Of a stretch of 64,000 nt of DNA, positions 1 to 64,000 are shown one piece after another. The DNA lies in assembly GCA_028281535.1 (NCBI GenBank), contig JANQJS010000019.1:62001-126000 (forward strand). Reading direction: 5' to 3'. How positions within the stretch are numbered: position 1 is the first letter of the stretch; every line of letters begins with the position of its first letter. This stretch comes from Sedimentisphaerales bacterium (GTDB lineage Bacteria > Planctomycetota > Phycisphaerae > Sedimentisphaerales > SM23-30). A model generated the notes under the pieces. The model made no database searches and was not told the origin of the DNA. It worked only from the letters and a program-made list of their open reading frames with translations. Made by a program: the position numbers and the translations under genes.

Positions 1-945
1 TTATTGATCCCTGGTTGTGTGTTGTATCCAGGGTGCGTGGTTGATCCGAATAATCTATCAGAGGTGGGGGTAATTATTAGTCAAAACATCCGCGGTCAGA
101 TTGTTAAATTGTCAAATATGACCGTTGCAAAAATCAAAGTCAAAGCAGATAAAGATCGTTCAGATCCAGTGGTAGATACGTTAACAGTATCTGGTCAATT
201 ATATGGCAATGAAGCGATGATTGACGTGGGAGATATTGCAAATGCCGATAGTTTATCAATTGAATTCACGGATGCAAACAAAAGCTTATTATTGATCAGT
301 ATCAATCTTCCTACTGATATGGCAAGCAAAGTAAACATCATTAATAAGCAGCGTTATGCTTTAAAATCCAGTAATAAAACAAGTAAGATAAAAACGTTGT
401 TGTTAGATTTTAAAAAGAATCAATACAGTATGGTCCTAAGAAATGTTAACTTGTCGGGTTTGACTACACCATTTGATATGAATTTGACCTTTGGAATCTT
501 TAATGGAACGGCTGCATTAGATAGAGATGAAGATATTGCCATTGGAAAGCCTTTACCTTTGTGTTTAATGAGTTCGGTTGCCGATGACCTTCGTGTTTAT
601 AAGGCCAAAGGATCCAGCAAATCGTTTAATGTCCAGGGAGGCATTTCAGCAGAGAGTCCAGACATGGATTTGAGTGGATTAGCTGTCGAGATCTTTTGGG
701 GGAGTCATTTTAATGAAGTGATTGATGCGGGTGGTTTTGTCAAAAAAGGTAAGGGGAATCGCTATTCGTACAAAAAATCAAAGACAGATGCGGGTAATAT
801 TCAATCAATGGATATCGATTTTGATAAGTGTGTTTTTAAGCTGTCGATCAAAGGAGCGACAAACCTCGATCTCTCAGAAGACGTGACCTTCAGGATAAAT
901 GTTCTCGCAACAAACTATGATGAGTCAGATACATTTTCTTTTTAG
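1..945 (+). CDS. Secreted-type protein, C-terminal part of a paralogous family (5' end outside window)
   Basis: The frame is open from base 1, so the true start lies upstream; the TTG at base 4 is not a credible start. The visible 314 residues hold two tandem copies of a repeat of about 130 residues. Each runs from a Lys-rich strand (IKVKADKDR; VYKAKGSSKS) through a VSG/VQGG strand and an aromatic-Lys turn (YSYKKSK) to a D-F/L-D-K-x-x-F-x-L strand. The two C-terminal genes that follow (1067-3316, 3396-4754) carry the same module with the block GKPLPxCL between the repeats. No known domain is recognised. Composition (short beta-rich, Lys/Asp/Ser) suits an extracellular beta-sandwich. Function is unknown; secretion is inferred from the paralogues, which have signal peptides. 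Confidence 0.8.
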   Translation, partial: LLIPGCVLYPGCVVDPNNLSEVGVIISQNIRGQIVKLSNMTVAKIKVKADKDRSDPVVDTLTVSGQLYGNEAMIDVGDIANADSLSIEFTDANKSLLLISINLPTDMASKVNIINKQRYALKSSNKTSKIKTLLLDFKKNQYSMVLRNVNLSGLTTPFDMNLTFGIFNGTAALDRDEDIAIGKPLPLCLMSSVADDLRVYKAKGSSKSFNVQGGISAESPDMDLSGLAVEIFWGSHFNEVIDAGGFVKKGKGNRYSYKKSKTDAGNIQSMDIDFDKCVFKLSIKGATNLDLSEDVTFRINVLATNYDESDTFSF

Positions 946-995
946 ATAGGCATTTATGTGAGTCAGGCGTCTTGATGCGTTGTCTTTTCAGCGGG

Positions 996-1023
996 TTGAT
1001 TTTTTCTGCTATTCTGCTATAAT
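996..1023 (+). promoter_or_regulatory. Sigma-70-type promoter for the GLUG/CHRD gene
   Basis: TTGATT at 996-1001 and a perfect TATAAT at 1018-1023 are separated by 16 bp, about 44 bp before the ATG at 1067. This indicates that the gene has its own promoter rather than relying on the partial gene upstream. Confidence 0.55.
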
Positions 1024-1066
1024 ATCAACATTGTTAGGGGGAATATAACCTACCGGAAAAGCGACG

Positions 1067-3316
1067 ATGTTGAAAAAAAATATCCTGTTATTATTTGTTG
1101 TTGGATTGCTATGTAATATCTGTCTGCCCCAACATGCCCATGCCGCTGATGAAGCCTATGGTGGTGGCAGTGGCACGATCCTTGATCCTTATTTGATTTA
1201 TACCGCGGAAAACCTGCAGAAAATTGGTAAAAATCAAGATGATTGGGACAAGCATTTCAAGCTCATGTCAGATATTGATATGAAGAAATTTACCGGAACG
1301 AAATTTAATATTATTGGTCGAAGTGCGACGAATGCGTTTACCGGCGTGTTTGATGGCAATCAGAAAGTCATTATCAACTTCAATTATAAAACAGCGACGG
1401 CAAATGAGTATGTAGGATTATTTGGCGTCGTCGGCGATTTGGTGGATGGCGGCTTGATCTTTGACTTGGGATTTGTCGATGTCGACCTGGATGCGATTAA
1501 TGCCTCAGCTGTGGGAAGCTTGGTAGGGTTTTTACAGAAAGGAACCATAGAACGCTGTTTTGTTTCCAGTGGCATTGTAAGTAATACTGATTTTGTCGGT
1601 GGCTTAGTCGGCGCCAACAGCGGTTCGATTTTTCAAAGTTATGCGGCTTGTAAAGTGTTAGGGAATGTGCAGGTGGGGGGATTTGTCGGTTCACAGCAAG
1701 CTGGGCTGATTCAAAATTGCTATTCACAAGGAAATGTTACAGGTGAAGATTTTGTCGGTGGTTTCGCCGGGGATCAATTTGAGTTTAGCAGTTTGATAAA
1801 TTGTTATTCATCTGGAAAAGTGAATGCTTTTGCTTTGGTTACCAATAATTTTGGTGGTTTGGTCGGTACCAATGAAGGTGAAATCATCGATTGTTATTGG
1901 GATAAACAGAAAAGCGATTTTGACAATATGTGCGGTACACAACCCAATGATGGCGTTGGCTGTAAAAACAGTAATGGGCAATCGACCAATAAAATGCAGC
2001 TCGAAGATACCTTTGAGAATTGGAATTTTGATTCACCGATTTGGACGATTGATGATGATTTTTTATATCCGCAACTTTGGTGGGATGCAACCAATCTGAC
2101 GACCATTTCGTTTGATCTGACCCCACAGCAATTAATCAATCCGGTGACATCGGATGCATCAGGTGATGGAAGACTCATTTTAAATACAGATACACAAGAG
2201 TTAACCTGGGATATAGATCTTTCCGATTTAACGGATGGCGATGGTTCTGTTTCATCAGCACATTTCTTTGGACCAGCAGAATCTGGACAAACGGCATCCT
2301 CTCAGGTTGATATATTGACCAATAGTCAATCGCTTACTGATTTATCGAGTGTCAGTCCTGTTCAATTAACGACGACACAATCCAATGAAATTTTAGGCGG
2401 CTTGTGGTACGCTCAAATTAGTACCACTGCATTTGGTGATGGAGAATTGCGTGGGCAAGTGAATCGAGATGAAACGATTACTTTGGATGCTGTCGCCGTT
2501 AAAGCTGGAAAAAGTCGCGATATTCCCCAGGATTCAGTGAAGATTGAGGGCAAACTTTATTCCAGTATCCAGAAGGCCAATGTGGATGATCTGGTGTTTG
2601 CTCAGGATATGTGCGTGATCGTGAATAATGTTGACCCGAATAATAATATCGTCACCACTATTTTGACTGACCAGTTTACCTTGAATACCAATCCTGATAC
2701 GTTACGAAATAGCCAGAAATTCAGTTACAAACGAGATAAAAACAGTAATGGCCCCATCGAAAAAATGAGCATTGATTTTACGTTGAACACTTTTGAGATT
2801 AGTGGCAAAAAAATATCTTTGAGCGGATTGCAATTACCATTTTCTGTGACGATTAAATTTGGTATCTATTCTGGTGTTGGAATGGTTGATGATGCTAACG
2901 CTGAAATTGTGAACAAAGGAAAACCTTTACCGATTTGTCTTTTGTCAGGCTCAGCTGATGCCGTTAGTATTGATAAAGCTAAGGTGAAATCTGGCAAGAA
3001 AGGCGATTCACTCAATGCCAGCGGTGGACTTTCAGCTGCTCAAGCGGTAGATTTTACCGCCGAGGCGTTGACGGTGAAGTGGGGTGGTTTCACCGAAGTA
3101 ATCCCAGCAGGCAATTTTACCAATAAGAAAGGCCAGAAGTTTTCTTATAAGAAACCCAAAGAGGGGGCTGGGGCGATTTCGAAAATGGATATCGATCTGG
3201 ATAAATGTAGCATCAAGTTATCCATAAAGGATGCCACGTCTCTTGATAAAGAAGGAAATGTCCTTTTCGAAATAAGTTCAGATAATTTTTCAGCTACCGA
3301 TACGATAATTTTTTAG
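1067..3316 (+). CDS. Secreted GLUG-repeat and CHRD-domain protein with paralogous C-terminal module
   Basis: This 749-residue protein has a signal peptide (about 1-27, ending AHA-A). An N-terminal block GGGSGTxxDPYLIY resembles the start of many surface proteins with right-handed beta-helices. About residues 145-275 are GLUG-type repeats (GGLVGxNxGxIxxSYAxxxV). About 345-470 match a CHRD domain, with the signatures SSAHFFGPA and GELRGQV. About 475-749 are the two-repeat module shared with the genes on either side. GLUG repeats occur in adhesins and IgA-protease-like surface proteins, and CHRD domains occur in chordin and bacterial extracellular proteins. The role is probably extracellular or cell-surface, substrate unknown. 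A related protein with the same N-terminal block starts at 63659. Confidence 0.85.
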   Translation: MLKKNILLLFVVGLLCNICLPQHAHAADEAYGGGSGTILDPYLIYTAENLQKIGKNQDDWDKHFKLMSDIDMKKFTGTKFNIIGRSATNAFTGVFDGNQKVIINFNYKTATANEYVGLFGVVGDLVDGGLIFDLGFVDVDLDAINASAVGSLVGFLQKGTIERCFVSSGIVSNTDFVGGLVGANSGSIFQSYAACKVLGNVQVGGFVGSQQAGLIQNCYSQGNVTGEDFVGGFAGDQFEFSSLINCYSSGKVNAFALVTNNFGGLVGTNEGEIIDCYWDKQKSDFDNMCGTQPNDGVGCKNSNGQSTNKMQLEDTFENWNFDSPIWTIDDDFLYPQLWWDATNLTTISFDLTPQQLINPVTSDASGDGRLILNTDTQELTWDIDLSDLTDGDGSVSSAHFFGPAESGQTASSQVDILTNSQSLTDLSSVSPVQLTTTQSNEILGGLWYAQISTTAFGDGELRGQVNRDETITLDAVAVKAGKSRDIPQDSVKIEGKLYSSIQKANVDDLVFAQDMCVIVNNVDPNNNIVTTILTDQFTLNTNPDTLRNSQKFSYKRDKNSNGPIEKMSIDFTLNTFEISGKKISLSGLQLPFSVTIKFGIYSGVGMVDDANAEIVNKGKPLPICLLSGSADAVSIDKAKVKSGKKGDSLNASGGLSAAQAVDFTAEALTVKWGGFTEVIPAGNFTNKKGQKFSYKKPKEGAGAISKMDIDLDKCSIKLSIKDATSLDKEGNVLFEISSDNFSATDTIIF

Positions 3317-3395
3317 GCCATGAACAATTAGCTGCTGTAGTCCGTAGTAAGTTTAATAGATTAAATCTAAGAGTGTTTTTTATCAGGAGGTTGCT

Positions 3396-4754
3396 ATGGG
3401 ATCCAATAAATCTTCAACTATTGTTATTCTAATTGTTGTAATGTCATTTATTTCTCAGCCTTGCGTTCGTGCTGAACCTGAAGATTTGGATGTTTTTACA
3501 GACTTTGAAGATTCCAGTAATACTTCTCAATATACTTTTGGCACGTCTCCTAATATCATTACATTTACTGGTAACAATGGCATTCGAGGCACAGCGTCGA
3601 TTTATCGATCTGGTGTTAAGGCGTTTTGGATTGAATTTAATGATGTAGATGGACGAGTTGAATTTGAATCGCCGGCGTCGATGGTTCAGTTTTATGCCAA
3701 AGATGTTGGGGAAGGTACAAATGGGGTAATTCGGGCATTAAATAATCAAAGTAGTATTATATCAAGTGCTCCATTGACTTCCGATTGGCAGCTATTTACT
3801 TTTATAGAATTTCCAGAACTTGGTCCGATTTATTCCCTTCAGCTCATCAATGATGCTCAATCACTTAGTCAAATATCTGCGATTGATGATTTTGGATTTA
3901 CACCTGCAGAGATTATTGAGCCCAATGAGCCCAATGAGCCCGAGCCAAATATTGTCACATTTTCTGATGTAACCAGACTTACAATCAAAGCAGATAAAAA
4001 TCGAACCACGATGAGTGATGCTTTTACGTTATCAGGAACCTTTACAGTCAATGCAGAGCAAGTGGGTGCATTTGATAATATTAGAGTCAGTCTGTTTCCT
4101 GATTCTGAGTCAGGCAGCTTTGATGAAATTCTTCCTATCTCTAACCAGGATGTCACCAAAAATAAAATAAGTCATAAATTGCAATCTGAGAATATCACAT
4201 CATTTCAAATAGATTTTAATAAGGGCCGATTTTCCTTGGCTGCAAAAAATGTCGATCTGACAGGTTTTGACAGTCCACTGGTTCTTGAGATTGAATTTGG
4301 AAATATTTTTATCAGTAATGAGATTAATGAAATGGTGATTAATGGTCCTAAAAAATTAATCCCAACCTGCTTGATGACGGGGGTAGAAGATAAACTTATT
4401 GTTTCAAAGTTTTCATTAAAAAGCAATAAAAAGGGAGATTCTTTAAATATACAAGGAGAGATTGTTTCAGCAGAAACCAATGTGGATTTTACTCAGGAAA
4501 TCGTTACGGTACAGTGGGGTGGATTTATTGAAAATATCCCTATGGGGGAGTTTGCTAATAAAAAAGGACAGAAATTTACTTATAAAAAGCCAAAGACCGC
4601 TAATGGCCATGTTTCAAAACTTGATATTGACTTAGATAAGTGTGTTTTTAAATGTTCAATTAAAGATGCACCGGTTTTGGATAAAACAGGTATCATTACT
4701 TTTAGCCTATCATCCTCATTGAGTTTTGATGCACAAACAGAAGTACAGCCGTAA
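3396..4754 (+). CDS. Secreted protein with unknown N-terminal domain and paralogous C-terminal module
   Basis: This 452-residue protein starts at an ATG preceded by a strong AGGAGG. The signal peptide covers about residues 1-27 (ends VRA-E). Residues about 28-175 form a domain with beta-rich, DFEDSS/DDFGF sequence, comparable to carbohydrate-binding-like domains in planctomycetal surface proteins (weak inference). A Pro/Asn/Glu linker (EPNEPNEPEPN) follows. About 185-452 hold the same duplicated module as the two upstream genes (KGDSLN, WGGF, NKKGQKFTYKKPK, DIDLDKC). The linker and modular build suggest an extracellular protein in which the shared module is the constant part. The gene is convergent with the S41 protease, with only 21 bp between stops and no visible hairpin. 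Confidence 0.8.
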   Translation: MGSNKSSTIVILIVVMSFISQPCVRAEPEDLDVFTDFEDSSNTSQYTFGTSPNIITFTGNNGIRGTASIYRSGVKAFWIEFNDVDGRVEFESPASMVQFYAKDVGEGTNGVIRALNNQSSIISSAPLTSDWQLFTFIEFPELGPIYSLQLINDAQSLSQISAIDDFGFTPAEIIEPNEPNEPEPNIVTFSDVTRLTIKADKNRTTMSDAFTLSGTFTVNAEQVGAFDNIRVSLFPDSESGSFDEILPISNQDVTKNKISHKLQSENITSFQIDFNKGRFSLAAKNVDLTGFDSPLVLEIEFGNIFISNEINEMVINGPKKLIPTCLMTGVEDKLIVSKFSLKSNKKGDSLNIQGEIVSAETNVDFTQEIVTVQWGGFIENIPMGEFANKKGQKFTYKKPKTANGHVSKLDIDLDKCVFKCSIKDAPVLDKTGIITFSLSSSLSFDAQTEVQP

Positions 4755-4775
4755 TTTAAATCGATTGAAATGACA

Positions 4776-6134
4776 TTAATTGGTTTCTTGTATCGTTTTT
4801 GACAGGCTTTCCAGGGCGGGTCGCGTTCTAATAAATCCTTTGCATTGTTTGTATGCCTGGGAAAATTGATTATCCAGCTCTAGCAATTTCTCTAACTGTT
4901 CTGATTTGATTTTTGCATCTTCTTGCCAAAGCTCATCCAGGTTTCCAGAAACGGTGCGATCACTATTGCTGGTTAATTGACTAAAGAGAACGCTGAGTTT
5001 GCCATAATGTTTGCTATCCATCGTTTCTTTTATGTCAGGTTCTACGCCCCATTCATCTGCATTGGGTAATTTATGGACGCATCGTCCTTTGGGCAAATAA
5101 TAATAATCGGTTGTCATTTTTACAGCGGCACCTGAATCTTGAAGTTTAAATAGTCGCTGTACAGACCCTTTGCCCCAGGACCGCTCACCAATAATTACAG
5201 CTCGATTGTGGTCCTGAAGGGCACCTGCGACGATTTCTGCCGCACTGGCACTGGCTTGATTGATGAGAACAGCCATATGGAATTTAGGATAAGTGCTACT
5301 GGAGGTGGCTCTTTCAGCTTTTGCCATAGAGTGAGCACCTCGGGTAGAGACAATGACTCCTTCGTCAATCAATGAATCAACAATTTCGACGGCACTGGAC
5401 ATGAGTCCCCCTGGGTTTCTGCGAAGATCCAAAATAATGGCCTGGCAATTTTTGGCTAAGCAGTGATCAATGGCGTCTGTAAATTCCTGTGCACTGTTTT
5501 CAGTGAATTGAGATAGTCGGACATAGGCGATTTTTTTCTCATCATCCAGAATGTAATCCCATTGGTTATCGACGCTATTTCGTCGCCAACCCGTTACACT
5601 GGGTAAGCTGATTTTCTGGCGCTTAATCTTAATCTCTTCTTCAGTATTATCTTCTCTAAGAACTTTTAATATGACTTCAGTATTGGCTGGGCCTGTGAGT
5701 TCCTTTACAGCTTGTGTGTCACTGATATTATTAGTGTCTTTGCCATCAATTTGTAAAATAACATCTCCAGCTCGTATGCCTGCCTTATCTGCTGGAGAGC
5801 CTTCAAAAGGGCTGATAATTTTTAGTTGCCCATCTCGATTTTCGATTCCCACACCGATACCTTCATAAGAGCCTGTTGTCATTTTCTGATAGTTATCAAC
5901 GTCTATTGCTGGAATAAATTCTGAATGCATATCAAGTTCATGCAGGATGCCATTTATAGCTCCTGCGACCAGTTTGTCGCTATCAATTTCTTTGACGTAA
6001 TGCTTTTGGATGAGATCAATGGCATCAACCAATGGATCGAATAATGTGTAATCTACTTGTGATGCTTTGAGTTGCAATCCGGTGCCGCAAACGAATATCA
6101 ATAATGTCACTAGGCAGCGATGATATGAGATCAT
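4776..6134 (-). CDS. C-terminal processing peptidase (S41 family, CtpA-like)
   Basis: The ATG at 6134 is chosen over the upstream in-frame start at 6167 because GGAGG lies about 10 nt before it and the upstream start would overlap the preceding gene. The product is about 452 residues. A signal peptide or anchor (LVTLLIFVCGTGLQLKAS) is followed by an N-terminal helical segment, a PDZ domain (YEGIGVGIENRDGQL, DKAGIRAGDVILQIDG) and an S41 catalytic core with RRNPGGLMSSAV, the Ser-bearing SASAAEIVAGAL and the Lys-bearing WGKGSVQ. Family members cleave protein C-termini in the periplasm with a Ser/Lys dyad, and both residues are present. It is the last gene of the envelope operon beginning at 9595. 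A second S41 protease lies at 11553-13232. Confidence 0.93.
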   Translation of the reverse strand: MISYHRCLVTLLIFVCGTGLQLKASQVDYTLFDPLVDAIDLIQKHYVKEIDSDKLVAGAINGILHELDMHSEFIPAIDVDNYQKMTTGSYEGIGVGIENRDGQLKIISPFEGSPADKAGIRAGDVILQIDGKDTNNISDTQAVKELTGPANTEVILKVLREDNTEEEIKIKRQKISLPSVTGWRRNSVDNQWDYILDDEKKIAYVRLSQFTENSAQEFTDAIDHCLAKNCQAIILDLRRNPGGLMSSAVEIVDSLIDEGVIVSTRGAHSMAKAERATSSSTYPKFHMAVLINQASASAAEIVAGALQDHNRAVIIGERSWGKGSVQRLFKLQDSGAAVKMTTDYYYLPKGRCVHKLPNADEWGVEPDIKETMDSKHYGKLSVLFSQLTSNSDRTVSGNLDELWQEDAKIKSEQLEKLLELDNQFSQAYKQCKGFIRTRPALESLSKTIQETN

Positions 6135-6156
6135 AGTGGATGATCCTCCAATTGAT

Positions 6157-6735
6157 TTAGGATGCATTTTTCTTTTTATGGACCATTTTTAGTACATGTA
6201 ATCGTCCACGAGGTGTATGCGTGCGATACCAGACAATAAGTTTCAAGCCAATGAAGTAACCTATTACTGCAATTATAATTCCTATTAAAGCGCTTCCTAA
6301 ACAAAGATCCAACCCTATGGTCCAGGCAAGGTCAACGACTTTATGCCAGAAATCTGCTTGGGTCATTTGTGTAAAAATACTATCTGATTCCATGTATTTA
6401 TTAAAATAATTGCCGAATTGGGAATAGTTATAATAGGGGCGTTCTGTAAACAGATTTAAAAACTTATTGCCGAGCCAGTAGTTAGAAAAATAAATCGGAA
6501 TAATGGTAAAAGGGTTGGATAACCAAACCATGGGAATGCCCACTGCCGCATTTGCTCGTAATGCTGGCGCAAGAATTAATACCAAAAACATTTGAATACC
6601 AACGGTTGGTGTCCAGGCGATGAATAATCCCAAGGCGATTCCTAATGCCAATCGCTGAGGTGTATCATCAATGTGCAATACACGGTAGACGATAAACCGC
6701 CTAATTCGAACAATCATTTTTTTGATTTGCCACAT
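6157..6735 (-). CDS. DUF2062 membrane protein
   Basis: This 192-residue protein matches the DUF2062 pattern: the N-terminal segment RLALGIALGLFIAWTPTVG, then an amphipathic/transmembrane stretch with NPFT. Three to four hydrophobic segments are visible at about residues 28-50, 60-80 and 140-165. The family is often found beside glycosyltransferases and LPS genes, but its biochemical role is not established. The gene sits 6 bp downstream of the heptosyltransferase-like gene and just upstream of the S41 protease, so it is part of the same envelope operon. Confidence 0.85.
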   Translation of the reverse strand: MWQIKKMIVRIRRFIVYRVLHIDDTPQRLALGIALGLFIAWTPTVGIQMFLVLILAPALRANAAVGIPMVWLSNPFTIIPIYFSNYWLGNKFLNLFTERPYYNYSQFGNYFNKYMESDSIFTQMTQADFWHKVVDLAWTIGLDLCLGSALIGIIIAVIGYFIGLKLIVWYRTHTPRGRLHVLKMVHKKKNAS

Positions 6736-6741
6736 AGAAAT

Positions 6742-7791
6742 TTAATTCAATAGTTTCTTAATCGTTTTTTCAACCTGATCTACGCTGATGGTATCAATGT
6801 TGTGTCTCTGGTCTTTACTATATCGGTGTTTACGAGGAATGGATGCACCTGCTTGCACAACCTTTTCGAGGTGACCATAAGGGCCAACAATCGCAGGGTT
6901 GGTCGGGCCGTAAATACCGATTAATGGGGTTGATAATGTCGCTCCAATATGGAGCGGACCTGAGTCATTTCCCACGATCAGTTTCGCAGAAGACATTATC
7001 GGAATTATTTGTTGTAAGTTGGTTTTATTCACCAAGTTAACAATTTCTCCACTCGTAAGCTCTTCAAGCTGGTTGGCTAATTCGGTTTCCACAGGGCCTG
7101 CCCCTAAGACCACTGTCTTAAAATCATAGTCGTTTTTTAACATTTGGGCAAGTTTTGCATAATTTTCTATGGGCCACTGCTTGCTAGCTTCTGTTCCACC
7201 AATAAGTTGTATCACATAATTATCTTTACTGCTTAAACCATGCTGATTGTAAATGTCTGCCAATGCAGCATCATGTATTACTCCATCAGATAGACGAAAG
7301 TTCTTTTTAAGATCGTTAAAACCCAATGCCTTAGAAAATCGCCAAAGACTATCGACAATATGCTCGTTTTTAGCGACCTCAATTTTATGAGTGTAGAAAA
7401 GCGTTGCGCCTTCCCGAGCATTCGTAAAGCCGAGGCGTGTTTTTGCTCTGGTTGCTTTAGTCACTAAACCACTGCGGAATAAACCTTGAAGATCAACCAC
7501 CAGATCAAATTCTTTTTGACGTATTTCTTTTAAGAAATGAAAAAAGGCTTTTGTGGCTTTAAATTCTCGTCCAAATTTTCCGAAGAGTTTTCGGTCAAAT
7601 AATATTTTTTCATCCAGTCCTGGTAGATATTCAATCATTCCAGCACAGTCGGGTCGAATCAGCCAGGAAATTCGAGCCTGAGGAAATTTTTCTCGCAAAC
7701 CATGAAAAATAGGAACGGCTCTAACCACGTCTCCCAAACTACTGGGTTTGATAATGAGAATATTGTTATAGATTTGTTTTTCTAAAGACAA
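6742..7791 (-). CDS. Glycosyltransferase family 9 (ADP-heptose:LPS heptosyltransferase-like)
   Basis: This 349-residue protein has the GT9 layout. The N-terminal ILIIKPSSLGDVVRAVPIFHGLR forms the first Rossmann strand and the loop typical of WaaC/WaaF/WaaQ. The C-terminal donor-binding half includes QLIGGTEASKQWP, a VVLGAG strand and the hallmark VGNDSGPLHIGATLSTPLIGIYGPTNP. The expected reaction is transfer of a heptose (or related sugar) from a nucleotide donor onto the LPS core at the inner face of the inner membrane. Its neighbours, an InaA/Kdo-kinase-like protein 28 bp upstream and a DUF2062 protein downstream, support a role in LPS core assembly. The exact acceptor cannot be told from sequence. 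Confidence 0.9.
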   Translation of the reverse strand: MSLEKQIYNNILIIKPSSLGDVVRAVPIFHGLREKFPQARISWLIRPDCAGMIEYLPGLDEKILFDRKLFGKFGREFKATKAFFHFLKEIRQKEFDLVVDLQGLFRSGLVTKATRAKTRLGFTNAREGATLFYTHKIEVAKNEHIVDSLWRFSKALGFNDLKKNFRLSDGVIHDAALADIYNQHGLSSKDNYVIQLIGGTEASKQWPIENYAKLAQMLKNDYDFKTVVLGAGPVETELANQLEELTSGEIVNLVNKTNLQQIIPIMSSAKLIVGNDSGPLHIGATLSTPLIGIYGPTNPAIVGPYGHLEKVVQAGASIPRKHRYSKDQRHNIDTISVDQVEKTIKKLLN

Positions 7792-7819
7792 AGTGCAATG
7801 GCCTCTTTAGCTCGATTTG

Positions 7820-9595
7820 TCATGTTGATTCGATGATTTCTTTTGTTTGACAACTTTTTAAGACGTGTTGGCTGACTTCATGCCAAAGCTGATGTCTGGA
7901 TGGTCGATCATATGCTTGTGGCAACGCTAAGAGCCGAATATATGCCGTGAAAGCTCTGACATAGTATCTGGGACCGATTTTTGGGTGTCGCATGATTGAA
8001 ACCGCCAGGCGAATGAGTGCCTCATGTTTTGTTAAGGAGTTAATCGTTTGATCGATGTGAAAACCATCCAGGTCAATGATGTGAAGTCGCCATGACTGAT
8101 CTGGGCGCTGGCTGACGAGAAAATTTTGAGCTTTGGCATCACGAAACCGGCACCCTTTTTTACGAAAATCTGCCAAGATGAGTCCCAATTGTGTGGCAAG
8201 ATCATTATAAATGATGTGTGAGTCTGGCAAATGGTTATCACGAAGTGCGACATGCAGGTTATAGGCGCCTTTGATGCGTTCTGTAATGAGAATACTTTCT
8301 TGTAGGAAAAAACCTTTGCGATGCTCTACAGAAGCCAGTGGCCAAGCGGTATCAATACGACGATGAATCAATGCGTGACCTCTTAACCATTGACGAAAGG
8401 CTTTAGAGGCTCGACAGCTTTGCAGAAAGCCGCGCCAGCCGCTTTTTAGTCGAATATGTTTAACAACTACCTCTAGATCTAAATCTTCAAAGCAGAGCGT
8501 TTTGGCGATAATGGTAGAATGTCCACCTTCTTTAAGTGATTCGCCACCTTCGAGCAATGTTAGCGGGTGATTTAAGAGATTTTTCCATTCTTGGGTCTGA
8601 TAAATCTTTTTACTAGCTTTCGATTCAGGATCTGGGTGTTTGCATTGCAAAAAAACATTTGCTGACCAGTTGTCGTTGAGTTTTATTTTTTTGGCATATT
8701 TACTATTACGTGTTGCGCGTCGATCTTTGCCTTTCCAGATTTTGCGTGAATGCAAATCGGCTTTATGATTGACCAGTGTGTAATAGGTATCGAAATCTTC
8801 CTGGCTGAAATGTTCCAATAAGTTAAGGGATTCCAGATAGGTTTTTATAAAAAGTCTTAAGGGGTCTTGTTGCAGGTGATATCGCATGCCTGCAAAAAGT
8901 GATGCGATATTTGCCATGCGTCGAGGATGTAGCGGGTGAGCTGAGGCGTGCCCACTTCGTTGTTCAAAGTTCACATTATAGAGATCTGTAATGGTGCATT
9001 TCAAACCATTGGGCGTCGAGGTTACAAGAATATTCCCTGAGTGAAGATCGGTATGATCCAGTCCGTTGCAATGCATCTTTGCAATGGTGCGGGCGGTTGC
9101 CATCAATGTTTCGTAAAGAAATTCTTTGTCGACCGGAGGATGTTGCCAAAGGATGTCTTCGAGCGATTGACTTTCGCCAATGGATTCAGTGACTAATAGG
9201 TTAAAAGCTTTTCCTTCAACCCATGCGATGGGTTTGGGAACATCGATGTTTCTTGAGTGTGCCAGATACAGGTCATTGAATTCCATTTTTGCTGGATTCC
9301 CTGCGATGGCTTGTTTTACCATTTGCTGTAGGGTTTCATTGTGATACAGCTTGATATAAATATCCATATCATTATCGCAAATACGATAGACTTGTCGCAT
9401 TGGATTTTTCTTAACTAAAATTGCTTTTGGTTCAATTTCCAGGTTTGCAAAATCAATCATTTCTTTTTTAAGAAATTGACTTCGGTAGGCGGTCAGACAA
9501 TGCCAGGTTAAGCCGCCAATTTGAGTCGCAATCGTGACCGCAGAAATCGGCGAAGGTTGTTTGCGTTTTAGCTTTGTCCTGGACAAGACGCTCAT
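7820..9595 (-). CDS. Tandem lipopolysaccharide-kinase (InaA/WaaP/KdkA-type) protein, two kinase domains
   Basis: This 591-residue protein is about twice the usual length for the family and contains two kinase-like domains. Domain 1 (about 55-260) shows an ATP-lysine candidate in YIKLYH, the catalytic loop HTDLHSGNIL (D183, N188) and the metal-binding TDLYN (D204). Domain 2 (about 345-560) shows VVVKHIRL, the catalytic loop FRDAKAQNFL (D486, N491) and IIDLDGF (D508). They are joined by a basic linker containing GKDRRATRNSKY. Family members phosphorylate Kdo or heptose in the LPS inner core. The next gene, 28 bp downstream, is a GT9 glycosyltransferase, which fits. Both domains keep the catalytic Asp and Asn, so both may be active. 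The two substrates are unknown. Confidence 0.82.
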   Translation of the reverse strand: MSVLSRTKLKRKQPSPISAVTIATQIGGLTWHCLTAYRSQFLKKEMIDFANLEIEPKAILVKKNPMRQVYRICDNDMDIYIKLYHNETLQQMVKQAIAGNPAKMEFNDLYLAHSRNIDVPKPIAWVEGKAFNLLVTESIGESQSLEDILWQHPPVDKEFLYETLMATARTIAKMHCNGLDHTDLHSGNILVTSTPNGLKCTITDLYNVNFEQRSGHASAHPLHPRRMANIASLFAGMRYHLQQDPLRLFIKTYLESLNLLEHFSQEDFDTYYTLVNHKADLHSRKIWKGKDRRATRNSKYAKKIKLNDNWSANVFLQCKHPDPESKASKKIYQTQEWKNLLNHPLTLLEGGESLKEGGHSTIIAKTLCFEDLDLEVVVKHIRLKSGWRGFLQSCRASKAFRQWLRGHALIHRRIDTAWPLASVEHRKGFFLQESILITERIKGAYNLHVALRDNHLPDSHIIYNDLATQLGLILADFRKKGCRFRDAKAQNFLVSQRPDQSWRLHIIDLDGFHIDQTINSLTKHEALIRLAVSIMRHPKIGPRYYVRAFTAYIRLLALPQAYDRPSRHQLWHEVSQHVLKSCQTKEIIEST

Positions 9596-9711
9596 GCAGT
9601 TAAAAATCCTTTTTGTGGAATGGTATAAAGGCTTTGGAACGAATCATTGATTTTATCTGACCTATGAGAAAAAGCAAGGGGTGTCTGGCGATGTTGTTTA
9701 ATTGGGTATTG

Positions 9712-10656
9712 TTAGGATTGTCCTTGCGTTGGATCTTTGGCAACTTGTGGCTGAGTCGTTAGTTGCGCTTCGGGGGCAGGTGTTTCGATGATAGTTTTTT
9801 CTTCTGCGTGAACAACGGGTGGCAGAGATTCAGATGTTTGAACGGTGTCTGCTGGCAATTCATGCTGTTTTGTCATGTCGATGACTTCACCTGCTAAGCT
9901 GAGGTAATCTTCTGCCCCTTTGCAGTTGGGTTCATATTCAAAAATTGTTTTGCCATGACTGGGTGATTCGGCCAATTTGACATTACGACGTATACGTGTT
10001 TTGAATAGCGTAATATCTTTCCATGGCGTATCGGTGTCTCGTTGTTGCTCAAAATAAGTTTCAATGTCACCAACGATTTCAGCGGAAAGGGATGTGCGAG
10101 CATCATACATGCAAAATAGAAGCCCTGATACACTCAGCGCAGGATTGATACGTCGATTTACCAGCATGAGCATTTCAAGTAGTTGGCTTAGCCCTTGAAG
10201 GGAAAGAAAATGCGGTTGAAGTGGGATAAAAACTTCTTGGGCGGCCCCAAAAGCATTTAACGTCAATAGCCCCAAAGAGGGTGGGCAATCGATAAACACA
10301 TAATCTACAGGCTTATCGTATGCTTCAATAGCATCACGCAGAATCGTTTCGCGTCCCACCACGGTGACCAATTCTTGTTCCGCACCGGCTAAGTCAATTC
10401 CTGAAGCGAGGAATTGGACATTCTCTCTTAGTTGAATCAAACATTGGTCCAGTGATGCAGATTTCAGTAATAAATCATAGCATGAATGCTCATATTGGCT
10501 TGGATCTAGGCCAAAAAAGGTTGTTAAATGTGCTTGAGGATCTAAATCCATCAAAATCACACGGTTTCCTTTTTCTGCTAACGCGGCCGCCAGATTTACC
10601 GTTGTGGTTGTTTTACCAACGCCGCCCTTTTGATTTGCTATGGCAATAATTCTCAT
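9712..10656 (-). CDS. ParA/Soj-family ATPase (orphan)
   Basis: This 314-residue protein has the deviant Walker A KGGVGKTTTTVNLA near the N-terminus with the signature Lys, the switch DLDPQAHLT, and Walker B DYVFIDCPPSLG. It is a P-loop ATPase of the MinD/ParA class, used for chromosome or plasmid partition or cargo positioning. Usual family length is about 255, and here a C-terminal tail of about 60 residues rich in Pro/Thr/Glu/Gln follows. No parB, no parS-like palindrome cluster and no replication genes are beside it, so the cargo cannot be named. It lies upstream of the LPS operon on the same strand (116 bp gap) and downstream of the H1-like gene, from which a terminator separates it. Confidence 0.88.
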   Translation of the reverse strand: MRIIAIANQKGGVGKTTTTVNLAAALAEKGNRVILMDLDPQAHLTTFFGLDPSQYEHSCYDLLLKSASLDQCLIQLRENVQFLASGIDLAGAEQELVTVVGRETILRDAIEAYDKPVDYVFIDCPPSLGLLTLNAFGAAQEVFIPLQPHFLSLQGLSQLLEMLMLVNRRINPALSVSGLLFCMYDARTSLSAEIVGDIETYFEQQRDTDTPWKDITLFKTRIRRNVKLAESPSHGKTIFEYEPNCKGAEDYLSLAGEVIDMTKQHELPADTVQTSESLPPVVHAEEKTIIETPAPEAQLTTQPQVAKDPTQGQS

Positions 10657-10811
10657 TATTATATTATTTTCAAGTAGTTAAGTGATTTTATGGGTGGGAT
10701 AGATCAAAAACTATCCCTGTCTCATGATCAGTTAAAACCATCATTAAAACGCCTAAACGACCGATAATATATGGTTTATGTCGTCATTATAGCCAGATTA
10801 ACCGAAATGAG

Positions 10812-10860
10812 CAAAAAAAAATGGAAGATCTTGCCGTGGCGCGGTTAAGATCTTCCATTT
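10812..10860 (-). terminator. Rho-independent terminator of the Lys-rich H1-like gene
   Basis: A perfect 14-bp inverted repeat (AAATGGAAGATCTT at 10819-10832 and its complement at 10847-10860) has a 14-nt loop. Read on the minus strand, a run of nine T follows (complement of 10812-10820). It lies about 70 bp after the stop of the gene at 10932-11237 and ends that transcript before parA. Confidence 0.85.
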
Positions 10861-10931
10861 CTACAAGTGATACACTTGCATTAATTGGAGCGGCATTACA
10901 AATTCCGAAGAATTTGTAAATTGCTTACTTG

Positions 10932-11237
10932 CTACCTTTTTTTCTTCTTAGCTTTTTTCTTTGTAGCTTTCTTTTTAGCAACTTTCTTTTTAGCTTTTTT
11001 CTTAGCTACTTTTTTCTTTGCAGCTTTCTTTTTAGCTTTCTTTTTAGTTGCTTTTTTCTTCGTAGCTTTCTTTTTGGTTGCTTTCTTTTTAGCTTTTTTC
11101 TTCGTAGCTTTTTTCTTTGCTACTTTCTTTTTAGCTTTTTTCTTTGTAGCTTTCTTTTTAGCTACTTTTTTCTTCGCAACTTTCTTCTTAGCTACTTTCT
11201 TCTTTGCGACTTTTTTCTTAGCTTTTTTCTTTGCCAT
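10932..11237 (-). CDS. Lys/Ala-rich histone H1-like protein
   Basis: The 101 residues consist almost only of Lys with Ala, Val and Thr, arranged as KKK[AV][AT] pentads and KKKAK units from residue 3 to the C-terminus (ends KKKKR). There is no globular domain. The composition matches the C-terminal tails of histone H1 and bacterial H1-like proteins (the Hc1/Hc2 and AlgP/AlgR3 style), which bind DNA by charge, so a nucleoid-binding role is inferred. It is the only gene in the window with a consensus promoter, a full-length Shine-Dalgarno and a clear terminator all in place, suggesting high expression as a single-gene transcript. Long open frames on the plus strand here are antisense artefacts of the repeat. 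Confidence 0.85.
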   Translation of the reverse strand: MAKKKAKKKVAKKKVAKKKVAKKKVAKKKATKKKAKKKVAKKKATKKKAKKKATKKKATKKKATKKKAKKKAAKKKVAKKKAKKKVAKKKATKKKAKKKKR

Positions 11238-11243
11238 AGGTGT

Positions 11244-11255
11244 ATCACCTCCTTT
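11244..11255 (-). promoter_or_regulatory. Full-length Shine-Dalgarno of the H1-like gene
   Basis: On the minus strand AAAGGAGGTGAT matches the complete complement of the usual 16S rRNA 3' end over 12 nt, six nt before the ATG at 11237. No other gene in the window has so long a match. It fixes the start codon and predicts strong translation. Confidence 0.85.
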
Positions 11256-11278
11256 CCATTGGGCGTATTTAATGGAAA

Positions 11279-11307
11279 ATTTTACCTGTGGTAAAAACAG
11301 GTGTCAA
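11279..11307 (-). promoter_or_regulatory. Consensus sigma-70 promoter with palindrome in the spacer (H1-like gene)
   Basis: Read on the minus strand: TTGACA (11302-11307), a 17-bp spacer, then TAAAAT (11279-11284), about 42 bp before the ATG at 11237. The spacer contains the inverted repeat ACCTGT-N7-ACAGGT (11284-11302), which would sit under RNA polymerase and could be a repressor site. The promoter is a direct sequence match; the operator is an inference. Confidence 0.75.
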
Positions 11308-11552
11308 AAAATTTTTCTAATAATAAACTAAAAAACAGTGTTGAAAACAGTTTTTCAGTCTTGTTACGCACTATTTGTCCGATTTGTTTCTCTCTATCGT
11401 CATAAAAAGTGTAGTAACTTCATAATTTTTAGAAGTTGTGCGCTACATTACGCCTAATTTTGCACAAAGTTAAGGAAAAATGAGTAAAAAGACATGCGCG
11501 AAGCAGAGATTTTCACTTCTTTAACAGCTTGTCTGATAGTAGAAACAAAAAA

Positions 11553-13232
11553 TTATAAATTTTTTGAAGAAATGAGAGTTTTTACTGACTCTTTTTTAGA
11601 AATTAAGCACTGTAATGCTGTATGAAAGTGTAAATCATCGTTTGATGAGTAGTTTTTTGTAGAGATAAGTTTAGTAAACATCGTGTTATTAGCATCAATA
11701 ATGATATTTGGTATGACCCCTTTGCGATGGAAACTAATGTCGCTGGGAGGGGTAAATGATGCTGTGGTTAAACTCAAAGCGGCATTCGTATATTTTAAAT
11801 GATAAATTGTTTGTACTAAACCTTTACCTAGTGTTTTACTTCCTATAACTGTTGCTCTTTGATGATCTTTGAGTGCAGCGGAAAAAATCTCAGCGGCACT
11901 TGCAGTGTGTTCATCAACCAATAGCACGACGGGATGAGCATATGTTTTAGATGATGTTTTATTGGTGCGATGGATAATTTTATTATCTGCTGTTTGTACC
12001 TTTACAATAACACCATCTTGGATAAATAAACTCGCTGCATTAATGGCTGAATCCATTTTGCCACCACCATTACTTCGCAGGTCGATGATTAATGATTTTG
12101 CACCTTGCTGCGTTAATGTTTTGATGGCTTGGTTCATTTCAATTTCAGTATCATTATCGAAGCCTGCCACGCGGAAGTAGCCCGTTGTGTATTCTGAAAT
12201 GTATTTGAGATTCCTTACCGTAGGTGAATCGATACGCGAGCGTTTTACTTGAACCTCAAAGATGTCATTGTCACGCTTAAGGGATAATTGGCATAATGTA
12301 TTTGGTTTGCCGGTTAGTAAGCTGCCCACTTTGCTCATGGGTAAATTTTTGAGATGCTTATTCTTTACTTTGATAATGGCATCGCCCGGTTGGATACCCG
12401 CTTTGTCAGCTGGACTGTTTGGGATCACATCAAAAATGATAGGGAACTCTTCGCCGGAAAGTACATCAATGCCTATACCAACATAATTCCCTTTTAACCT
12501 GTCTTGCATAATACGATACTTTTGCGGACTAATAAGATATGAGTATTTATCAAGGCTGTCGGCGTAAGCGTAAGAGAGTTCAATCGTAGGCCAGCAGGGG
12601 TTTAATCCCGCTTTTTCGCTTAATGCATATAGCGTTTTAAGTGTTTGTTTGATTTCATTGATTGTGTCGGAGCTAGTGAATTCAAATGTGTTATAGAGTG
12701 AAACCAACTTGTTTTGGAGTTCATATAATTTTTCAGGTGTTGTATCCAGAGCTTTCTGCATCGCTGGATTTTGCGTCGCGGCTAGGCATTGAAGCAAGCC
12801 TTTTTTAAATAACGTTGTTTGGTCAAAGTTTTGAAAATATTGCTCATCGGCTAATTCAAGTACTTCCTCAAGTTGCATCATCGCTGTGTGAGGTTGCATG
12901 TAGGCCATAGTGTCTGTAATGCTACGGTCAAGATATCGGTCTTCTACTGCGCGATTCGCCAAGCACCATTGTCTGCGTTTATCAACTTCAGGGTCTTGCT
13001 CATCGGCAGTGTTGGGGATTTTTTTAAGAAGTGATTGTGCTTGGCGCCAATCGAAATTTTCTATGGCCTGATCGACTTGTTGTAAGAGCTTTTGGTGTGA
13101 ATCTTGCCGCGATGCAAAGAGGTCATGTGATTCAATGGAGGATAAAACAACCCAGGACAATAGGACTAAAGAAAGTCCAAGTGGGCTTGTCAGTGTTGTC
13201 GTTAAAGTTTTCTGTTTTCGCTCTCTCATCAT
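11553..13232 (-). CDS. S41 peptidase with long N-terminal extension and PDZ domain
   Basis: This 559-residue protein has an N-terminal hydrophobic signal (about 14-32, LGLSLVLLSWVVLSS), so it is exported. About residues 40-230 form a helical region of unknown function with TPR-like or coiled character. A PDZ domain follows (YVGIGIDVLSGEEFP, ADKAGIQPGDAIIKVK), then the S41 core with DLRSNGGGKMDSA, the Ser-bearing TASAAEIFSAAL and the Lys-bearing LGKGLVQ. The Ser/Lys dyad is intact. It is longer than the CtpA-like protein at 4776-6134 and about 25-30% similar by eye in the catalytic half. The role is likely processing or degradation of periplasmic proteins. It appears monocistronic; adjacent MM codons leave one residue of start ambiguity. 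Confidence 0.9.
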   Translation of the reverse strand: MMRERKQKTLTTTLTSPLGLSLVLLSWVVLSSIESHDLFASRQDSHQKLLQQVDQAIENFDWRQAQSLLKKIPNTADEQDPEVDKRRQWCLANRAVEDRYLDRSITDTMAYMQPHTAMMQLEEVLELADEQYFQNFDQTTLFKKGLLQCLAATQNPAMQKALDTTPEKLYELQNKLVSLYNTFEFTSSDTINEIKQTLKTLYALSEKAGLNPCWPTIELSYAYADSLDKYSYLISPQKYRIMQDRLKGNYVGIGIDVLSGEEFPIIFDVIPNSPADKAGIQPGDAIIKVKNKHLKNLPMSKVGSLLTGKPNTLCQLSLKRDNDIFEVQVKRSRIDSPTVRNLKYISEYTTGYFRVAGFDNDTEIEMNQAIKTLTQQGAKSLIIDLRSNGGGKMDSAINAASLFIQDGVIVKVQTADNKIIHRTNKTSSKTYAHPVVLLVDEHTASAAEIFSAALKDHQRATVIGSKTLGKGLVQTIYHLKYTNAALSLTTASFTPPSDISFHRKGVIPNIIIDANNTMFTKLISTKNYSSNDDLHFHTALQCLISKKESVKTLISSKNL

Positions 13233-13545
13233 TTTGCACCAGTCATAAAGGCATAGGTTTCTCCCAATTGGTTTTGGGAGGGTAGATTTATTATAGGCAA
13301 TTTAGCGTTTTTTTTAAAGGCTCCAGCCCCTAAAGTTCGTGTAAATAAAGGAATTACCGCGTGGTAAAATCAGCCAGTCGACATAAGTTATCTAATGTGA
13401 CAAAATTAAACTGCCTATTTTTACAAAACGTTATAATTGTTCACTTTAATCATTGATCAAAAGGCCGTAGAGCGATACATTTTCTGTTTCGAATCGTTTT
13501 ATTGAATGGTATTTATATATATTTGTTTGAAGGGAACCTTAAACA
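13233..13545. other. Divergent intergenic region (313 bp) between S41 protease and gpmI
   Basis: On the minus strand a TATAAT (complement of about 13290-13295) with a weak TTTAAA 17 bp upstream could serve the protease. Its leader then holds a perfect 7-bp stem CTCCCAA/TTGGGAG (13261-13267, 13274-13280). Toward gpmI, TATAAT occurs at 13432-13437 but without a good -35. No gene is seen. Confidence 0.4.
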
Positions 13546-15114
13546 ATGTCTGAAATGCAGCTGAGAACACGCCCACTTGTCTTGGTTATCCGAGATGGCT
13601 GGGGAGAAAATCCAAACCAAAAACTTCACGAGTATGATGCGACACGTCATGCAAAAACGCCTATCGATGATTTTCTAAAAGAAAATTATTCGAATTGTTT
13701 GATTGCAACTAGCGGAGAAGATGTGGGCCTACCTGATGGCACTATGGGAAATAGTGAGGTCGGTCATCAAAACATTGGTGCCGGGCGCATTGTTGATCAA
13801 GAATCCATGCGATTAACACGAAGTATTCGTGAAGGTGATTTTTTTGAAAATAAAACTTTTTTGGAAGCCATTGAATTTTGCAAAAAGAATAATGGTAAAC
13901 TTCATTTGTTGGGTTTGACAAGTAATGCAGGTGTTCATTCAAGATTGGGTCACTTGTATGGTTTATTAGAATTAGCTAAACGTCAAAATTTTGACAATGT
14001 TTTCCTGCATGCCTTTGCAGATGGTCGTGATACACCACCACAAAGCGGACAAGGCTATCTCAAAGAGATTGAAGAAAAGATGGCAGAAATTGGCGTTGGG
14101 AAAGTGGCGTCGATTGTAGGGCGTTTTTGGGCCATGGATCGCGATTTGCGTTGGGAGCGAATTGAAAAAGCTTACGCCTGTTTAACACAAGGCAATGGCA
14201 CGGCCTTCAAATCGGCACATGAAGCCATGCAGCATGGTTATGATAATGAGATTACTGACGAATTTACAGAGCCAAGCTGTATTGTTAATGATGCCGGCGA
14301 GCCATTGGCCACCATTCAAGATGGCGATGCCGTAATTTTCTATAATTTCCGGGGCGATCGACCTCGTCAGATTACGCGTGCATTTGTGGATGCTGATTTT
14401 AGTGGCTTTGACCGTGAGAAGAGGCTGGATCTTTTCTATGTTTGCATGACAGCTTATGATTCAACCATCGATGCGCCAGTGGCGTTTCCTAAACCAGCGA
14501 AAATGAAAAATATTTGCGGATCTTACTTATCAGAGCTTGGGCTAAAACAGTTTCGTTGTGCAGAAACAGAAAAATATGCTCATGTGACTTTTTTCTACAA
14601 CGATTATACCGAAGAACCTTTTGAAGGTGAAGATCGTCAGATTGTTCCATCTCCTAAGGTGCGAACTTATGATATGAAACCTGAAATGTCCGCCTATGAG
14701 TTAACAGATATGCTCATCGGTAAGTTGGATAGTGGTTTGTATGACTTTGTGGTTTTGAATTATGCTAATCCAGATATGGTCGGTCATACCGGTGACTTGG
14801 ATGCCGCTGTCAAAGCTGCTGAAGTCGTTGATGAATGTGTGGGTAAAGTTCTGGATAAGATCAAAGAGATTGGGGGCAGTGCCATTGTTACGGCCGATCA
14901 TGGCAATTTGGAATGCATGTACAATCCAGATGTCAAAAGTCCGATGACTTCACACACGACCTATACAGTACCATTATTCATTGTTGATGAAGAATTAAAA
15001 GGGTGCAAGCTTCGTAATGATGGTCGATTAGCTGATGTGGTACCGACCGCTTTTGCTATGATGGGCATTCCGAAACCCGAAGAGATGACAGGCGAATCTT
15101 TGATTGTGCTATAA
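13546..15114 (+). CDS. gpmI: 2,3-bisphosphoglycerate-independent phosphoglycerate mutase
   Basis: This 522-residue protein is full length for the family (about 510-550). It interconverts 3- and 2-phosphoglycerate in glycolysis through a phosphoserine intermediate, with two metal ions (Mn or Zn). Visible landmarks are LVLVIRDGWGENP at the N-terminus (metal Asp), MGNSEVGHQNIGAGR with the nucleophile Ser, HAFADGRDTPP, GRFWAMDRDLRWER, NYANPDMVGHTGDLDAA and the metal-binding TADHGNLE. All expected metal and substrate residues appear present. GAAGGGAACC precedes the ATG. A strong terminator follows directly, so it is probably a single-gene transcript. Confidence 0.96.
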   Translation: MSEMQLRTRPLVLVIRDGWGENPNQKLHEYDATRHAKTPIDDFLKENYSNCLIATSGEDVGLPDGTMGNSEVGHQNIGAGRIVDQESMRLTRSIREGDFFENKTFLEAIEFCKKNNGKLHLLGLTSNAGVHSRLGHLYGLLELAKRQNFDNVFLHAFADGRDTPPQSGQGYLKEIEEKMAEIGVGKVASIVGRFWAMDRDLRWERIEKAYACLTQGNGTAFKSAHEAMQHGYDNEITDEFTEPSCIVNDAGEPLATIQDGDAVIFYNFRGDRPRQITRAFVDADFSGFDREKRLDLFYVCMTAYDSTIDAPVAFPKPAKMKNICGSYLSELGLKQFRCAETEKYAHVTFFYNDYTEEPFEGEDRQIVPSPKVRTYDMKPEMSAYELTDMLIGKLDSGLYDFVVLNYANPDMVGHTGDLDAAVKAAEVVDECVGKVLDKIKEIGGSAIVTADHGNLECMYNPDVKSPMTSHTTYTVPLFIVDEELKGCKLRNDGRLADVVPTAFAMMGIPKPEEMTGESLIVL

Positions 15115-15138
15115 TAAAAAAACGAATTCTTGAAGCAA

Positions 15139-15180
15139 TAAAAAAGCGGATGTTGGTTTTGCCAATCATCCGCTTTTTTT
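15139..15180 (+). terminator. Bidirectional rho-independent terminator after gpmI
   Basis: The stem is GCGGATG-TTGG with CCAA-T-CATCCGC (one bulged T), flanked by an A-run on the left and a run of eight T on the right. It serves gpmI on the plus strand and, through the complementary T-run, the convergent membrane-protein gene (stop 15204). Confidence 0.85.
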
Positions 15181-15203
15181 ATATTTAATTTGTAATTGAA
15201 TCA

Positions 15204-17225
15204 TTAATAGGGTTTATAGTCATTTTCTTTATTATCTGAATCTTCATTGTTGGAATCATCAGACGATGGTGGGGTTTCGTCCTGTTGTTGCTCTGGCATG
15301 GGTTCCAGCTCAATGGGTTTGTCCTCATCTTCAGGTAATTCAGAGCTTGAAGATGTTTCAACACCTTGATCCTGTGTGGGTTGGGGCTCAACGAGCGGTT
15401 GCGAAGGTGGTTGAGAGGCTTCTGTTTCTTGATTTGCTTGAGATTCTTCAATTTGATCTTCTTGAGCGATGAGTTGATTGAGATCTGCATCTTCCTCTAA
15501 GTGAACATCTTCCCATGGGCTATCGTCTACGTGTTTTCGTAGTAAAAAGTAAATCGTGGTATTGGTCGAGAAGATATAGCTGACTGCAAATGATAAAATC
15601 AAACCCGCAATGGCCCAGGTCCAAAGGAAAATAAAGAACGCCGCGATACTTTCTGATCCACTTAATGCCATGAAGTTAACATCCGGGTGGATATTTTGAA
15701 AGCTGGGTGATGGCCAGATCAAATCCATTTTATTGACGACATCAATTTGGGAGGCATCATCAAATGCCATGGCTGCTTGTACTGGCCCGCGGACGGTGAT
15801 CAGCATGACAAAGCCAAATAATCTGACAAAGAAAAAGCAGATCGCACCATAGATAGAAGCGATCAATGTGTAAAACAGCATGTGCCAAGGACGACCAATG
15901 ATATAGCTAAAAGATCGGCTAATCGCATCAAAGTGATCAGAGCCTTCGACTGAAATAGCTGGGTACATCAAGTTGACACCGCCAATAAAGACAATAACTA
16001 TAAAGGTAATAATAAAGCCCGCTAATAGAGCCAAGCCCATTAACAACCCAGTCAAAATATCACCAATTGCCAGGGGCAGTGTTCCTAAAAGTGATAGCAG
16101 CATCAGGATTAAAGAGATGACCAAGACGATCATAATTGGGATCAGAGGTGCTGTAAAAAAGCTAAAGAATTTATCAGAACTAAATTTCAATGCAGTCAGT
16201 GGACCAATCCGTTCATCTCTTGCAAATTGCAATGCTGACATGCGACAGATTGCACCCCCAAAAATAGACCAGACAGCGAGCCAAGATAGAATTAATAAAA
16301 TGGCAAAAAATGGATGAAAGCGTGTGAGCCAGCAAAGTGCTAGCATCGCTGAAACAATATTGTCTTTAACTTTACCAAAATCCTGTTCAAATACCAACGC
16401 TTGAGCTGTTGCGTAAAAATTGTCTCCATAAAAATCTTTTAATGCAGAAAAAAGTCCTTGGCCGTCACGTGCTTTTGCCAGTGATTTCATTTGAGCATAG
16501 CGAACCGTATCTTTGATCTGATTGATATCAATTTCTACTTGTGTTTTTTCCTTTTTCTGATCTGCTTGAGAATTGCGATCATTCACAATAATCATTTTGC
16601 GTAAATAGTTTTTCTCATCCCAATCACTCAATGTGCCTGTATTGATTGCTTTGAACAGTGTGCGATAGGCAATATCAAGCTCGCTGATTTGCTTGGTTTT
16701 CAGATCTTCGAGTTCTTTTTGTTTTTCTGAATCTTTTTTACCGGCAAGTTCACTCGATTTTTCATACGCGTCGTTAATATATTTGGTACGAAAACCATAC
16801 CATTTTTCGAGTGTTTCTACAGAGACTTTATAGTTTTTTCTATAGGTCTCATCAATTGAGACGTATGTGTTTGACGATGTTTTATTGTCGGCTAGTTGAT
16901 TGAGTCGCTGTTCTATATCGGTGAGTAGGCGATGGTTGAATTGCTCGATATCTGTTCCTGCCGGATTGTTTAAGTAAGCCGTTAGATGATTTTTCTCTCC
17001 AATGCTGGAAACCTGGTTGACATTATTGATCATCTTGCTGTGGGAAGGCGTTAGGCTATCGAGCAGCCATCCCGCGACATTCATAAGGATAATTCCCATC
17101 AGAGCCAAGACTAATTTGCTAGGTTTTATGGCATTGGAAAAGCCTTTGAAGAGTTTGGTAAAATAAAAGCCTTTAAGGAAATCCCCGGCATTGAAATCAT
17201 TCGATTCTGATGTGTGATGCGACAT
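15204..17225 (-). CDS. Multi-pass membrane protein with acidic C-terminal tail, function unknown
   Basis: The 673 residues start at an ATG with GGAGC 7 nt upstream. One transmembrane segment lies near residues 38-56, followed by a Lys/Glu-rich extracytoplasmic or cytoplasmic helical domain (about 60-290). Then come about six transmembrane segments: FFAILLILSWLAVWSIFGGAI, a long double hydrophobic block rich in Leu/Ile, and later FFVRLFGFVMLITV and FFIFLWTWAIAGLILSFAV. The last 100 or so residues are Glu/Asp/Gln/Ser-rich. No enzymatic motif is visible. Similar proteins are usually annotated as hypothetical; a transporter-like or envelope scaffold role is only a guess. Confidence 0.75.
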   Translation of the reverse strand: MSHHTSESNDFNAGDFLKGFYFTKLFKGFSNAIKPSKLVLALMGIILMNVAGWLLDSLTPSHSKMINNVNQVSSIGEKNHLTAYLNNPAGTDIEQFNHRLLTDIEQRLNQLADNKTSSNTYVSIDETYRKNYKVSVETLEKWYGFRTKYINDAYEKSSELAGKKDSEKQKELEDLKTKQISELDIAYRTLFKAINTGTLSDWDEKNYLRKMIIVNDRNSQADQKKEKTQVEIDINQIKDTVRYAQMKSLAKARDGQGLFSALKDFYGDNFYATAQALVFEQDFGKVKDNIVSAMLALCWLTRFHPFFAILLILSWLAVWSIFGGAICRMSALQFARDERIGPLTALKFSSDKFFSFFTAPLIPIMIVLVISLILMLLSLLGTLPLAIGDILTGLLMGLALLAGFIITFIVIVFIGGVNLMYPAISVEGSDHFDAISRSFSYIIGRPWHMLFYTLIASIYGAICFFFVRLFGFVMLITVRGPVQAAMAFDDASQIDVVNKMDLIWPSPSFQNIHPDVNFMALSGSESIAAFFIFLWTWAIAGLILSFAVSYIFSTNTTIYFLLRKHVDDSPWEDVHLEEDADLNQLIAQEDQIEESQANQETEASQPPSQPLVEPQPTQDQGVETSSSSELPEDEDKPIELEPMPEQQQDETPPSSDDSNNEDSDNKENDYKPY

Positions 17226-17411
17226 AAAAAGCTCCTGACTACTTTTAATGAATAAAAACCAACCGAAGTCGATTTATTTTTTATAATTAGGTTAACTGTT
17301 AATCGACAACAATTATTATAAGTGCATATAGCAGGGGTGCAATAGAAATAATTGGAGATGTTTTTAAGGGCTGACCTGCAAAAAAGTTTGCTAATAAGGA
17401 GTTTAGGGTGA

Positions 17412-17600
17412 TTAGTCTTCTGGATTCTCATTGTCCAGGTTATTGGTTTTATCCCCGGCGATTTTATAATCACCTTCCAACCAGTGTCCCAGATCAACCA
17501 TGCGACAACGTTCACTGCAAAAAGGGAAATAGTCCAGATCGTTTGGATTTCCCACGAGTTTATCGTGGCAGGTTGGGCAATGAAATTTATTTTCAATCAT
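17412..17600 (-). CDS. yacG: DNA gyrase inhibitor YacG-type zinc protein
   Basis: The 62 residues show the YacG pattern: CPTC near the N-terminus, then FPFCSERCRMVDLGHWLEGDY, giving a four-cysteine zinc site and the conserved DLG-x-W. E. coli YacG binds GyrB and inhibits gyrase; the same family role is assumed here. The last dozen residues are acidic and polar. It lies 18 bp downstream of the FmdB-type gene at the end of the chaperone gene string, which probably reflects co-transcription. Confidence 0.85.
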   Translation of the reverse strand: MIENKFHCPTCHDKLVGNPNDLDYFPFCSERCRMVDLGHWLEGDYKIAGDKTNNLDNENPED

Positions 17601-17618
17601 GAGCTTAGAATGAAATTG

Positions 17619-17924
17619 TTAGTCTGATTTTTTTTTTGCCGATTTGGTTTTGTCTTTTTTCTCAGACTTTTTGGATTTTTTACTATCGCTGGATGAGGAT
17701 TTTTTGTCTTTGTCCGCTTTGGCCGACTCCTTGTAGCCATCACTTCGGTAGTCCGTTTCGTAAAAGCCGCTGCCTTTGAAGATTAATCCAGCCCCGGCGC
17801 CAATCAATCGTTTTAATTTGCGTTTTTTGCATTTCGGACAGGTTTTGAGTGGTTTGGCGGTGATGGACTGAAATTCTTCAAATGTATAACCGCAGTCTGG
17901 ACATTCATATTCATACGTTGGCAT
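17619..17924 (-). CDS. FmdB-family zinc-ribbon protein
   Basis: The 101 residues match the FmdB zinc ribbon: MPTYEYECPDCGYTFEEFQS, then CPKCKKRKLKRLIGAGAGLIFKGSGFY, with two CxxC pairs. The C-terminal 35 residues are Lys/Ser/Asp-rich low complexity. The family is thought to be regulatory, but its function is not established. The start lies only 2 bp after grpE, and the gene is part of the groEL-dnaJ-grpE string, so it is likely expressed with the chaperones. Confidence 0.85.
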   Translation of the reverse strand: MPTYEYECPDCGYTFEEFQSITAKPLKTCPKCKKRKLKRLIGAGAGLIFKGSGFYETDYRSDGYKESAKADKDKKSSSSDSKKSKKSEKKDKTKSAKKKSD

Positions 17925-17926
17925 GA

Positions 17927-18496
17927 TTAGTCTTCCTCAGATTCATTTTCCGCTTCAGTTGCTTCGACTTGAGGACTGCGTGCTACAGAAACTTTGGTCG
18001 GGCGTAAAACAATATCACCCATACTATATCCACGTGAAAATTCAGCGATGATGCAATTTTCGTCAATTTCATCGCTTTCTTGTCGCATCATAGCTTCATG
18101 TAAATTGGGGTCAAAGTTGTCACCAGGATTAACTTCAATAGGTTGAATCGATTGGCCAGATAGCGTGTCGATCATATGATCATAAACAATTTTCACACCT
18201 TTTAAAACGGCAGCCACATCCTGATCTTCCGTTACAGAAGATAATGTCTGATCAAAATTATCAAGTATAGGAAGTAGTGCTTTCGCCATGTCCTGCTTGG
18301 CAAATTGCGATGCCTGTTCAATTTGTTTGTGTGAACGTTTTTGGTAGTTTTGGTAATCCGCTGCTAGACGCTGAAGTTGCTCTTTCAATTCCTGAATCGT
18401 TTGCTGGTCATCGTTTACGGCCTCCGTTTCCTGAGCTTCTTCAGGTTGAACGTTCTCTTCGACTTTTTCTTCTTTTTTCTTTTTCTTCGCACTCAT
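17927..18496 (-). CDS. grpE: GrpE nucleotide-exchange factor for DnaK
   Basis: The 189 residues have a Lys/Glu-rich N-terminal tail, a long coiled-coil helix (about 30-75: LKEQLQRLAADYQNYQKRS) and the C-terminal beta domain with NPGDNFDPNLHEAMMRQES and GYSMGDIVLRPTKVSVA, the standard GrpE signature. It releases ADP from DnaK in the cytosol. It lies 39 bp downstream of dnaJ. No dnaK is present in the window, so the K gene is elsewhere. Confidence 0.95.
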   Translation of the reverse strand: MSAKKKKKEEKVEENVQPEEAQETEAVNDDQQTIQELKEQLQRLAADYQNYQKRSHKQIEQASQFAKQDMAKALLPILDNFDQTLSSVTEDQDVAAVLKGVKIVYDHMIDTLSGQSIQPIEVNPGDNFDPNLHEAMMRQESDEIDENCIIAEFSRGYSMGDIVLRPTKVSVARSPQVEATEAENESEED

Positions 18497-18535
18497 GGTT
18501 ATTTAACTCTTCTGGATCGTTTATCGATAACAGGA

Positions 18536-19675
18536 TTAATCATTTCCTGTTAAGTGTTCTTTAATCTTTTCAAAAAATCCTTTGCTCTGAGGCATGACAC
18601 TTTTGTCTTCTGTTTCCGCGAAATCGCGAAGCAGTTGTTCTTGCTTGCTATTGAGCTTTTTGGGAATCTCAATCAAAATCTGGATCAGTAATGCACCGCG
18701 TCGGCCAGAGCGTATGTTTGGCATGCCTTGTCCTTTAACTTGAAGAACGGTGCCATGTTGCGTGCCCGCAGGGATTTTGACTTCTTCTTTGCCATTCAAC
18801 AATGGTACATCAATCGAAGCACCTAGTGCTGCTTGAGCAAAACTAATGGGCATACGCACAATCAAGTCATCACCTTCTCGAATGAGAATCGGATGTTGTT
18901 TTACTTTAATGTAGCAATAGAGATCGCCACGAGGTCCGCCACCTTTACCAGGTTCGCCTTGGCCGGTCAGTCGAACGGCTTGTCCTTCTTGGATACCCGC
19001 TGGGATTTGAATCTGGATGGTACAATTTTTTGAGATTAATCCTTCACCGCTGCAGGCTTTGCAGGGAGTGGTAATGATGGTGCCTTTTCCTGCACATTGT
19101 GGGCAGGTGGTGACCATGCGAAACATGCCGCCTAAGCCAGATTGTTGCACCTGACCTTGGCCGCCACATTGCGGACATACTTCAGGGGGATGGCCCGGTT
19201 CCGCGCCACTGCCATCACACGTTTGGCAGATATCCATACGTGTGAATTCGATTTCTTTTTCAACGCCGGTGAGGACCTCATTGAGGGTGATTTCGATTTG
19301 TGTTTCAATATTATAGCCGCGAGAGGCTCTACCTCTGCCGCCACCTCGACGCTGCCCACCAAAAACACCACCACCAAAGATATCGTCAAACATGCTGAAG
19401 ATGTCATCAAATCCCATATGGGAAAAGTCATGCATACCGCTGCCGCGAAGACCATCATGTCCATATTGATCATATCGTTGGCGCTTTTCAGCATCACTCA
19501 AGACTTCATAAGCTTCAGCGCATTCTTTGAATTTCTGTTCAGCTTCTTTGTCCCCGGGGTTTTTGTCGGGATGGAATTTGATCGCCTGGCGTCGATAGGC
19601 TCGTTTGATATCATCCGCTGAGCTATCTTTCTGAACGCCTAAGACTTCGTAATAATCCCGTTTTGTCGCTGCCAT
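18536..19675 (-). CDS. dnaJ: Chaperone DnaJ
   Basis: The start at 19675 ([14 protein letters not shown]) is chosen over an in-frame upstream start at 19732 because class I DnaJ proteins begin within a few residues of RDYYEVLGV; no strong Shine-Dalgarno is seen for either. The product of 379 residues has a J domain with the HPD tripeptide (KFHPDKNPG), a Gly/Phe-rich linker ([17 protein letters not shown]), four CxxCxGxG zinc motifs ([32 protein letters not shown]) and the C-terminal substrate-binding domains. It stimulates DnaK ATPase. A large inverted repeat fills the gap to groEL upstream. Confidence 0.95.
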
Positions 19676-19710
19676 GATTTGTTCGCTTTGTGTTTGTGAA
19701 TAATATATAA

Positions 19711-19791
19711 AATCGGCCGCAAATCGCAGCATCTTGATTTTGCGGCCTGCCTTGGGGCAAACCGGCTAAGATTTTGCGATCGCGGCCGATT
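19711..19791 (-). promoter_or_regulatory. Long inverted repeat between groEL and dnaJ
   Basis: AATCGGCCGC (19711-19720) plus ATCGCA (19723-19728) pair with TGCGAT (19775-19780) plus GCGGCCGATT (19782-19791), giving a 16-bp stem with a small internal loop that encloses about 46 nt. The minus-strand 3' side is followed by ATTTTATATATT. It may be a terminator or attenuator after groEL or a processing/stability element that sets dnaJ-grpE expression. Function is inferred. Confidence 0.6.
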
Positions 19792-19797
19792 ATCAGA

Positions 19798-21408
19798 CTA
19801 ACTTATGGCGCCGTTGATAGGCTCCTCATCATCTTTCAGATCGGTGACCAGTACATTGGTCGTCAGCATCAAGCCAGCAACACTGGCTGCATTTTGCAAT
19901 GCGGCACGTGATACTTTGGCAGGATCAATAATGCCTGCTTCGAACATGTCGACATATTCGTCTTTTGCAGCATTGTAACCTTTAGCACCTTTTTTCTCTA
20001 ATAATTCAGAGACAATCATGGCGCCATCGCTACCCGCATTTTCTGCAATCTGACGAGTTGGATAGGTCAATGCTTTTGCAATGATATCGAACCCAATCGA
20101 TTCATCGCCTTCGACATCTTTTTGAGCTTTTTTCACTGCGTCAATACTACGCAGATAAGCTACGCCGCCGCCAGGAACGATACCTTCTTCGGTGGCCGCA
20201 CGCGTTGCGTGCAATGCGTCATCCAGCAGGTCTTTGCGTTCTTTCATTTCTACTTCAGTCGCTGCTCCAGCACGAATCACGGCAACACCGCCAGTCAATT
20301 TTGCCAGACGCTCTTGAAGTTTATCACGATCATAATCACTGGTGGTCTTTTCGATTTGTGTTTCGATTTGACCAATCCGAGCGTTAATTTCTTTCTTCTT
20401 TCCGCCACCTTCAACGATGGTGGTGTTATCTTTATCGATCACTACGCGGCGAGCTTGGCCCAACTGAGACACTTCTACAGCTTCCAGTTTGATACCAATA
20501 TCTTCGCTGATCAAAGTACCACCAGTCAAGGTTGCAATATCACCCAACATCGCTTTGCGGCGATCACCAAAGCCAGGAGCTTTGACGGCAGCAATTTTTA
20601 GTACACCGCGAAGCTTATTGATGACCAATGCTGCTAAGGCTTCACCTTCAACATCTTCAGCGATGATCAATAGAGGTTTACCACTGCCCGCGATTTTTTC
20701 CAGCAAGGGAACAATTTCCTGGATGTTGCTGATTTTTTTCTCGTGGATCAAAATATAGCAATCTTCCAGAATCGCTTCCATGGAATCGGTTTTGGTAATG
20801 AAGTAAGGTGACAAAAATCCTTTGTCGAACTGCATACCTTCCACGACTTCCAGCTCGGTTTCGATACCTTTGCCTTCTTCCGCTTCGATGACACCTTTCT
20901 GACCAACTTTTTCCATTGCTTCAGCCAATAATTGACCGATTTCAGGATTGTTGTTGGCAGAAATGGTACCGACTTTAGCGATGTCATTGCTGTCTTTAAC
21001 TTTTTTACTCTGCTTTGCAATGGATTCAACCACTGTAGCAACCGCTTTGTTAATGCCGCGTTGGATGGACATTGGATTCACACCCACGGTAACATGCTTT
21101 AAGCCTTCTTTGAAGATCGCTTCAGCAAGAACCGTTGCGGTTGTTGTACCATCACCAGCGACATCAGACGTTTTGCTGGCAACCTGGTTGACCATTTTTG
21201 CGCCCATGTTCTGGAATGGATCAGATAATTCAATTTCTTTGGAGACACTCACGCCATCTTTAGTGACGCGTGGACTGCCCCAGCTTTTTTGCAATACCAC
21301 GTTACGGCCGGTCGGTCCCATGGTTACTTTCACGGCATCAGCCAATTGTGAAAGTCCTTTCAGGATTTCGCGTTGAGCGGTATCATCAAACATCATTTGT
21401 TTGGCCAT
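19798..21408 (-). CDS. groEL: Chaperonin GroEL, paralogue without GGM tail
   Basis: This 536-residue GroEL is co-directional with groES and the second groEL. Conserved ATP-site and fold landmarks are [50 protein letters not shown] and [14 protein letters not shown]. It ends in [10 protein letters not shown] and lacks the Gly-Met-rich C-terminal repeat typical of housekeeping GroEL, and the N-terminal equatorial stretch is shorter. Such tail-less copies are seen in multi-GroEL bacteria and are often specialised; this is an inference. It is 39 bp downstream of groES and likely shares its transcript. Confidence 0.95.
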
Positions 21409-21447
21409 GTTTATAGACTCCCGTCTTTAAAATCTTATATCAAAAAA

Positions 21448-21735
21448 TTAGTCAACGATCGCGAGAATATCGCTTTCACGCAAAATCACATACTTGGTAG
21501 AATCTACTTCTACTTCACTACCACCATAACGGCTGTAGATCACAACGTCGCCTTTTTTGACGCTCATGTCGCCACGGTTGCCGCTGTCGAGAAGTTTACC
21601 AGGACCACAAGCAACAACTTTACCGCGTTGTGGTTTTTCTTGAGCTGAATCTGGTAGAACAATACCGCCAGCCGTTGTGGTTTCCGCTTCTGATTGCTTT
21701 ACGATAACACGATCATCTAATGGTTTAACTTTCAT
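21448..21735 (-). CDS. groES: Co-chaperonin GroES
   Basis: The 95 residues begin MKVKPLDDRVIVKQSEAE and contain the mobile loop TTTAGGIVLPDSAQEKPQRGKVVACGPG and the roof and C-terminal strands (GDVVIYSRYGGSEVEVD, ILRESDILAIVD). It caps the GroEL ring. It lies between the two groEL genes (54 bp after the first, 39 bp before the second), so one GroES may serve both rings. Confidence 0.97.
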   Translation of the reverse strand: MKVKPLDDRVIVKQSEAETTTAGGIVLPDSAQEKPQRGKVVACGPGKLLDSGNRGDMSVKKGDVVIYSRYGGSEVEVDSTKYVILRESDILAIVD

Positions 21736-21789
21736 TTATCAATCTCCAAATCTATCTTTATCTTTTGTGTTTATGTTTAATTAATCGGA

Positions 21790-23496
21790 TTACATCATTC
21801 CAGGCATGCCGCCCATACCCGGCATTCCACCCATGCCGCCCATACCCGGCATTCCGCCGCCCATTCCGCCCATGCCACCCATATCTGGCATGCCTTCAGG
21901 ACCACCGGCTCCACCACCTTCAGATGGTTGATCGGTAATGACAGCGTCAGTTGTGAGAAGTAGGCTCGCAACACTTGCTGCATTGGTCAATGCACTGAGA
22001 ACCACTTTGGTAGGATCGATGACACCGGCTTTGACCATGTCTTCGAATTCCAAAGTGTTTGCGTTAAAACCAAAAGCCGCTTTGCCTTTGGCGATTTTAT
22101 GAACGATGACGTTGCCTTCTTCGCCAGCATTAACAGCGATTTGCCAGGCAGGAACTTTCAGTGCGTTGTAAACAACTTCAGCACCGGTTTTTTCGTCACC
22201 TTTGAGTTTAACGTTATTCGCAGCTTCGCGGCAACGAATCAATGCCACGCCACCACCAGGAACGATACCTGATTCGATCGCGGCACGCGTTGCGTGTAGA
22301 GCATCTTCTACGCGAGCTTTGATTTCTTTGAGTTCAACTTCACTGGCAGCACCCACATTGATTTGAGCGACACCACCGGCGAGTTTTGCTAGGCGTTCTT
22401 GAAGTTTTTCTTTATCGTAATCGCTCGTGGTAATTCCGATTTCATTACGGATTTGATCGATACGAGCTTTGATGTCTTTGGTTTTGCCAGCACCTTGGAC
22501 GATGATGGTGTTATCGCCATCAATGGTTACTTTTTGTGCAGTACCCAAATCTGATACTTTCATGGATTCTAAATCTTCACCCAAATCTTTGAATAAAGGC
22601 TTGGCACCGGTCAAGATAGCAATGTCTTCCAACATCGCTTTACGACGATCGCCGTAACCTGGTGCTTTGACAGCACAAACATTGATGATACCGCGAAGTT
22701 TATTAACCACCAAGGTTGCCAACGCTTCACCTTCGATATCTTCAGCGATAATCAAAAGTGGCTTTTTGTTCTTGGCTAATTCTTCCATGATGGGGATTAG
22801 TTTTTGTACGGTTGAGATTTTTTCTTCATGAATCAGGATCAATGGGTTTTCCATTTCGCAAAGCATGTTGTCCTGATCGGTAATGAAGTTAGGAGAAAGG
22901 TAACCGCGATCGAATTGCATACCTTCAACGACATCCACGTAGGTATCAAGGCTTTTGCTTTCTTCCACGGTAATGACGCCATCGTTGCCAACTTTTTCAA
23001 AAGCATCGGCCATGGTTTGACCAATTTCTTTATCATTGTTGGCACTGATCGATGCGATGTTAATGATGTCATCTTTGTCTTTGACAGGCTTGCTGAGTTT
23101 TTCCAGCTCATCTTTGACGGCATCGACCGCTTTGTGAATACCACGGCCAATCGCCATAGCATCAGCACCGGCGGTAATATTGCGGAATGCTTCTTTAAAA
23201 ATCGCTTCGGTGAGAACTGTTGAAGTCGTGGTTCCGTCACCAGCCAAATCTGAGGTTTTGCTAGCGGCTTCTTTAACCAACTTGGCACCTAGATTTTCGG
23301 CTTTGTCAGCCAATTCGATTTCTTCTGCGACGGTCACACCATCTTTGGTTACTGTTGGGCCACCCCAACCTTTGTCCAAAACTACATTTCTGCCTCTTGG
23401 GCCAAGGGTGCTTTTGACCGCACTGGCCAGTTTTTCAACACCTGCGAGCAGAGCCGTTCGAGCATCACTCTCAAACGCTAAGTCCTTTGCCGCCAT
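21790..23496 (-). CDS. groEL: Chaperonin GroEL, housekeeping-type with GGM tail
   Basis: The 568 residues show [54 protein letters not shown] and [14 protein letters not shown]. The C-terminus is a long Gly/Met-rich tail ([16 protein letters not shown] type), longer than the usual GGM tail. The tail lies inside the folding cage and is typical of the main GroEL. It is the first gene of the operon; translation starts about 68 nt after the start point predicted from a perfect sigma-54 promoter at 23576-23590. Confidence 0.97.
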
Positions 23497-23575
23497 ATTT
23501 ATTGTCTCCTAAAGTAAGTTTATGTCATCAAATTCAGTCATTTGATAAAGACAAATTCCAACACTGACTATCAAA

Positions 23576-23590
23576 GCAAAGTAAGTGCCA
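23576..23590 (-). promoter_or_regulatory. Sigma-54 (-24/-12) promoter of the groEL-groES-groEL operon
   Basis: On the minus strand the 15 bases read TGGCAC-TTACT-TTGC, an exact match to the RpoN consensus TGGCAC-N5-TTGC with GG and GC at the required spacing. The predicted start is near 23564, about 68 nt before the groEL ATG at 23496. No CIRCE element is present in the intergenic region. Confidence 0.8.
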
Positions 23591-23689
23591 AATCGAGAGT
23601 AAATGGGAGCTAGAGGCTTTAAGGTTCTGGAATATAATGGCTTATAATTTTAGCAAAATTTCGTTTTTTCCCCAGCCTGATTGCCGTAC

Positions 23690-23702
23690 TGCCAGTGTGA
23701 CA
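23690..23702. promoter_or_regulatory. Enhancer-like site 1 (TGCCA-N3-TGACA)
   Basis: TGCCA-GTG-TGACA is an imperfect dyad with a 3-bp centre. It is the first of three like sites between the two divergent sigma-54 promoters, about 105 bp upstream of the groEL -24 box. Likely bound by an unknown enhancer-binding protein (inference). Confidence 0.6.
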
Positions 23703-23719
23703 AATAGTTACGGCTGAAA

Positions 23720-23732
23720 TGCCAACCTGACA
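23720..23732. promoter_or_regulatory. Enhancer-like site 2 (TGCCA-N3-TGACA)
   Basis: TGCCA-ACC-TGACA begins exactly 30 bp from site 1, close to three helical turns, so the two sites face the same side of the DNA. The conserved five-base arms with unrelated centres point to selection on the arms. Confidence 0.6.
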
Positions 23733-23756
23733 GCCAAGCCAGATATGGAAAAGTTC

Positions 23757-23769
23757 TGCCAAAATGGCA
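23757..23769. promoter_or_regulatory. Enhancer-like site 3 (TGCCA-N3-TGGCA, perfect dyad)
   Basis: TGCCA-AAA-TGGCA is the perfectly symmetrical version of the site, 37 bp from site 2 and about 88 bp upstream of the clpB -24 box. Confidence 0.6.
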
Positions 23770-23850
23770 TTCTTTTCTGGGTGGCTCGATTCGTGTAAAA
23801 AATACCTTAAGTTGTTGTTATATATGTTTTTATGTTTTTCATGGCTGTTT

Positions 23851-23865
23851 TGGCACGCCAATTGC
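23851..23865 (+). promoter_or_regulatory. Sigma-54 (-24/-12) promoter of clpB
   Basis: TGGCAC-GCCAA-TTGC is an exact match to the RpoN consensus, here even with the extended G of TGGCACG and an A after TTGC. The predicted start is near 23877, about 54 nt before the clpB ATG. It is divergent from the groEL sigma-54 promoter. Confidence 0.82.
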
Positions 23866-23930
23866 AATAGTATCTAGTAGAGGAAAAATGAAAAACGAGA
23901 TCAAATATCTATATATAAGGAAGAGATAAT

Positions 23931-26522
23931 ATGCGATTTGACAAATTTACAGTAAAAGCACAAGAAGCGATAGCAACCGCCCAGGAGATAGCCACGAATC
24001 GTCAGCATGGGACAATGACTCCGCTGCACATTCTGGCCGCTCTGCTGGAAAACCCAGATAATAATGTTGTTATCAGCGTTTTGGATAAGATCGGGGCTAA
24101 CACACAACAAATTCGCACCATTACGGAAAGCGAACTGGATCGACTGCCGCAAACCAGCGGGCAAGGGCAACTCGCCGGCGATCAGGCGCTCAACCAAGTG
24201 ATGTTCGATGCGAATAAGCAGCGTGACCAACTCAAAGATGAATATCTCAGTACAGAGCACTTGCTTTTGGCTCTGATTCAAATTGACAGCACCGCCAAGG
24301 AAATTCTGATCGTCAATAGCGTCAAGCGAGATACCGTTCTCGCGGCACTCAAAGACATCCGAGGCGGTCAGCAAGTGGTTGACCCAACGCCCGAAGCCAA
24401 GTATCAGGCACTCGAGCGATTTGGAATCGATCTGATTGAGCTGGCGCGTCAGGGAAAAATTGATCCTGTGATTGGCCGCGATGAAGAAATTCGCCGCACG
24501 ATGCAGGTGTTGAGTCGCCGCACAAAAAATAATCCGGTTCTGATTGGCGAGCCGGGCGTGGGGAAAACCGCCATTGCTGAAGGATTGGCACAACGAATCG
24601 TTAATGGCGATGTGCCTGAAGGGCTCAAAGATAAAAAATTAATCGGATTGGACATGGGTGCTCTTGTCGCCGGTTCTAAAATGCGGGGCGAATTTGAAGA
24701 GCGACTCAAAGCCGTTCTAAAGGAAGTAGCAGATTCCGATGGACAGATTATTCTGTTTGTGGATGAACTTCATCTGGTCGTTGGTGCAGGAAAAACCGAT
24801 GGTGCGATGGATGCAGGTAACTTATTGAAACCTGCTCTGGCTCGCGGTCAGTTGCGTTGCATCGGTGCGACCACGTTGGATGAATATCGCAATTACATCG
24901 AAAAAGATGCTGCGTTGGAGCGACGCTTTCAGCCAATTCAAGTGTGTGAACCTGCGGTGGAAGATGCCATTGCCATTTTGCGTGGCCTGAAACATCGTTA
25001 CGATACCCATCATGGCGTGCGTATTACGGATAATGCCCTAGTGGCTGCCGTTAATTTAAGTCATCGTTATATTGCGGATCGATTTTTGCCAGATAAAGCG
25101 ATCGATCTGATAGATGAAGCCGCGTCTCGTTTGCGTATTGAAAATGATTCGATGCCAAGTGAGTTGGATGAATTGCGTCGTAAGATTATGCAGCTGCAAA
25201 TTGAACGCGAAGGGTTGAAAAAAGAATCAGACGATGCCTCCAGGCAGCGGTTAGAAAAATTGGAAGAGCAGCTCGCCAATCTTCAAGAAGAAGATCGAGC
25301 ACTCACCATGCGTTGGGAAAGCGAAGTTGGACAACTGCGTGGCATAAAAACGATGCAGGAACAACTCGAACAAGCTCAACAGGAATTTGATGATGCGCAG
25401 CGCACGGGCGATTTAGAAAAAGCTGCACGACTCCGCTATGAAACCATTGCCGAGTTGGAAAAACAAATTGCAACCCAACAGCAAACGGTAAAACAAGCCA
25501 ATGGCGATAGTTTGATTAAAGAAGAAGTGACCGAAGATGCCATCGCCGAGGTGGTCGCTAAGTGGACAGGTATTCCTGTTGCGAAATTGCTATCTGGCGA
25601 GATGGAAAAATTATTACATATGGAAGATGAATTGCGAAAACGGGTGGTCGGGCAAGATGAAGGTGTGCGTGCGGTGAGTGATGCAATTCGCCGTGCGCGT
25701 GCTGGATTGGGTGATCCGAATCGTCCGATCGGCAGTTTCCTATTTTTAGGACCAACGGGTGTGGGTAAAACGGAACTCTCCAAAGCTCTGGCCGATTATA
25801 TGTTCAACGATGAAGCGGCGATGGTGCGAATCGACATGAGTGAATTCATGGAACAGCACAGCGTCGCGCGATTAATCGGTGCGCCTCCCGGATACATTGG
25901 CTACGAAGAGGGCGGTCGACTCACCGAAGCGGTGCGTCGCAAACCTTATTGCGTGATTCTATTAGATGAAATCGAAAAAGCGCATCGCGATGTGTTTAAC
26001 GTGCTATTGCAAGTTTTGGATGATGGCCGCTTAACCGATGGGCATGGCCGAACAGTTGACTTTAAAAATACAGTGATCATTATGACCAGTAATATTGCTG
26101 GTAGCGAAATTCAAAAGCTCGCTGCAGAAGATGGCACCGATTGGGAAATCGAAGCACATGTGCAAGAAGCGTTGAAGAATCATTTTCGTCCTGAGTTTTT
26201 GAACCGTGTGGATGAGACAATTATCTTCCATCCATTGGGCAAAGAGCAATTGCGTTCGATTATCGATATCCAATTGGATAACCTGGATGGTCGTTTGCAA
26301 GATCGCAAGATGAGTATCGAGGTGACCGACGCGGCCAAAAATCTGCTAATGGATGAAGGCTACGACAGTGCATTCGGCGCTCGTCCACTAAAGCGAACCA
26401 TCCAACAAAAACTGGAAAACGCCTTAGCCCAAATGATTCTGGCCAGCAAAATCTCCGATGGCGACACCGTCAAAATCGACGCCGATCATCACAGCTTTAA
26501 GTTTGAACCAACAACCAACTAA
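23931..26522 (+). CDS. clpB: ClpB disaggregase (Hsp100 AAA+ ATPase)
   Basis: The 863 residues match full-length ClpB. The N-terminal domain (about 1-145) is followed by NBD1 with Walker A GEPGVGKT and Walker [15 protein letters not shown], a middle coiled-coil domain (about 400-540, rich in Lys/Glu/Gln heptads), NBD2 with Walker A GPTGVGKT and Walker [13 protein letters not shown], and the C-terminal [10 protein letters not shown] arm. It solubilises protein aggregates with DnaK. A perfect sigma-54 promoter precedes it and a terminator follows, so it is a single-gene unit divergent from the groE operon. Confidence 0.97.
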
Positions 26523-26534
26523 ACATTCCGAATG

Positions 26535-26568
26535 ACACGGGTAAACTAAGTTTGCCCGTGTTTTTTTT
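26535..26568 (+). terminator. Rho-independent terminator of clpB
   Basis: The stem ACACGGG-T-AAAC / GTTT-G-CCCGTGT has a 3-nt loop and is followed by eight T, starting 13 bp after the clpB stop. Confidence 0.9.
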
Positions 26569-26595
26569 AATTACCTGAGCTCAATCCTATTCTTT

Positions 26596-26619
26596 CACCC
26601 TTAAACAAGTTTAAGGGTG
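26596..26619. repeat. Perfect 11-bp inverted repeat downstream of clpB
   Basis: CACCCTTAAAC-AA-GTTTAAGGGTG forms a perfect hairpin with a two-base centre. There is no T-run on the plus side, so it is not a classical terminator. It may be part of an intergenic repeat cluster with the element at 26653. Confidence 0.5.
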
Positions 26620-26652
26620 CCACTCAAAGATCGAGTAATATGTTACCTCGCT

Positions 26653-26679
26653 GTCATCCCCGCGAAGGCGGGGATCCAT
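26653..26679. repeat. REP-like palindrome (GTCATCCCCGCGAAGGCGGGGATCC type)
   Basis: ATCCCCGC-GAAG-GCGGGGAT is a perfect 8-bp stem with a GNRA-like loop, flanked by GTC and CCATG. This form resembles the dispersed REP-type palindromes common in many bacterial genomes. It is GC-rich within an AT-rich region and lies 25 bp from the stop of an ORFan. Confidence 0.55.
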
Positions 26680-26700
26680 GTCTTTTAAATCACTAAATGA

Positions 26701-27285
26701 CTAGTTTTGATTATTTTCTCTTTCAAGGTCTAGTTTGATTAATTGATCACGTGCATTTTGACAATTTACTAGGAATTCAATATTAATTGTTTCGGCTCTT
26801 CTCACACCGTTATTCAATATCTTATCCATTTTTAATCCGAATGAATTAAATTTTCTTAAGTTTTCATCTTGATAGCAGATGTAATTATCTAATTCTTTGA
26901 AATGAATCTTACGATCTTCAATTAATTTTCCACCATTAATAATATGTACATAGTTGCCATCAATGCCCAAGTAAATATTTTCTGACATTAGTTTATATTC
27001 TGTCTTACATAGTTTTTTAAATCTTCGCTGTCCCGTTATGTAACCTAGTAATGTCATGATAATAATTATGACAGCATTCAATAAAAGATAGATGATATTT
27101 GATGTTGCTTTTGTGTCTGCAACTAGGTACTCCAATATCAATTTATTGTATGCAAGCAGTATAAATACAGTAAAGAACCAATAAAGTAGTATATTGCCAT
27201 TTATTATGCTTTTCTTATTTTTTGTACATAAATATTGGTACAGTTTTTCTCTATCAATTTCGAATGTGATTTCATCTTTTTTCAT
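26701..27285 (-). CDS. Two-TM membrane protein, AT-rich ORFan (YcxB-like topology)
   Basis: The start at 27285 (MKKDEITFEI) is preceded by AAGGAGA; an in-frame extension to 27441 runs through a repeat element and is rejected. The 194 residues have two transmembrane segments (about 31-50 and 62-87) followed by a soluble domain of about 100 residues with KLCKTEYKLMSENIYLGIDG. The layout resembles YcxB-like membrane proteins, where a basal two-helix hairpin precedes a PH-like domain; this is a weak match by eye. It is clearly richer in A/T than its neighbours and is bracketed by palindromic repeats, which suggests acquisition. Confidence 0.65.
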   Translation of the reverse strand: MKKDEITFEIDREKLYQYLCTKNKKSIINGNILLYWFFTVFILLAYNKLILEYLVADTKATSNIIYLLLNAVIIIIMTLLGYITGQRRFKKLCKTEYKLMSENIYLGIDGNYVHIINGGKLIEDRKIHFKELDNYICYQDENLRKFNSFGLKMDKILNNGVRRAETINIEFLVNCQNARDQLIKLDLERENNQN

Positions 27286-27373
27286 ACGATTCTCCTTTAT
27301 TTTTCTATAGTTCAATTTAAAGGAGTTTGATATGGGTAGCAACATAATTGGTGAGGGAAATTTACGTAGCCAA

Positions 27374-27438
27374 GTAGGCCAGGCAGCCTCTTGCCTGACA
27401 TTATGTTTGAACTGCAGGTCAGGGGCTGGTCGGCCTAC
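27374..27438. repeat. Nested palindromic element (GTAGGCC...GGCCTAC)
   Basis: The outer arms of 15 bases (27374-27388 and 27424-27438) match at 12 positions. Inside are CAGGCA-N6-TGCCTG (27380-27397) and CCTGAC (27394-27399) pairing with GTCAGG (27418-27423). It can fold as one long hairpin or as alternative stems. Shorter relatives (TAGGTCAGGTTAT) occur at 44949 and 46313. It looks like a small non-autonomous repeat; no transposase is nearby. Confidence 0.6.
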
Positions 27439-27482
27439 CAAGTTGAGTGTAAGTGTACATTTATAAAAAAATTACCACACGC

Positions 27483-27511
27483 TTGCGAAGGTAGAAAAAG
27501 TCGAGTATAAT
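27483..27511 (+). promoter_or_regulatory. Promoter of the zinc-ribbon membrane protein gene
   Basis: TTGCGA (27483-27488), a 17-bp spacer and a perfect TATAAT (27506-27511) lie about 50 bp upstream of the GTG start at 27562. Confidence 0.5.
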
Positions 27512-27561
27512 ACGAATTATCGGTTAGAGCACTTTCGAGATTTTACTGTTGGGAAAATACC

Positions 27562-28722
27562 GTGAATTTACACAAGTTTTTTTGTGGCAATTGTAACCAG
27601 AAATTAGGTGTGCCTCATAAATACATCAGTGAGGAAGTTGAATGTACGCGCTGCAAGCTCATGGTGGTGGTGCCTGAGGTGGCACTGATCAAATCGACGC
27701 CTAAGGATGCCATCGTTGAAGAACATATAGAAGAAGCCAAGCCTCAACCTGTCGAATCGGATTCCATTTGGTCGGATGATATGTTTACTACTCACGATGT
27801 TGAAACTGAAGAGCAAGAAGCTCTCAACCAGGAGGATGAGCTAGATGTTTGTCCTCGTTGTAGTGGTGTTTATTCTGGTCAGCCCGACAATTGTCCCGAT
27901 TGCGGGTTTGAATTGAATTTGCCCGATCATCTTAGAGAGGCTCAAGGCCAAAAAAATAGTATGGGCAGTTTCTGGCAAGATTTAGTGAAGTCTACGGCGC
28001 CCATTCGCAGTGCCGGTGATTTGGTTCCCTTTATCATGATCTTCCTTGGGTATGTTTATGTTGATTTAATGCCCGTTTTTAATGGTTATGTGTTGGCATC
28101 GAAGGCTATGGTGATGGGGTACATTAGCGCCTTTTACTTTAATGTGATTTTGGATATTGCTAATGGTGAAAATGATTTACCCTTAGTTGATGTGAGTGAA
28201 ATTTGGGACAGCCTGATTCGACCATTTTTGCTATTTATTGTGAGTTATTTATATGCTTATGCGCCGGCAGTCATTTATTTAGTGTTTGAATTTTTTAATA
28301 TTGTTAGTGGGCAACCATTGCTTGAAGAAGATAACAATATTTTAGCTAGAATGGGAACCATCTTTCTGGTGATGATTGCTGCGGGTGTGTTTGCCTGGCC
28401 CATGATTATATTGACAATTGCGTTGGGGGATAGTTTTATCATAAAACCTCATTTGGTGATCATCTCCATTGGGAGAATGTTTTTACCTTATCTCGCTTGT
28501 GTTGTCTTTCTAGGTGTATGTACAGGGTTACTTTATTTAGCCAGCGATATGACAACAGCTCAAGCGACTGAAGAAATGCCTCAGGGAATGTTTGGAGCAA
28601 TGTCGGGTGGCTATATTGTCGCAGTACTGCTACTCAATTTAACCATCGCGTCAGGCCAAATTTTTACCATGAAATCCATTGGTCTGCTCTACCGCCACTA
28701 CGGCGATCGCATGGATTGGTAA
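27562..28722 (+). CDS. Zinc-ribbon multi-pass membrane protein, function unknown
   Basis: The start is GTG at 27562, kept because the first zinc knuckle (FCGNCNQKLGVP...VECTRCKLMVVV) begins at residue 8 and would be lost with later starts. The 386 residues have this N-terminal CxxC...CxxC finger, a Glu-rich linker, a second zinc ribbon (VCPRCSGVYSGQPDNCPDCGFEL, about 96-118), then about six transmembrane helices from 155 to 375. Proteins with a double zinc ribbon and Yip1/DUF4013-like membrane parts are common and uncharacterised in Planctomycetota. Convergent with the next minus-strand gene, 14 bp between stops. Confidence 0.78.
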   Translation: MNLHKFFCGNCNQKLGVPHKYISEEVECTRCKLMVVVPEVALIKSTPKDAIVEEHIEEAKPQPVESDSIWSDDMFTTHDVETEEQEALNQEDELDVCPRCSGVYSGQPDNCPDCGFELNLPDHLREAQGQKNSMGSFWQDLVKSTAPIRSAGDLVPFIMIFLGYVYVDLMPVFNGYVLASKAMVMGYISAFYFNVILDIANGENDLPLVDVSEIWDSLIRPFLLFIVSYLYAYAPAVIYLVFEFFNIVSGQPLLEEDNNILARMGTIFLVMIAAGVFAWPMIILTIALGDSFIIKPHLVIISIGRMFLPYLACVVFLGVCTGLLYLASDMTTAQATEEMPQGMFGAMSGGYIVAVLLLNLTIASGQIFTMKSIGLLYRHYGDRMDW

Positions 28723-28736
28723 ACTCTTTTATTCAA

Positions 28737-29327
28737 TTATAGCTGTTTTGATTTTTTGATGTCTTGCTTTACGATATCAGTAATGAGATCGTTGAGGAGG
28801 TGCTGGGGATATTTTGTATTTTGCTGATCTTGTTGGAGATTGGTGATTGTTTTTGTAGGGTGGGAAAAATTGTTGCCCACGTTGTATTGTTTTGATTCAG
28901 AGATTTGTATTTCAGATGATTCTTTTTTCGTTTCTTTCTTTTTTAATTCTTTGATTTCTTCTTTTATAGGAATTTCTTCGGCAGTTGCCACATCTTCCAC
29001 GTCGGCAATGGAGTTACCGACCCTGCTTGGGAGTTCTTTTTTGGTAAGGTTTTCGCTAACAGCTAGTTCTTCTAGCAGTAAAGCTTGTGTTTCTTGATCT
29101 GAAATAAGTTGAGGTTCTTTAGGGGCTTCCTCGTCAATGGGGAAGGAGTCAAATTTTTTGGCACGCTTATCATGTTCGGCTTGCATTGCTTCCAGGTTCG
29201 CTACCATGAAGTCCTGACTGATTTTTTCTAGTTCGCTGATGTCATCATTTTTTCGAGAGGATGGCTGTTTGAAAGGGATGCTTTCATTGGTGTTGTCATC
29301 TTTTTTCTGTCGAGAAAATAGCGCCAT
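28737..29327 (-). CDS. Charged hypothetical protein coupled to glmS
   Basis: The 196 residues are highly charged and low in aromatic residues, with Lys/Glu-rich helical stretches (IKEEIKELKKKETKKE) and a short C-terminal helix ending in DIVKQDIKKSKQL. No signal peptide, membrane segment or known domain is seen. The start codon overlaps the glmS stop as TAATG, so translation is probably coupled. Possibly a disordered adaptor or regulatory protein; nothing more can be supported. Confidence 0.7.
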   Translation of the reverse strand: MALFSRQKKDDNTNESIPFKQPSSRKNDDISELEKISQDFMVANLEAMQAEHDKRAKKFDSFPIDEEAPKEPQLISDQETQALLLEELAVSENLTKKELPSRVGNSIADVEDVATAEEIPIKEEIKELKKKETKKESSEIQISESKQYNVGNNFSHPTKTITNLQQDQQNTKYPQHLLNDLITDIVKQDIKKSKQL

Positions 29328-31180
29328 TATTCAACAGTAACACTTTTTGCCAGGTTACGAGGTTTATCAACATCATGACCACGAAGCACCGCGGCATGAT
29401 AGGCCAGAAGTTGTAAAGGAATCACCGTTAGCAGCGGTTGTAATTCTTCCAGGGTATCTGGAATGCTGATCACATGATCGGCTATTTCTTTCATGCGGTC
29501 ATCGCCTTCGGTTGCTACCGCCAGAATAATACCGCCTCGAGCTTTCACTTCTTCAGCGTTGCCGAGTGCTTTGTCGTATTGAGTTCCTTTCGGAGCCAAG
29601 AAGACCACCGGCATTTCTTCTGTGATTAAAGCGATCGGTCCATGTTTCATTTCCGCGGCAGGTAAGCCTTCGGCATGAATGTATGAAATCTCTTTGAGTT
29701 TTAATGCACCTTCCAGAGCGACTGGGAATTGATAGCCGCGACCTAAGAAGAGCCAGTTTTCACGATCACAATATTTTTTAGCGATCTCTTTGATCGCTTC
29801 ACTTTGCTTTAATATCTCACCAATTTTATCTGGGATTTCATTCAACGCTTCAACGTATTGACTGAATCGCTGCTGTGACATATGACGACGACGTGCAATA
29901 TACAGTGCGATCATCGAAAGAACGGCCAATTGGCCTGTAAATGCTTTGGTCGAAGCAACGCCAATTTCAGGTCCCACATGAAGATAAACCCCGGCATCTG
30001 TTTCACGAGCAATCGTTGAGCCTACTGAATTGACGATCCCCAAGCTTAATGCGCCACGATCTTTCGCTTCACGAAGGGCCGCGAGTGTATCAATGGTTTC
30101 ACCCGATTGGCTAATGACAATCTGAATGGTACCTTCTTCGATGATTGGGTTGCGATAACGAAACTCAGAAGCATAATCCACTTCTGTCGGTAGTTGTGCA
30201 AATTCTTCGAATAAGTATTCTGCAACTAATCCTGCATGCCATGCTGTGCCACAAGCAGTAATATTTACGCGGCGAGCACGCACCAGTTCGCGGCTTAAAT
30301 CTTTGATACCGCCCAAGTGAATTTGACCATCGGTAATATTTAAACGACCACTGAGTGCCGCTTTAAGTGTTTCAGGTTGTTCGAATATTTCTTTCGACAT
30401 GTAGTGTTCGTGGCCCGCCAGTTCGATTTCATCGAGTGAATATTCGATCTGTTCAATTTTGGCTTCAAAAGGAACATTGTCAATGGTGAGTGTTTTGTAA
30501 CCACCTGGCGTGATGATGACCATTTCATTGTCGCCCAGGTAAACAGCTTGTGTTGTGTGCTGAACAATCGCCGCGGCATCTGAGGCTAAAACATATTCGC
30601 CATCACCAACACCTAATACCATCGGGCTACCTTTTCGTGCTGCGATGAGTGTGTCAGGGACATCGGTGCAGATAGCAACAATGCCATAGGTTCCCACTAC
30701 TTTATTGAGTGCCAGACGCATTGCTTTTTCAAAACGAAGTGCGTTATCTTTCTCTTCTGTTTGCTCATTGTAAAAAAGGCTAATCAAGTTTGCTGCGACT
30801 TCTGAATCTGTATCACTGGTAAATGTGCAGCCTTTTTTGGTGAGCCATTTCTTGAGGGTAGAAAAGTTTTCGATAATCCCATTGTGCACGATGGCAATTT
30901 TGCCAGTATGATCCACATGTGGGTGAGCGTTGGTGGTATTTGGGACACCATGCGTGGCCCAGCGGGTATGGGCGATTCCCAAAGAGCTGGTGAGGCTTTT
31001 GTCTTTGAGTTTTTCTTCCAAAACGGAGATTCGACCTTTTGTTTTGACCACATCTACGGCCGCGTCATTGACGAACGCCACACCAGATGAATCATAACCA
31101 CGGTATTCTAAACGCTTTAGACCTTCTACTAAGATTGGGCAGGCTTCTTTGTTGCCCAGATATGCTACGATGCCACACAT
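29327..31180 (-). CDS. glmS: Glutamine-fructose-6-phosphate aminotransferase (isomerising)
   Basis: The 617 residues are full length for GlmS. After Met removal Cys (MCGIVAYLGN) is the glutaminase nucleophile. The N-terminal Ntn domain includes HTRWATHGVPNTTNAHPH and HNGIIENF. Two SIS domains follow, with the sugar-phosphate loop SQSGETIDTLAAL and GLPAAEMKHGPIALI, and the C-terminus ends DVDKPRNLAKSVTVE as in E. coli. It makes glucosamine-6-phosphate for peptidoglycan and LPS. No glmS ribozyme is seen upstream. Confidence 0.97.
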   Translation of the reverse strand: MCGIVAYLGNKEACPILVEGLKRLEYRGYDSSGVAFVNDAAVDVVKTKGRISVLEEKLKDKSLTSSLGIAHTRWATHGVPNTTNAHPHVDHTGKIAIVHNGIIENFSTLKKWLTKKGCTFTSDTDSEVAANLISLFYNEQTEEKDNALRFEKAMRLALNKVVGTYGIVAICTDVPDTLIAARKGSPMVLGVGDGEYVLASDAAAIVQHTTQAVYLGDNEMVIITPGGYKTLTIDNVPFEAKIEQIEYSLDEIELAGHEHYMSKEIFEQPETLKAALSGRLNITDGQIHLGGIKDLSRELVRARRVNITACGTAWHAGLVAEYLFEEFAQLPTEVDYASEFRYRNPIIEEGTIQIVISQSGETIDTLAALREAKDRGALSLGIVNSVGSTIARETDAGVYLHVGPEIGVASTKAFTGQLAVLSMIALYIARRRHMSQQRFSQYVEALNEIPDKIGEILKQSEAIKEIAKKYCDRENWLFLGRGYQFPVALEGALKLKEISYIHAEGLPAAEMKHGPIALITEEMPVVFLAPKGTQYDKALGNAEEVKARGGIILAVATEGDDRMKEIADHVISIPDTLEELQPLLTVIPLQLLAYHAAVLRGHDVDKPRNLAKSVTVE

Positions 31181-31403
31181 AGGTTTTGGTTCCTTAATTG
31201 TCTTATATTATATCCAGTCTTGGTATTATCGTCACAAAAATTACCCAAGTCCAGATGTAAATTTGAAGTCTAAGTATACGATTTGCCAGCCATTTGACAA
31301 AAAATTGTTAGGTAAAAAATCATATCGATTTAAGATTTTATCGGACTTATTTTGTTGTTTCTTTTACTTGTGTTTAGGATGGTAATAAATTAAAAAAAAA
31401 CGT

Positions 31404-32771
31404 ATGGATCTATTCAGTGAATCAGAAGAAAAACAAATTCGGGCGGTGGCGCCTCTGGCGGTCCGTATGCGACCTACGGAGTTGGAGCAATTTGTCGGCC
31501 AGCAGGATTTTGTCGGTCATGGTAAACTTCTGTGGCGCATGCTCAAGGCAGATCGTCTGAGTAGTTTGATTTTTTTTGGCCCGCCCGGTACGGGTAAAAC
31601 CACGCTGGCCAATATCCTGGCGAATCATTCTCAGTCCAATTTTATTTCCACGAATGCGACTTCCGTTGGTGTACATGATATACGAAATTATATCGAGCAA
31701 GCACGGGTGATTTTATCCACACAGCATAAGCGTACGGTTCTTTTTCTAGATGAAATTCACCGATTTAATAAAAGCCAGCAAGATGTCTTACTCTCCGATG
31801 TGGAAAATGGTACGATTGTTTTAATAGGCGCAACCACAGAAAACCCCTATTTCAGTGTGAATTCAGCCTTGGTTTCGCGAAGTACCCTTTTTGAATTTCA
31901 TACGTTGTCTCAGGAAGATATTATTCAATTGCTCGTTTCTGCGATAGGCGATAGTGAACGAGGCTTGGGCCATTATCCGATTGAGATGTCTGATGAGGCA
32001 CTTGAATATATTGCGATCATGTCAGATGGTGATGCCCGGGCTGCTCTGACGGCACTGGAAGTTGGCGTACTGTCCCAGGCGCATGTTTCTCAAGAAGATG
32101 ACAAAATTCATTTCGATAAAGCTCTTGCAATTGAATCGATTCAAAAAAAATCTTTGGTTTCCGATGCCAGTGGCGACAATCATTACGATCTAGCGAGTGC
32201 ATTACAAAAAAGTATGAGGGGCAGTGATCCGGATGCGACGGTTTATTGGTTGGCTCGTTTGATCGTGGGTGGGGAAGATCCTCGATTTATCGCTCGGCGA
32301 ATTGCGGTCTGTGCTGCGGAAGATGTGGGCAATGCCGATCCGACAGCGACCATTTTGGCAGCTGCGGCAGTGCAAATCAGCGAATTTGTTGGTCTGCCCG
32401 AAGCAAAATTGCCATTAGCTCAGGCCGCCATATATATAGCCTGTGCACCTAAAAGTAATCGATGTACCAAAGCTATTTTCCAGGCGATGTCCGATGTTCA
32501 GCAAGGCCGAACTGCTCCAGTGCCTGAGCATTTGAGGGATGCCCATTATGCCGGAGCCCAAAAAATGGGGCGGGGGGTGGATTACCAATACCCACATAAT
32601 TATGCAAATGCTTTTGTACCACAGGATTATATGCCGTCCGGTCACAAGAAAACATATTACCAACCCTCTGATAGGGGACGGGAAATTCAGATTGGACAAT
32701 ACCTTGACCAACTTGCTAAAATCATCAACCAGCTGAACTCGAATACCCAATCTAAGGTAGATAAGTCATAA
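31404..32771 (+). CDS. rarA: RarA/MgsA replication-associated recombination ATPase
   Basis: The 455 residues show the RarA order: MRPTELEQFVGQ, Walker A FFGPPGTGKTTLA, Walker B FLDEIHRFNKSQQD, sensor 1 GATTENPYF, sensor 2 region DGDARAALTALE, and the C-terminal tetramerisation domain with MRGSDPDATVYWLARL and APKSNRCTKAI. It acts at stalled replication forks. There is no good Shine-Dalgarno before the ATG, although that start keeps the family N-terminus. Followed 6 bp later by the cyclo-ligase gene. Confidence 0.95.
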   Translation: MDLFSESEEKQIRAVAPLAVRMRPTELEQFVGQQDFVGHGKLLWRMLKADRLSSLIFFGPPGTGKTTLANILANHSQSNFISTNATSVGVHDIRNYIEQARVILSTQHKRTVLFLDEIHRFNKSQQDVLLSDVENGTIVLIGATTENPYFSVNSALVSRSTLFEFHTLSQEDIIQLLVSAIGDSERGLGHYPIEMSDEALEYIAIMSDGDARAALTALEVGVLSQAHVSQEDDKIHFDKALAIESIQKKSLVSDASGDNHYDLASALQKSMRGSDPDATVYWLARLIVGGEDPRFIARRIAVCAAEDVGNADPTATILAAAAVQISEFVGLPEAKLPLAQAAIYIACAPKSNRCTKAIFQAMSDVQQGRTAPVPEHLRDAHYAGAQKMGRGVDYQYPHNYANAFVPQDYMPSGHKKTYYQPSDRGREIQIGQYLDQLAKIINQLNSNTQSKVDKS

Positions 32772-32777
32772 ATATAT

Positions 32778-33344
32778 ATGAGTAAAGAAGATAAGAGAAA
32801 TCACTTTAAGGCTATTCTTGGTTTAATCGATAATTTTGAGCGTCAATCTCAGAGTTTGGCGGCCTGTGGCCAATTATGCCAGACGGAGTTATTTAGGCGT
32901 GCGACTTCTACTCTGTTTTACCTGGCGATGCCCTCGGAAATAAGCCTGGAAATGGCCATGCAGCAGGCCTTCGATATGGGCAAAACGGTTCTGGTGCCGT
33001 CGGTCAATTGGGAGACAAAGGAAATGTTCGCAATTCGTCTGTCTTCAATGGATTGTGAGATGGAGACTTGCCGATATGGATTGAAAGAACCTGTTGAAAA
33101 AGAAACCTATCCGATCAGCAATATCGAACTGGTCATTGTTCCGGCTTTAGGGTATGATATCAAGGGTTATCGCCTGGGCCGAGGCGGCGGTTTCTATGAT
33201 CGTTTTTTGGCCCGGCAGGAATTGCAAGCAACAACATGCGGATTCGTCTTCGAAGATCAGGTGACTGACAGTATTCCAATCGATCAACATGATGTAGCTG
33301 TGGATATGATTGTTACCGATCAGCAGGTAAGACTCATCCAATAA
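32778..33344 (+). CDS. 5-formyltetrahydrofolate cyclo-ligase
   Basis: The 188 residues end with the family signature VPALGYDIKGYRLGRGGGFYDRFLA, with the Gly-rich loop that binds ATP and the folate. The N-terminal helix with LAMPSEISLEMAMQQAFDMGKTVLVP also matches. It converts 5-formyl-THF to 5,10-methenyl-THF. It has no Shine-Dalgarno and lies 6 bp after rarA, so translation is probably coupled. It is short in the N-terminal third compared with E. coli YgfA but all key motifs are present. Confidence 0.92.
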   Translation: MSKEDKRNHFKAILGLIDNFERQSQSLAACGQLCQTELFRRATSTLFYLAMPSEISLEMAMQQAFDMGKTVLVPSVNWETKEMFAIRLSSMDCEMETCRYGLKEPVEKETYPISNIELVIVPALGYDIKGYRLGRGGGFYDRFLARQELQATTCGFVFEDQVTDSIPIDQHDVAVDMIVTDQQVRLIQ

Positions 33345-33398
33345 ATGGATTTTTTGAAATTTGATAGAATGTAAACCGAAGATTTCTTGGAGCTAGGG

Positions 33399-34538
33399 AT
33401 GGCCAAACGTAGGCACTACTACCATCAACAACGCGTGTTTCGCAGACGACTTATTATGGCAGGGCTTTTTGTCATCATTGTTTGCGTGGGTGTCTGGCGA
33501 TTTTATCTTGATCCTCTATTAAATTCGAAAGAGACAGGGACTGTTGCAAAGGCGCAGCAACCCGTTATTTCGGTGCCAGCGAATTCTACGGTAGCAGCCC
33601 CGCAACATATTCATATTAGTGAACAAATTGAGCATGCCGTCAGCCAGTCTTCTGAAAAACCAGCTCGATTGATAACAACGTTGCCTCGTAAGAATGATCA
33701 GGAAGTGTCTGAAATTGCATTTTCTTCGGCTCAACCTGTCACTAAGCCTGTAGAAAAACCTATCATCAAAAAGCCTATTCAGAATGCCGGGCTCAACTTG
33801 TTAAAACAAGGGCGGCAGGCAATAATGCAGAAAGATTATATTAAGGCCAGACAGCTTCTCAGTGACGCAGTGAGTGCAGGGCTAACCATTACAGAAGAAA
33901 AACAGGCGCGTAAGTTGATTAATCAGGCGTCTGACGAATGGCTGTTTTCAAAAAATATATTTGAAAATGATCCATATTGTAGTCGTTACAAAGTGCAAAC
34001 AGGCGATATGTTTGCAACCATTGGCAAAAAGTTTAAAGTACCTTACCAGCTTCTTATGAAGATCAATGGTATACATGATGCTGCTCGATTAAGAGCGGGT
34101 CAGAATTTAAAAGTGATTCAAGGGCCGTTTCAAGTGAAAGTGAAACGTAGCACCTATACCATGAGTGTTTACTTAGATGACTTACTAGTGAGATCCTACA
34201 TTGTAGGGTTAGGTGCACCAGGTCGCCAAACGCCCACGGGATTATGGCGTGTGACCCCTGGGCGTAAGCAAGTCAATCCTGCTTGGGATGATGTAGAGGA
34301 AGGAAAGCATTATTATCCTGATGACCCTGAAAATCCATTGGGTGAACGCTGGATTGCGATCGAAGGCATAGAAGGAGATGCTGTCGGACGTACGGGTTTT
34401 GGTATTCATGGAACGATAAAGCCACATGAAATTGGCAAGTCAGCGAGTCGTGGTTGTATTCGTTTACACAATAAAGATGTAGAAGAGTTATATGATTTGT
34501 TGCAGGAAGGCGACACAACAGTCCGGGTGATAAATTAA
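33399..34538 (+). CDS. LysM / L,D-transpeptidase (YkuD) anchored cell-wall enzyme
   Basis: ATG at 33399 is chosen over TTG at 33387 because GGAG lies 6 nt upstream. The 379 residues have a positively charged tail and one transmembrane anchor (LIMAGLFVIIVCVGVWRFYL), a Pro/Gln-rich linker, a short helical part, a LysM domain (about 195-250: YKVQTGDMFATIGKKF) and a YkuD domain (about 255-379) with GLGAPGRQTPTGLW, FGIHG and the active-site SASRGCIRL Cys. It forms 3-3 or Lpp-type peptidoglycan links or modifies the wall. The usual SHGC is SRGC here. Its stop overlaps the scpB start. Confidence 0.92.
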   Translation: MAKRRHYYHQQRVFRRRLIMAGLFVIIVCVGVWRFYLDPLLNSKETGTVAKAQQPVISVPANSTVAAPQHIHISEQIEHAVSQSSEKPARLITTLPRKNDQEVSEIAFSSAQPVTKPVEKPIIKKPIQNAGLNLLKQGRQAIMQKDYIKARQLLSDAVSAGLTITEEKQARKLINQASDEWLFSKNIFENDPYCSRYKVQTGDMFATIGKKFKVPYQLLMKINGIHDAARLRAGQNLKVIQGPFQVKVKRSTYTMSVYLDDLLVRSYIVGLGAPGRQTPTGLWRVTPGRKQVNPAWDDVEEGKHYYPDDPENPLGERWIAIEGIEGDAVGRTGFGIHGTIKPHEIGKSASRGCIRLHNKDVEELYDLLQEGDTTVRVIN

Positions 34539-35332
34539 TGATAGAAGAAGAAAAGCAATCTGACCCTTCGGTGGTTGATGAGCTGGAGTTGGATCCTCAG
34601 CTTCGCCGGTCAACCATAAGTACATCAGATGATGAACTAGATGAAACTTTGGATGCGTCAGATAGGATAAGCGAACCATCAATGGAAGCATTTGAGCAAG
34701 ATAAAGACGATCAACATTTAGAAGATGTTCTAGAAGAGGATGCCTCTGATGAGCAGGACGAAGCCTTGCCAGTGGAGCCCATCGATGAATCAGAGCAGGA
34801 CGATCATGAAGATATTACATTGTCGTCCGTGATTGAAGCGGTTCTGTTTTCTGCCGATCAACCGGTGACTCCTGGTAAGCTCGTAGAAATCATGGGGACT
34901 GGGTCGGTGAAAGATGTTCGAGAGATGATCGAACAGCTCAATCAGAAATATGAAGAAGTGCAATGTGCGTTTCGAATTGAATCGATTGCAGGTGGTTACC
35001 AGATGTTGACGATGTCTAAATATAATGTCTGGTTAAAAAAGTTAATCAAAGTTCGCTCAGAAACGAAGTTGTCTCCAGCAGCCTTGGAGACTCTGGCCAT
35101 TATTTCTTATAAGCAACCCATTCTGCGTGTTGATATTGAAAATATTCGCGGTGTCGCAGCGGGTGAAATGGTTCGGCAACTGATTGAAAAAGGCTTGGTT
35201 AAAATAGTAGGGCGCGCAGAAGAGCTAGGGCGTCCCATGCTTTATGGTACAACGAAAAAGTTTCTTGAAGTCTTTGGCCTTCATTCGCTTAAGGATTTAC
35301 CTTCCGCAGAAGATCTCAAGCCACTAAATTAA
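34538..35332 (+). CDS. scpB: Segregation and condensation protein ScpB
   Basis: The 264 residues have an unusually long acidic N-terminal tail (about 1-95, rich in Asp/Glu/Ser) before the two winged-helix domains of ScpB: VIEAVLFSADQPVTPGKLVEIM, then SPAALETLAIISYKQPILRVDIENIRGV, and LIEKGLVKIVGRAEELGRPMLYGTT. The partner of ScpA and Smc in chromosome condensation. The gene overlaps the L,D-transpeptidase stop (TAATG). Neither scpA nor smc is present in the window. Confidence 0.94.
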   Translation: MIEEEKQSDPSVVDELELDPQLRRSTISTSDDELDETLDASDRISEPSMEAFEQDKDDQHLEDVLEEDASDEQDEALPVEPIDESEQDDHEDITLSSVIEAVLFSADQPVTPGKLVEIMGTGSVKDVREMIEQLNQKYEEVQCAFRIESIAGGYQMLTMSKYNVWLKKLIKVRSETKLSPAALETLAIISYKQPILRVDIENIRGVAAGEMVRQLIEKGLVKIVGRAEELGRPMLYGTTKKFLEVFGLHSLKDLPSAEDLKPLN

Positions 35333-35424
35333 ATGGTTTCGGCGCTTGTTTTTATTCGGCAAAACTAAAACAGTGACTTCGGATTAGGCGAGGTCCTGAC
35401 AAATTTAAAAATGGTTACTCAATA

Positions 35425-36369
35425 ATGTCTAAATATCATCGAATCGTTTTGGCCTGTATATTGACCTTTGTTTCATTAACCTTGCTGCAAGGGTGCGAAG
35501 AGGAGAAAGTTAAAAAATATCGTGTTAATATGGTCAGTGATCTTATTATGCTATTTCCTAACGCTGATCATAAAGAAACGACAATCGATTTCACTCATGA
35601 GATTTTGAATGATACGGGTGGGCAGACCCCTGTTAAGGTGACATTTAATTCCCTCAATGCCTCCATGGTGAGTTTGACCGTGCAGTTATCTTACGATAGT
35701 CAGAAAGACAATGGTCCTTTGCCCCCGAAAAAAGATAAAAAGCAAAATCGTGAGGAAAAATACCGTCAGTCATTCACTAAATTACAAGGTAGTTCATATT
35801 ATGCCAAAGTGAATTCAGAGGGGGTTGTTACTGAATTGTATGATGTGGATGAGGCCATTCAACGGATTCTTGATGGTAAATTGTCAGGTATGTTTGGTGG
35901 TGATCAGATTACGATGTTGTTGAATGAAAGTTGTCTTAAAGATTATGCCTTGCTAGGTCTATCGACACGGTTTGCTAAATCATGGAAATCCAAAGGCAAG
36001 TGGGCTTCATCTGGGCTTACTGTTGTGCCTAGTTCTAAAACCGTTTCAACGTCACGCAATTTCAAAATGGAAGGTAAGCAAAAAGGGACCGATGGTGAGT
36101 CCGTATCGCTTGTGACTTACAAGATATCTAAAAGTGATGCTGGTTTAGATAAGTCGAAGAAGAAATCCAGTTCAAGTAGTCTTAGTATTACAGCGTTTAA
36201 AGGTAGTGGGAAAATAACACACTCACTTGATAGTAAACGGCTGGTGTCATGGCAAGAGACTGTAACAGCAGATGTAAAAGCGGGGAGCGTACGCCGAGGA
36301 AATAAGAATAAAAATAATAAGCGATTTTATTATCAAATCAAAAAAAACATAACACCCATTGATGGATAG
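35425..36369 (+). CDS. Lipoprotein of unknown function (pair member 1)
   Basis: The 314 residues begin with a lipoprotein signal peptide (lipobox LLQGC at about 21-25). The mature part is beta-rich and polar with Lys/Ser stretches. A central block, YYAKVNSEGVVTELYDVDEAI, parallels YHIKVAPDSTVLEVAGLDKM in the next gene. This 'K-V-x-x-x-G-x-V-x-E-x-x-x-x-D' pattern resembles DUF6263-like lipoproteins. The two look like distant paralogues 34 bp apart in an operon, so likely an envelope pair. Function unknown. Confidence 0.75.
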   Translation: MSKYHRIVLACILTFVSLTLLQGCEEEKVKKYRVNMVSDLIMLFPNADHKETTIDFTHEILNDTGGQTPVKVTFNSLNASMVSLTVQLSYDSQKDNGPLPPKKDKKQNREEKYRQSFTKLQGSSYYAKVNSEGVVTELYDVDEAIQRILDGKLSGMFGGDQITMLLNESCLKDYALLGLSTRFAKSWKSKGKWASSGLTVVPSSKTVSTSRNFKMEGKQKGTDGESVSLVTYKISKSDAGLDKSKKKSSSSSLSITAFKGSGKITHSLDSKRLVSWQETVTADVKAGSVRRGNKNKNNKRFYYQIKKNITPIDG

Positions 36370-36403
36370 TCATCAATAATAAGTTGATTAGGAGAATTGA
36401 AGT

Positions 36404-37411
36404 ATGGATGTTAATAAGTATATCACCGTTATGATAGCCGCCATTTCATTAGCGATGGTTGGTTGTTCATCGAATGGGTCTTCCGGTTTGAGTCTTCCCA
36501 TGTTGTCAGGTGGCAGTGATAAGGTTGCCAATCAGTACGCTCAGGGCATGTCAGATCGTATTAAATATTCCTTTGAGCAGAAATATGAATCCTGGGTCGA
36601 AATGCCTGGCAAAGATCCGCAGCAGTATAATTCACGTTTGAATATTAGAACAATGGTGTTAAAACGGGATGTGCAATCTGTCGAGTCAGATGGTAGTGCT
36701 TGGATTAATGTAACCGTTGAAAGTGTTGAAGTTACCGAGGATGTCAACACAACCAAAACCAAAAATAAATCACATTATATCAATAATGAATCGGAATTTA
36801 AGTCCGACTGGAAAGGACAACCTCAATTTGTTAATAAATCATATCACATTAAGGTTGCCCCAGACTCTACAGTTCTTGAAGTGGCAGGGCTAGATAAAAT
36901 GGGATTAAATTTGAAAAGTCCTGGTGAAGTAGGCCGTTTATTTACTGAAGGTAAAATTAAAAAACGTCATAATCGGTTAGTCTTGAGTCATTATTCACCT
37001 GGTGAAGAAAAGTTAATTGAGAATCCTACTCCAATGATCAAAGCAAACGGGATTTATGTTACAAGCCAGAAAGAGAAGGGTGCCATGGGCAATGTCACAT
37101 TGCATCTAAAAGGAACGCCTGCCTATAATGTGCCCAAAGAGTTTCCTCCTTCACCTCAGCCGACGAATATGTTCCAGAGTTTGATTATCAATGCTGGAAG
37201 TATGAATGAAATGGTTTATGAAGGCCGTGCAACGTTCAATACAGAGTCAAATAAGATTTCTGATGAGACATTACAAATTAAATCAACCATTCTGATCACA
37301 GAAGATGGTTTGACCGGTCAGTTTGGTTCTTCTGCCAGTAAAGGTGAAGGCAGTGGTGGCGTGATGTATGCCGTCGCTGAAATCAAAACGACATTTGAAC
37401 TACTGGACTAG
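36404..37411 (+). CDS. Lipoprotein of unknown function (pair member 2)
   Basis: The 335 residues have lipobox AMVGC at about 17-21, then a Ser/Gly linker. The mature part is beta-rich (VTVESVEVTEDV, GIYVTSQKEKGAMGNVTLHLKG, INVT). The shared YHIKVAPDSTVLEV block with the preceding lipoprotein suggests common ancestry. AGGAG lies before the ATG. It is convergent with the coiled-coil gene (15 bp between stops). Substrate and partner are unknown. Confidence 0.75.
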   Translation: MDVNKYITVMIAAISLAMVGCSSNGSSGLSLPMLSGGSDKVANQYAQGMSDRIKYSFEQKYESWVEMPGKDPQQYNSRLNIRTMVLKRDVQSVESDGSAWINVTVESVEVTEDVNTTKTKNKSHYINNESEFKSDWKGQPQFVNKSYHIKVAPDSTVLEVAGLDKMGLNLKSPGEVGRLFTEGKIKKRHNRLVLSHYSPGEEKLIENPTPMIKANGIYVTSQKEKGAMGNVTLHLKGTPAYNVPKEFPPSPQPTNMFQSLIINAGSMNEMVYEGRATFNTESNKISDETLQIKSTILITEDGLTGQFGSSASKGEGSGGVMYAVAEIKTTFELLD

Positions 37412-37426
37412 AATGTTGTAAATCTT

Positions 37427-38896
37427 TCAATCTTTGATTGAGGATTGCAGATTGTTAATAGCCCCTTCATCAAAAGCACTGCTTAGTATGTTTTTGATTT
37501 TATTGTGGTTCTGTGTTGCTTTTTGTAGTTTGTTTTTCAATTCAACGCGTTCTGCAGCCCAGGTTTTACTATTCTGATTAAGTTTGTTTCGAATGGCTGC
37601 CAGAAGTTGTCGCATTTTTTGATTAGACACTTTTTGTTTGTTCAGTGTTTGTTCGTATGTTTGTTGTTTTTGCATTAAGCCATTTACTTGTACTTTGAAT
37701 TTTTGCTTCAGTGAATGGTTTTCCTTCTGTAATTGATCCTGCTGTTGCATTGAGAGTTTTAACTGTGTATTTTTAGTAGCATTTTGTTGTGTCCATGTAT
37801 TGGTGCGTTGTTCGAGCAGTTCAAAGCTTTGGACTAAGAGGGATTTGACCCGTTTGTAATCATTGGTTTTTTGTTCGATTCTCTCCTGCATCGTTTTCTG
37901 ATTTGTTGAAGAACGTGATGTGCGGTTCTTCAACTCGTCCTTGATGGCCTGGAGTGTTTTCATCGCGCGTTTTCGTTTTGATATTTCTCGATTTAGTGCT
38001 TCGGTCATTTCTATCTTGGTCGTCTTTTGAGTTTGTTTAAGTTGCTCATGGGCGTTGAGTAATTTTGTCAACGCTGATTTTAACACGTTTTTCTGATCAA
38101 TTTCGACTTGAATTTTATCCGTTTGTTTTTCTCGCTCAATAAAGAGTCTTTTCTCGATTAGATTAAATTCTTGTTGTTTGCTGTCTAGCTGTGAAGATAA
38201 ATCGCGATTTTCATTTTTAAGTGATTCGATGATTTTGAATAATTGCAATTGCTTTTGTTGTAACACATGCAATTCTTTATTGGGTTTAGATGGCTGCATT
38301 TCAATGACTTTTTTCTCGGGATGACTTTTAATGTAGGCATCATGGTCAGCCAGCTGAATGGCCATCGTCTCTTTATCTTTGATGGTTTGTGATAGCGATG
38401 TTTTTAGCTCATTATTTTCTTGTTGCAGGTGTTTCACTTTTTTTGAGGCTGCCATCAATTCTGAGGTATAAAGCGAGAGATTTTCCCAGGCAATATTATA
38501 TTCTTTTGCCAAAAGTGTAATATGGCTTTCCAGGTGCGAAATACCCAGTTTTAACTGTTTGAGTTGGATGTCACGATCTCTCGATTTAGCTTCTAATGTT
38601 TCTTTGATTTGTTCAAGTTCTTTTTGGGTGACCTGGCCATCTTCGATTGATTGATGGATATCCAAGGCGGCTTGTTTTTGATGGGGAGTTTGGCCTGGGA
38701 CCCTGGTTTGCTGTAAGTCCTGGAGTTGGATCACTGCTTGGTCACGCTGCTTTTCGGCTGAGTTTAGCTTTTTTTGAGTAGCGAGTAGCTCCTGGTTTAC
38801 CATTTCGAGCCATCGTTGCAGCTTTTCACTTCGTTGTTGAGGGTCATTCCATTGGGTGTCATTTTTATATGTGTCGATCAGTTCTTTAACGTCCAT
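37427..38896 (-). CDS. Long coiled-coil protein, function unknown
   Basis: The 489 residues are nearly all predicted heptad coiled coil rich in Gln/Lys/Leu/Glu (for example NNELKTSLSQTIKDKETM and MQQQDQLQKENHSLKQKF), with no signal peptide, membrane segment or catalytic motif. Only short ends (first 30, last 30) differ. Such proteins may be structural or scaffold proteins. Nothing links it to a pathway; it sits between a lipoprotein pair and an Fe-S gene, on the other strand. Confidence 0.75.
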   Translation of the reverse strand: MDVKELIDTYKNDTQWNDPQQRSEKLQRWLEMVNQELLATQKKLNSAEKQRDQAVIQLQDLQQTRVPGQTPHQKQAALDIHQSIEDGQVTQKELEQIKETLEAKSRDRDIQLKQLKLGISHLESHITLLAKEYNIAWENLSLYTSELMAASKKVKHLQQENNELKTSLSQTIKDKETMAIQLADHDAYIKSHPEKKVIEMQPSKPNKELHVLQQKQLQLFKIIESLKNENRDLSSQLDSKQQEFNLIEKRLFIEREKQTDKIQVEIDQKNVLKSALTKLLNAHEQLKQTQKTTKIEMTEALNREISKRKRAMKTLQAIKDELKNRTSRSSTNQKTMQERIEQKTNDYKRVKSLLVQSFELLEQRTNTWTQQNATKNTQLKLSMQQQDQLQKENHSLKQKFKVQVNGLMQKQQTYEQTLNKQKVSNQKMRQLLAAIRNKLNQNSKTWAAERVELKNKLQKATQNHNKIKNILSSAFDEGAINNLQSSIKD

Positions 38897-39219
38897 GAGT
38901 TTTTCCTTAAATATCGGACTTCATACTAACGGCCAAATCGTTCTCATCGTTAATATCGTTATAACTCACAGGCGACTTAATCGATAAATTCTTGAAATGT
39001 CGCAAACTAGATATTTGGCTCAAATGTCGAATAAAATATTTTATAAAGACTATTAGGCTAATGACTTGTAAATCATAGAGTTATTTGAGGACTATAATTT
39101 TGTTAAGTGTATGTTTTAAAAACGACTTATCGATATTGACTCTGTGTGAACAGCCCGCTAAAATGGACGTAGTTTAGAATGTAGATATTAAACCATACAT
39201 TAATTATAGGAGTTTTTCG
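38897..39219. other. Intergenic region (323 bp) upstream of the Fe-S carrier gene
   Basis: The right part holds the erpA/iscA-type gene promoter (39136-39164). The left part, up to about 39120, is AT-rich, divergent between the coiled-coil gene and the Fe-S gene, and shows no gene or strong hairpin. Confidence 0.5.
39136..39164 (+). promoter_or_regulatory. Strong sigma-70 promoter of the Fe-S carrier gene
   Basis: TTGACT (39136-39141), a 17-bp spacer and TAAAAT (39159-39164). The predicted start is about 50 nt upstream of the ATG at 39220, which has a GGAG at the usual distance. Confidence 0.7.
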
Positions 39220-39567
39220 ATGGCACCAGATGAAACAACCGCCATGTTAGAAGTAACTGATACCGCTGCTGAAAAAATCAAAGAATTTTTAGAAGGCGAA
39301 GAAAAAGCCGAAGGCCATGGACTGAGAGTTCGTATTAAAGCGGGCGGTTGCTCAGGTTTTGAATATGTCCTTGAATTGGATAAAGTTCGTGATAGTGATA
39401 ATAAATTTGGTCCAGATCAGGGCTGTGTTATTATTGATGAAATTTCCATGCCATACTTAAGTGGCTCAACCATTGATTATGTAGAATCTATCAATGGTGC
39501 TGGGTTTGATATCCGTAATCCAAATGCCAAAGGTGGGTGTGGTTGCGGTAGTTCGTTCGGCATGTAA
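39220..39567 (+). CDS. A-type iron-sulfur carrier protein (ErpA/IscA/SufA family)
   Basis: The 115 residues contain LEVTDTAAEKIKEFL, then GLRVRIKAGGCSGFEYVLELD with the first Cys, and the C-terminal NPNAKGGCGCGSSF that supplies the CGC pair. This C-x(60-70)-C-x-C set is the cluster-carrying signature of A-type carriers, which hand Fe-S clusters to apo-proteins. It has its own promoter and terminator. The subtype cannot be fixed by eye. Confidence 0.95.
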   Translation: MAPDETTAMLEVTDTAAEKIKEFLEGEEKAEGHGLRVRIKAGGCSGFEYVLELDKVRDSDNKFGPDQGCVIIDEISMPYLSGSTIDYVESINGAGFDIRNPNAKGGCGCGSSFGM

Positions 39568-39586
39568 TTTTACTACTCAACAATTG

Positions 39587-39623
39587 AACGCCAGGTTTTC
39601 TATAGAATCTGGCGTTTTTTTTT
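39587..39623 (+). terminator. Rho-independent terminator of the Fe-S carrier gene
   Basis: The stem AACGCCAG / CTGGCGTT (8 bp, 39587-39594 and 39609-39616) encloses an AT-rich loop with its own TTCTATAGAA dyad. A run of T follows. Confidence 0.85.
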
Positions 39624-39641
39624 ATTTTGAACGGAGACATG

Positions 39642-40214
39642 ATGTTAGCAGATAGTCAATATGCGAAAGATGCGTTTGATAAAGGCTTGCCCTATAAAGA
39701 ATATTTAGCAACAGGAACGCCTGACCAGCAGGCCCGCTGGCAACAAATGAACGATAAGATTTCGTTGAATGATGAACAAAAAGCTCTTCTTGCGTCATTC
39801 GTGCGTGAGATGAAAATTCTGGTGGTTAGCGGTGTTTGGTGTGGCGATTGTGTTGAACAGTGCCCTCTGATAGCGACAATTGCCCAGGCTAGCGATAAGA
39901 TCGATTTGCGATTTATTGATCGAGATACTTTGCCTGACTTGCGAGATCAGATTACGATTTGTGCAGGTACGCGTGTGCCAGTCGCGATATTTATGGCAGA
40001 AGATTATGCGCTTTGTAGTATTTATGGAGATCGTACATTAAACCGTTATCGCAAATTGGCAGAAAAACAATTGGGTGCTGCCTGTTCAACGGGATTATTC
40101 ACACCTGAAACAGATGAAGTCAATATGACTCTCAGCGATTGGTTAGGGGAAGTAGAGCGAATCCAAATTATGCTTCGATTAAGTACTCGCCTTCGTGATA
40201 AGCATGGCGACTAA
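39642..40214 (+). CDS. Thioredoxin-like protein
   Basis: The ATG at 39642 has GGAG 5 nt upstream (an ATG just before it at 39639 is also possible; the more upstream TTG is unlikely). The 190 residues carry a thioredoxin fold with the redox motif VSGVWCGDCVEQCPL (WCGDC) near residue 70, then LRFIDRD and TRVPVAIFMAEDY. It resembles the cytosolic Thioredoxin_9-type family, often with an N-terminal helical part. No signal peptide. Likely a dithiol reductase, substrate unknown. Convergent with the STAS gene, 3 bp between stops. Confidence 0.85.
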   Translation: MLADSQYAKDAFDKGLPYKEYLATGTPDQQARWQQMNDKISLNDEQKALLASFVREMKILVVSGVWCGDCVEQCPLIATIAQASDKIDLRFIDRDTLPDLRDQITICAGTRVPVAIFMAEDYALCSIYGDRTLNRYRKLAEKQLGAACSTGLFTPETDEVNMTLSDWLGEVERIQIMLRLSTRLRDKHGD

Positions 40215-40217
40215 GGT

Positions 40218-40556
40218 TTAGCTTGATCGATGGATCTGGAGTGAGGCCAATGCCGTCGCAGTGTCTTCTGCAACATCAAACATGGTATCCAGGCCTGTGA
40301 CGAGGAAAACGGCCCATACCTGATGGGGGATTGAGCAGAGAATCAGTCGCCGTTTTTGGGCGTGCAACGTCTTACGCAGTTTCAGCAGTCGGGAGATATT
40401 CGAGGAATTAAGGAAATTGACATTATCGAAATTTAAGACCAGATTCTTCGCACTGGTTTCCATTTGTTCGGTCAAGGCAGTGAGCTCGTCTGACATTTCA
40501 GGGTCATCTAGTAAATCGACTTTCAATATTTTGTCAGACCATTGTTGCGTTGACAT
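40218..40556 (-). CDS. STAS-domain anti-sigma-factor antagonist-type protein
   Basis: ATG at 40556 is chosen (GAGGA 8 nt upstream; an in-frame start at 40652 is rejected). The 112 residues follow the STAS pattern: alternating beta strands and helices with ELTALTEQMETSAKNLVLNFDNVNFLNSSNISRLLKLRK. The SS in the FLNSSNI loop is the usual site of serine phosphorylation in anti-anti-sigma factors. No anti-sigma kinase is seen nearby, so the partner is unknown. Confidence 0.85.
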   Translation of the reverse strand: MSTQQWSDKILKVDLLDDPEMSDELTALTEQMETSAKNLVLNFDNVNFLNSSNISRLLKLRKTLHAQKRRLILCSIPHQVWAVFLVTGLDTMFDVAEDTATALASLQIHRSS

Positions 40557-40823
40557 TTTGATTTCCTCGTTTTTATGTATCCTGGTTATCGAAACGACGT
40601 TCAGGGCACAAAATTGGTAAAACATCTCGTTGTTACTGACGTAAAGTAACACAGCCGTAATTCAAAGTCAATTATAGGATATATTTCTGAAATTGACAAA
40701 AAGCCTTCTGTGGTCGATGTTTGTATTTTTCTTTACTCCTTATTTTGTAGTAGTTTAAGAAAAATGTTGACTTTACTACGCTATTATGGCACTCTCATAG
40801 GAGTGTTATAGGAGCCTCTATCG

Positions 40824-41072
40824 TTGAAAGACAGTCGAAATAAAGTGACATTGAAGATTCCCCGGCAACTTTATGACAAGATTGCCACGGTGATTGATGA
40901 TTCTGGATACAATTCAGTGACCGACTTTGTGGTCTATGTATTACGGGATCTGGTTGCCAGTCGCGGCATGTCCGTTCAGACCGATTTAGGTGAAGAGGAA
41001 ATTCAGCAAGTGAAACAGCGACTACAGGCGTTAGGATATTTAGATTCAACCCAAGAAAGCCCCAGTAAATAA
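40824..41072 (+). CDS. Ribbon-helix-helix regulator-like protein
   Basis: The start is a TTG at 40824 with GGAG upstream. The 82 residues have a ribbon-helix-helix pattern (KVTLKIPRQLYDKIATVIDDSGY, then NSVTDFVVYVLRDLVAS): a beta strand and two helices for DNA binding. A C-terminal segment (EEIQQVKQRLQALGYL) resembles the last residues of the CysD protein in the same operon (HAMQKLRALGYM). It is 16 bp upstream of the TlpA-like gene and probably regulates this operon (inference). A GAGTG dyad (CACTC-N6-GAGTG) lies at about 40790-40805, upstream of the start. Confidence 0.72.
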   Translation: MKDSRNKVTLKIPRQLYDKIATVIDDSGYNSVTDFVVYVLRDLVASRGMSVQTDLGEEEIQQVKQRLQALGYLDSTQESPSK

Positions 41073-41088
41073 TAAGGAGTCATACACA

Positions 41089-42693
41089 ATGTCTTTTCAA
41101 CCTGTTAATCGATCGCATGGATTTGGCGTGAGTCATATTTTACTCTGTTTTTTTCTATTCAATACCGTTTCTGTTCTAGCAACAGAGGACCAAGGTGTTG
41201 CAAAGCCTGATGCCATGGCGATTTTAAATAAGGTTAGTCTTTTTCATCAATCGATTGAGAGTCTATCGGTTCAGATTGACAAGAAAAGTACTTCTGAAAA
41301 GTATGGATTTAAGCAAACATGGAAAGACAGTCTGGATTGTCGTTATGTTCAGCCGAATCAATTAAGCATTGTTCCTTTAAATGGTTCTTCTGAGCCGACA
41401 TTTATTAGTGATGGCAGGGATATGACCACATATATTCCCTTGTTGCATGAATATCAACAGACTTCGGCTCCCGCAACGATGAATGGTATTATTTCTCCCT
41501 GGAGTGGGCCGGGTCGAATTGTTTCACAGTTAGTTCCATTTATTGATTTTATTTTGCTCAAACAACCAGCGGAAGAGTTTACAAAATTATTCCCTAAAAT
41601 GGACTATGTTGAACGTGTGACGATCGATGGTGTAGACTGTCATCATTTGAAATTACATAACAAACAATTGAGTTGGGATTTTTATATTAATGCAGGGGGA
41701 AATTCCAACATTGTTCGTTTTACGCCTGATCTATCAGCTTATGCAAAACTTGGTGAGTCGATCCATTATCAATGGGATTTTAAAAACTGGCAAGTGAATC
41801 AAGACATTTCCAAAGCAGATTTTGAATTTAATAAACCTGCCGGAGCAAAGAAAGTCGATAATTTTACCTCAAAAGCGAGTGAAGGTAATCATGCACTCAT
41901 TGGAAAACCTGCGGCAGGTTTTTCTTTAGAGAAATTAGGTGGGGGTAAAATTGATTTGGCGAGCCATAAAGGCAAAGATGTGGTTGTGCTTGATTTTTGG
42001 GCGACCTGGTGTAAGCCTTGTGTTGACGCGATGCCAAAATTGATTTCGGTAACGAATCAGTTTAAAGGCAAAGGGGTTGTTTTTTACGCGGTTAATGTGC
42101 GAGAATCTGATGAGCGGGTAAAACGATTTTTAGCGAGTCGAAAATTAGATGTCACTGTGTTGATGGATCGAACCAATCGTGTCGCCGAAAGTTATCAAGT
42201 CTCTGGGATTCCTCAGACGGTCATTATTGATAAAAATGGGGTTGTTAGTAATGTGCATGTTGGATTCATACCTGGTATGGAGACAAAAATGGTCAAGGAG
42301 TTACAGGATTTGTTAGTGGAAAAACAAGCTGTTGCTAGTAATGTCGATTTGTCATGTCAGGCGGTTAGCTTTGCAAAACAAAAAATCAAAGTTGGTGATA
42401 AAGTCGCTCTTAAATTGCATGCAGAAAATCTAGGCTCAGAAATTATTGAATCGGGTACATTTAATATTCGGTTGAAAATAAATAATCAAGAAGCTTATGT
42501 TGGTCCTGCTTATGTATCATTAAACGCTAGTAGTAGCGAGACCATCGTGATTCCAGAAGACCTTTGGCATTTTGAATTTACCAAGCCAGGAAAGTTTAAG
42601 TATGAATTAACCTTGGATTCAGAAAGCCATCTTGATGAAAAAAATGAGAAAAATAATCGCTGTATGGGCGAGTTAGAAATTATAAGTTTGTAA
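41089..42693 (+). CDS. Exported TlpA-like thioredoxin with CARDB domain
   Basis: The 534 residues have an N-terminal signal (about 15-32, LLCFFLFNTVSVLA). About 45-270 form a LolA/DUF2092-like domain (VSLFHQSIESLSVQIDKKSTS, WDFYINAGGNSNIVRF). About 280-420 are a TlpA/ResA thioredoxin fold with VVLDFWATWCKPCVDAMPKL (WCKPC). About 430-534 resemble a CARDB adhesion-like beta domain (VALKLHAENLG, SLNASSSETIVIPE). It is likely a periplasmic disulfide-reductase. It is encoded in an operon with an AP-family enzyme and sulfate adenylyltransferase. Confidence 0.85.
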   Translation: MSFQPVNRSHGFGVSHILLCFFLFNTVSVLATEDQGVAKPDAMAILNKVSLFHQSIESLSVQIDKKSTSEKYGFKQTWKDSLDCRYVQPNQLSIVPLNGSSEPTFISDGRDMTTYIPLLHEYQQTSAPATMNGIISPWSGPGRIVSQLVPFIDFILLKQPAEEFTKLFPKMDYVERVTIDGVDCHHLKLHNKQLSWDFYINAGGNSNIVRFTPDLSAYAKLGESIHYQWDFKNWQVNQDISKADFEFNKPAGAKKVDNFTSKASEGNHALIGKPAAGFSLEKLGGGKIDLASHKGKDVVVLDFWATWCKPCVDAMPKLISVTNQFKGKGVVFYAVNVRESDERVKRFLASRKLDVTVLMDRTNRVAESYQVSGIPQTVIIDKNGVVSNVHVGFIPGMETKMVKELQDLLVEKQAVASNVDLSCQAVSFAKQKIKVGDKVALKLHAENLGSEIIESGTFNIRLKINNQEAYVGPAYVSLNASSSETIVIPEDLWHFEFTKPGKFKYELTLDSESHLDEKNEKNNRCMGELEIISL

Positions 42694-42716
42694 GTAGTAA
42701 CGTTGAAGGGAAGTCA

Positions 42717-44126
42717 ATGAGTAAGCATCCTAAATTTATGGTTTATAGTATTGATGGCGTTCCGCATGGTTTGATGCAGCGCATGTTTGATGAAGGCATT
42801 ATGCCCAATCTGGCAAATCTGGCCAGTCAAACAGGGTTGCGGCAGATGCGATCGATACAGCCATGCGTGTCTTGCGTGGCATGGACCTGTTTTATGACCG
42901 GGAAAAATCCTGGTAAGCATGGTATCTATGGTTTTATCGATCGTCGTGAGGGCGGTTATGATCTGGCATTTCCAAATCAGAGTATGATGACCAGCGATAC
43001 CTTATTTGATATTTTGTCTAAAGCAGGCAAGCGGGTTTTTAGTATGAATGTGCCGGTTACCTATCCGCCCAGGCAGGTGAATGGTATTCAGATCGGTGGT
43101 TTTTTGGCACCAAACTTAGATAAGATTGCTTATCCAGCCAGTGAAGGCGACTACCTCAAATCGATAAATTATGTTTGTGATAATGATGCCGCATTAGCGC
43201 GTCAGGATAAAAGTGCTTTCTGTAAAGATTTAATGAATACGCATGAGCGTCGCATGGAAGCGATGTTTCATTACCTTGAACAGGAAGATTGGGATTTCTT
43301 CCACACGCACGTTATGGGATCTGATCGAGCGTGTCATTTTCTGTTTGGTGAAATGCTTGATGGCCATCCCGAATTTGAGCCTGCTTTCTTTAACTATTTC
43401 CGTGCGGTGGATGAGTCGGTTGGAAAATTATTAACTATTTTAGGTGATGATGTGCCTCTAATGATTTTTTCCGATCATGGTTTTTGCCGCATCATCCATG
43501 AAGTGCAATTGAGTAAATATTTGATTGATAAAGGGTGGACAGTGCCTGCTGAACAGCCACAACATCCATTGAGTATCGATCCAGCGAAGTCAAAGGCTTA
43601 TTGCCTAATCCCAGGTCGAATATTTATTAACCTGGAGGGGCGTGAGCCAGGCGGTATTGTCCCGTTGAGTGAATATGATCAAGTACGTCAGCAGATAAAA
43701 GCTGATTTGTTGGATCTTAAAGACCCCAAAGGCAATCCTGTTATTGATGATGTTGTTATGCGTGAAGATGCCTACTGGGCTGATGCTAACGGTGAAAATC
43801 TTGGAACGATTTCACCAGAAGAGAGTGCTCAATCTGGTGGCACCTATGGCAAAGCCGCTGACTTGATTGCGGTTCCGCATGATGGGTATGATCTCAAGTT
43901 GGGCTTGATTGCTCCAGAGATCTTTATTAATACGGCGATGACAGGCATGCACTCTTATCATGATGCTTTTATGGTCTCGCGTGGTGTTGAGTTGCCTCAA
44001 GATAATTTGGAAATTATGATGCTGGCTCGTTGCATCCTCAATACGATGGGACTGCCAGTACCTGAAGATATGGATGGCGAAGGTAAAGCCATTACACCTA
44101 ATTTTGATTTAAGTTGTTACGCATAA
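42717..44126 (+). CDS. Alkaline phosphatase / type I phosphodiesterase family enzyme
   Basis: The 469 residues start MSKHPKFMVYSIDGVPHGLMQRM and show the family's metal and nucleophile region PCVSCVAWTCFMTGKNPGKHGIYGF (Thr/Ser nucleophile), then GSDRACHFLFGE, MIFSDHGFCRI (metal Asp/His) and MTGMHSYHDAFMVSRG. The superfamily hydrolyses phosphate or nucleotide phosphodiester and pyrophosphate bonds with two metals. There is no obvious signal peptide, so a cytosolic role is likely. Gap of 18 bp to cysD. The context suggests action on a nucleotide such as APS/PAPS or a sulfated/phospho substrate (inference). Confidence 0.85.
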   Translation: MSKHPKFMVYSIDGVPHGLMQRMFDEGIMPNLANLASQTGLRQMRSIQPCVSCVAWTCFMTGKNPGKHGIYGFIDRREGGYDLAFPNQSMMTSDTLFDILSKAGKRVFSMNVPVTYPPRQVNGIQIGGFLAPNLDKIAYPASEGDYLKSINYVCDNDAALARQDKSAFCKDLMNTHERRMEAMFHYLEQEDWDFFHTHVMGSDRACHFLFGEMLDGHPEFEPAFFNYFRAVDESVGKLLTILGDDVPLMIFSDHGFCRIIHEVQLSKYLIDKGWTVPAEQPQHPLSIDPAKSKAYCLIPGRIFINLEGREPGGIVPLSEYDQVRQQIKADLLDLKDPKGNPVIDDVVMREDAYWADANGENLGTISPEESAQSGGTYGKAADLIAVPHDGYDLKLGLIAPEIFINTAMTGMHSYHDAFMVSRGVELPQDNLEIMMLARCILNTMGLPVPEDMDGEGKAITPNFDLSCYA

Positions 44127-44144
44127 ATATAGAGGAGTTTTTTA

Positions 44145-44948
44145 ATGGACTATTTGGATGAACTAGAAAGTCAAAGTATTTATACTATCAGGGAAGCATA
44201 TCATCACTACCCTGAATTATGTTTGCTTTGGTCAATTGGTAAAGATTCCACTACGCTTTTGTGGTTGGTTTACAAAGCCTTTTTTGGAAAAATACCTTTT
44301 CCATGTATGCATATTGATACGACTTATAAATTTCCTGAAATGTATAAGTTTCGCGATCATTGGGCAAAAGAATTCAATCTTGATCTTCAAGTCTATACCA
44401 ATCAAGAAGCCATCGATCGTGGCGTCACCTATGATACGCATGATTCGATTGAAGTGTGTACCGAACTTAAAACCAACGCGCTAAAGCAAGCGATTGCAAA
44501 ATATAAATACAAAGCCTTGTTTGTGGGTATTCGTCGTGATGAACATGGTATTCGGTCTAAAGAGCGATACTTTTCTCCGCGAAACCAAAAATTTGAGTGG
44601 AACTACAAGGATCAACCTCCTGAGCTTTGGGATCAGTATAAAAACGAAACGCAAGAAGATGACCATATTCGTGTCCATCCACTATTGCATTGGACCGAAC
44701 GTGATATCTGGCATTACATCAAGCGTGAAGATATTCCTATTAATGAATTGTATTTCGCGAAAGATGGCAAGCGTTATCGTAGTCTAGGTTGTATGCCTAT
44801 TACGAATCCGATTGATTCAGAGGCGGATACCGTTGATAAGATTATTGATGAGCTTGAAAATACCAATACATCTGAACGTGCAGGTCGTGCTCAGGATAAA
44901 GAAGAAGCACACGCCATGCAAAAACTTCGTGCATTAGGTTACATGTAG
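44145..44948 (+). CDS. cysD: Sulfate adenylyltransferase subunit 2
   Basis: The 267 residues match CysD: LCLLWSIGKDSTTLLWLVYKA (PP-loop SxGKDS), HIDTTYKFPEMYKFRD, VGIRRDEHGIRSKERYFSPR and WTERDIWHYIKREDIPINELYFA. It makes APS from ATP and sulfate together with CysN. It is shorter than E. coli CysD (about 300) but motifs are complete. The C-terminus ends in MQKLRALGYM. AGAGGAG lies before the ATG. Confidence 0.96.
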   Translation: MDYLDELESQSIYTIREAYHHYPELCLLWSIGKDSTTLLWLVYKAFFGKIPFPCMHIDTTYKFPEMYKFRDHWAKEFNLDLQVYTNQEAIDRGVTYDTHDSIEVCTELKTNALKQAIAKYKYKALFVGIRRDEHGIRSKERYFSPRNQKFEWNYKDQPPELWDQYKNETQEDDHIRVHPLLHWTERDIWHYIKREDIPINELYFAKDGKRYRSLGCMPITNPIDSEADTVDKIIDELENTNTSERAGRAQDKEEAHAMQKLRALGYM

Positions 44949-44967
44949 TAGGTCAGGTTATGCCTGA
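44949..44967. repeat. Short palindromic repeat arm between cysD and cysN
   Basis: TAGGTCAGGTTAT (44949-44961), with TCAGG-TTATG-CCTGA hairpin (44953-44967). The same 13 bases occur at 46313-46325 after cysN, and a related longer element lies at 27374-27438. Confidence 0.45.
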
Positions 44968-45035
44968 TATGATTTAAATCAACCAGGGTAAATAAAATTT
45001 ACCTTTACCGATATTGATGAAGGATATTAAGTCAA

Positions 45036-46286
45036 ATGGAAGATATGATTCAAAAGAAAGAAGGCCTGAAATTTGTCGTGGTAGGACACGTTGATCATGG
45101 CAAAAGCACGCTGATTGGTCGTTTACTCTATGATACCAATTCTCTCCCACCTGATAAGATGGAAGAAGTAAAACGTGCGAGTGAAGCAGATGGTAGTACT
45201 ACGGAATTTGCTTTTGTGATGGATCACTTGGAAGAAGAGCGCAAAGAGCGTGTAACCATTGACACGGCACAAATCTGGTTTCGAACCGAAAAACGTGAAT
45301 ATGTTATTATTGACGCACCGGGCCATAAGCAGTTTTTGAAAAATATGATTACGGGTTCCTCTCAAGCTGAAGCGGCGTTGCTTCTGATTGATGCTCAAGA
45401 AGGTCTTCGTGAACAAACTCACCGTCATGCTTATATGCTTAGTTTATTGGGTGTTAAGCAGGTGATGGTCATTATCAATAAAATGGACTTGATGGATTTT
45501 AGTCAAGAGCGTTTTAATGAACTTCAGGATTCCATCCTTAAGCGACTTGGCGAATTTGGTATCGAGCCATTGCGAGTGATCCCAATTTCCGCACAGATGG
45601 GTGACAATGTTGCCAGAGCCAGCGAGAATATGAGTTGGTATGATGGCAAAACATTACTTGATAGCCTTGATGAATTGCAGGCCGCTGTGAAAGCTGACGA
45701 TGGAGCTGTTCGTTTTCCAGTTCAAGATATCTATGATCAAGATGGTGAAAAAATTCTGGTCGGTCGCATGGCGTCAGGTACATTGAAAAAAGGTCAGGAA
45801 GTTATATTTCATCCTTGCGGTAAAACTGCCAAGATCGAAAAAATTAAAATGTTTGGTAAAGACCCCCAGCAGGCAACGGCTGGTGAATCCATTGGTGTAG
45901 TACTGGAAGATGGCATTGCTATGAAAGCCATGAAGCGAGGCGAAGTCGCTTGTGGCGTAGATGTTTCTCCTAATGTGGGTAATCGTCTAGTCGCTCAGGT
46001 ATTTTGGATGAGCGGTGAGCCTTGTGAAGCAGGCGAAGAGCTCGAACTGAAATGTGCTACAGCACAAGTAACCTGTCAGGTGAAAAAGATCTCTGATCGT
46101 ATGAACTCTTCAAGCCTTGAAGTGATTGAAGGGGCTGCCGATGAATTACGCGATACTGAAGTGGCTAAATTAACACTTCAGGCAAGCGATTATCTTTGCA
46201 CAGATGCCTTTGAAGTGGTTGAGGAAACCGGCCGCTTTGTTCTCATGAAAGATGGTGATACCGTCGCTGGTGGGGTTCTGCATTAG
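45036..46286 (+). CDS. cysN: Sulfate adenylyltransferase subunit 1 (GTPase)
   Basis: The 416 residues form an EF-Tu-like GTPase: G1 [16 protein letters not shown], switch region [10 protein letters not shown]3 DAPGHKQF, G4 NKMDLMDF, then two beta-barrel domains ([19 protein letters not shown]). It drives APS formation by GTP hydrolysis with CysD. There is no C-terminal APS-kinase (CysC) fusion, and no cysC or cysH in the window, so the APS fate cannot be inferred here. It ends the operon (87 bp after cysD). Confidence 0.96.
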
Positions 46287-46312
46287 GCAATAAACATAGA
46301 AGATAAAATGGA

Positions 46313-46325
46313 TAGGTCAGGTTAT
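46313..46325. repeat. Repeat of TAGGTCAGGTTAT downstream of cysN
   Basis: Identical 13 bases to 44949-44961, in the 51-bp convergent gap between cysN and the cardiolipin synthase gene. Confidence 0.4.
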
Positions 46326-46337
46326 TAGATCACTCAA

Positions 46338-47786
46338 TTACAAATAGGGTGTTAATAATCTGGCCAATCCATCTCTCAAACGGCGGGGTAGACTTCGGTT
46401 ATTCATTTCTTCCAAGGTAACTTCATGTGCCGTTTCAGCTTTTTGATCGATGATGTAATTTAGTGTATCTGCTAATGAGTCATCATAGCATTCCATATTA
46501 AATTCAAAATTCAATCTTAAGCTTCTCGGGTCCCAATTCGTCGACCCAATGAGTGACCAGATATTGTCAACCAACATTAATTTTGAATGATCGAAAGGGT
46601 CGCTGGTATAAAATATCTGACAACCTTTCTCCAGTAACTGCCAGAGCTGTGCCGTTGCTGCCCAGTGCACGACTTTAATGTTATTTGTAGATGGCAGATA
46701 GATTTCTACTTTTACGTTACGTAATGCCGCGACATTGAGTGCTTGTATCAGTGCATGGTTCGGCAAAAAATAGGGCGTTACAATTCGAACTCGCTCGGTC
46801 GCACTTGCGAGAGCGACCGTGATCATATCTGTGAGTTTTTCAAAATGTTCGTCGGGGCCGTCTTGAATGCCTCTGGCCCATACCGAGCCTGTTCGAGTGA
46901 TTTCGGGAAACCAGATCGGCTCGCTTAAAGTTTCACCTGTGGCAAATGCCCAGTCTGAAGTAAATACACGCTGAAGCTGTCTCACCACGGGCCCTGTGAT
47001 TTTAAAATGTAAACATTGTGTAGGGAATGCTGGGTTTTCAGTTATACAATGAGACTGGCGAATATTGGTTCCACCGGTAAATCCAATGTGTCCATCCACA
47101 ACGAGGATTTTTCGATGGTTTCGTAAATTAGCATATTGCGGGAGTCTGGGAAATCGTGTTGGCAAAAAACTCGCGGCAGTGATACCTGCTTTCTTTAATT
47201 TTTCTACCATATTTTCAGAGCTATATCGAGCACCCACATCATCAATTAAAACGCGTATTGTGACATGCCGCTCCTTTGCTTTTGCTAAAGCATCTAAAAA
47301 TGTATTTCCAATTTTATCACTATCAAAAATATAACTGGCTAGTGTAATAGAGCTGCTGGCCCGATTGATGGCATTTAGCATTTCGGGGAAGGCCTCATCG
47401 CCATTGACGAGCGGAATGATTTGATTGTCTGGCGTGAGTGGCATGCCGCTGATTTTTCGTCCAGCTCTTGCCATACCCAACAGGTTTGGATGATCTTTGG
47501 TTAAGTTCACAAAATTATTTAAATCATCGGGCGTAAGTTCTGGGCTTCGCCGTCGTCGCCGTCTTCGTGGAAGATCCTTCAGGGCATCGGCTCTGCGTTG
47601 GATTCGGTTGATCCCAAATAGGAAATAGGCTAGCGATCCCAAAAATGGAGCGAGCCATGCCAGGCCCACCCAGCTAATTACCGCACGGCTATCACGTTTC
47701 CACAAAACAGCATGAATGGTCACACCGCCTGCAGTAATTATACCTGCGATGAGCAGAGCTGGTCCCCAAATAGCCCATTCACTCAA
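46338..47786 (-). CDS. Cardiolipin synthase (phospholipase D family)
   Basis: The 482 residues begin with two transmembrane segments (about 5-27 and 35-57). Two HKD motifs follow, each HxKx4D: NHRKILVVDGHIGFTGGTN (about residue 225) and DHSKLMLVDNIWSLIGSTNWD (about residue 400). It joins phosphatidylglycerol molecules into cardiolipin at the membrane. The basic linker after the membrane segments (RRRRRRSPELT) is notable. Length matches ClsA-type enzymes. Confidence 0.95.
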   Translation of the reverse strand: MSEWAIWGPALLIAGIITAGGVTIHAVLWKRDSRAVISWVGLAWLAPFLGSLAYFLFGINRIQRRADALKDLPRRRRRRRSPELTPDDLNNFVNLTKDHPNLLGMARAGRKISGMPLTPDNQIIPLVNGDEAFPEMLNAINRASSSITLASYIFDSDKIGNTFLDALAKAKERHVTIRVLIDDVGARYSSENMVEKLKKAGITAASFLPTRFPRLPQYANLRNHRKILVVDGHIGFTGGTNIRQSHCITENPAFPTQCLHFKITGPVVRQLQRVFTSDWAFATGETLSEPIWFPEITRTGSVWARGIQDGPDEHFEKLTDMITVALASATERVRIVTPYFLPNHALIQALNVAALRNVKVEIYLPSTNNIKVVHWAATAQLWQLLEKGCQIFYTSDPFDHSKLMLVDNIWSLIGSTNWDPRSLRLNFEFNMECYDDSLADTLNYIIDQKAETAHEVTLEEMNNRSLPRRLRDGLARLLTPYL

Positions 47787-47993
47787 AGGTCACCACCAGA
47801 TTCTCTCAAGTGATTGATACTTTCCAGTGAGTCTAAATTTACTTGCATCGTCTTTTGCCTCTGTGTTACCAAAAACTCTACCTTGATTGGAATTGCACTA
47901 TTAGTGTATGTTTGGTTGACGGTAGCGTCAAGCTGCAAGTAGAGAGGGGAATTCTATGATTAATCTGACTGTAGTTGTACTTTTGTCGGGTGC

Positions 47994-48017
47994 CATGCTC
48001 AGGCTTGCGTGAGCATG
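47994..48017. repeat. Palindrome CATGCTCA-N8-TGAGCATG
   Basis: Perfect 8-bp arms. It is preceded by GGTGC and followed by ATTTTT. Resembles a member of a dispersed palindrome family with the next element. Confidence 0.5.
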
Positions 48018-48034
48018 ATTTTTGTGATAGTCAT

Positions 48035-48072
48035 CGGTGCCACATGCCCACACAAGTGTGGACATGACACCG
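48035..48072. repeat. Imperfect palindrome CGGTG...CACCG (CCACACAAGTGTGG core)
   Basis: The stem CGGTG / CACCG continues with CATG-C-CCACAC / GTGTGG-A-CATG and small bulges. It lies 31 bp after the stop of the PQQ-propeller gene (minus strand) and could serve as a terminator; no strong T-run supports this on the minus strand. Confidence 0.5.
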
Positions 48073-48102
48073 TTTTATATTTATTATAGATGTGATTACG
48101 TT

Positions 48103-49383
48103 TTATTTTGCTTTAGCGTATGTTTTCGCTCTGACATCCAGGCATTGCATTGATTCATGATCTCGAATAATCAGCATACCATTGCTGAGTGCCATCGGGG
48201 CAAACATGTTCTCATCACCGTTTAGTATTTTTGCTTGCGCCAGCTGGACATACTTTTTGGGATTGGCTTCAATCAGTGTCAGTGTACCTGTTTCAGCACC
48301 GATGACAAAAAACATATCGTCTGCGAATAATATCGCACCACGATCCACTTCAAGATTTTCGTGCGTTTGCCATATAATGTTACCTTTTAGGTCTATACAC
48401 ATAATGCCATTTTCTCGACCACGTCGTAAATTATCATTTTCATTGAAATTGCCAAATAGGTGGTCTTTATGCAAAATGACCTGGTGAATTTGTGAGCCAT
48501 GATCTTCAAGGCGGAAGACATCTTTAACGGTAAAACCATCCGATGTTTTTGTCGCTTTGAGCATCAGTGAGCCTGTTTTATAACCTGCGGTAATAAAAAG
48601 ATGATTTTCGTTAATAATCGTTGGTAGTGGAATCGGAGCACGACATTCAAAATCATTAAAGGTGGTAATGATCTTGCCATCTTCTGGATCAATAAATGCG
48701 ATACGATCATTGGTGACAATGGCCAGGCATTCTACGCCTGCTAAGTTGACCATGAGCGGGGATGCGTATGATCTATTACCAATATCTTTACTTTTCCATA
48801 TTACTTTACCAGTCTTTTTGTCCAAACGTACCAATCCGACGCTCTCGCTTAATGGTGAAGCGATGATGGAATCTTTATACAACAATGGCGAACAGGCAAA
48901 GCCAAATCGTGGTGTTTCTTTATTAAAGGTGTCGTTGACATCAATATCCCAAAGTAGTTTTTTTGCTTTACGATCAAAACAATAAAGGTGCTGTAACGGG
49001 CCGGCAGCAAACACATAATTCTCATCGACTGTTGGCGTGCCTCGTGAGCCGGGGTAATTGACACGGCCCTCAGATTTTGCTTCTACTTTCCAGAGTTCTT
49101 TTCCTGTTTTGAAATCCAAACAGCGGAGAACATTTTTCTCACTATCAACGCGATCCAAAAAGAAGACTTCATTGCCAACAATCGCAGCGCCGCCATAGCC
49201 TTCACCTGTGTCGATTTTCCAGATTTGCTTAGGACCTGATTTGGGCCAGTTTTTAGCGATGCCTGTTTCCTTGCTGACACCATTGCGATCTGGTCCTTGA
49301 AATTGTGGCCAGTCTCCAGCAAAAAGAGACGTACTGATAAGGGAAAGGATAGTAAGTTGGATTGTAGTATTGAAGCGACGCAT
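48103..49383 (-). CDS. Secreted PQQ-like beta-propeller repeat protein
   Basis: The 426 residues have a signal peptide (about 1-22, ending LFA-G). The mature part starts DWPQFQGPDRNGVSKETG, the hallmark of planctomycetal PQQ-like propellers, and shows repeated blade motifs such as KTGKELWKVEAKSEG and DKKTGKVIWKSKDIG. No catalytic Asp/Lys pattern of the true quinoprotein dehydrogenases is recognised, so binding rather than oxidation is likely. Similar proteins occur in hundreds of copies in Planctomycetota, with unknown partners. Confidence 0.9.
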   Translation of the reverse strand: MRRFNTTIQLTILSLISTSLFAGDWPQFQGPDRNGVSKETGIAKNWPKSGPKQIWKIDTGEGYGGAAIVGNEVFFLDRVDSEKNVLRCLDFKTGKELWKVEAKSEGRVNYPGSRGTPTVDENYVFAAGPLQHLYCFDRKAKKLLWDIDVNDTFNKETPRFGFACSPLLYKDSIIASPLSESVGLVRLDKKTGKVIWKSKDIGNRSYASPLMVNLAGVECLAIVTNDRIAFIDPEDGKIITTFNDFECRAPIPLPTIINENHLFITAGYKTGSLMLKATKTSDGFTVKDVFRLEDHGSQIHQVILHKDHLFGNFNENDNLRRGRENGIMCIDLKGNIIWQTHENLEVDRGAILFADDMFFVIGAETGTLTLIEANPKKYVQLAQAKILNGDENMFAPMALSNGMLIIRDHESMQCLDVRAKTYAKAK

Positions 49384-49527
49384 TAAATGACCTCCATTGA
49401 GAAAATTTTGGGATATAGTCGTACGAACAAGTAATTATTTGAATGTCTACCAGAAATACGATGAAATCTGGAATCTATTACAGAATTCTACCCGTTGGAG
49501 TTCGTTGGCGGAACTAAAATTTCTGGA

Positions 49528-49770
49528 CTATTTACCGAGATTTCGGTGTGTGCCGTCACAGCAGTGGCCATTTTTGGAATGTTTGCAAAGGCAAAGAGCG
49601 ACATCCTGCTCGGTTTCTATGCTAAACTTTTGAGGTGAAAAGTCACTGCCCTTATGTTTGCCATCACAAAAGGGTTGATTGGACGATTCTCCACACGTGC
49701 AAAACCAGTAATCTCCAGGTTCGAGCGTCATTTTTGTCGGTTTGGTATCTGCGATTTTAGGATCAGCCAT
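49528..49770 (-). CDS. Tandem CDGSH iron-sulfur protein
   Basis: The 80 residues hold two CDGSH-type motifs: FCTCGESSNQPFCDGKHKG and CLCKHSKNGHCCDGTHRN. Each C-x-C-x(n)-C-D-G-x-H set ligates a 2Fe-2S cluster through three Cys and one His. A start with AAGGAATG upstream of the ATG fits. Electron transfer or Fe-S sensing is the family role; the partner is unknown. Small tandem CDGSH proteins of this size are a recognised bacterial type. Confidence 0.92.
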   Translation of the reverse strand: MADPKIADTKPTKMTLEPGDYWFCTCGESSNQPFCDGKHKGSDFSPQKFSIETEQDVALCLCKHSKNGHCCDGTHRNLGK

Positions 49771-49851
49771 GATTCATTCCTTAATGATTAGATGTGAAAA
49801 ATGAATAATTAGATAATGTATTGTAATGAGACATGTGATTAATTCAAGGGT

Positions 49852-50313
49852 TTAGCGCAATGTCTTTTTCATCATAAAACATTTCAATTGTTGGCCGGAG
49901 CGTTCAATAACAACATCTTCAAGCAGTTGAAAACCCATCGTGTCAAAAAAAGATTTTGCAGTCAGGCTCACTCTAACGGTTAATTTTTTCACCTGGTTCA
50001 TTTGAGCCTGATCTAAAATAGTTTTCATTAGCAATCGTCCAACGCCTTGTCGCTGATAATCTTTATGTACATAAAAACAATCGATCGTGTCTTGATCCAA
50101 TTCTGCAAAACCAACGACCGTTTGATTGTTCAGAGCGATAAATGGTTTTTTGATATCGAGTCGCTTTTTCCAGGAGTCATACTGTCCTTTGAGACCACTC
50201 CAGGCCCCAAGTTGTTTGGGGGTGTAATCTTTCGCTGCAACCGCATGAATTGTGTTGTAAAACAAATCGGTGATTTGTTCTGCATATTTTTCATCATACG
50301 GGATAATATTCAT
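49852..50313 (-). CDS. GNAT-family N-acetyltransferase
   Basis: The 153 residues have the acetyl-CoA binding signature (CFYVHKDYQRQGVGRLLMKTIL; R/Q-x-x-G-x-G/A). The fold is complete with flanking strands (TVVGFAELDQDTID, KKLTVRVSLTAKSFFDTMGFQ). The substrate is unknown. The gene lies 5 bp after the histidine-phosphatase gene, so the two are likely co-translated. Confidence 0.88.
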   Translation of the reverse strand: MNIIPYDEKYAEQITDLFYNTIHAVAAKDYTPKQLGAWSGLKGQYDSWKKRLDIKKPFIALNNQTVVGFAELDQDTIDCFYVHKDYQRQGVGRLLMKTILDQAQMNQVKKLTVRVSLTAKSFFDTMGFQLLEDVVIERSGQQLKCFMMKKTLR

Positions 50314-50318
50314 GGCGA

Positions 50319-50951
50319 TTAATTATCATCCAGTGTTTGGAGATGCTTTAAATGTTGTGTTTCTCCCCAGCTTTCCAGGTGCCATAGATTATCTTTAATA
50401 ATCAATGTATTGATGCTGGCATTGTAGAGAGAAAAACATCTTGGTGTATTTAAGGATAAATTCATCATTTTATAAAATAAGCTGTTTAAAAAACCGCCAT
50501 GGGTGACAAATAGCAATGTCTGGCCTGTGTATTGATTGACAAGGTCTTCAGTTATATCAACACATCGTTGGTAGCGTTGTCGCATGCTTTCACCTTCCGG
50601 TATGACGTAATCTGGATCACCGGATGAAAAATGTTGCGATTCGTTTGGATAAAATTCTCCAAACTCTTTTTTGGTTAGTCCCTGCATAATGCCCAGGTGG
50701 CGTTCTCGCAGACGCGGTTCTTGTTGAATCGTCATGCCCATAGTGTCATTAATGATTTGGGCTGTTTCAAGAGCGCGTCCCAAATCGCTGCAATAAAACT
50801 GATCGAATCGTTTATTCGCCAAACCATTTGCCAGTGCATGTGCTTGACGAATACCTAAATCTGTTAATGGACTATCTAGTTGTCCTTGCAATAATCCTGT
50901 TCGATTCCATTCTGTTTCACCATGCCGAACGACGATTATTCTCGTTCTCAT
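50319..50951 (-). CDS. Histidine phosphatase superfamily protein (phosphoglycerate mutase-like)
   Basis: The 210 residues start RTRIIVVRHGETEWN, with the RHG phospho-histidine loop, RERHLGIMQGLTKKEF (acid), and LLFVTHGGFLNSL carrying the second His. This is a cofactor-type phosphatase; it could be a GpmB-like, CobC-like or other phosphatase. A functional gpmI is present at 13546, so glycolytic mutase activity is not required. GGGGAG precedes the ATG. Confidence 0.88.
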   Translation of the reverse strand: MRTRIIVVRHGETEWNRTGLLQGQLDSPLTDLGIRQAHALANGLANKRFDQFYCSDLGRALETAQIINDTMGMTIQQEPRLRERHLGIMQGLTKKEFGEFYPNESQHFSSGDPDYVIPEGESMRQRYQRCVDITEDLVNQYTGQTLLFVTHGGFLNSLFYKMMNLSLNTPRCFSLYNASINTLIIKDNLWHLESWGETQHLKHLQTLDDN

Positions 50952-50995
50952 TCAAATCTCCCCATTGAAATTAGTTTTAATGTTTTTGTATAAAA

Positions 50996-51583
50996 TTAGA
51001 TGTTATAAAAATCATCCACCCATAACGGTAAGTAGTTTGTCTCGTAGTGTACAAAGAAAAAGAGCAGTTTAAAATTTGTGCCTTCTGCGATAAAGATCGG
51101 CTCATCAATAGAGTCAAAAGGTACCATGCTCCAGAAACGTTCTTTTTCTTTGCTGTTTAATTTTCGAATTGTCCATGGTTGATGGAAGTCATAAGTCTCT
51201 TTAAAAGCATCCCAGAGCCAATGAATTTCGAAAGTTCTTTGCAGAAGTTTACCGTCCAGCATTTCGACAGATTGAACGATACCATTATTAACTTCAGGTA
51301 TGTTTATTTTAAGGTTAGCAAAACCATTTAATCGTAGTGAGGGATGTTTTTTGATTTTTTCCCATAATCCAGGACCACACATCAGTGTTGGTGACATCGG
51401 TTTGTGTTCATTAGACGTTGATAGTAACTCTGCAATGCGTTGTTTCGCTGCATCGTTAATATCTTTACTGGCTGGGTTGTAAACAATGGGGGCAGGTGTG
51501 TAGCTATCTCCGGGCTGAAGACCTTGGGCGCTGCAACCTGAAAGCAGACCCATCAGAACCATCAAACAAATACAGAACCTCAT
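50996..51583 (-). CDS. Lipoprotein of unknown function
   Basis: The 195 residues begin with a lipoprotein signal (MRFCICLMVLMGLLSGCSAQG; lipobox LLSGC). The mature domain is mixed alpha/beta with INIPEVNNGIVQSVEML and HWLWDAFKETYDFHQPWTIRK. No family is recognised. It is followed on the minus strand by the histidine-phosphatase gene after 44 bp. Confidence 0.7.
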   Translation of the reverse strand: MRFCICLMVLMGLLSGCSAQGLQPGDSYTPAPIVYNPASKDINDAAKQRIAELLSTSNEHKPMSPTLMCGPGLWEKIKKHPSLRLNGFANLKINIPEVNNGIVQSVEMLDGKLLQRTFEIHWLWDAFKETYDFHQPWTIRKLNSKEKERFWSMVPFDSIDEPIFIAEGTNFKLLFFFVHYETNYLPLWVDDFYNI

Positions 51584-51692
51584 CGAACGTTTCCCATACT
51601 ACAATTAACCTTAAAAACTCAGTATACATTATGCCAAAAAAATTGCACATGAAAATTATGAGTTTTTCCCCTAGAAGACTTTGATAGCAGGA

Positions 51693-54600
51693 TTATTCGG
51701 TGAAATAATTTGTTGTAAAAATATAGTCAACGATATTAGGATCAAAATTATTTGGATCCGGTTGGATGAATTCCAACCGCACTGTTACGGTATGTTCACC
51801 TAGTGTGAGCAGATCCGTATCAAACGGAAATGCAAAGTTGGTCACACCTCCCGCTAGATCGAAGGGGGGCTTGATCTCTATTTGCTCATTGCCGGGCGTC
51901 ATGTTGGGGTCATCCGTCCATAAGTAAGCTGTCTCGATATCATCAGCAGGGTAGACAAATGGGTAAATGATACCATCCACTGTGTTGCCTTCCAGGATTC
52001 GGATAGGATCGCTGCGCCACTTACTTTTACTGAAGACCATAATGTAATCTTCTTCTGGCATTGGATCTGTCGTGGTTGTACCGATTACTGAAAAGTCCGT
52101 TGTATTTCCAGCTGTGTCACGGCTTCTTACTTGGTAGCCATAGGTAGTGCCTGGTATTAAGAAAGTATCCGTATACGCTGGATCGGTTTGCCAGCCACTG
52201 TTAGTTCCAATGTCGCCATAAGCTCCTTCAAGAGCTTTGAAGGAATATTCTACCGGATAGCTTCGATCTGTTGCTGTGGTTGTTGACATTGTAATTGTTG
52301 AACCGTCTAATGCTGTAGGTACTTGCTGCCAGCTGGCCGGGTCTGGATTGGGAGGTAAGAAATCCGTATCATCAAAAACAATATAAGCCACTTGTTCGGA
52401 GTTATGTTGACGTTCGCTATCTTTGAATTGATCTTCATCAATGGCAAGTTTTAATGAAGATGTCGTATAGGGATCCTCACCGAACAACACCACCCAACCG
52501 CCATTGTTGTCATTCATTCCTGCTTGACTTGCAATACTTACCGTTGCATCAGATAATCCAGATATGCTGTAAGAATAGGGCGGATTGTCACCCATGCCTT
52601 GAATAGTTTGTGAGCCGACATTGGTAATATATTCTACATCATCGATTGTTCCGCTGCCTGCTTCCAGAATAATGTAGCCAATCTGTTCTGACTGCCGATC
52701 ATCTTGCGGGTCTTCACCAACGCTTTTTCCTGCATACAATTCTGTGTTTGAAGGTGGCAATGTTTGGTCAGAACCGCGCGACCAGAAATAAGAATAACGC
52801 GGATCATTGCTGGTCATAACCTGGCCTAAAACCACTGGATCATCGAACGAAGTGAGTTGATTTAATGGATCGCCAATCCAGGAGGATTGGTTGTCAGTGC
52901 CACTTGAGTTTAATGAAAACACCTGACACTTAAACCCATTTTCCTCTTCAGAATAAACACCTTCTTCCATCACCATAAAATGTACATCAACATTATTTGG
53001 ATCCTCACCACCTGCTGATTGCACGCGAAGTTCGAATTGATTTCCAAAGGCATTGCGGACACGTGTGACCACCGGTGGCGAATGGTTGGAATAATTCGGT
53101 GTAGCTACGACCACCATGCGGCGATAATTTTTATAGAGCGGTACCGTTTGCCACTGGTCTGTGACATTTTCAATGACGCCAACTTCTAATTTTGGATCTT
53201 TAGGTGTTAGAATGTATTGCGGCTCGCTGGGTGCCGTGGTATTACCCAGGCTATCTCTCGCTTTGACTTGATAAAAGTAAAGTGTGTTTGCTTCCAGATC
53301 GCTGTCTGTATAAGTACGCCCAATTTGCCATCCGCTAGAATTGCCACCCGCATTACCTGTCAATTCTTCAAAATAATATTCTGTTGGCATGTTCTGCATA
53401 TCAATCGAATTTTGTGCCGTCATGATGACGGTATTGATATTGGTTGCTTGCGGATTAACAGAAAAGTTCATTGGGTTAGGAATGGGAGGCATGTCATCAA
53501 GGGATGATTCTGGTGTGGTAAAAAATAACCACTCTTGTCCAGTTTGTGTTCCGTTAGTATTTTTCGTATCCACTCGCCAATAATAAGGGGTACCAGGCTG
53601 CAGGTTTCCGACAAAGCAATCAATGAGATTAAAAGTAAAACCACATTCAATGATAACATTATTTGCATCATTATAAATCGCATCAGTGATGAGTTGATTA
53701 ATAGGTGGTGAAACCGTATCCAGGTAAACATCATAGGTGTCAATATTTGCCTGGTAAGGAAATTGCCAACTCAATGATAAATTATTTGGGTTTACTTGTG
53801 ATTGTGTATGAATCACATTGGGATTGGATGCCATATCTGCGGTTTCAGGATCATAGCCGATCCAATCGTAGTAGATCGGATTGATGAAGTCTGATTTTGA
53901 TGATCTAGATTCTTGAATCATCCAGCGATAGACGTAATCTAATAAAGGCGGATGATGATAGTTAAGATCGTCGCCCAACATCATTAAAGATAAGGCAATG
54001 CCCACAAACCCAGGGCTATTAATTGAGCGATATATATCACGATTGCAACCACCGCCACTAACACTGATTTGTCCCCATTCATCACAAATGTTTGGATCGC
54101 TGCAATCCAGATTCGTTAAATGGCTGACATGATCTGGGTGACTTGTTTGGTAGTAACTGATATGTTCATATTCTTGTGTGTTGACTGATTGTCGAAAGGC
54201 AATCGTTTTCCCGTCCGGGCTTTGAAGGCTATTATGAATTTGACCTGGCGGAACAATAATCGAAGACAAAGAGGATTGATTATCACTTAGCCAAATCGGC
54301 TGATTCTCATTGACGTAATAGGTCATAAAAGTAGAGCGATAAGAATATTCATCTTGATACATAGATGGAATGCCTAACATTCTACCTAAAAGATAGATGG
54401 GCATCGGATGCAAACCACTGTCAGCAGATTCACCTGTCGATATAATCGAATAGGAATCAATACCAATCTGCAAAAACGGTAGCAAGATTTTATCAAGCTC
54501 ATCAGAATTGCCTGTTATTGTATTCAAATCACATTGAAGAAGGACTGAAGCTTCACTCAAAACATTGTAGAGTCGTTCATGATAATTGGGCATATTTTCT

Positions 54601-55670
54601 GTGGGATGAACTTGGCGCCCTTGCCATCCAGCCACATGCAATAACCATGGTCGAGCCAGGTAGCGGTTAAATTGATCGCCAACTGTCGGATATGTTTGTG
54701 GCTCTCTTCCGCAATCACCTGCTGAAACATCATCAAAATTATAAAATGGTTCGGTCGTAGCCGAAGGTATATATCCAGCCAGGACAGAATAATCCAAATC
54801 ACTTTTTCGATAGATGGTTTTGCTGGAACCAAAATACCCAGGTCGAAACGCATCGGGTGGTGGTTTTTCATCCAGTATCGTTAATACCGCGGCATGTTTT
54901 AGTTTGTGATGTGCAAACTGTACGTTATGGCAAATTAAATCAGTATGACTTCCAGGAGCATGCCAGCTAATCGAAGAAATCAAAGAACCTTCCGAAGGGG
55001 GGACAAAACCAATATTGGGGTCAACATTGACCGTCAGCTCTGCATCATAAACAGGTACACCTTCGTCATACCCTTGTGCGTTATCACTGCTTGGGTTGAA
55101 CATCGAACCATTAATCAATTGCAACAGTTCGTTAGGATCATTCGGGTCATTAGGATCTGGGCGTCGATCGATAATCAGTACTTCGGGTGAAATCTCTATA
55201 ATGGAAAAGTTTGGATCCTTTACAACCCAGTAATCACCATTGATAAAACGACCAATCAATTTTTCATTATTGAATGACCAGGTTATCGAATAATGCTGAA
55301 TGCCTTCTGAAAAATAATTTCGATCCGATGGCCACAGTGCAAGCTCGGCTTCAAAGATGTTGGGATCTAAACTATTTTGTCCGACAATATGTATATTGTC
55401 ACCAGTTTGTGTCAGGATGGGGACATTGTCCATGGATTCCCAGGGACCATCACTACCCGAGATGTCTGTAGAGTTCAGGCCTGAGTTGCTGTCATCACCG
55501 AGAATTGGATCGATATAATAATCCTCATTTGACTGACCTGCTGCTAATCCAGATAGGCAGAAAATCCCTAACAAAAGGGCGATAAAGATTGACCCTCTAT
55601 TCGTGCATTCCCTTGCACTGGTGATATTGTCAAATTTACAAGACATCGGACAAGATTTCGCGATAGACAC
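51693..55670 (-). CDS. Giant secreted multidomain protein with fibronectin-III-like domains
   Basis: The 1325 residues start with GTG at 55670 (an ATG at 55646 is an alternative; neither has a good Shine-Dalgarno). A signal peptide with a long n-region ends near SGLAAG-Q (about residue 45). Domains: an N-terminal beta-rich domain with a DPNDPNDPNE linker (about 45-200), a large unknown domain (about 230-600, with WLLHVAGWQG and SVSGGGCNRDIYRS), an FN3-like domain (about 630-725, LQPGTPYYWRVDTKN), a second (about 735-825, YFYQVKARDSLGN), a beta-domain rich in YSY/EQIGYIILEAG motifs, another FN3-like domain (about 1140-1230, YGYQVRSRDTAGN) and a C-terminal beta domain. Likely extracellular and carbohydrate-related; no catalytic motif is recognised. 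Confidence 0.8.
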   Translation of the reverse strand: MSIAKSCPMSCKFDNITSARECTNRGSIFIALLLGIFCLSGLAAGQSNEDYYIDPILGDDSNSGLNSTDISGSDGPWESMDNVPILTQTGDNIHIVGQNSLDPNIFEAELALWPSDRNYFSEGIQHYSITWSFNNEKLIGRFINGDYWVVKDPNFSIIEISPEVLIIDRRPDPNDPNDPNELLQLINGSMFNPSSDNAQGYDEGVPVYDAELTVNVDPNIGFVPPSEGSLISSISWHAPGSHTDLICHNVQFAHHKLKHAAVLTILDEKPPPDAFRPGYFGSSKTIYRKSDLDYSVLAGYIPSATTEPFYNFDDVSAGDCGREPQTYPTVGDQFNRYLARPWLLHVAGWQGRQVHPTENMPNYHERLYNVLSEASVLLQCDLNTITGNSDELDKILLPFLQIGIDSYSIISTGESADSGLHPMPIYLLGRMLGIPSMYQDEYSYRSTFMTYYVNENQPIWLSDNQSSLSSIIVPPGQIHNSLQSPDGKTIAFRQSVNTQEYEHISYYQTSHPDHVSHLTNLDCSDPNICDEWGQISVSGGGCNRDIYRSINSPGFVGIALSLMMLGDDLNYHHPPLLDYVYRWMIQESRSSKSDFINPIYYDWIGYDPETADMASNPNVIHTQSQVNPNNLSLSWQFPYQANIDTYDVYLDTVSPPINQLITDAIYNDANNVIIECGFTFNLIDCFVGNLQPGTPYYWRVDTKNTNGTQTGQEWLFFTTPESSLDDMPPIPNPMNFSVNPQATNINTVIMTAQNSIDMQNMPTEYYFEELTGNAGGNSSGWQIGRTYTDSDLEANTLYFYQVKARDSLGNTTAPSEPQYILTPKDPKLEVGVIENVTDQWQTVPLYKNYRRMVVVATPNYSNHSPPVVTRVRNAFGNQFELRVQSAGGEDPNNVDVHFMVMEEGVYSEEENGFKCQVFSLNSSGTDNQSSWIGDPLNQLTSFDDPVVLGQVMTSNDPRYSYFWSRGSDQTLPPSNTELYAGKSVGEDPQDDRQSEQIGYIILEAGSGTIDDVEYITNVGSQTIQGMGDNPPYSYSISGLSDATVSIASQAGMNDNNGGWVVLFGEDPYTTSSLKLAIDEDQFKDSERQHNSEQVAYIVFDDTDFLPPNPDPASWQQVPTALDGSTITMSTTTATDRSYPVEYSFKALEGAYGDIGTNSGWQTDPAYTDTFLIPGTTYGYQVRSRDTAGNTTDFSVIGTTTTDPMPEEDYIMVFSKSKWRSDPIRILEGNTVDGIIYPFVYPADDIETAYLWTDDPNMTPGNEQIEIKPPFDLAGGVTNFAFPFDTDLLTLGEHTVTVRLEFIQPDPNNFDPNIVDYIFTTNYFTE

Positions 55671-55951
55671 ATTATATGAGTGAAAATTACCCCTTACATT
55701 CAGAGCCAGTGAAATTACGATTTTTTGATAATCTGGGGTATTTAGAAGTCATTTAAGCCATTTACAACAATCAATGTTGATGTTAGTTGCGTCCGATAAT
55801 TAGTTCAAGTTATTTTACTGTTTAGGGAGCAGAATATTGGTAAGATTTGGTTAATAATCGATTTTGGATTTGTTTCTAATTGTATCAACATTAAAATGTT
55901 CCTCCTGAGCCCTAAATTTAGTGATTTTGTTATTAATGATTAGGACTAAAA

Positions 55952-57193
55952 ATGTCACTATTTGAAATTGTTGCGATGTTAATCACCTTGGCAGCGGTGC
56001 TAAGTTATATCAATCACCGTCTGTTTAAATTGCCAACCACCATAGGGTTAATGTTTTTGACATTAGCAGGGTGTGTGGGACTAATGATATATGCCCACTA
56101 TGTTCCGGTAAAAGGGACGTTTATTGAAATTAAGATACATAACATTGTTTCCAGTATTAATTTTGAAGCAGTTCTCATGGAAGCGATGTTGGGCCTGCTC
56201 CTATTTGCCGGGGCGCTGCATGTTAATATCAATGACTTATTGGATCGTAAATGGTTGATTGGGATTCTAGCGACTTTAGGTGTTGTTACTTCTACATTTA
56301 TGATTGGTGGGCTTTTTTACTATTCCACAAAATTTGCCAATCAGGAGGTTGATTTTATTTATTGTCTCTTATTTGGGGCATTGATTACACCGACAGATCC
56401 TATTGCCGTCCTGGCAATTTTGAAAAAGGCGGGAGCTCCAAAAGGAATAGAAGTAAAGTTGGCTGGTGAATCTCTCTTTAACGATGGAATTGCAGTGGTC
56501 GTTTTTCTGGCTATATTAGGAATCGCTATGGGCGAACTTGAACCTAGTGCATCCGCTATTTCTACATTACTGATTGAAGAGGCTGGTGGAGGCGTTTTGT
56601 TAGGTTTAGCATTAGGATTTTTAGGGTATATTCTTTTAAAATCTGTGGATGATTACCAACTTGAAATCCTCATTACCCTAGCGATTGTTGTGGGAGGGTA
56701 TGCCTTAGCACCACGAATTCATGTTTCAGGTCCATTAGCGATGGTTATTGCTGGGTTGTTGATCGGTAATCGAGGCCGGCGACTTGCTATGTCTGAAAAA
56801 ACAATTGAACATCTTGATACATTTTGGGAATTAGTCGATGAACTTCTCAATTCATTGTTGTTTGTGTTAATTGGACTGGAAGTACTCATCTTAACATGGT
56901 CACAAAGTTATCTCATGGCAGGACTGGTAGCGATTCCTATTTGTTTGATTGCTCGTTTTTGCTGTGTTGCTGTTCCAATTAGTTTCTTGAAAAGTAAACA
57001 GGAATTTTCTCCTCACGCCATTCGATTATTAACTTGGGGTGGCCTGCGAGGTGGAATAGCTGTTGCACTGGCACTTGCGATTCCAAAAAGTATTGTTTCG
57101 CGAGAATTGATTTTATCGATGACCTATGTTGTAGTCGTTTTTTCAATTCTTGTACAAGGAGTTACAATTAAATATTTAGTTAAGCGAGCATAG
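55952..57193 (+). CDS. Na+/H+ antiporter (CPA1/NhaP-type)
   Basis: The 413 residues have about 12 transmembrane helices. Key parts are TPTDPIAVLAILKKAGAP (helix 4), GESLFNDGIAVVVFLAILG (helix 5, with N-D pair) and LTWGGLRGGIAVALALAIPKS. It exchanges Na+ or K+ for H+ across the inner membrane. There is no long C-terminal tail. It lies 15 bp upstream of the radical SAM gene, suggesting co-transcription. Confidence 0.93.
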   Translation: MSLFEIVAMLITLAAVLSYINHRLFKLPTTIGLMFLTLAGCVGLMIYAHYVPVKGTFIEIKIHNIVSSINFEAVLMEAMLGLLLFAGALHVNINDLLDRKWLIGILATLGVVTSTFMIGGLFYYSTKFANQEVDFIYCLLFGALITPTDPIAVLAILKKAGAPKGIEVKLAGESLFNDGIAVVVFLAILGIAMGELEPSASAISTLLIEEAGGGVLLGLALGFLGYILLKSVDDYQLEILITLAIVVGGYALAPRIHVSGPLAMVIAGLLIGNRGRRLAMSEKTIEHLDTFWELVDELLNSLLFVLIGLEVLILTWSQSYLMAGLVAIPICLIARFCCVAVPISFLKSKQEFSPHAIRLLTWGGLRGGIAVALALAIPKSIVSRELILSMTYVVVVFSILVQGVTIKYLVKRA

Positions 57194-57208
57194 CGTCTGA
57201 GAGTATCT

Positions 57209-58093
57209 ATGATAGATAAAAATAAAAACTTACTTAAAGCGCATACTGATCATCCTAGAACATTTGAAGACAATCTATTTACTTACCCGGTATTATCACG
57301 CCGTTCAGGTGGTATTAGTTTAGGTATTAATCTTTCACCACATAAAGGTTGTAATTTTGATTGTCCCTATTGTCAGGTGGATCGATCACCCGGCCAACCC
57401 GAAATGCCAGCGTATGATTTACATCAGATGGAATTGGAATGCCGACACACAATAGAATTGATTCTGTCAGGTAAGATTTTTGATATATCGCCCTTTGACC
57501 AGACCCCAGATGCGCTACGCCGTTTTAACGATATTGCTTTGAGTGGCGATGGTGAACCAACAGCAGAAAAAGAATTTCTGGCAACGTGTCAGGCGGTAGT
57601 AAAGATCAAGCAGGATCTTGGATTAAATGATGTGAAAATAGTCATTATTACCAATGCAACCCGATTGGATCGGCCAGATGTGCAGCAAGCGATGGAGTTA
57701 CTTGATGAAAACAATGGTCAAATTTGGGCAAAATTAGATGCTGGAACAGAAGATTTTTATAAATTCATTAATAAAACCTCGATTCCATTTCGTAAAATCC
57801 TGGATAATATCATTCTGGCAGGCAAACAACGTCCTGTGATGATTCAAACCTTATTTACTCAGGTGGATGGTCAGCCTATCAGTGATCATGAAGTAGATGC
57901 TTACATTGATCGCCTCAACGAAATTCTTAGTGCAGGTGCTAAAATTTCTTTAGTACAATTGCATACCATCGCGCGACGACCTGCCGATCAACGTCTTTCG
58001 AGTTTAACCAATGATCAATTAGATAAGGTCGCAAAAAAAATGCGTCAATCCATCTCAATTCCAGTCGAAATTTACTATGGTGGTGTTTATTAA
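57209..58093 (+). CDS. Radical SAM protein
   Basis: The 294 residues have LGINLSPHKGCNFDCPYCQVDR, the CxxxCxxC [4Fe-4S] site, and the SAM-site segment LSGDGEPTAEKEF. The order (N-terminal SAM-domain, then MIQTLFTQVDGQPISDHEVDAY and VQLHTIARRPADQ) matches the MoaA/YfkB-type radical SAM family, which is poorly characterised. The next gene is unrelated. Confidence 0.9.
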   Translation: MIDKNKNLLKAHTDHPRTFEDNLFTYPVLSRRSGGISLGINLSPHKGCNFDCPYCQVDRSPGQPEMPAYDLHQMELECRHTIELILSGKIFDISPFDQTPDALRRFNDIALSGDGEPTAEKEFLATCQAVVKIKQDLGLNDVKIVIITNATRLDRPDVQQAMELLDENNGQIWAKLDAGTEDFYKFINKTSIPFRKILDNIILAGKQRPVMIQTLFTQVDGQPISDHEVDAYIDRLNEILSAGAKISLVQLHTIARRPADQRLSSLTNDQLDKVAKKMRQSISIPVEIYYGGVY

Positions 58094-58365
58094 CAAATAG
58101 AGTGTTATAGGTCATATCAGTACTGATAATGCCCATACATTTTTATTTGTATCATGAAGGGGAATCATGGATAGGTCTTTATTGTACCGATAAAATCATT
58201 TCTCTTGATATACCAAGGCTTTTCGAAAATTTTCCATCTGAAATGTGAAGATAATATTTGTCCTGCGACGATGAATCAATATAATCGTACTCAATAGATG
58301 TTGATTTTTGTCTAATGACTATGGAATGTGTAATCAACCATCGATTGAGCAAGGATGTGAAAAAG

Positions 58366-58890
58366 ATGGATCAAGGACGAGTTACAAGAGTTATGTTTTC
58401 GCTTATGGCAGCCATGGTTGCAGGTTCTGCAATCTTGCTGACATTAGAGGGAAAACCTATCAAGCCCATGGCATTCAGCCTCTCTAGCCAAACTCAAAAT
58501 TCACTAGATTCTGTACATGCCGCACTGGGAGCAAGTGCGGGGATCCAACCAGAAAAATGGGATCGAATTGAAATTTCTTACCGATCAAATCAAGGACAGC
58601 TTTCCGATAATCAGGGAGTGACCGGTTCACTAGCCTTAGAGTTTCATTTTGTAATTAGCGACGGTACTGCTGGAAATGATGGCCAGATTTTCGGATCACA
58701 CCGCTGGACCCGACAATTGGCTTGTTTAGACCTAGATAATCAATTTGAACCAATGGGGGCGATACGTATTTGTATTATTGGTGATCCCAAAGACCCGCAA
58801 TACACACCCGAGCAGGCAAGGCAGCTAGAAAATCTAGCCTCGACCTTGATTAGAAGCTGCCAAAAAGATCTGCAAATCTACTGGATTTAG
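58366..58890 (+). CDS. Amidase_2/PGRP-like protein with degenerate zinc site, membrane-anchored
   Basis: The ATG at 58366 is chosen (AAGGA 10 nt upstream); an upstream in-frame ATG at 58315 has no Shine-Dalgarno. The 174 residues have one N-terminal anchor (VMFSLMAAMVAGSAILLTL). The rest aligns by eye with N-acetylmuramoyl-L-alanine amidase type 2: WDRIEISYRSNQG where amidases have W-x-x-I-x-I-H-H-S, GSLALEFHFVISDG, HRWTRQL and IRICIIGDPKDPQYTPEQARQL. The HH of the first zinc motif is replaced by S-Y and the second metal His is absent, so binding without hydrolysis is likely. The assignment is moderate. Confidence 0.6.
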   Translation: MDQGRVTRVMFSLMAAMVAGSAILLTLEGKPIKPMAFSLSSQTQNSLDSVHAALGASAGIQPEKWDRIEISYRSNQGQLSDNQGVTGSLALEFHFVISDGTAGNDGQIFGSHRWTRQLACLDLDNQFEPMGAIRICIIGDPKDPQYTPEQARQLENLASTLIRSCQKDLQIYWI

Positions 58891-59326
58891 ATTTAAATCA
58901 TTTTATATCAATTGCTTATCCTTTTTATTTTCTGTTATTCAGTTATCGGACCTTTCAAAAACGTGCATTTACTGGGTTAAAACAACTTGTCATTTACTAA
59001 TTTGTCTACTACAATCTCTATATATTAGCAACCAGCTAGTGGCATGCGCTAATCAACGTTAAATTTGTTTAACCTTTTTAAAGGGAAATAGTTAGGCATT
59101 ATTTGATTGGGTTAACGATTCCGGATTCGGAATCGTTTATATTATTATTGGTATTATTTTATATTTTTTTATCTTTCCAACAAATGTTCCTGCTAAACAC
59201 GCCTCGAAAATCTGGTTAATTAAATCTGACACAAACTTTTTGGAAAAGTTTTTATCTTGGAATAAAAACTGAACGATGATTTAAAGATGGAAGCACACAA
59301 TCCATCTACCCAGAGAAAGTTTGCCT
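58891..59326. other. Intergenic region (436 bp) before the Ser/Thr kinase gene
   Basis: No open frame is convincing. A perfect hairpin AACGATTCCG-GATT-CGGAATCGTT lies at 59114-59137, followed by TATATTATT; it may end a small RNA or the upstream transcript, though it is 220 bp from the nearest stop. The remaining sequence is very AT-rich. Confidence 0.5.
59114..59137 (+). terminator. Terminator-like hairpin (AACGATTCCG-GATT-CGGAATCGTT)
   Basis: A perfect 10-bp stem with a GATT loop and an AT-rich 3' flank, isolated in the 436-bp intergenic region. Confidence 0.5.
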
Positions 59327-60244
59327 ATGCTCGACATACCTAGAGAATCGAGAAATATTGCCCTTGGGGCCACAGAAGCACCAACATACGAAGGATATGA
59401 AGTTAAAAAACGCCTTGGTATTGGTGCTGCCAGTGTTATATATTTAGTCAGTAACAAAAAGACAGGGGATTTGTATGCCCTGAAGCATGTCATTCGTCAG
59501 CCAGACGAAGATGGCCGTATGATCGACCAGGTCGAAAATGAATATAAAGTGGGCCAGCAAATTGACCATCATTATATTCGCAAATTCCTCGAAATTAAAA
59601 AATCCCGCCGCTTGTTGCAAGTGAATGAGATTTTCATGCTGATGGAATATTGTCCGGGAACATCCCTCCAACAGGCAAGCGGATATAGTCTTCTGGATCT
59701 TTTGTTAATTTTCAAAATGGTGGCTGATGGCCTTAATGGCATGCATGAAAAGGGATTTGTTCATTGTGATATTAAGCCCAATAACATCATTATTGATGAT
59801 AAAGGTAAGATTAAGATCATTGATCTCGGTCAAAGTTGCCGAATTGGTACCGTAAAACCTCGAATTCAGGGGACGCCTGATTATATTGCTCCAGAGCAGG
59901 TCAAGCGGAAGCCTCTAAGTCGTGCAACAGATGTTTTTAATATGGGAGCCAGTATGTACTGGGCATTGACCGGAAGATATGTCCCAACATTGATACCAAA
60001 ACAGCAGGATCGGGTAGAACTGGCCACAGAGACGAATACCGGGCCACCCCCTTCACCTCATCAGCTTAAGCCGCAAATTCCGCTTGGAATTTCCAATTTG
60101 ATTATGGATTGTGTCAAAGATAATCCGATGGATCGACCATCTGATATGAAAAAATTGATGTCGCGTATCGATTTACTTATCCATAATATTACGGGTGGCA
60201 AACCTTTAGCAGGTTCTGGGAACGGAAATAATATTTCTAAATGA
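59327..60244 (+). CDS. Soluble Hanks-type serine/threonine kinase
   Basis: ATG at 59327 is chosen over TTG at 59321. The 305 residues cover a complete kinase: Gly-rich loop RLGIGAASVIYLVSN, ATP-Lys in YALKHV (K53), catalytic loop FVHCDIKPNNI (HCD, D148, N153), metal motif IIDLGQ (DLG in place of DFG) and GTPDYIAPEQV (APE). There is no transmembrane segment or sensor domain, unlike typical PASTA kinases. It phosphorylates Ser/Thr in unknown proteins. Its stop overlaps the start of a phosphatase (ATGA), so the two are co-translated. Confidence 0.92.
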   Translation: MLDIPRESRNIALGATEAPTYEGYEVKKRLGIGAASVIYLVSNKKTGDLYALKHVIRQPDEDGRMIDQVENEYKVGQQIDHHYIRKFLEIKKSRRLLQVNEIFMLMEYCPGTSLQQASGYSLLDLLLIFKMVADGLNGMHEKGFVHCDIKPNNIIIDDKGKIKIIDLGQSCRIGTVKPRIQGTPDYIAPEQVKRKPLSRATDVFNMGASMYWALTGRYVPTLIPKQQDRVELATETNTGPPPSPHQLKPQIPLGISNLIMDCVKDNPMDRPSDMKKLMSRIDLLIHNITGGKPLAGSGNGNNISK

Positions 60245-61092
60245 CCATTGATCAACTAATCGATGCCTTGGAAAAAGGCACACAAGCTAATTTGCAATCC
60301 AAGTATCGTCATGGCAATCTGATTCGTCTTAGCGGACCGGGTCAATTAATTATGACAGGGGATATTCATGATCATGACCGCAATTATGAAAAATTGGTGC
60401 GGTTTGCTAATTTAGAGAACCAACCTGAATCACATTTGGTATTGCATGAATTGATACATCGTGGCCATGCCGCGATGCCAAACTTGTGTTATTCCTATCG
60501 TCTCGTTGCTCAAGCAGCGTTACTAAAAGCGACCTATCCAGACCAAGTACATTATCTGCTTGGCAATCATGCCATGGCACAGATTGCCCGTGAAGAAGTT
60601 TTAAAAAATGGTCAACCCATGATCCAAGCCATTCTTGATGCGCTTCGCGAAGAGTTTGGCAGTGACAGTGAAAAAGTGCTTGAAGTGATGGATGCCTTCT
60701 TGATTTCATTACCGATTGCAATCCGAACGGAGAATCGTATTTGGATTTCGCATTCGTTACCATCATTCAGACATTTGAAAGAGTTTGATGATTCGATTTT
60801 TGACATGGATATTACACGAGATGCGATTGCTAATAATACATCGCTACGTGCTTTGACTTGGGATCGATCCCACAACGATAAATGCATGGCTGATCTGAAG
60901 GAGCGATGGGATGTGGATTTCTTTTTGGTCGGTCACCAGGCCCAGGAAACAGGTTTTGCTCGACCACACGACAATATGATTATCTTAGCGTCTGATCACA
61001 ATCATGGTCATTGTATGCCCATTGACTTAGATAAATCTTATACACCTGATGAACTTTTTGCATTGCTCAAACCCATAGCCTCCATTGCCTGA
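60241..61092 (+). CDS. PPP-like metallophosphatase, partner of the adjacent kinase
   Basis: The 283 residues have the calcineurin-like metallophosphatase order: IMTGDIHDHDRNYEKL (motif I, GDxHDHD), SHLVLHELIHRGH (position of GDxxDRG, changed to ExxxHRG), YLLGNHAMAQ (motif III, GNH but A in place of E), then ISHSLP and VGHQAQETGF (metal His). Motif II lacks the Asp normally found, so metal binding may differ. It starts in the kinase stop codon (ATGA), which strongly links the two. It would reverse the kinase's phosphorylation (inference). Confidence 0.82.
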   Translation: MTIDQLIDALEKGTQANLQSKYRHGNLIRLSGPGQLIMTGDIHDHDRNYEKLVRFANLENQPESHLVLHELIHRGHAAMPNLCYSYRLVAQAALLKATYPDQVHYLLGNHAMAQIAREEVLKNGQPMIQAILDALREEFGSDSEKVLEVMDAFLISLPIAIRTENRIWISHSLPSFRHLKEFDDSIFDMDITRDAIANNTSLRALTWDRSHNDKCMADLKERWDVDFFLVGHQAQETGFARPHDNMIILASDHNHGHCMPIDLDKSYTPDELFALLKPIASIA

Positions 61093-61301
61093 GGCGATAA
61101 CTTTTTCACGTCTGATAATATTTTACGGCGCCAAATATTTTCCCATATTTTCAAGATGATGTCTCTTTAACACCTGAAATCGCCATTTTGTTTGGAATAT
61201 TTTTCTCTTCGATCTATAAGTTGAAATGCCCTTAAATTCTGGTCGAAAGTATAGATAAGTGAAATGTGTGAATCATATATGGGGGAATTTAGGTTTAAGA
61301 A

Positions 61302-63503
61302 ATGTTACCCGAAAAGCAAAGCATTAGAATAAACTGGCTTATCAGTTTAATGCTTGTTCTTGTAATGAGTTTAGTTACAAGTCAGCCACTTTACGCGCAA
61401 GAAGATGACATTACGGAAATGTCTTTAGAAGCGCTGATGGACATTGAAATTGAAACGGTGGTCGGTGCTTCCAAGTATGAACAGAAGGTCACAGAAGCAC
61501 CTTCATCGGTCACGGTCATCACATCTGACGAAATTAAATTTTATGGTTGGCGAAATCTCGCTGAAATTCTCAATAGCGTACGTAGTTTTTATATCACCTA
61601 TGATCGAAGTTCGCATTATCTAGGTGTACGGGGGTTTAATCTTCCCGGTGACAATAATATGCGTACATTGGTGCTCATTGATGGCATTCGTCTCAATGAA
61701 AATATTCGCGATTATGCTCCGATCGGAAATGACCTACCGATTGATGTTGATATTATCGACAAGATCGAAATCATTCGCGGGCCAGGTTCTGCACTTTATG
61801 GCAGTAACGCGATCTTTGCCGTGATTAATATCGTTACCAAAAAAGGTAGTGATTACGATGGCATCGAAGTCGAAGGTCAGGCTGGAACATTCCGAGAAAA
61901 TCAAATCATTAAAGGGAATGCTGATCCAAAAAGTGCTCGATTTACCTTTGGTAAACAATTCGAGAATGGGCTAGATGTTCTCTTTTCTGCAACAACCTAT
62001 CATACACCAGGGCAAGATTTATATTTTGAGAACTTCAATGAACGGGGTTTTGAGCCTGCGCCAGGTGAATATTTAGGTCCAGATGGTTTTACTAAAAATG
62101 ATTTTGAAGATCTACATAACTTTTTTGGTAAAATTTCATACGAAAACTTTACCTTAACCGTTTCGCATAAAGAACGTGAAAAAGGAAATCCAACGGCGCC
62201 ATTAGGTTTCATTTTCGAAGATTACAGGCACAATAAAATTGAGAATGAATCAAGCTTTATTAGCTTAGCCTACAACGAAAACTTTTCAGAGTCTTTATCC
62301 ATGCGAGGTCGTGTTGTCTTTAATCGAGCAGACCGTTTTGTTAATTATTGGATTGCACATGAAGTCGTCGAAATTGATGGACAAGAAAAACTGCAGACGT
62401 CACCCCAAAAAGATAACCGACAAGGACATTGGTGGGACGCCGAATGGCAAATTATCTCTCAACCTTTTGATCGTCATAAAATCACCGTTGGGACTGAGGT
62501 AAGGATTAATACCAAGCAGAAACAAAAATTATCTCGTAAAGAGGAATTTGCAAATCCTACACTCATCATTCTGGATGACAATCGTCATCAACAGAACTGG
62601 GGTGTTTATATTCAGGATGAAATTGAAGTGGCGGACGACACCACTTTTATTGCTGGCCTTCGACATGATCATTATGATAGTTTTGGCAGTACTACAAATC
62701 CACGGCTTGCATTGGTTCACAATCACTCACCTCAAACCATGATAAAGTTTATGTATGGTCAAGCATTTCGTGCACCGAGTATCAATGAAATTTATTTTGA
62801 TGATCGAACAGCACGGTTTGCCGCTGATAATCTTGGCCCAGAGGAAATTGAAACCTATGAAGCAGACATTACGCATTATTTCAATAAGAATATTAATGCA
62901 AATGTAACAGGTTTTTATTATCGCATTGAAGATATTATTAAACAGAACAGTGCTATTGGTGAGATTGATCCTTTAGTTTATGCCAATTCAGGATCTGTTG
63001 AGGCCAGAGGCGTTGAATTGGCAATGAATGGTCAATGGGATAATGGTATAAAATTTCGAACCAGTTATTCCTATGTTGACACTGAAAACGAAGGCAGCGG
63101 CAGTCGGTTGCTCAACTCGCCATTTCATTTAGCAAAATTTAATATTTTGATTCCTGTGGTTAAAGATAAAATTATCATTGGATTCGAAAACATTTATAAT
63201 AGTAAACGAAATACACTTCGAGCTGAAACCGGTACTGTGACAGATGCCGGTGCGGGTGATGATGATGAAGGTGATGATGACGATGAGATTGTCGTTGGAG
63301 AATCTCAAAAACGCTCCGATGATCTGTTTGTCAGTAATTTAACTATTAGCTTTTTGGATGTTCGGCCCGGTATGGATATTGCCGCGGGCATTTTTAACCT
63401 TTTTGATGTCGAACACTCTGTACCTGCTTATGGCGAAAATGAAATCGCCGTGATCCCTCAGGATGGCCCATTCTTCTGGTTTAGATTAACCCAGAAATTC
63501 TGA
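61302..63503 (+). CDS. TonB-dependent outer-membrane receptor
   Basis: The 733 residues have a signal peptide (about 1-32, ending LYA-Q), a plug domain (about 55-170, with APSSVTVITSDEIKFYGWRN, YLGVRGFN and MRTLVLIDGIRLNENI) and a beta-barrel ending in WFRLTQKF with the expected terminal Phe. No clear TonB box is identified, though MSLEALMDIEIETVVGASK is typical of vitamin/siderophore-type receptors with a leader helix. An extracellular or periplasmic loop near residue 650 has an acidic run (DDDEGDDDDE) that may bind cations. Substrate unknown; no partner transporter is nearby. Confidence 0.92.
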   Translation: MLPEKQSIRINWLISLMLVLVMSLVTSQPLYAQEDDITEMSLEALMDIEIETVVGASKYEQKVTEAPSSVTVITSDEIKFYGWRNLAEILNSVRSFYITYDRSSHYLGVRGFNLPGDNNMRTLVLIDGIRLNENIRDYAPIGNDLPIDVDIIDKIEIIRGPGSALYGSNAIFAVINIVTKKGSDYDGIEVEGQAGTFRENQIIKGNADPKSARFTFGKQFENGLDVLFSATTYHTPGQDLYFENFNERGFEPAPGEYLGPDGFTKNDFEDLHNFFGKISYENFTLTVSHKEREKGNPTAPLGFIFEDYRHNKIENESSFISLAYNENFSESLSMRGRVVFNRADRFVNYWIAHEVVEIDGQEKLQTSPQKDNRQGHWWDAEWQIISQPFDRHKITVGTEVRINTKQKQKLSRKEEFANPTLIILDDNRHQQNWGVYIQDEIEVADDTTFIAGLRHDHYDSFGSTTNPRLALVHNHSPQTMIKFMYGQAFRAPSINEIYFDDRTARFAADNLGPEEIETYEADITHYFNKNINANVTGFYYRIEDIIKQNSAIGEIDPLVYANSGSVEARGVELAMNGQWDNGIKFRTSYSYVDTENEGSGSRLLNSPFHLAKFNILIPVVKDKIIIGFENIYNSKRNTLRAETGTVTDAGAGDDDEGDDDDEIVVGESQKRSDDLFVSNLTISFLDVRPGMDIAAGIFNLFDVEHSVPAYGENEIAVIPQDGPFFWFRLTQKF

Positions 63504-63658
63504 TGGGTACATGTTCTTTATCGAAAGCCTTCCCTCTATTTGATGCTCAAATTCTTCAGAGAATAATTCATGTCTCAAGACATCTTGTTCCGATAACTAA
63601 TTAGTCGAGCCTAGAGATAGTCTAAAACAGATCCGATTGTCAATAAAGGAGTAAGACA

Positions 63659-64000
63659 GTGGTTCAACGTTGGTTTTTCCTCAAACGTCTTTTCTATTAT
63701 CAACTTATAATCCTCAGTTGCTTACTTTTTCCACAAATCTGCATAGCTCAGTTTGGCGGTGGCAGCGGAACTGAGGAAGATCCCTATTTGCTCTATACTC
63801 CCGAGCACCTCCAAGCAATTGGAGAAAACCAACAGGAAAATGCCTTCTTTCATTACAAAATGATGAATGATATCGATCTAAGCGGCTATGATGGCAAAGA
63901 GGGCAGGCCCGAGTTTAATATGATTACTTATTGGGCAGCAAATTCAAATGATGATGGGTTTCGAGGTGTCTTTGATGGTAATGGGTTTCTAATTCACAAT
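63659..64000 (+). CDS. Secreted GLUG-type protein (N-terminal part; continues past window)
   Basis: The start is GTG at 63659 with AAAGGAG 8 nt upstream. The first 114 residues, the rest lies outside the window, hold a signal peptide (IILSCLLFPQICIA) and then the block GGGSGTEEDPYLLYTPEHLQ, with NDIDLSGYDG and FRGVFDGNGF. This closely matches the N-terminus of the GLUG/CHRD protein at 1067-3316 (GGGSGTILDPYLIYTAENLQ, SDIDMKKFTG, FTGVFDGNQK), so the two are paralogues 62 kb apart. Not a complete gene here; full domain content unknown. Confidence 0.85.
   Translation, partial: MVQRWFFLKRLFYYQLIILSCLLFPQICIAQFGGGSGTEEDPYLLYTPEHLQAIGENQQENAFFHYKMMNDIDLSGYDGKEGRPEFNMITYWAANSNDDGFRGVFDGNGFLIHN

Follow-up and report, generated by a model that had tools for sequence, protein, structure and literature searches.

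A tandem kinase of the Kdo/WaaP family linked to a heptosyltransferase in Planctomycetota

Introduction

Can a single bacterial protein combine two lipopolysaccharide (LPS) kinases, and which inner-core sugars would such a pair act on? The question is raised by an open reading frame (ORF) in the window, the whole 64,000-nucleotide stretch of Sedimentisphaerales DNA analysed here, which belongs to a genome of 4.44 Mb that is 99.4% complete. Our literature search, which included planctomycete LPS and InaA/Kdo kinases, returned no study of planctomycete heptose or Kdo kinases, and none on heptosyltransferase–kinase fusions or two-domain heptose kinases. Lipid A genes, those of planctomycetes included, are covered by PMC3087551, the accessible text of which does not include these kinases. 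Here we report that the tandem is real, intact and widespread rather than unique; its interesting parts are a link to heptosyltransferase I and a second domain that lacks the helix-C glutamate.

Domain architecture and predicted fold

The original prediction read the locus as one protein with two LPS-kinase domains, and this is borne out by an intact ORF with an ATG start (7820..9595, minus strand; 591 amino acids) that matches Pfam family PF06293 (Kdo/WaaP) in two stretches, with an E-value of 2.3e-26 and 93.0 bits for the whole protein. Scored separately in the genome search, these stretches reached 53.8 and 44.4 bits, each alone above the cut-off of 21.3. Domain 1 (approximately residues 20–300; 8696..9538, minus strand) carries K82, the helix-C glutamate E105, D183, N188 and D204; domain 2 (approximately residues 305–585; 7841..8683, minus strand) carries K379, D486, K488, N491 and D508. 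All six predicted catalytic and metal-site residues (D183/N188/D204 and D486/N491/D508) are therefore present and, with K82 and K379 as the ATP lysines, each domain contains the triad of a Kdo/WaaP kinase site (K82/D183/D204 and K379/D486/D508). These ten residues are invariant in an alignment of six full-length relatives, the window protein among them. Loss of the catalytic Lys, Asp or DFG Asp, by which a pseudokinase is recognized, is seen in neither window domain. The ATP site of domain 2 is nevertheless not fully canonical, because Q402 occupies the position of the helix-C glutamate.

The protein scores 67.4 bits against the Kdo kinase (KdkA) model NF002475, for which the cut-off is 142 (35.9 and 35.5 bits for the single domains), and 42.6 bits against the WaaP/RfaP heptose(I) kinase model NF011703, for which it is 170. 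Since both NCBIfam cut-offs are missed, the tandem is a member of the superfamily but a proven member of neither KdkA nor WaaP. AlphaFold2 predicts a kinase fold in each domain, with pLDDT 81.2 and pTM 0.76 for the whole protein and pLDDT 93.6 and pTM 0.90 for domain 2 alone (27-row alignment). WaaP (6dfl) ranks first in Foldseek among solved structures for both the whole model and domain 2, and is also the best sequence-profile match in the PDB (E 1e-11). In the structural alignments (VIA), domain 1 gives Z 17.5 with WaaP over residues 29–288 (228 residues, rmsd 5.0) versus Z 18.5 with PRPK (219 residues, rmsd 3.8), and domain 2 gives Z 19.6 with WaaP (234 residues, rmsd 3.9) versus Z 18.4 with PRPK (226 residues, rmsd 4.9). 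The predicted folds of both domains resemble that of Pseudomonas WaaP, although the PRPK/Bud32 scores tie with those for WaaP (domain 1) or come close to them (domain 2), so that the fold leaves a protein substrate possible.

Distribution and history of the tandem

Within the family of the window genome, matches were found in 11 of 13 genomes and both domains lie in one ORF in nine, three of these ORFs (L005, L006 and L009) being cut by the end of the fetched stretch. The other four genomes comprise one with a fragment only, one (G002) in which domain 1 is fused to a GT9 glycosyltransferase, and two without any match. Order-wide, matches occur in 117 of 148 genomes. A contig scan with the single window protein as query returned no named relatives; with a six-row alignment it returned 43 loci, 26 of which have both domains in one ORF. 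The named relatives are mostly Planctomycetota, with Phycisphaerae bacterium SM23_30 as the best-scoring named match (38%), followed by Sedimentisphaerales, Gemmataceae, Planctomycetaceae, Kuenenia and the isolate Zavarzinella formosa; Desulfobacterales and a small number of other phyla contribute weaker matches. Phylum-wide, a hand count among the matches listed, for which part of the ORFs were read individually, gives a tandem ORF in at least 26 of 118 genomes. This figure comprises 21 ORFs in which two listed matches cover separate domains and five in which one match spans both; G156 (internal stops), G193 and G252 (one domain in two pieces) and G184 (partial) were left out.

The premise that Kdo and heptose kinases are normally single-domain proteins consequently holds for E. 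coli WaaP and WaaY but fails for Planctomycetota (9/13, 26/43 and at least 26/118), in which the tandem is old and widespread and not unusual. The original prediction had also treated membership of a common annotated family as grounds for abandoning it: the fusion is indeed common, but none of the curated models names the tandem kinase.

Trees of the separate domains were built as a quick version with 132 rows and a careful version with 52 rows; the latter were chosen from 106 after 26 of the 132 had been dropped for long branches, short length or duplication. As had been suggested for checking the fusion, each domain was thereby placed on its own, and N-terminal copies group with N-terminal copies and C-terminal with C-terminal. 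In the 52-row tree the window domain 1 joins domain 1 of five relatives, and the window domain 2 joins domain 2 of relatives, each with support of 100/99. Within the order, proteins that have domain 2 alone nest in the domain 2 tree beside the group of the window (100/97, in a 13-row set that includes the tandems L049–L051). A single clade of all domain 1 copies, or of all domain 2 copies, is not rejected (p-AU 0.5) but has low support (39/20). The shared Pfam family of the two domains could be taken to mean that one kinase domain was recently duplicated in tandem into redundant copies, but this is highly improbable: a sister relationship of the two window domains is rejected (p-AU 3.9e-6), each clusters with its counterpart in other tandems, and the two differ at helix C and at position +2 of the catalytic loop.

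We asked whether stand-alone kinases of 278–285 amino acids (L091, L092 and L094), encoded in genomes that have domain 2 only, might be a domain 1 that had been displaced. Their place in the tree is elsewhere and the helix-C glutamate is missing from them, which suggests that domain 1 was lost there rather than moved. The simplest reading of these sequence relationships is that the tandem is old, that sister families would then have lost domain 1, and that fusions to GT9 would have arisen separately.

Genomic context

Directly downstream of the kinase lies a companion that the original prediction did not mention, a GT9 heptosyltransferase gene (6742..7791, minus strand; PF01075, E 5.3e-47). 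Its product scores 178.0 bits with TIGR02193 (heptosyltransferase I; cut-off 185.3) and 143.7 bits with TIGR02195 (type II; cut-off 134.6), and its best E. coli match is WaaC (117 bits; WaaF, 103 bits). It is nearest to type I (WaaC-like), which is likewise the top-scoring type for the GT9 domains of three relatives. The next genes encode a DUF2062 protein (6157..6735, minus strand), which follows GT9 in the same order in relatives, and an S41 C-terminal processing peptidase (4776..6167, minus strand). The order kinase, GT9, DUF2062 is repeated in many loci, and the S41 peptidase is found further along in L043 and L045. Elsewhere in the window, a 749-residue ORF with GLUG and CHRD domains (1067-3316, plus strand) has a partial relative downstream of the kinase in L046.

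In the window's family, GT9 lies downstream in all eight tandem loci with readable downstream DNA (L001–L008), and in two genomes the unit is a single kinase–kinase–GT9 chain, of 957 amino acids in G007 (L003) and 997 in G006 (L004). These chains recur in named Sedimentisphaerales genomes as L045 and L047. Outside this family but within the order, GT9 accompanies domain 2 at 19 of 19 fetched loci (L020–L038), fused to it in six (L022, L023, L026, L027, L031 and L034) and adjacent in 13. The double kinase of Planctomycetia adjoins GT4 instead of GT9 at the two loci read (L063 and L064, the latter from Zavarzinella formosa).

A 648-residue ORF in G002 (contig C120; L010/L097) joins a degenerate domain 1 to an apparently intact heptosyltransferase I. 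Its domain 1 shows helix-C E to A, catalytic D to N and N to K changes, and the genome search found no domain 2 of the window type in G002. A degenerate domain 1 on GT9 without domain 2 implies that the unit can decay and is not indispensable. The same genome has a 792-residue ORF with three kinase stretches that adjoins a WaaP-type gene (contig C79, 1637-4012, minus strand; L096).

The genome that holds the window contains LpxC, one KdtA match and six GT9 matches. On contig C22, a run of genes encodes LpxK, a GSU2086-family protein, HldE, GmhB, a heptosyltransferase II–WaaP-type kinase fusion (L039/L124; 7829-9799, plus strand; TIGR02195 159.1, cut-off 134.6) and a further glycosyltransferase. 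Because genes for lipid A, Kdo transfer and ADP-heptose are present, this organism should make the compounds on which an inner-core kinase would act. A GT9–WaaP-type fusion like that of C22 was also seen in G146 (L090). The window further contains two adjoining chaperonin (Cpn60/GroEL) genes (19798-21408 and 21790-23496, both minus strand), followed by a DnaJ gene and with a ClpB/ClpC-type AAA gene alongside on the opposite strand.

Differences between the two domains

Residues were counted in an alignment of 106 domains. In the double proteins, domain 1 has K, helix-C E, D, N and D in every copy (24/24), whereas domain 2 has K in 25/25, catalytic D in 24/25, N in 25/25 and the metal D in 25/25, but the helix-C E in 0/25. 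All four of K, D, N and D occur together in 24/24 copies of domain 1 and 24/25 of domain 2, L075 having a D to N change at the catalytic position of domain 2. Single or GT9-fused copies of domain 2 keep K, D, N and D in 20/20 and the glutamate in 0/20, and a separate alignment of domain 2 shows the four residues in 27/27. Two positions after the catalytic Asp, domain 1 has H and domain 2 has K throughout the sets compared.

The glycine-loop lysine K355 was considered as a substitute for the missing glutamate, which would be a WNK-like arrangement. It is invariant in domain 2 (27/27, and 58/58 in a wider set), but at that alignment position 25 of 32 copies of domain 1 also have K, and E. coli WaaP has R; being a general family feature, it was dropped as an explanation.

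The asymmetry extends beyond the window protein. Tandems of approximately 465 amino acids in the same order have the helix-C glutamate in the N-terminal half (7/7) and lack it in the C-terminal half (7/7), and in the Desulfobacterales loci L073 and L084 a gene for a glutamate-bearing kinase is followed by one for a glutamate-less kinase, as separate neighbours. These cases suggest a general theme in which two unlike kinases have long been paired, as separate or as fused proteins.

Proposed role and alternatives

In our view, the window protein fairly probably acts as a tandem kinase of the LPS inner core in Planctomycetota (Phycisphaerae), partnering heptosyltransferase I and using its product or its acceptor; the substrate, the sites, the activity of each domain and the coupling we infer. 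At the inner membrane, the chain is predicted to bind either Kdo-lipid A or Hep-Kdo-lipid A and, next to the transferase responsible for the first heptose, to transfer phosphate from ATP onto that heptose and/or Kdo. Domain 2 would be the steady partner of heptosyltransferase I, probably active despite the absent glutamate. Domain 1, the more canonical of the two kinases, would act on a different position or sugar and would have been lost by sister families. The second heptose seems to be served by the separate heptosyltransferase II–WaaP fusion on C22. It is possible that the fused pair phosphorylates two sites. Points that count against this reading as a whole are the low KdkA and RfaP model scores, the PRPK/Bud32 fold ties, the glutamate-less domain 2, the GT4 neighbour in Planctomycetia and the decayed unit in G002.

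It is unlikely, in our estimate, that only one domain is catalytic and that domain 2 is a pseudokinase or scaffold which positions domain 1 and the heptosyltransferase in a JAK-like manner. Such a role would fit the absence of the glutamate from all copies counted (0/25 and 0/20) and the additional D to N change in L075, and tandem kinase–pseudokinase structures do appear among the Foldseek matches, where they may merely reflect the presence of two kinases per chain. The mutants of P. aeruginosa WaaP bear on both sides of the argument: in the accessible part of PMC6147952, E78A raises EDTA sensitivity 128-fold yet allows growth, unlike K51A, D163A and D188N, so that the WaaP glutamate appears to matter without being absolutely needed. 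Retention of K, D, N and D in all 27 aligned copies argues against a pseudokinase, as does the lack of domain 1 at most fetched loci of the other families, where only the transferase is left to regulate. Because domain 2 persists there beside the transferase, it is better regarded as an enzyme than as a mere regulator of domain 1.

Phosphorylation of a non-LPS target, such as a protein or another envelope glycolipid, is more doubtful still. It would accord with domain 1 fold scores to PRPK/Bud32 that match those to WaaP, with the wide margin by which the named sugar-kinase models are missed, and with DUF2062 and S41 peptidase neighbours that are not LPS enzymes by name. However, fusion or adjacency with heptosyltransferase I recurs, WaaP is the top PDB profile match, and LPS pathway genes are present in the genome.

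Beyond the inner-core kinase that we favor, a broader and tentative proposal, which we hold to be possible but rather less than probable, is that heptose transfer and phosphorylation in the planctomycete core are organized as coupled units, namely kinase–kinase–heptosyltransferase I (a single chain in certain species) and a heptosyltransferase II–kinase chain, and that the key kinase is long-conserved and works without the helix-C glutamate. A transferase and kinases in one chain would make the coupling of inner-core phosphorylation to sugar transfer testable, and a glutamate-less kinase kept across a whole lineage would be a useful case of how far a kinase site can drift and yet stay active.

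Comparison with known systems

The window protein shares with WaaP (RfaP; 6dfl) the Pfam Kdo/WaaP fold, the lysine, the catalytic Asp, the DFG Asp and adjacency to core heptosyltransferases. Unlike it, WaaP has one domain, groups apart from both window domains in the tree and, from the alignment and the accessible part of PMC6147952, has His where both window domains have the metal Asn. KdkA gives the best NCBIfam score of the whole protein, which nevertheless falls far below the KdkA cut-off. KdkA is a single-domain kinase. The approximately 465-residue tandems of the order show the same distribution of the helix-C glutamate, but they are shorter, form separate clades in the tree, and no GT9 fusion was found among them. 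They are perhaps similar to Pseudomonas PA5006, which we take to be a tandem kinase. In the accessible part of PMC8005017, PA5006 is given as a "kinase", beside waaP, wapP and wapQ. The fusion on C22 likewise combines a heptosyltransferase and an LPS kinase in one chain, but has the transferase first, of type II, and a single WaaP-type kinase.

Follow-up and report, generated by a model that had tools for sequence, protein, structure and literature searches.

Predicted enhancer-dependent sigma-54 control between the divergent groE and clpB genes of a Sedimentisphaerales bacterium

Bacterial heat-shock control is taught as being either repressor-based, as exemplified by HrcA, CtsR, and HspR, or sigma-factor-based, as in the case of sigma-32. 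These systems share their target genes (groE, dnaK, clpB, and hsp20) with the one described here. However, HrcA/CIRCE, CtsR, and HspR act by repression and sigma-32 by the abundance of the sigma factor, whereas the control proposed below would be exerted by activation at a distance. Also related to it are HsfA–HsfB from Myxococcus xanthus, an NtrC-like two-component activator at the heat-shock gene lonD, and the small heat-shock gene ibpB from E. coli, at which sigma-54 acts. Both cases differ from the present one in concerning single targets, and neither is known to extend to a whole chaperone regulon.

A 2025 in silico survey of sigma-54 regulons, covering 33 bacterial classes, predicted that Planctomycetota and Bacteroidota are enriched in sigma-54 promoters for GroEL, GroES, DnaK, DnaJ, GrpE, IbpA, and Clp/Lon-type proteases, the Planctomycetota signal coming mainly from Planctomycetia and less from Phycisphaerae (PMC12316311). 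As it was predicted there, sigma-54 control of chaperones in this phylum is not new. The text of the survey, however, holds no chaperone enhancer sequence, assigned activator, divergent groE–clpB region, receiver–groESL operon, or link to HrcA loss. Likewise, a literature search outside of which most of the subscription papers lay turned up no description of the enhancer or its assignment to an activator, and none of the divergent groE–clpB region, the REC-groESL operon, or the lack of HrcA.

The region considered here (positions 23497–23930) belongs to a 64-kb stretch of DNA, hereafter the window, and its features are collected in Table 1. An earlier note, made from the sequence alone, had described two exact TGGCAC-N5-TTGC sites in this region as divergent sigma-54 promoters of groE and clpB, and both their positions and their strands proved right. 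Each box holds the invariant GG and GC at the correct spacing, and no other exact match occurs in the window; shuffling gave a mean of 0.10 exact matches, and two matches were obtained in 0 of 100 shuffles. With an approximate sigma-54 weight matrix, written after the consensus, these boxes were also the two top-ranking sites of the window (19.2 and 17.1 bits), the third one scoring 14.1. The motif is enriched in the genome as a whole, since 26 exact matches were counted versus 3 for the reversed control pattern, and a single rpoN gene is present on contig C23 (PF04552, E 1.7e-59). With the +1 predicted 12 nt downstream of the GC, the distance of 54–68 nt before the start codons given in the earlier note is correct for the 5' UTRs (54 nt for clpB and 68 nt for groEL) and not for the gaps between box and ATG, which are 65 nt for clpB and 79 nt for groEL.

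Table 1. Features of the proposed groE–clpB control region and its flanking genes (window coordinates)
Feature	Position	Strand	Description
grpE, final gene of presumed operon	17927–18496	-	Pfam GrpE
dnaJ	18536–19732	-	Pfam DnaJ and DnaJ_C; true start may be an internal ATG near 19675
groEL2, 536 aa	19798–21408	-	translation; NCBIfam GroEL above cut-off
groES, 95 aa	21448–21735	-	translation
groEL1, 568 aa	21790–23496	-	NCBIfam GroEL TIGR02348 above cut-off
sigma-54 promoter, groEL-groES-groEL-dnaJ-grpE cluster	23576–23590	-	TGGCACTTACTTTGC; exact consensus; predicted +1 at about 23564
UAS copy 1	23690–23702	.	TGCCAGTGTGACA
UAS copy 2	23720–23732	.	TGCCAACCTGACA
UAS copy 3	23757–23769	.	TGCCAAAATGGCA; perfect palindrome
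sigma-54 promoter, clpB	23851–23865	+	TGGCACGCCAATTGC; exact consensus; predicted +1 at about 23877
clpB, 863 aa	23931–26522	+	NCBIfam ClpB TIGR03346 above cut-off

As already claimed in the earlier note, CIRCE is absent, even with up to three mismatches allowed; the strict sigma-32 consensus has no match in the window, and a sigma-70 scan of the region gave one match versus 1.5 expected. All three elements were rejected for this region, being at chance level or absent. No hrcA gene was found in the window genome, and it is missing from 197 of the 198 genomes of the class, in a search that was positive in 7 of 14 control genomes. The role of HrcA/CIRCE, missing from the class, would apparently be filled by the enhancer system described below. 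GroEL is normally essential, and therefore a basal promoter or some basal activation of groE must exist, although none was identified. This expectation of a basal promoter is what speaks for the sigma-54 boxes being chance or decayed sequences, with the genes transcribed from unseen sigma-70 or alternative-sigma promoters. Such an explanation is hardly credible, given that the boxes are exact, that the shuffle statistics argue against chance, that the sigma-70 scan remained at background, and that the boxes are conserved at the same genes in hundreds of genomes with no control matches.

The identities of groEL and clpB hold, as both GroEL and ClpB exceed their NCBIfam cut-offs. The groE cluster, however, is longer than the groEL-groES-groEL of the earlier note, where dnaJ and grpE were missing, and its intergenic gaps span approximately 40–65 bp. 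The same gene types are found in Rhodopirellula baltica under neighbouring locus numbers (Cpn60 RB8966, Cpn10 RB8969, GroEL RB8970, DnaJ RB8972, and GrpE RB8974), all of them heat-induced (PMC2754498). This resemblance was the chief ground, within the analysis, for assigning the genome to Planctomycetota. In this organism, ClpB, GroEL, DnaJ, GrpE, Hsp20, and DnaK respond to heat, and the rpoN transcript remains unchanged on heat shock, an observation that is neutral toward the model proposed here (PMC2754498). Induction of the chaperones by heat or misfolded protein would also be expected in the Sedimentisphaerales bacterium.

The stretch separating the two promoters holds a 13-bp palindrome, TGYCAN3TGRCA, in three copies, which the earlier note had not mentioned. 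They are conserved alongside the promoters, as expected for the upstream enhancer of a sigma-54 promoter, and no further copies occur in the window; genome-wide, 56 palindromes were counted versus 11 for the reversed control, and TGCCATTTTGGCA and its variants recur across the class. At chaperone genes, the motif stands upstream of the sigma-54 box, in most cases at a distance of 83–142 nt. The layout of the array is that of a putative enhancer common to two divergent sigma-54 promoters. Short inverted repeats upstream of chaperone genes are also the usual form of heat-shock repressor operators, so that the palindrome might be an operator for a protein with HrcA- or HspR-like function, on sigma-54 or other promoters. 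This is very unlikely, because the nearest copy in the sampled sites lies 83–149 nt upstream of the -24 box (with a single exception at 56 nt), which is an activator distance, HrcA is absent, and sigma-54 promoters are silent without an activator. No 10.5-bp peak indicative of helical phasing was detected in the enhancer–promoter distances, and no motif matching the palindrome was found in the text of papers on Desulfovibrio regulators.

Comparison with relatives, a check that had been set beforehand, found the -24/-12 boxes again in five further genera of the family, together with the divergent arrangement of groEL and clpB. The groEL1 box is kept upstream of groEL1 in family relatives and the clpB box upstream of clpB in relatives, and the divergent layout with both promoters is maintained in genomes G005, G007, G008, G010, and G012. 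This conservation strongly supports the RpoN control of groE and clpB predicted in the earlier note, and both would depend on sigma-54 in vivo. Such control, which was called unusual, is so against E. coli or Bacillus, but not within the phylum, where it looks like the rule.

The conservation extends to the combination of enhancer and promoter. A composite pattern (TGNCAN3TGNCA, followed after 70–130 nt by TGGYAYN5TTGC) was searched with its reversed version as control. It was found in 11 of the 13 genomes of the family, with 30 matches versus 1 for the control, as well as in 110 of 198 genomes of the class and 122 of 294 of the phylum, the control matching in none of the genomes listed for the last two. 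A census of 90 distinct sites from the returned loci, chosen blind to function, placed 73 of them upstream of chaperone genes—GroEL (22), DnaK (21), Hsp20 (18), ClpB (11), and GrpE (1)—and 6 upstream of a receiver-only gene heading a groESL operon. The remaining 11 precede genes without assignment, at least two of which could be recognized by eye, one as Hsp20 (L356) and the other as a receiver protein (L176). At one locus (L068, G007:C40:49702-49828), an enhancer and a sigma-54 box precede the gene for a protein of 407 aa that lacks any Pfam match and is possibly a new heat-shock protein.

A second search began at dnaK and was independent of the composite pattern. Sigma-54 sites of at least 11.6 bits were present in 28 of 29 readable upstream regions, including that of the window genome, and CIRCE in none of the 29. 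These sites occur also in families without the strict composite, which is missing from many genomes (families f10, f15, and f9); there, the dnaK sigma-54 site is kept and the enhancer is degenerate or unrecognised.

In the window genome, the combination of enhancer and sigma-54 box is also found upstream of hsp20 (contig C20), of a REC-groES-groEL operon (C34), and of a small operon on contig C3, and dnaK (C25) is preceded by an exact sigma-54 box, scoring 20.6 bits with the approximate matrix, and by two one-mismatch palindromes upstream of it. The C3 operon (L385:161-2498, minus strand; sigma-54 box at L022:1075-1090) encodes short HTH-like and unknown proteins, one of them with a match (E 1.3e-11) to PDC-M36A, a candidate anti-phage family, and there are matches to two PHROGs of unknown function. 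Its two enhancer copies are identical in sequence to the groE pair, with a spacing of 29 versus 30 nt. This operon is possibly a defence or mobile module under heat-shock control.

In each of the seven cases read, as well as in the window genome, coding sequence for GroES and/or GroEL follows the receiver-only gene. Operons of this type under the enhancer are found phylum-wide (L402:3733-6235; L163, L176, L357, L358, L360, L382, and L383). The position of the gene in the operon suggests that its product may take part in feedback, perhaps by serving as a phosphate sink, but the receiver copy of L163 lacks the phospho-acceptor aspartate.

Regarding the protein that would bind the enhancer, the window genome encodes nine true sigma-54 activators, and a comparison of the 13 family genomes revealed five conserved activator groups, one of them flagellar. 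The strongest candidate for binding the palindrome is predicted to be the response regulator encoded at C55:35855-37210, with REC, Sigma54_activat, and HTH_8 domains, whose gene directly follows that of a histidine kinase. This kinase holds only HisKA and HATPase domains, with no Pfam sensor domain, and adjoins the regulator both in the window genome and in 8 of the 9 family orthologues that could be read. The kinase–regulator pair (L386:2353-6000) lies directly downstream of pnp, the gene for polynucleotide phosphorylase as judged by eye from its KH/S1 region, an arrangement also observed in several class relatives (L202, L203, L211, and L213).

The case for this regulator comes from six genomes, 95–98% complete, which carry exactly one sigma-54 activator. 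In all six, this activator is orthologous to the C55 regulator, its activator motif being intact and its recognition helix reading GERTLYRK, and in all six dnaK is preceded by sigma-54 sites of 15.0–19.9 bits; the kinase is not adjacent to the regulator in these genomes. The palindrome upstream of dnaK is exact in G173 and has one mismatch in G167, G149, and G114, and no enhancer-like site was found at dnaK in the other two (G189 and G209). The sigma-54 polymerase depends on an activator for promoter opening, which leaves the single one as the sole candidate in these genomes, and its retention together with the dnaK sigma-54 promoters makes the C55 regulator the best one. The recognition helix is near-invariant in approximately 50 orthologues, the full-length identity of which is often only 45–55%. 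A related-locus search with the regulator returned paralogues that are distant, most of them carrying a different recognition helix.

It is doubtful that chaperone control by sigma-54 and the palindrome runs through another activator, whether L014-type, GAF-type, or lineage-specific. The number of activators in the genome leaves room for it, L014 being present in 11 and L010 in 9 of 12 relatives, and in family f22, which has composite matches, no clear C55-type orthologue could be recognized. In about 40 class genomes, most importantly those of f22, the regulator has only a weak best match (E above 1e-120). However, all the alternatives are absent from the six near-complete genomes with only a C55-type activator that keep dnaK sigma-54 promoters, and G173, with its exact enhancer, is one of them. 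As for individual proteins, L012 adjoins flgBC, which has its own sigma-54 promoters, and is flagellar, the RtcR-type L017 is restricted to the window genome (1 of 13), and L018 is shared only with G004 (2 of 13), so that none of them was retained as a general or chaperone regulator. Autoregulation did not serve as a guide either, the combination of enhancer and sigma-54 box being found beside none of the activator genes.

The evidence supports a region under enhancer-dependent sigma-54 control, a mechanism known in kind, applied to the central heat-shock regulon. With considerable confidence, positions 23497–23930 are proposed to be a bidirectional heat-shock control region dependent on an NtrC-family activator, likely the C55 regulator, with the same module operating regulon-wide. 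The sigma-54 RNA polymerase would wait as a closed complex at both divergent -24/-12 promoters. Heat or misfolded protein would shift the balance between the kinase and phosphatase activities, and the phosphorylated regulator would bind the three TGYCAN3TGRCA sites, its ATP hydrolysis then driving the formation of the open complex at both the groE and clpB promoters. The same enhancer–promoter module is expected to run hsp20 and the second, REC-groES-groEL, operon. As the kinase is minimal and Pfam recognizes no sensor domain in it, the signal could plausibly be sensed through the membrane or by the titration of chaperones.

The C55 regulator resembles AtoC, ZraR, and NtrC in its REC, AAA+ sigma-54 activator, and Fis-type HTH domains and in its adjacent kinase. 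Nevertheless, it falls below the corresponding NCBIfam cut-offs (429.5 versus 714 for AtoC and 374 versus 760 for ZraR, with NtrC also below), the equivalog cut-off for ZraSR/AtoSC proper included, and it differs from them in the lack of a Pfam sensor domain in its kinase and in having cytosolic chaperones as proposed targets. A broader proposal, for which the arguments appear evenly balanced, is that the heat-shock response of the whole phylum has this two-component sigma-54 activator as its master regulator, acting through TGYCAN3TGRCA on groE, dnaK, clpB, and hsp20 and replacing HrcA/sigma-32, with a receiver-only feedback part that possibly drains phosphate from the kinase or tunes it. If true, an ATP-dependent enhancer switch for cytosolic chaperones would represent a third logic of a conserved stress response, and would explain the chaperone response of R. 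baltica without changes in the usual regulators. RpoN and one activator would then likely be essential genes, and the system would offer a concrete, testable candidate for the sensing of misfolded proteins. The 13-bp enhancer also offers a means of annotating the regulon throughout the phylum.

Other intergenic exact sigma-54 sites of the genome (L002, L004, L390–L392, L396, and L397) lie upstream of predicted secreted, transporter-like, and unknown genes, and are probably targets of other activators. Two further activators have distinctive N-termini: that of L018:934-2397 comprises approximately 180 residues with no Pfam match, and that of L013:583-2412, which is kept in most family genomes, holds a weak low-molecular-weight phosphotyrosine phosphatase-like domain followed by a PAS domain.
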